A stretch of DNA of 10,077 nt, taken from Bathymodiolus brooksi thiotrophic gill symbiont. GTDB lineage: Bacteria; Pseudomonadota; Gammaproteobacteria; PS1; Pseudothioglobaceae. The position numbers and the translations under genes are program-made. The notes under the pieces are model-generated. The model was not told where the DNA came from, did not search any database, and saw only the letters and a list, made by a program, of their open reading frames with translations. Positions within the stretch are counted from its first letter, which is position 1; the number at the start of each line of letters is the position of its first letter. Where the stretch lies: contig NZ_CAHJWD020000534.1 in NCBI RefSeq assembly GCF_903642095.1, positions 1 through 10,077 on the forward strand. The letters are read 5' to 3'. Shown here piece by piece: positions 1 to 10,077 of the stretch.

Positions 1-281
1 ACTAAACAAGATAAATCAGTTGCACAAACAGCAAAATAGTTGTCAAAAATAATAACGCCTTCTTCTAGTGCCACTTCTAAATCATCGCCGACTTTTTTGG
101 CAATTAGGCTTGACTTTTTAGCATCAAAATCTTTAGCATTTAATTGATAAGCCGTGCCCACTTGGACTTGAATATGTTGAACACCTTTGGTAATAACAAT
201 AACTTCTTCATTGAGTTTATCAGCGACTTTTTGCGCTTTATTTTGTAATGCCATAACTTGTTTTTGTGTTTTTACTTGCAT
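1..281 (-). CDS. N-terminus of a large BapA/RTX-type adhesin or toxin (partial)
   Basis: I translated 93 residues by hand from an ATG at 281-279; the frame stays open to the window edge, so only the amino end is visible. The start is preceded by AAAAAGGT about eight bases upstream, a good ribosome binding site. The protein begins MQVKTQKQVMALQNKAQ. A soluble helical start is followed by a beta-rich stretch with GDDLEV (residues 65-70) and EEGVIIFDNYF (73-83), then two cysteines at 86 and 92. This 'GD-L-V...G-IIF-NYF' pattern is what I know from the BapA-prefix-like domain at the front of very long repetitive surface proteins and RTX proteins that leave by type I secretion. There is no Sec signal peptide, as expected for type I substrates. 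The repeats and C-terminal secretion signal would lie outside the window, so adhesin versus toxin cannot be decided. Transcription is divergent from typA. Confidence 0.7.
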   Translation of the reverse strand, partial: MQVKTQKQVMALQNKAQKVADKLNEEVIVITKGVQHIQVQVGTAYQLNAKDFDAKKSSLIAKKVGDDLEVALEEGVIIFDNYFAVCATDLSCL

Positions 282-373
282 AATTTTACCTTTTTTGACT
301 TTTATTTTATTTTTCCTTACACACCTAGCTCAGATTAATTGGATTTTCTTTAAAAGTGTAAGTGTTGAAGCTA

Positions 374-379
374 ATTATA
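374..379 (-). promoter_or_regulatory. Candidate -10 box for the adhesin-like gene
   Basis: Read on the minus strand this is a perfect TATAAT. It would start transcription near 367 and give a leader of about 86 bases. No good -35 hexamer lies 16-18 bases upstream and there is no TGn extension, so in such AT-rich DNA it may be chance. Confidence 0.25.
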
Positions 380-564
380 AAGTCTTTGCTAAACGCTTAT
401 ATTAAAGAGTATTATAAAAATTAACATTTTACTTTAGTTTAAATTTATATGGTAACTGTTTTTGTAATACAATAAGTTTTACTTAAAAAAACCTTATCTT
501 ATTAAGCCTCTGTCTCGTAGAGAACGGTTTACAATTGTTCTTTTATCATCACTTCCTAAATTTT

Positions 565-593
565 TTTACAAAGATTAGGAGTCTACTTATAAA
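565..593 (+). promoter_or_regulatory. Candidate sigma-70 promoter of typA
   Basis: TTTACA (565-570) and TATAAA (588-593) are separated by exactly 17 bases, and each matches its consensus at five of six positions. Transcription would start near 600, leaving an untranslated leader of about 113 bases before typA. The promoter probably also drives the RND gene 17 bases after typA. The background is AT-rich, so experimental mapping would be needed to be sure. Confidence 0.45.
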
Positions 594-712
594 ACATTCT
601 CATTTTTTTTAAACAATAGGAGTTATCAAAAGATCTCATATTATTTAATGCTAATATGATGACACTTTAGGGGATAATAGCGATTTTTTTAAATACTTTA
701 ATATCATCAAAT

Positions 713-2524
713 ATGAACGACAAACTTAGAAATATTGCCATTATTGCCCATGTTGACCACGGAAAAACTACGCTGGTTGATAAACTTTTGGAGCAATCAC
801 AAACTTTTGATGACCGTTTTGAGTCCACTGATAGAATGATGGATTCTAACGATTTGGAAAAAGAGCGGGGTATTACCATTTCCAGTAAAAATACGGCAAT
901 CAAATGGAATGATTATCATATTAATATTGTTGACACTCCGGGACACGCCGATTTTGGTGGCGAAGTAGAGCGGGTATTGTCAATGGTGGATTCAGTTTTA
1001 TTGTTGGTAGATGCACAAGAAGGGCCAATGCCGCAAACGCGTTTTGTGACTAAAAAAGCCTTTGATCAAGGACTTAATCCAATTGTAGTGATTAACAAAA
1101 TTGACAAAGATGCGGCGCGTCCTGATTGGGTAATTGACAAAGTATTTGATTTGTTTGACCAACTGGGTGCGACTGATGAGCAACTGGATTTTCCTATTAT
1201 TTATGCCTCAAGTATTAATGGTTACGCATCGTTAGAAGACAGTGTGCGTTCGGGTGATATGACCCCAATGTTTGAAACCATTATTGCCAAAGTGGCAGCA
1301 CCAGAGGTGGATGTTAATGCACCTTTGCAAATGCAAATTACAGCACTTGATTATTCCTCATTTATTGGGGCAATTGGTATTGGGCGGATTACCCGTGGCA
1401 CTATTAAGAAAAACCAACAAGTGGCAGTAGTGAGTGCTGATGGCACTGAACGCAAGGCTAAAGTTGCAGGCTTAATGGGTTTTATGGGTTTAGAAAAAGT
1501 GGAAACTGACAGTGCTGAAGCGGGTAATATTGCCTGTATTACAGGTATTGAAGGTATTTCTATTTCAGACACGATTTGCGATGTTGAAACAATTGAAGCC
1601 TTACCACCCCTTAGTGTGGACGAACCGACAGTGTCAATGGCATTTCGTGTAAACGATTCGCCATTTGCAGGTCAAGATGGCAAGTATATTACTTCAAGAA
1701 ATATTCGCGATCGCCTAGACAAAGAGTTGATTTACAATGTGGCATTACGGGTTGAAAATACCGAGGACCCCTCTGAATTTTTAGTATCAGGTCGGGGGGA
1801 GTTACACTTGTCTATATTGATTGAAACCATGCGCCGTGAAGGGTTTGAGTTGGCAGTAGGTCGTCCACAGGTGATTTTAAAAGAGATTGACGGGGTAATT
1901 TGTGAGCCGTTTGAAAATTTGAGTGTTGATGTTGAATCCCAACACCAAGGCACAGTGATGGAAAAGCTCGGTGAACGAAAAGGTGAACTTAGTGATATGG
2001 TGCCTGATGGCAATGGTAGAGTGAAATTAGACTTTAACATTCCTGCTCGTGGTTTGATTGGCTTTAGAACAGAATTTTTAACAGCCACGACAGGCACAGG
2101 CTTAATGAATTCTTCATTTGATGCTTACAAGCCAAGAAAAGACGGCGAAATTGGTCAACGCAATAATGGCTCACTGATTTCAATGACGCAAGGGCAAGCA
2201 GTGGCGTATGCGATTTTTAATTTACAAAAATCGGGTAAATTCTTTGTTGAACACAATACCGATATTTACGAAGGTATGGTAGTCGGCATTCATACCCGAG
2301 ATAAAGATTTGGTTGTCAATGTAATGAAGGGTAAGCAACTTACCAATGTTCGTGCCTCTGGTACGGATGAAGCGGTATCACTCACACCAGCGATTAAACT
2401 CGATCTTGAGCAAGCACTAGAATTTATTGATGACGATGAATTGGTGGAAGTAACACCAAATAACATTCGTATTCGTAAGCGCTTATTAGGTGAAACGGAA
2501 CGCAAAAGAGCGCGTAGTAAATAA
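713..2524 (+). CDS. typA: TypA/BipA ribosome-associated translational GTPase
   Basis: Full-length 603-residue protein, close to the 607 residues of E. coli BipA and collinear with it throughout. It is an EF-G-like GTPase that binds the 70S ribosome and helps 50S assembly and adaptation to cold and stress. The GTPase motifs are intact: AHVDHGKT (residues 12-19), ERGIT with the switch-I threonine (51-55), DTPGH (74-78), NKID (128-131) and an ASS G5-type motif (165-167). The beta-barrel domain, the EF-G-like domains III and V (for example [13 protein letters not shown]) and the TypA-specific C-terminal domain ([32 protein letters not shown]) follow. The start at 713 matches the family start ([10 protein letters not shown] against MIEKLRNIAI). 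No in-frame ATG, GTG or TTG exists between it and the stop at 668-670, yet there is no Shine-Dalgarno at normal spacing. It is followed after 17 bases by the RND gene, probably co-transcribed. Confidence 0.98.
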
Positions 2525-2541
2525 TTAATCTACCTAACCTA

Positions 2542-5500
2542 ATGGACAGTTTCTTTAATTTCTTTGTTAAGCAAAAAAAACTGGCACTGGTTTTTACGGT
2601 AAGCATTATTGCGATTGGCTTATTGGCGTTTAATAATATTCAAAGAGACCAGTTTCCAGCAATTGATTTTGAATTGGTAACCATTGTTACTGGTTATCCG
2701 GGTGCCTCCCCTGAAGATGTTGAGCAAAATATTACCAATCCGATTGAGGATGAATTAAGCAGTGTAATAGGGATTGAAAAATTTAGTTCTATTTCTCGCC
2801 AAGGGTCTTCTGTTATTTTGGTAACACTATCGCCTGATGTAGATGATGTTAGTGCATTAAAACAAGACATTCAAAATGCGGTTGACCGAATTAAATCACT
2901 ACCAGATGAGGTGGTGAATTTACCTGAAGTGGTGGATATGAAAAGTTCATTACAAAGCATTCTAAAAGTTAATATCAGTAGTAACAGCCTATCTTTTGCC
3001 CAATTGCGTAATAAAATTGATGAGATTGCTGATGAGTTGGCACTAGTTGATGGCGTTTCTGAGGTGTCCAAAGAGGGGTATTTAGACCGTGAAATTCAAA
3101 TACGGATTGACACCGACAAACTGTATCAATATAAATTGTCCTTGCCACAAGTTATGAGTGCGATTCAAAAGCGCAATCAGCGTTATACCGTTGGTAGTAA
3201 TAATGGCATTAAGAACGAGAAAACCATTGTAGTGCTAGCACAATTTGATCAAGCACAGGCGGTAGGGGATGTGATTATAAAATCAAGTTTTGACGGCCCA
3301 GTGGTGCGATTAAAGGATATTGCCACCATTAGTGACGGCAATGTTGAGGAAAAATCAATTGTGCGTGTTAACGCCACCAAGGGTTTTATTTTAAAAATTC
3401 GCAAACAAGCACATGCTGATATTATTACTACAGTTGATTTAATCAAGGAAAAACTACACGCATTGCAAGCGAAAAAATACCCACAAGTGCGTATCTTTTA
3501 TTCCTCTGACTTGTCTAAATATGTGCGTAATCGACTCGAAATTGTGACCAACAACGGCATGATTGGATTGCTATTGGTATTGTTGGTATTGGGGGTATTC
3601 TTGTCGCTAAAAACGGCATTTTGGGTTGCAGTGAGTTTGCCTGTGTCATTACTGGGTTCGGTGGCGTTATTAGGGATGGCGGGTGAAACGATTAATTTAA
3701 TATCACTAGCGGCAATGATTTTGGTGCTGGGTATTGTGGTGGATGATTCTATTATTGTGGCAGAGAGCATTCATCATTACAAACAAATAGGCACAGATAA
3801 ATATCGTTCTGCCGTGAAAGGTTTTAAGCGGGTTATTATGCCAGTGATTACCACCATATTGACTACGGTTTTGGCATTTTCATCAATGTTTTTAATGGAA
3901 GGGACAATGGGTAAGTTTATTTATGTCATTCCATTGGTGGTAATTTTTGCTTTAACTTTGTCTTTTTTAGAAGTAACGATTGCCTTGCCTGCACACCTTG
4001 CTGGTTTGAATGAAAAATCTCAAAAGAAAAATTGGTTTAATGCGATTGAAAACTGGTTTGAAAGGGTGCTTAAGCAGGTTTTAAGAATGCGCTATTTAAT
4101 AGTGATAGGGTTTCTTGCGTTATTAGGTGTATCGATTTTTTTTGCTGCAACACAAATGCGCCTTACTTTGTTTCCAACAATAGGCGCTGATGTTATTACT
4201 GCAAAACTTAAAATGCCACCGGGTAGTTCGTTGCAACATACTGCAAGTGTGAGTCATAAAGTTGAGGCATTAATTAAAGATGTGGTGGGTGTAGACCTGG
4301 ATTCTTTAACCAATAATATTGGTCAATCGTTTTCTCATGTGGCACAATTTAATATTGCTTTGGTGCCTAGTAGTGAGCGAAAAATTCAGGTTAAGACGCA
4401 ACTTCAACGCTTGAAAGCACGCACCACAGAAATTGTTGAAGCTGAAAAACTCACTTTTTCAGTGCGTCGCCCCGGTCCACCACAAGGGGAAGATATTGAA
4501 ATTCAGTTGGTTAGTAGTAATGACGATCAACGCCAAACTGCCGCAAATGCTTTGGCTGAGATTCTTAGCCAAATAGAGGGTGTGGATAATATTGATAGAG
4601 ACGATGATCCGAGTAAATCACGCATTGAAGTGGTGTTGGATTTTGAAAAAATGGCAAGGCTAAATGTGGATTTTGTTACAGTTAATCGTTATTTGAAAGC
4701 CGCTTTTAGTGGTATTAATGTGACGGATATTCGCTATGGCGATACCGATGTAGATTTTAGGGTTTATTTGGGTGAATCTAAGCAATCAGAAGCAGTTATT
4801 AGTGAACTTAAAATTAGTAACCGCCAGTCTCGACCTGTGCCACTCAAACATTTTTCCAGTATTCGTCATATTGTTGGTGAGCCTGATTTTAACCATTTTG
4901 ATGGGCAACGATCAGTAAAAATCAGTGCCAGCATTAACGATGAAATTGCCAGTACATCCGTGGTTATTAAGCAAGTTCTTAAGTCATTTGACGCTGATAA
5001 TTTATATCCTGCTGTTCGAGTTTTGAGTGAAGGAGGTGCAAAAGAAACGAAAAAATCAATGCAAAGTTTCTTAAAAGCATTTGTTATGGCTGTTCTTATC
5101 ATTTTCTTTTTGTTAATTTTGTTATTTGATTCTTATACTCAGCCGTTATTGGTGCTTAGTGCCATTCCTTTCTCGGTCATTGGTGTTATTTGGGCGTTCT
5201 TTTTACACGGTGAGCCACTGAGTTTCTTTGCGTTGCTAGGCACTTTGGCGTTGGTTGGTGTGATTGTGAATGATTCTTTAGTGATGGTTACCCATTTGAA
5301 TTATTTGAAACAGAAATTATCTGCCACCACGCCAGCACTTGAATGGATTGTTCAAGGTGCAAAAGACCGTTTGCGCGCAGTAATACTCACCAGTTTAACC
5401 ACTTTGGCAGGCATTATCCCTTTGGCTTACGGTATTGGCGGCACAGATTTTATTTTGAAACCAATGGCATTATCGTTGGGCTATGGCTTGTTATTCGGCA

Positions 5501-5586
5501 CAGTGATGACGCTTATTTTATTGCCGTGCCTTTATTTAATGAATTATCAATTTGTGAATTGGATAGCTAAATTTAGCAAAAAATAG
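2542..5586 (+). CDS. RND-family (AcrB-like) inner-membrane transporter, no adaptor nearby
   Basis: Complete 1014-residue resistance-nodulation-division permease, the usual size for AcrB relatives. Such pumps are proton-driven trimers that move drugs, lipids or other molecules from the periplasm or inner membrane outward. Architecture: TM1 at about 12-31, a large periplasmic loop with the family motif GYPGASPEDVE (51-61), a TM2-TM6 cluster at about 336-485, TM7 at about 517-537, a second periplasmic loop, and TM8-TM12 at about 850-1003. The TM4 proton-relay aspartates are present (VVDDSIIVAES, D401 and D402). At the TM10 position where AcrB has K940-N941, this protein has N910-D911 (VIVNDSLVMV), which suggests a different RND subgroup from AcrB/MexB. 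No periplasmic adaptor or outer-membrane channel gene lies in the window, so the substrate is unknown. It follows typA by 17 bases without an obvious ribosome binding site, which suggests one transcript. Its stop codon overlaps a palindromic repeat. Confidence 0.95.
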   Translation: MDSFFNFFVKQKKLALVFTVSIIAIGLLAFNNIQRDQFPAIDFELVTIVTGYPGASPEDVEQNITNPIEDELSSVIGIEKFSSISRQGSSVILVTLSPDVDDVSALKQDIQNAVDRIKSLPDEVVNLPEVVDMKSSLQSILKVNISSNSLSFAQLRNKIDEIADELALVDGVSEVSKEGYLDREIQIRIDTDKLYQYKLSLPQVMSAIQKRNQRYTVGSNNGIKNEKTIVVLAQFDQAQAVGDVIIKSSFDGPVVRLKDIATISDGNVEEKSIVRVNATKGFILKIRKQAHADIITTVDLIKEKLHALQAKKYPQVRIFYSSDLSKYVRNRLEIVTNNGMIGLLLVLLVLGVFLSLKTAFWVAVSLPVSLLGSVALLGMAGETINLISLAAMILVLGIVVDDSIIVAESIHHYKQIGTDKYRSAVKGFKRVIMPVITTILTTVLAFSSMFLMEGTMGKFIYVIPLVVIFALTLSFLEVTIALPAHLAGLNEKSQKKNWFNAIENWFERVLKQVLRMRYLIVIGFLALLGVSIFFAATQMRLTLFPTIGADVITAKLKMPPGSSLQHTASVSHKVEALIKDVVGVDLDSLTNNIGQSFSHVAQFNIALVPSSERKIQVKTQLQRLKARTTEIVEAEKLTFSVRRPGPPQGEDIEIQLVSSNDDQRQTAANALAEILSQIEGVDNIDRDDDPSKSRIEVVLDFEKMARLNVDFVTVNRYLKAAFSGINVTDIRYGDTDVDFRVYLGESKQSEAVISELKISNRQSRPVPLKHFSSIRHIVGEPDFNHFDGQRSVKISASINDEIASTSVVIKQVLKSFDADNLYPAVRVLSEGGAKETKKSMQSFLKAFVMAVLIIFFLLILLFDSYTQPLLVLSAIPFSVIGVIWAFFLHGEPLSFFALLGTLALVGVIVNDSLVMVTHLNYLKQKLSATTPALEWIVQGAKDRLRAVILTSLTTLAGIIPLAYGIGGTDFILKPMALSLGYGLLFGTVMTLILLPCLYLMNYQFVNWIAKFSKK

Positions 5587-5626
5587 AGACTTTTGCTAGT
5601 TACCCATATTTATGCAAAGGCCTCTT
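5584..5626. repeat. Palindromic element, copy 1 (hairpin, possible terminator or IS-end-like scar)
   Basis: GAGACTTTTGC (5586-5596) and GCAAAGGCCTC (5614-5624) form an 11-position stem with one mismatch and one G-U pair around a 17-base loop. It starts on the RND stop codon. It could act as a transcription terminator after the typA-RND unit, although the following TTAAGGTGTTTTG is a poor U-tract. The arm sequence GAGACCTTTGC also resembles terminal inverted repeats that I associate from memory with some IS5-family elements. A related copy lies at 8355-8382 beyond the next gene. Confidence 0.5.
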
Positions 5627-5686
5627 AAGGTGTTTTGTTTGGTTGACCCATAAGTCCTAATAGTAATAATTTATATTTTGAAAGAA

Positions 5687-5731
5687 ATTACAATATGATT
5701 TTTTGTAGTAAAATTTTTCAATAATTATAAA
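5687..5731 (+). promoter_or_regulatory. Candidate promoter of the exported metalloprotease gene
   Basis: Two weak possibilities lie in an extremely AT-rich stretch. One is ATTACA (5687-5692), 16 bases, TAAAAT (5709-5714), giving a leader of about 29 bases. The other is TATAAA at 5726-5731 with a poor -35 (TTGTAG, 5703-5708) at 17 bases. Either would make the gene independent of the upstream RND transcript, which agrees with the hairpin between them. Confidence 0.25.
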
Positions 5732-5749
5732 ATATATTGAAGTGCAATC

Positions 5750-8209
5750 ATGAAGCAATTAACAAGAATATTACTAGGGTTTTCATTTCTTTTATTGAGT
5801 GGCTTATTTAGCATTGCATTTGCTGATATCACAATTGATGACAACGCAACCTTAAGGTCTCTCAACAATAACCCCACTAAACTTCACAATTATTTAAACA
5901 AATACCAGCATGTGCATCTAAAAACTAGAGATGGTGCTTGGGTAGGAAGAATTATCCTTCCAAATCATGTTAATAAAGGCAAAAAAGTAACACTAAGCGT
6001 GAATTCTTTTTTTGGGGTTGTGGTGGTTAGTGGCAGCACGAGCTATTCTCTTAATAAAGGAGACACTGTCTCTTGGGTTTATACCAATGGTTCTTGGATT
6101 CACAAAAATGGCTCTTGGACTTACGAAAATGGCTCTTGGGTAGCACAGAATTGGAATAACAACTATAGATTGATTACGGATAACGATACTTTACGCTCCT
6201 TACAAAATAACGCTGCTGAATTAAAAAAATATATTAATACCTATAAAGAGGTGCATCTACAAACTAGAAATGATACTTGGATACAAAATATCAACCTTCC
6301 TGATAGCGTTAATATGGGTAAGAAAGTAACGCTAACCGTTAATTCTACATGGGGAGTGAAAGTTAACTATAACGGAATAACAACTCAATTGAATGAAGGT
6401 GATAAACAACAATGGGTTTATGCAAACAACACTTGGAATAAAGTTTTTTTTGAATTATCCTTTAATAATCTACAATCCACTATACATTGGAATCCTGATC
6501 CAAGGTTTCAGCAATATGAAGTGTTTTATGCAAACGAACCAATCTCACTTTTATCAGACACCAGTAATATATCTAGTTTGAAAGGCGGTGGTTCAACTAT
6601 AGTTCAAGATAACAAATTCGATATAAGTCATTTTGATACTGAGACTTATTATTTTTTGATTAAAGCAAATATACGCTACCAATATTATGCGCAATCTAAT
6701 GAGAAAAAAATCGTAATATATGTAAATAAATCTAATGGCATTAATGAAGAAGTTATCAGTCAACCAATAAAACCCAATTTATTACAACCTGTTGAGCATT
6801 CCCTAATTGCTGAAGTTGCTTTAAAAAGAGCGTTACTTTCTGGTTATGACTTATCTGATATTAAAGCATATGCAATTAATCAAAATAACGCTTATAATTT
6901 AAGAGTAGAAAACAAAACACCGAGAAAATTTGCAAAGATTAATGTTGTGATAGACGGAAAGGGTTATGTTATTAATGAAGAATTATCTCAATTCTCCCAT
7001 AAAGATATCTCTCTAACGGGTGTTAATTTAAAGCCTGATTCAAAAGTAAGTTTTTTACAGCCTAATCTAGCATATCAGCCAAATGTCAGTAGTTTTGGTA
7101 CTAATAATACTGATAAAACAGTATCTAGTTACTTCATTTTACAAAGCCACTTAAAAGATTTTTATTCAAAAAAATCTACAAGAGATGATTTTTATAATTA
7201 TTTTTTAAAGACTCGTTCTGAAACAAAGCAATCTTTAATTGACAAATGGACAAGAATAACTTCTACGAATATACCTAAAGAGCATAAGGTGTTTGCTTCT
7301 GATGCTGTAGGATCAGCATCTGTCAGTTGGCTTAATCTAAATTGGGTTATGACTAACTTTATAGCAAATAAATCATATACTTTGATATATGCCGCCTATT
7401 CTCACGAATATGCCCACACTATTGGGTTTGAACACGGGAGTGGATTGGCTTATGGTTGGGATGATTTCGTGGCGACATATATGAAAAATTCTTTTAAATC
7501 AAACTCTCTAACAGCAGGTGAAATTGTCTCAGAGCGTGCAGATATTTTTTGGCATCTTGATGTTAAAGGGAATAAATTGGTTGCGTATTCTCAAGAGCCA
7601 AACAGGTTCTCTCTTTCCAATATACGCTTGTTTTTGCCTAATTATGTAGATAAAATTTATATTGTTGATGATGCGATATCCTTAAGATCTATGTATAGCG
7701 TAAATCCAAGAATATTGGTTAATGCAGATGTGCTGGATAACGGTAATTCTAATAATCATTTGGCAAATTATATTGTTAATCAAGTTGTTTCTAAAGATTC
7801 GGCGGATATGGATATATTTGTAGGGATTATTTCTAAAAATTATAGTGGTGCGGCAAATAATAACTCTGGCGTATACTTCACTGTGCCAGATCAAGATAAT
7901 GTTGTAAGTCACAATGCTGGTGCTACAACAGGATGGTACAGTGAAATCGAATCTACTATTGTTGTAAAAGTTAGGAACATAGAAACAAATAATGAGTACA
8001 CCATCCCTTTAATCGGAGAACAAGGTAAATATGCAATGACAGCAGGTGTTCCTGCAGGAAACGGACAAGTTAAATTCTCTATTGACTCTAAAAAGTTAAA
8101 TTTACCTAAAGGAATTTATAAAGGGGAGTTTACTATTGAAGCGCGTGGCTGGCACGATCCATCCTATACAAAAGAGTTAAAAGTAGTCGTTAGATACATT
8201 GTTAAATAA
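5750..8209 (+). CDS. Exported metzincin-type zinc metalloprotease with StcE/TagA-like modules
   Basis: 819 residues. A clear Sec signal peptide (residues 1-25, ending SIAFA before D26) predicts export. Two copies of a beta-rich module follow at about 28-116 and 142-229, each running TLRSL-NN...VHL-TR...W...I-LP...KKVTL-VNS...W-Y-N--W. From memory they match the module in the secreted mucin-cleaving protease StcE of E. coli (NGRWVRDIYLP, VEIHTANG, FKYVNGQW). Residues 111-131 between them are three NGSW heptads. Residues about 233-326 look like a fibronectin-III-like domain (STIHWNPDPRFQQYEVFY). The catalytic motif HEYAHTIGFEH at 552-562 is a perfect HExxHxxGxxH: zinc ligands H552, H556 and H562, catalytic E553. 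The downstream YGWDD loop recalls StcE, but the conserved Met-turn is unclear; M578 is the nearest methionine. The C-terminal 150 residues look beta-rich. A secreted glycoprotein- or mucin-directed protease is inferred, not shown. The weak ribosome binding site is GAAG. The gene is noticeably more AT-rich than its neighbours. Confidence 0.85.
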   Translation: MKQLTRILLGFSFLLLSGLFSIAFADITIDDNATLRSLNNNPTKLHNYLNKYQHVHLKTRDGAWVGRIILPNHVNKGKKVTLSVNSFFGVVVVSGSTSYSLNKGDTVSWVYTNGSWIHKNGSWTYENGSWVAQNWNNNYRLITDNDTLRSLQNNAAELKKYINTYKEVHLQTRNDTWIQNINLPDSVNMGKKVTLTVNSTWGVKVNYNGITTQLNEGDKQQWVYANNTWNKVFFELSFNNLQSTIHWNPDPRFQQYEVFYANEPISLLSDTSNISSLKGGGSTIVQDNKFDISHFDTETYYFLIKANIRYQYYAQSNEKKIVIYVNKSNGINEEVISQPIKPNLLQPVEHSLIAEVALKRALLSGYDLSDIKAYAINQNNAYNLRVENKTPRKFAKINVVIDGKGYVINEELSQFSHKDISLTGVNLKPDSKVSFLQPNLAYQPNVSSFGTNNTDKTVSSYFILQSHLKDFYSKKSTRDDFYNYFLKTRSETKQSLIDKWTRITSTNIPKEHKVFASDAVGSASVSWLNLNWVMTNFIANKSYTLIYAAYSHEYAHTIGFEHGSGLAYGWDDFVATYMKNSFKSNSLTAGEIVSERADIFWHLDVKGNKLVAYSQEPNRFSLSNIRLFLPNYVDKIYIVDDAISLRSMYSVNPRILVNADVLDNGNSNNHLANYIVNQVVSKDSADMDIFVGIISKNYSGAANNNSGVYFTVPDQDNVVSHNAGATTGWYSEIESTIVVKVRNIETNNEYTIPLIGEQGKYAMTAGVPAGNGQVKFSIDSKKLNLPKGIYKGEFTIEARGWHDPSYTKELKVVVRYIVK
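6080..6142 (+). repeat. Three tandem 21-bp units inside the metalloprotease gene
   Basis: Units at 6080-6100, 6101-6121 and 6122-6142 share the core AATGG(T/C)TCTTGG. They encode YTNGSWI, HKNGSWT and YENGSWV. The repeat keeps the reading frame and extends the conserved last strand motif (V-Y-N-SW) of the first beta module into a linker before the second. Changes in copy number would lengthen or shorten the linker by seven residues without a frameshift. Confidence 0.85.
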
Positions 8210-8219
8210 AAAATTAGCT

Positions 8220-8299
8220 ATGAAATTGATGTGCTGTGCAAAAGAAATCAACAATCAACCTAGGAAGCACTTAAACTTATTGCGTTAGTGAAATTTACA
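8220..8299 (+). pseudogene. Remnant of the 3' end of an IS30-like insertion sequence
   Basis: Reading from 8220 gives a 22-codon frame containing AKEINNQPRKHLN. This resembles the C-terminal motif of IS30-family DDE transposases (INNRPRK-L followed by a TP motif). The frame then breaks with a stop at 8286-8288. The bases 8280-8299 read on the minus strand give TGTAAATTTCACTAACGCAA, which resembles an IS30-type terminal inverted repeat (E. coli IS30, from memory: TGTAGATTCA...ACGCAA). The transposase tail and the IS end are in the order expected for a right end of an element. Everything upstream is missing and replaced by the metalloprotease gene. The match is short and from memory. Confidence 0.35.
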
Positions 8300-8354
8300 C
8301 CTGCTTTGGTAGTAATTTACTTTTTCTATCAATGACAGTTAAAACGCCTTAATA

Positions 8355-8382
8355 ATCTTTGCCAATAATACAAAGGTCTCTA
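8355..8382. repeat. Palindromic element, copy 2
   Basis: ATCTTTG (8355-8361) and CAAAGGT (8371-8377) form a short hairpin with one G-U pair and a nine-base loop, continuing into CTCTA. ACAAAGGTCTCTA (8370-8382), read on the minus strand, is TAGAGACCTTTGT. It matches 11 of 13 bases of TAGAGACTTTTGC at 5584-5596 beyond the other end of the metalloprotease gene. It looks like a decayed second copy of the same element. Confidence 0.4.
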
Positions 8383-8433
8383 TTTATAAAAAATAATCAT
8401 ATTGAATAAGAGCTTAGATTTAGGGCAGTTTTG

Positions 8434-8483
8434 TTGATAAAAAATCTAGCTTTACTTATTAATAAGCTTATATTTTTTATCAA
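8434..8483. terminator. Bidirectional terminator-like hairpin between convergent genes
   Basis: TTGATAAAAAAT (8434-8445) and ATTTTTTATCAA (8472-8483) are perfect 12-base inverted repeats. After a small internal loop, AGCTT (8448-8452) pairs with AAGCT (8464-8468), leaving an 11-base loop. Each arm contains a run of six A or T, so in both directions the RNA carries a U run in the distal arm. Its position between convergent genes suits a shared terminator, but the stem is AT-rich and there is no separate U-tract after it. Confidence 0.45.
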
Positions 8484-8545
8484 AAAAATGCCACGAAGAT
8501 GAATACTTATTTAATGGGGTTATCCATATTTTCAGACTTTAATGA

Positions 8546-9130
8546 TTATTTGTTTTTCAATGCTTGGCGGATAAGTTCTTCGGTAGTCAATGAATGATCG
8601 GTAATAACATTGAGCATTTTTTCTGCCTCTTTAGCCTTAAAGCCAAGTGTTTGTAGTGCAGATAGTGCTTTACTGGTATTTGGATTGCTACTAGGTGTAA
8701 TCATTTGATTATTGGAATTATTAAGTTCAAGTTTGACTAGGCGATCTTTGAGTTCAACAATCAATTTTTGAGCAGTTTTCTTACCAATACCCGGTGTTTT
8801 TGCTAGCAAAATATCATCTTCGTTAGCAACAGCACTCATTAATGAAGCAATGTCAAGATGGGACAAAATCGCCAGTGCCACTTTAGGGCCAATGCCATTG
8901 ACTCTAATCAATTCTCTAAATAAGGTTTTTTCATCTTTGGAGACAAAACCATATAGGGTATGTGCATCTTCTTTGATGGATAGATGGGTATATAACGACA
9001 GTTGTTTTTCATCCCCCATTGCGTAAAAACTGGACATTGGGCATAAAATTTCATAACCAATGCCAGCGACATCAAGTAAGATTTCAGGTGGGTTTTTGTC
9101 TAAAATAACGCCAGTAAGTTTGCCAATCAT
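8546..9130 (-). CDS. ruvA: Holliday junction branch-migration protein RuvA
   Basis: 194 residues against 203 in E. coli, with all three domains. RuvA binds four-way DNA junctions as a tetramer or octamer and loads the RuvB hexameric motor for branch migration in recombination repair. Domain I (1-63) is the OB fold starting [10 protein letters not shown]. Domain II (about 64-135) has the two helix-hairpin-helix motifs, [14 protein letters not shown] (76-89) and [14 protein letters not shown] (111-124). After a short polar, Asn/Ser-rich linker, domain III (about 150-194) supplies the RuvB-contacting helices. The ATG at 9130-9128 overlaps the leuD stop codon as ATGA and has no strong ribosome binding site, which points to translational coupling. 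Neither ruvB nor ruvC is adjacent: the downstream side is a 336-base gap and a convergent gene. So the common ruvC-ruvA-ruvB arrangement is broken here. Confidence 0.98.
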
Positions 9131-9741
9131 AGCCAGCTGTATTGGTTAAAGTAGTTTTTTTCGAAGACTTTAATCTCGTCTTTATATTGCAAAGTTAAGT
9201 CAATGTCATCAAGGCCATTTAGCAATCGCCTTTTTCGCTCTAAATCCACCTCAAAAGGGTAATTCTCACCATTAGCATGGATATTTTGTGCCTCAAGGTC
9301 AATGGTAATTTCATCTGTTATTGCAAACAATTTGTCCATTACATCATTGTCTTGCACAATAGGCAAAATGCCATTTTTAAAACAATTATTGTAAAAAATA
9401 TCGGCAAAACTCGGTGCAATAATCACCCGAAAGCCGTAATCTTCCAACGCCCAAGGTGCATGTTCGCGACTTGAGCCACAACCAAAATTTTCCCGTGTTA
9501 GAAGTATTTTTGCCCCTTGATACTCAGGTTTATTTAAAACAAAATCATTATTTAACGGACGCTTAGTATTGTCCATTCCCACTTCGCCATGATCTAAATA
9601 ACGCCATTCATCAAATAAGTTAACCCCAAAGCCTGAGCGTTTAATTGATTTTAAAAACTGCTTCGGGATAATTGCATCAGTATCAATATTGGCACGATTA
9701 AGGGGCAGTCCAATTGAAGTTAATATTGTAAATTTATTCAT
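9127..9741 (-). CDS. leuD: 3-isopropylmalate dehydratase small subunit LeuD
   Basis: 204 residues against 201 in E. coli LeuD, and complete. With LeuC, which carries the iron-sulfur cluster, it isomerises 2-isopropylmalate to 3-isopropylmalate in cytosolic leucine biosynthesis. It is the aconitase-type swivel domain: [13 protein letters not shown] (18-30) near the start, the signature [15 protein letters not shown] (85-99) that contributes substrate-binding residues, then [21 protein letters not shown]. The ATG at 9741-9739 has GGAAA about eleven bases upstream. It overlaps the last 8 bases of the DUF1524 nuclease gene at its front and 4 bases of ruvA at its end. The gene usually found directly before leuD is leuC. 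Here a nuclease gene occupies that place, and leuC is not visible in the window. Confidence 0.98.
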
Positions 9742-10077
9742 AATTTATTTTCCAGGTATTTGTTGCTTGTTGTGCTAACCAATCTTGATGACGCTCGAGT
9801 GTTTCGCTATCCCATTCTTCGTATTCAGATATTTTTTTAGAGAGTTTGGAATTAGAATTTTGGTAAATCACCTTTTTTTTATTGAATAATTGCGTGCCAC
9901 ACTCGTTATTTTCTGACTTTGTTAGTAGCGTCATATTTCCTAATCTATCAATCTCTTGGCTATATTGACCTTGGTAATATGCTACCCATTTTTCAGATAT
10001 ATTGTAAGGAATGATATGTTCTAATGTCCAATTTTCATCATCTGAACCAGTTTGTGCAATTTGGTTTTCAATTTGCG
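9734..10077 (-). CDS. C-terminus of a DUF1524 (GmrSD-type) HNH nuclease (partial)
   Basis: I translated 113 codons by hand, open at the right edge of the window and ending with TAA at 9736-9734. The visible part contains EHIIPYN, then [43 protein letters not shown] and a final Trp-rich tail. The His-Ile-Ile-Pro motif, the 'LGN-TLL...N' line, 'F--KK--Y--S' and the W-R-W tail follow the DUF1524 domain of GmrSD-like modification-dependent restriction enzymes. There it forms a His-Me finger nuclease, usually after a DUF262 NTP-hydrolysing domain. The DUF262 part, if present, is outside the window, so target and activity are unknown. The gene end overlaps the leuD start by 8 bases. An internal ATG at 9934 is not the start, since the nuclease motif lies before it. 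Confidence 0.85.

Follow-up and report, generated by a model that had tools for sequence, protein, structure and literature searches.

The window, that is, the whole 10,077-nucleotide stretch of DNA that was analysed, is contig C534 of the genome of a thiotrophic gill symbiont of Bathymodiolus brooksi, an assembly of 2.37 Mb in 548 contigs. With names taken from Pfam matches, its genes run in the order typA, an RND transporter gene, an open reading frame of 819 codons, ruvA and an Aconitase_C gene that we take to be leuD. The central frame (5750–8209, plus strand) encodes an 819-residue protein that has no cysteine. As the initial annotation had described, this single frame combines a signal peptide, two tandem modules of the StcE beta-sandwich family (PF20944), a FnIII-like segment that is weak, and a perfect HExxHxxGxxH motif, HEYAHTIGFEH (Table 1). 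Hydropathy analysis finds no stretch beyond the signal peptide that is similarly hydrophobic. The genome encodes an fn3 protein that the FnIII-like segment matches at E = 3.6e-4; model confidence in the segment is very low. An artefact or a chance motif is ruled out (0 of 20,000 shuffles). A promoter scan was uninformative, with 10 matches against a mean of 14.6 in shuffled sequence.

Table 1. Features of the protease gene and its surroundings (positions in the window)
Feature	Positions	Strand	Residues and basis
Left-hand remnant, short mobile element with inverted repeats (MITE-like; ends GAGACCTTTGCA)	5579..5625	.	
Lineage-specific insertion holding the protease gene, RND gene to ruvA	5587..8545	.	
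Signal peptide	5750..5824	+	1–25; read from sequence, hydropathy
StcE beta-sandwich module 1 (PF20944)	5831..6100	+	28–117
Linker between modules, three NGSW repeats	6086..6139	+	113–130; read from sequence
StcE beta-sandwich module 2 (PF20944)	6170..6442	+	141–231; Pfam
Probable FnIII-like domain	6461..6730	+	~238–327
Beta domain opening the core, with N-x-T-x-R-x-F	6860..7054	+	371–435; alignments, strands in both models
Zinc domain, helical in models	7112..7498	+	~455–583; six-member core alignment
Zinc-binding motif HEYAHTIGFEH	7403..7435	+	552–562; kept in 7/7 aligned members
SGLAYGWD family signature adjoining the third His	7439..7462	+	564–571
Beta-sandwich (Ig/FnIII-like)	7544..7804	+	599–685
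C-terminal module (N-Y ... GWH)	7820..8200	+	691–817; alignment of seven copies
Probable right remnant, repeats of the same MITE-rich kind	8368..8472	.	

The protease gene is absent from the corresponding place in eight of 11 congeners (L028–L035), where the distance from the aligned end of the RND gene to the end of ruvA is 18 to 420 bp. The other three fall outside this count, one stretch (L027) stopping at a contig end and two (L036 and L037) having no RND gene. The insertion is AT-rich, with a GC3 of 0.254 for the protease frame compared with 0.297–0.338 for four neighbouring genes. At its left side, positions 5579–5624 match L040 at 82.6% (E = 6.9e-7) and positions 5588–5625 match L041 at 86.8% (E = 2.4e-6). 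At its right side, positions 8382–8472 match L039:133–224 at 83.9% (E = 5.3e-21), which is close to a GAGACCTTTGCA end without containing it, and positions 8368–8389 match the element ends in L041, L043 and L044 at 90–91%, with E values of just 0.05–0.6. The end sequence itself occurs 45 times in the 2.37 Mb genome (23 forward, 22 reverse), compared with 0+0 for a reversed control, and at least four pairs of facing ends span 157–162 bp. The left remnant and the probable right remnant together imply that short mobile repeats probably flanked the protease gene when it arrived or was relocated. Phage cargo is ruled out, since no relative was found in phage records or in viral contigs, where none of 34 pattern matches was confirmed. 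The element with these ends, GAGACCTTTGCA/TGCAAAGGTCTC, is MITE-like, ~157 bp long and abundant in the genome; one copy lies at L043:1501–1657.

The initial annotation had reckoned with a symbiont, and the genus supports this. The RuvA protein of C534 is 99% identical to that of one congener (G007) and 94% to that of another (G011). DsrA scores over its cut-off in all three genomes searched (its own, G007 and G011), and among 14 controls eight match and none passes. GspD passes its family cut-off in all four genomes searched, its own included; six of 14 controls match and two pass. A type II secretin is thus present, although a secretin gene alone does not prove that the type II system is complete or in use. 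Passages of PMC7542363 describe both StcE and CpaA as exported by such systems.

The assignment of the tandem modules to the StcE type is secure. Both score over the curated Pfam cut-off (27 bits). A profile of five rows, one of which is module 2, matches CpaA (PDB 6o38) at 1.4e-19 in at least four stretches and StcE (PDB 3ujz) at 7.3e-17 in at least two, and structure comparison matches the two modules to those of StcE and CpaA, a correspondence on which the initial annotation had staked its reading. A tree of the modules had no resolution as to a recent duplication of the two. In StcE itself, profile matching places the modules at chain positions 137–214 and 561–640, and the relevant passage of PMC8249670 gives E447 as the catalytic residue. 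The StcE modules thus flank the catalytic part on each side, as the initial annotation had stated, whereas here both precede it. The tandem arrangement had been taken for an unusual domain order; CpaA, however, is described in passages of PMC7542363 as having four tandem modules, all N-terminal to its catalytic domain, so that the order is not new. The CpaA authors judge the similarity of these repeats to the StcE domain, in both sequence and structure, to be "very limited" (PMC7542363, same passages). PF20944 passes its cut-off in two of 91 related genomes, both of the same genus, and among 369 genomes drawn from the class it was found in the symbiont's own genome only. A Vibrio maritimus plasmid (L020:4659–7136) encodes an 825-residue hypothetical protein in which a single PF20944 module is the sole Pfam match at E up to 0.1.

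How close, then, is the protein to these two glycoproteases? CpaA of Acinetobacter (MEROPS M72) offers the nearer architectural parallel: it is an exported protein in which Ig-like modules, of one family with those here in sequence and fold, stand in tandem before a zinc protease domain whose zinc motif is of the extended type; the symbiont genome has a type II secretin gene. CpaA has four modules, however, compared with two, and lacks the extra beta domains and the C-terminal module seen here. Its catalytic part has no detectable sequence relation to the core of the 819-residue protein: in an hmmsearch of the PDB sequences with a core-family profile (six members), 6o38 is absent at E up to 10. 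CpaA is also accompanied by an adjacent CpaB chaperone gene, whereas the insertion has no further open reading frame of 80 residues or more within 5587–8545. Its Met-turn is conserved, according to passages of PMC7542363, whereas the core family as aligned appears to have none.

The resemblance to StcE/TagA (MEROPS M66; PDB 3ujz and 4dny) lies in the PF20944 modules and in the extended zinc motif, which StcE carries. Peptidase_M66 (PF10462) has no match in the protein at E up to 1 and none in 91 related genomes, the symbiont's own included, at E up to 0.001. A plain StcE orthologue is ruled out, the M66 domain being missing. The mucin link proposed at the outset is weaker than it appears. Mussel symbionts are for the most part intracellular, a setting in which secreted mucins would not be an obvious substrate. 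The X409 region of StcE has no match here, and phmmer with the whole protein reaches StcE only in the module region of 4dny, a search that a distant relative could escape. In StcE, mucin binding belongs to X409 (residues 797–898), not to the PF20944 modules, and catalysis is intact after X409 is removed, as passages of PMC8249670 report.

The catalytic core has relatives of its own, six clear members with the 819-residue protein included and one uncertain. The other clear members are an 833-residue protein from a JGI metagenome (P0002), an 820-residue hypothetical protein of Microbulbifer pacificus (P0003), a 712-residue protein of Oceanospirillales bacterium XeTr1 (L014:9839–11977), a Shewanella baltica protein found in four plasmid records (P0004; E = 1e-50, with 31% identity and 53% of the query covered) and a protein of a Vibrio sp. 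THAF190c plasmid (P0005; E = 2e-27, with 27% identity and 34% covered). The cores of P0003, P0004 and P0005 share 26–33% identity with that of the symbiont protein. SHExAH[TS]xGxxHxSG[LM]AYGWD is common to the six, its second half, SG[LM]AYGWD, included (6/6). The uncertain seventh, in genome G119, matches at E = 3.5e-5 over only 41 profile positions around the motif; it has SGLTYG in place of the signature, and N-x-T-x-R-x-F aligns too. The C-terminal regions of L014 and P0005 look alike by eye and unlike those of the other members.

These relatives emerged from searches of very different reach. With the whole protein as query, only its own 90%-identity cluster (P0001, representing 28 sequences) was found among 7,993 scored candidates; search words limited to residues 440–680 brought P0002 and P0003 among 679. 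A profile search with alignment A3 again gave the own cluster alone, among 7,995, and missed P0002 and P0003; it was swamped and thus says nothing about rarity. Species genomes were scanned twice: the protein as query gave nine pattern matches, none of which was confirmed, and an alignment gave 16, of which L014 was the sole one confirmed. A class-wide search found the core in three of 369 genomes (its own, G119 and G397), and a search around G119 reached two genomes. G397 was dropped as a family member, no HExxHxxGxxH being seen in its frame by eye.

No Pfam family scores over its cut-off for the core, the 819-residue protein matches no NCBIfam family, and the PDB sequences hold no relative of the core (one row, E = 0.44, with the motif outside the match). 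Judged by such comparisons, the core represents a small family that the searched libraries do not name, and the separate family that the initial annotation had proposed stands to that extent. We conclude that the protein is real and unusual. A Pfam scan found PF20944 in none of the five other clear members (the G119 frame was outside the scan), implying either a gain of the modules by the symbiont lineage or their loss from every other one.

Is this core a metzincin, as had been proposed? Metzincins have a conserved or invariant Met-turn methionine after the zinc motif, as stated in the abstract of PMC1266349, and a catalytic domain comprising a five-stranded sheet and three helices, as in the corresponding part of PMC3406945. 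The symbiont protein has the metzincin-type motif, HExxHxxGxxH/D. The seven members, aligned at the sequence level over 64 residues past the third histidine, have no column of conserved Met-turn methionine: methionines lie at offsets 16; 20; 19 and 39; 4; none; 4 and 22; and 12, 33 and 60, and it is the S. baltica member that has none over the whole span. Two low-confidence models, built on four sequences and with mean pLDDT of 51 and 58, have nothing but helices between residue 455 and the zinc helix, which no sheet precedes; in one of them the pLDDT of blocks in the zinc domain is ~56–85, except at residues ~507–529. No zinc-protease fold was among the 50 matches listed in either of two fold searches with the models. 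The metzincin label has the zinc motif in its favour and, as far as the alignment indicates, is not supported at the Met-turn.

Two readings of these data may be compared. The core could be a diverged true metzincin, distantly related to M66 or M72, in which the Met-turn has been shortened to the [LM]-A-Y-G that comes after the third histidine. The retention of the full motif in all seven members would fit, as would the presence of modules that belong to two metzincins, StcE and CpaA. The triplet after the third histidine is M-A-Y in two of the seven and L-A-Y or L-T-Y in five, recalling the M-x-Y of astacins and serralysins. Weak matches of single members point the same way, in Pfam to Astacin (0.054), Reprolysin_5 (0.06) and Matrixin (0.16), and in NCBIfam, where the core set gives three single-member matches only (E = 0.015–0.074), to an M6 protease model (0.074). 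The methionine would, however, stand just four residues past the third histidine and is leucine in five of seven; one member is free of methionine altogether within the span; the low-confidence models place no sheet before the zinc helix; and comparison of the core profile with reprolysin-like proteins of the same genus (G011) aligns only 46 columns around the motif, with a probability of 1.6% (E = 0.031). We regard this reading as rather unlikely. The other reading, which we hold only tentatively and at somewhat short of an even chance, is that the core constitutes a separate family of zinc peptidases, one that has the extended HExxHxxGxxH motif but lacks both a Met-turn and the metzincin sheet. 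Such a family would be carried between gammaproteobacteria by plasmids and insertions, and in the mussel symbiont it would have been redirected by acquiring the glycoprotease modules of StcE/CpaA. Should the core truly lack both the Met-turn and the sheet, the extended motif could no longer be taken as the mark of a metzincin without exception.

Both kinds of accessory module recur on other proteases. The C-terminal module is present at the ends of P0003 and P0004, whereas the C-terminal region of P0005 differs by eye. Two copies also end each of two long frames in the congeners G005/G008, L006 (1–1917) and L007 (1458–3377); the former is a Peptidase_S8 protein (1e-16) and the latter is alike by eye, so that zinc protease and subtilase have this second accessory module in common. 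It has no Pfam entry, and its best PDB match is not better than 0.75. The congener G011 encodes three proteins (L005, L009 and L011) that resemble the symbiont protein in genus, in having PF20944 and in being metalloprotease-like, and differ in carrying a single module, at the C-terminus, on an M12-like protease part with a [SP]IMY Met-turn (by eye). L005 matches Reprolysin_5 at E = 2.5e-4, under the curated cut-off, and has the zinc motif and Met-turn by eye; for L011 a search at E up to 1 yields no protease family, and its PF20944 module is over the cut-off in one scan and under it in another. In L009 and L011 the HExGH segment is replaced by HGMGH and HVMGH, with loss of the catalytic glutamate, and both look catalytically dead. 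Since the G011 module sits on reprolysin-like proteins, exported proteases of more than one kind bear PF20944 in the genus. With two unrelated-looking protease types carrying it in one symbiont genus, the StcE/CpaA-type module does not seem to be bound to any single protease family, and the sharing of modules gives the impression of protease parts assembled in varying combinations.

The explanation that we favour, with moderate confidence in the whole of it, horizontal gain included, is that the gene encodes a horizontally gained, probably type II-exported zinc endopeptidase of an unnamed family, which would act in the manner of CpaA and StcE without evident membership of M72 or M66. The gene would have been acquired by the thiotrophic mussel-symbiont lineage. 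The predicted Sec signal peptide would direct the protein to the periplasm, from which it would probably leave by the type II system to which the secretin gene points. H552, H556 and H562, conserved in all seven aligned members, would bind zinc, and E553 would activate water. The two modules and the flanking beta domains may hold or orient a glycosylated substrate by the active site, a role already suggested for CpaA's Ig-like domains; the likely targets, speculatively, would be O-glycosylated host or surface proteins during colonisation. Against this explanation, glycan binding by PF20944 is a proposal, carried over by analogy. The zinc domain, too, gave no zinc-protease fold among the matches listed and no protease family above a cut-off, and no CpaB-like frame of 80 residues or more adjoins the gene within the insertion. 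Mucin is a target that we infer, and a simple mucin story is opposed by the location of mucin binding in X409, the likeness to StcE appearing, from sequence, to be confined to the PF20944 region.

Why should such a protease be aimed at glycosylated host proteins at all? It might serve nutrition or general turnover, or act against other microbes, with no special link of this kind; relatives without PF20944 in Microbulbifer and on Shewanella and Vibrio plasmids would fit this role, as would a C-terminal module held in common with a subtilase. Such a role leaves the gain of PF20944 in the symbiont lineage unexplained, however, and the module is rare nearby, although present on the V. maritimus plasmid; we consider this role rather unlikely. 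That the gene is non-functional cargo in decay we consider improbable: the insertion lies beside mobile-repeat remnants and the catalytic glutamate is lost in two of the three module-bearing G011 proteins, but the frame here is intact, the family residues are kept and the cluster covers 28 sequences. On the favoured explanation, that of an exported, CpaA/StcE-like endopeptidase, the protein is a concrete candidate for a secreted protease at the boundary between mussel and symbiont. A 2015 survey of toxin-related genes in Bathymodiolus symbionts (PMC4612132) has no mention in its main text of peptidase, mucin, mucus or type II secretion, and uses the word protease three times, never for such a protein. 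No title on the 819-residue protein was among those listed in literature searches on StcE and symbionts and on proteases, toxins and mucin in Bathymodiolus symbionts, most subscription journals lying outside their scope.

Finally, a possible remnant of PF20944 is seen in another genus of the same family, where a 67-residue open frame (L008; G052:C1:658428–658541) matches residues 137–174 of the symbiont protein at 55%.
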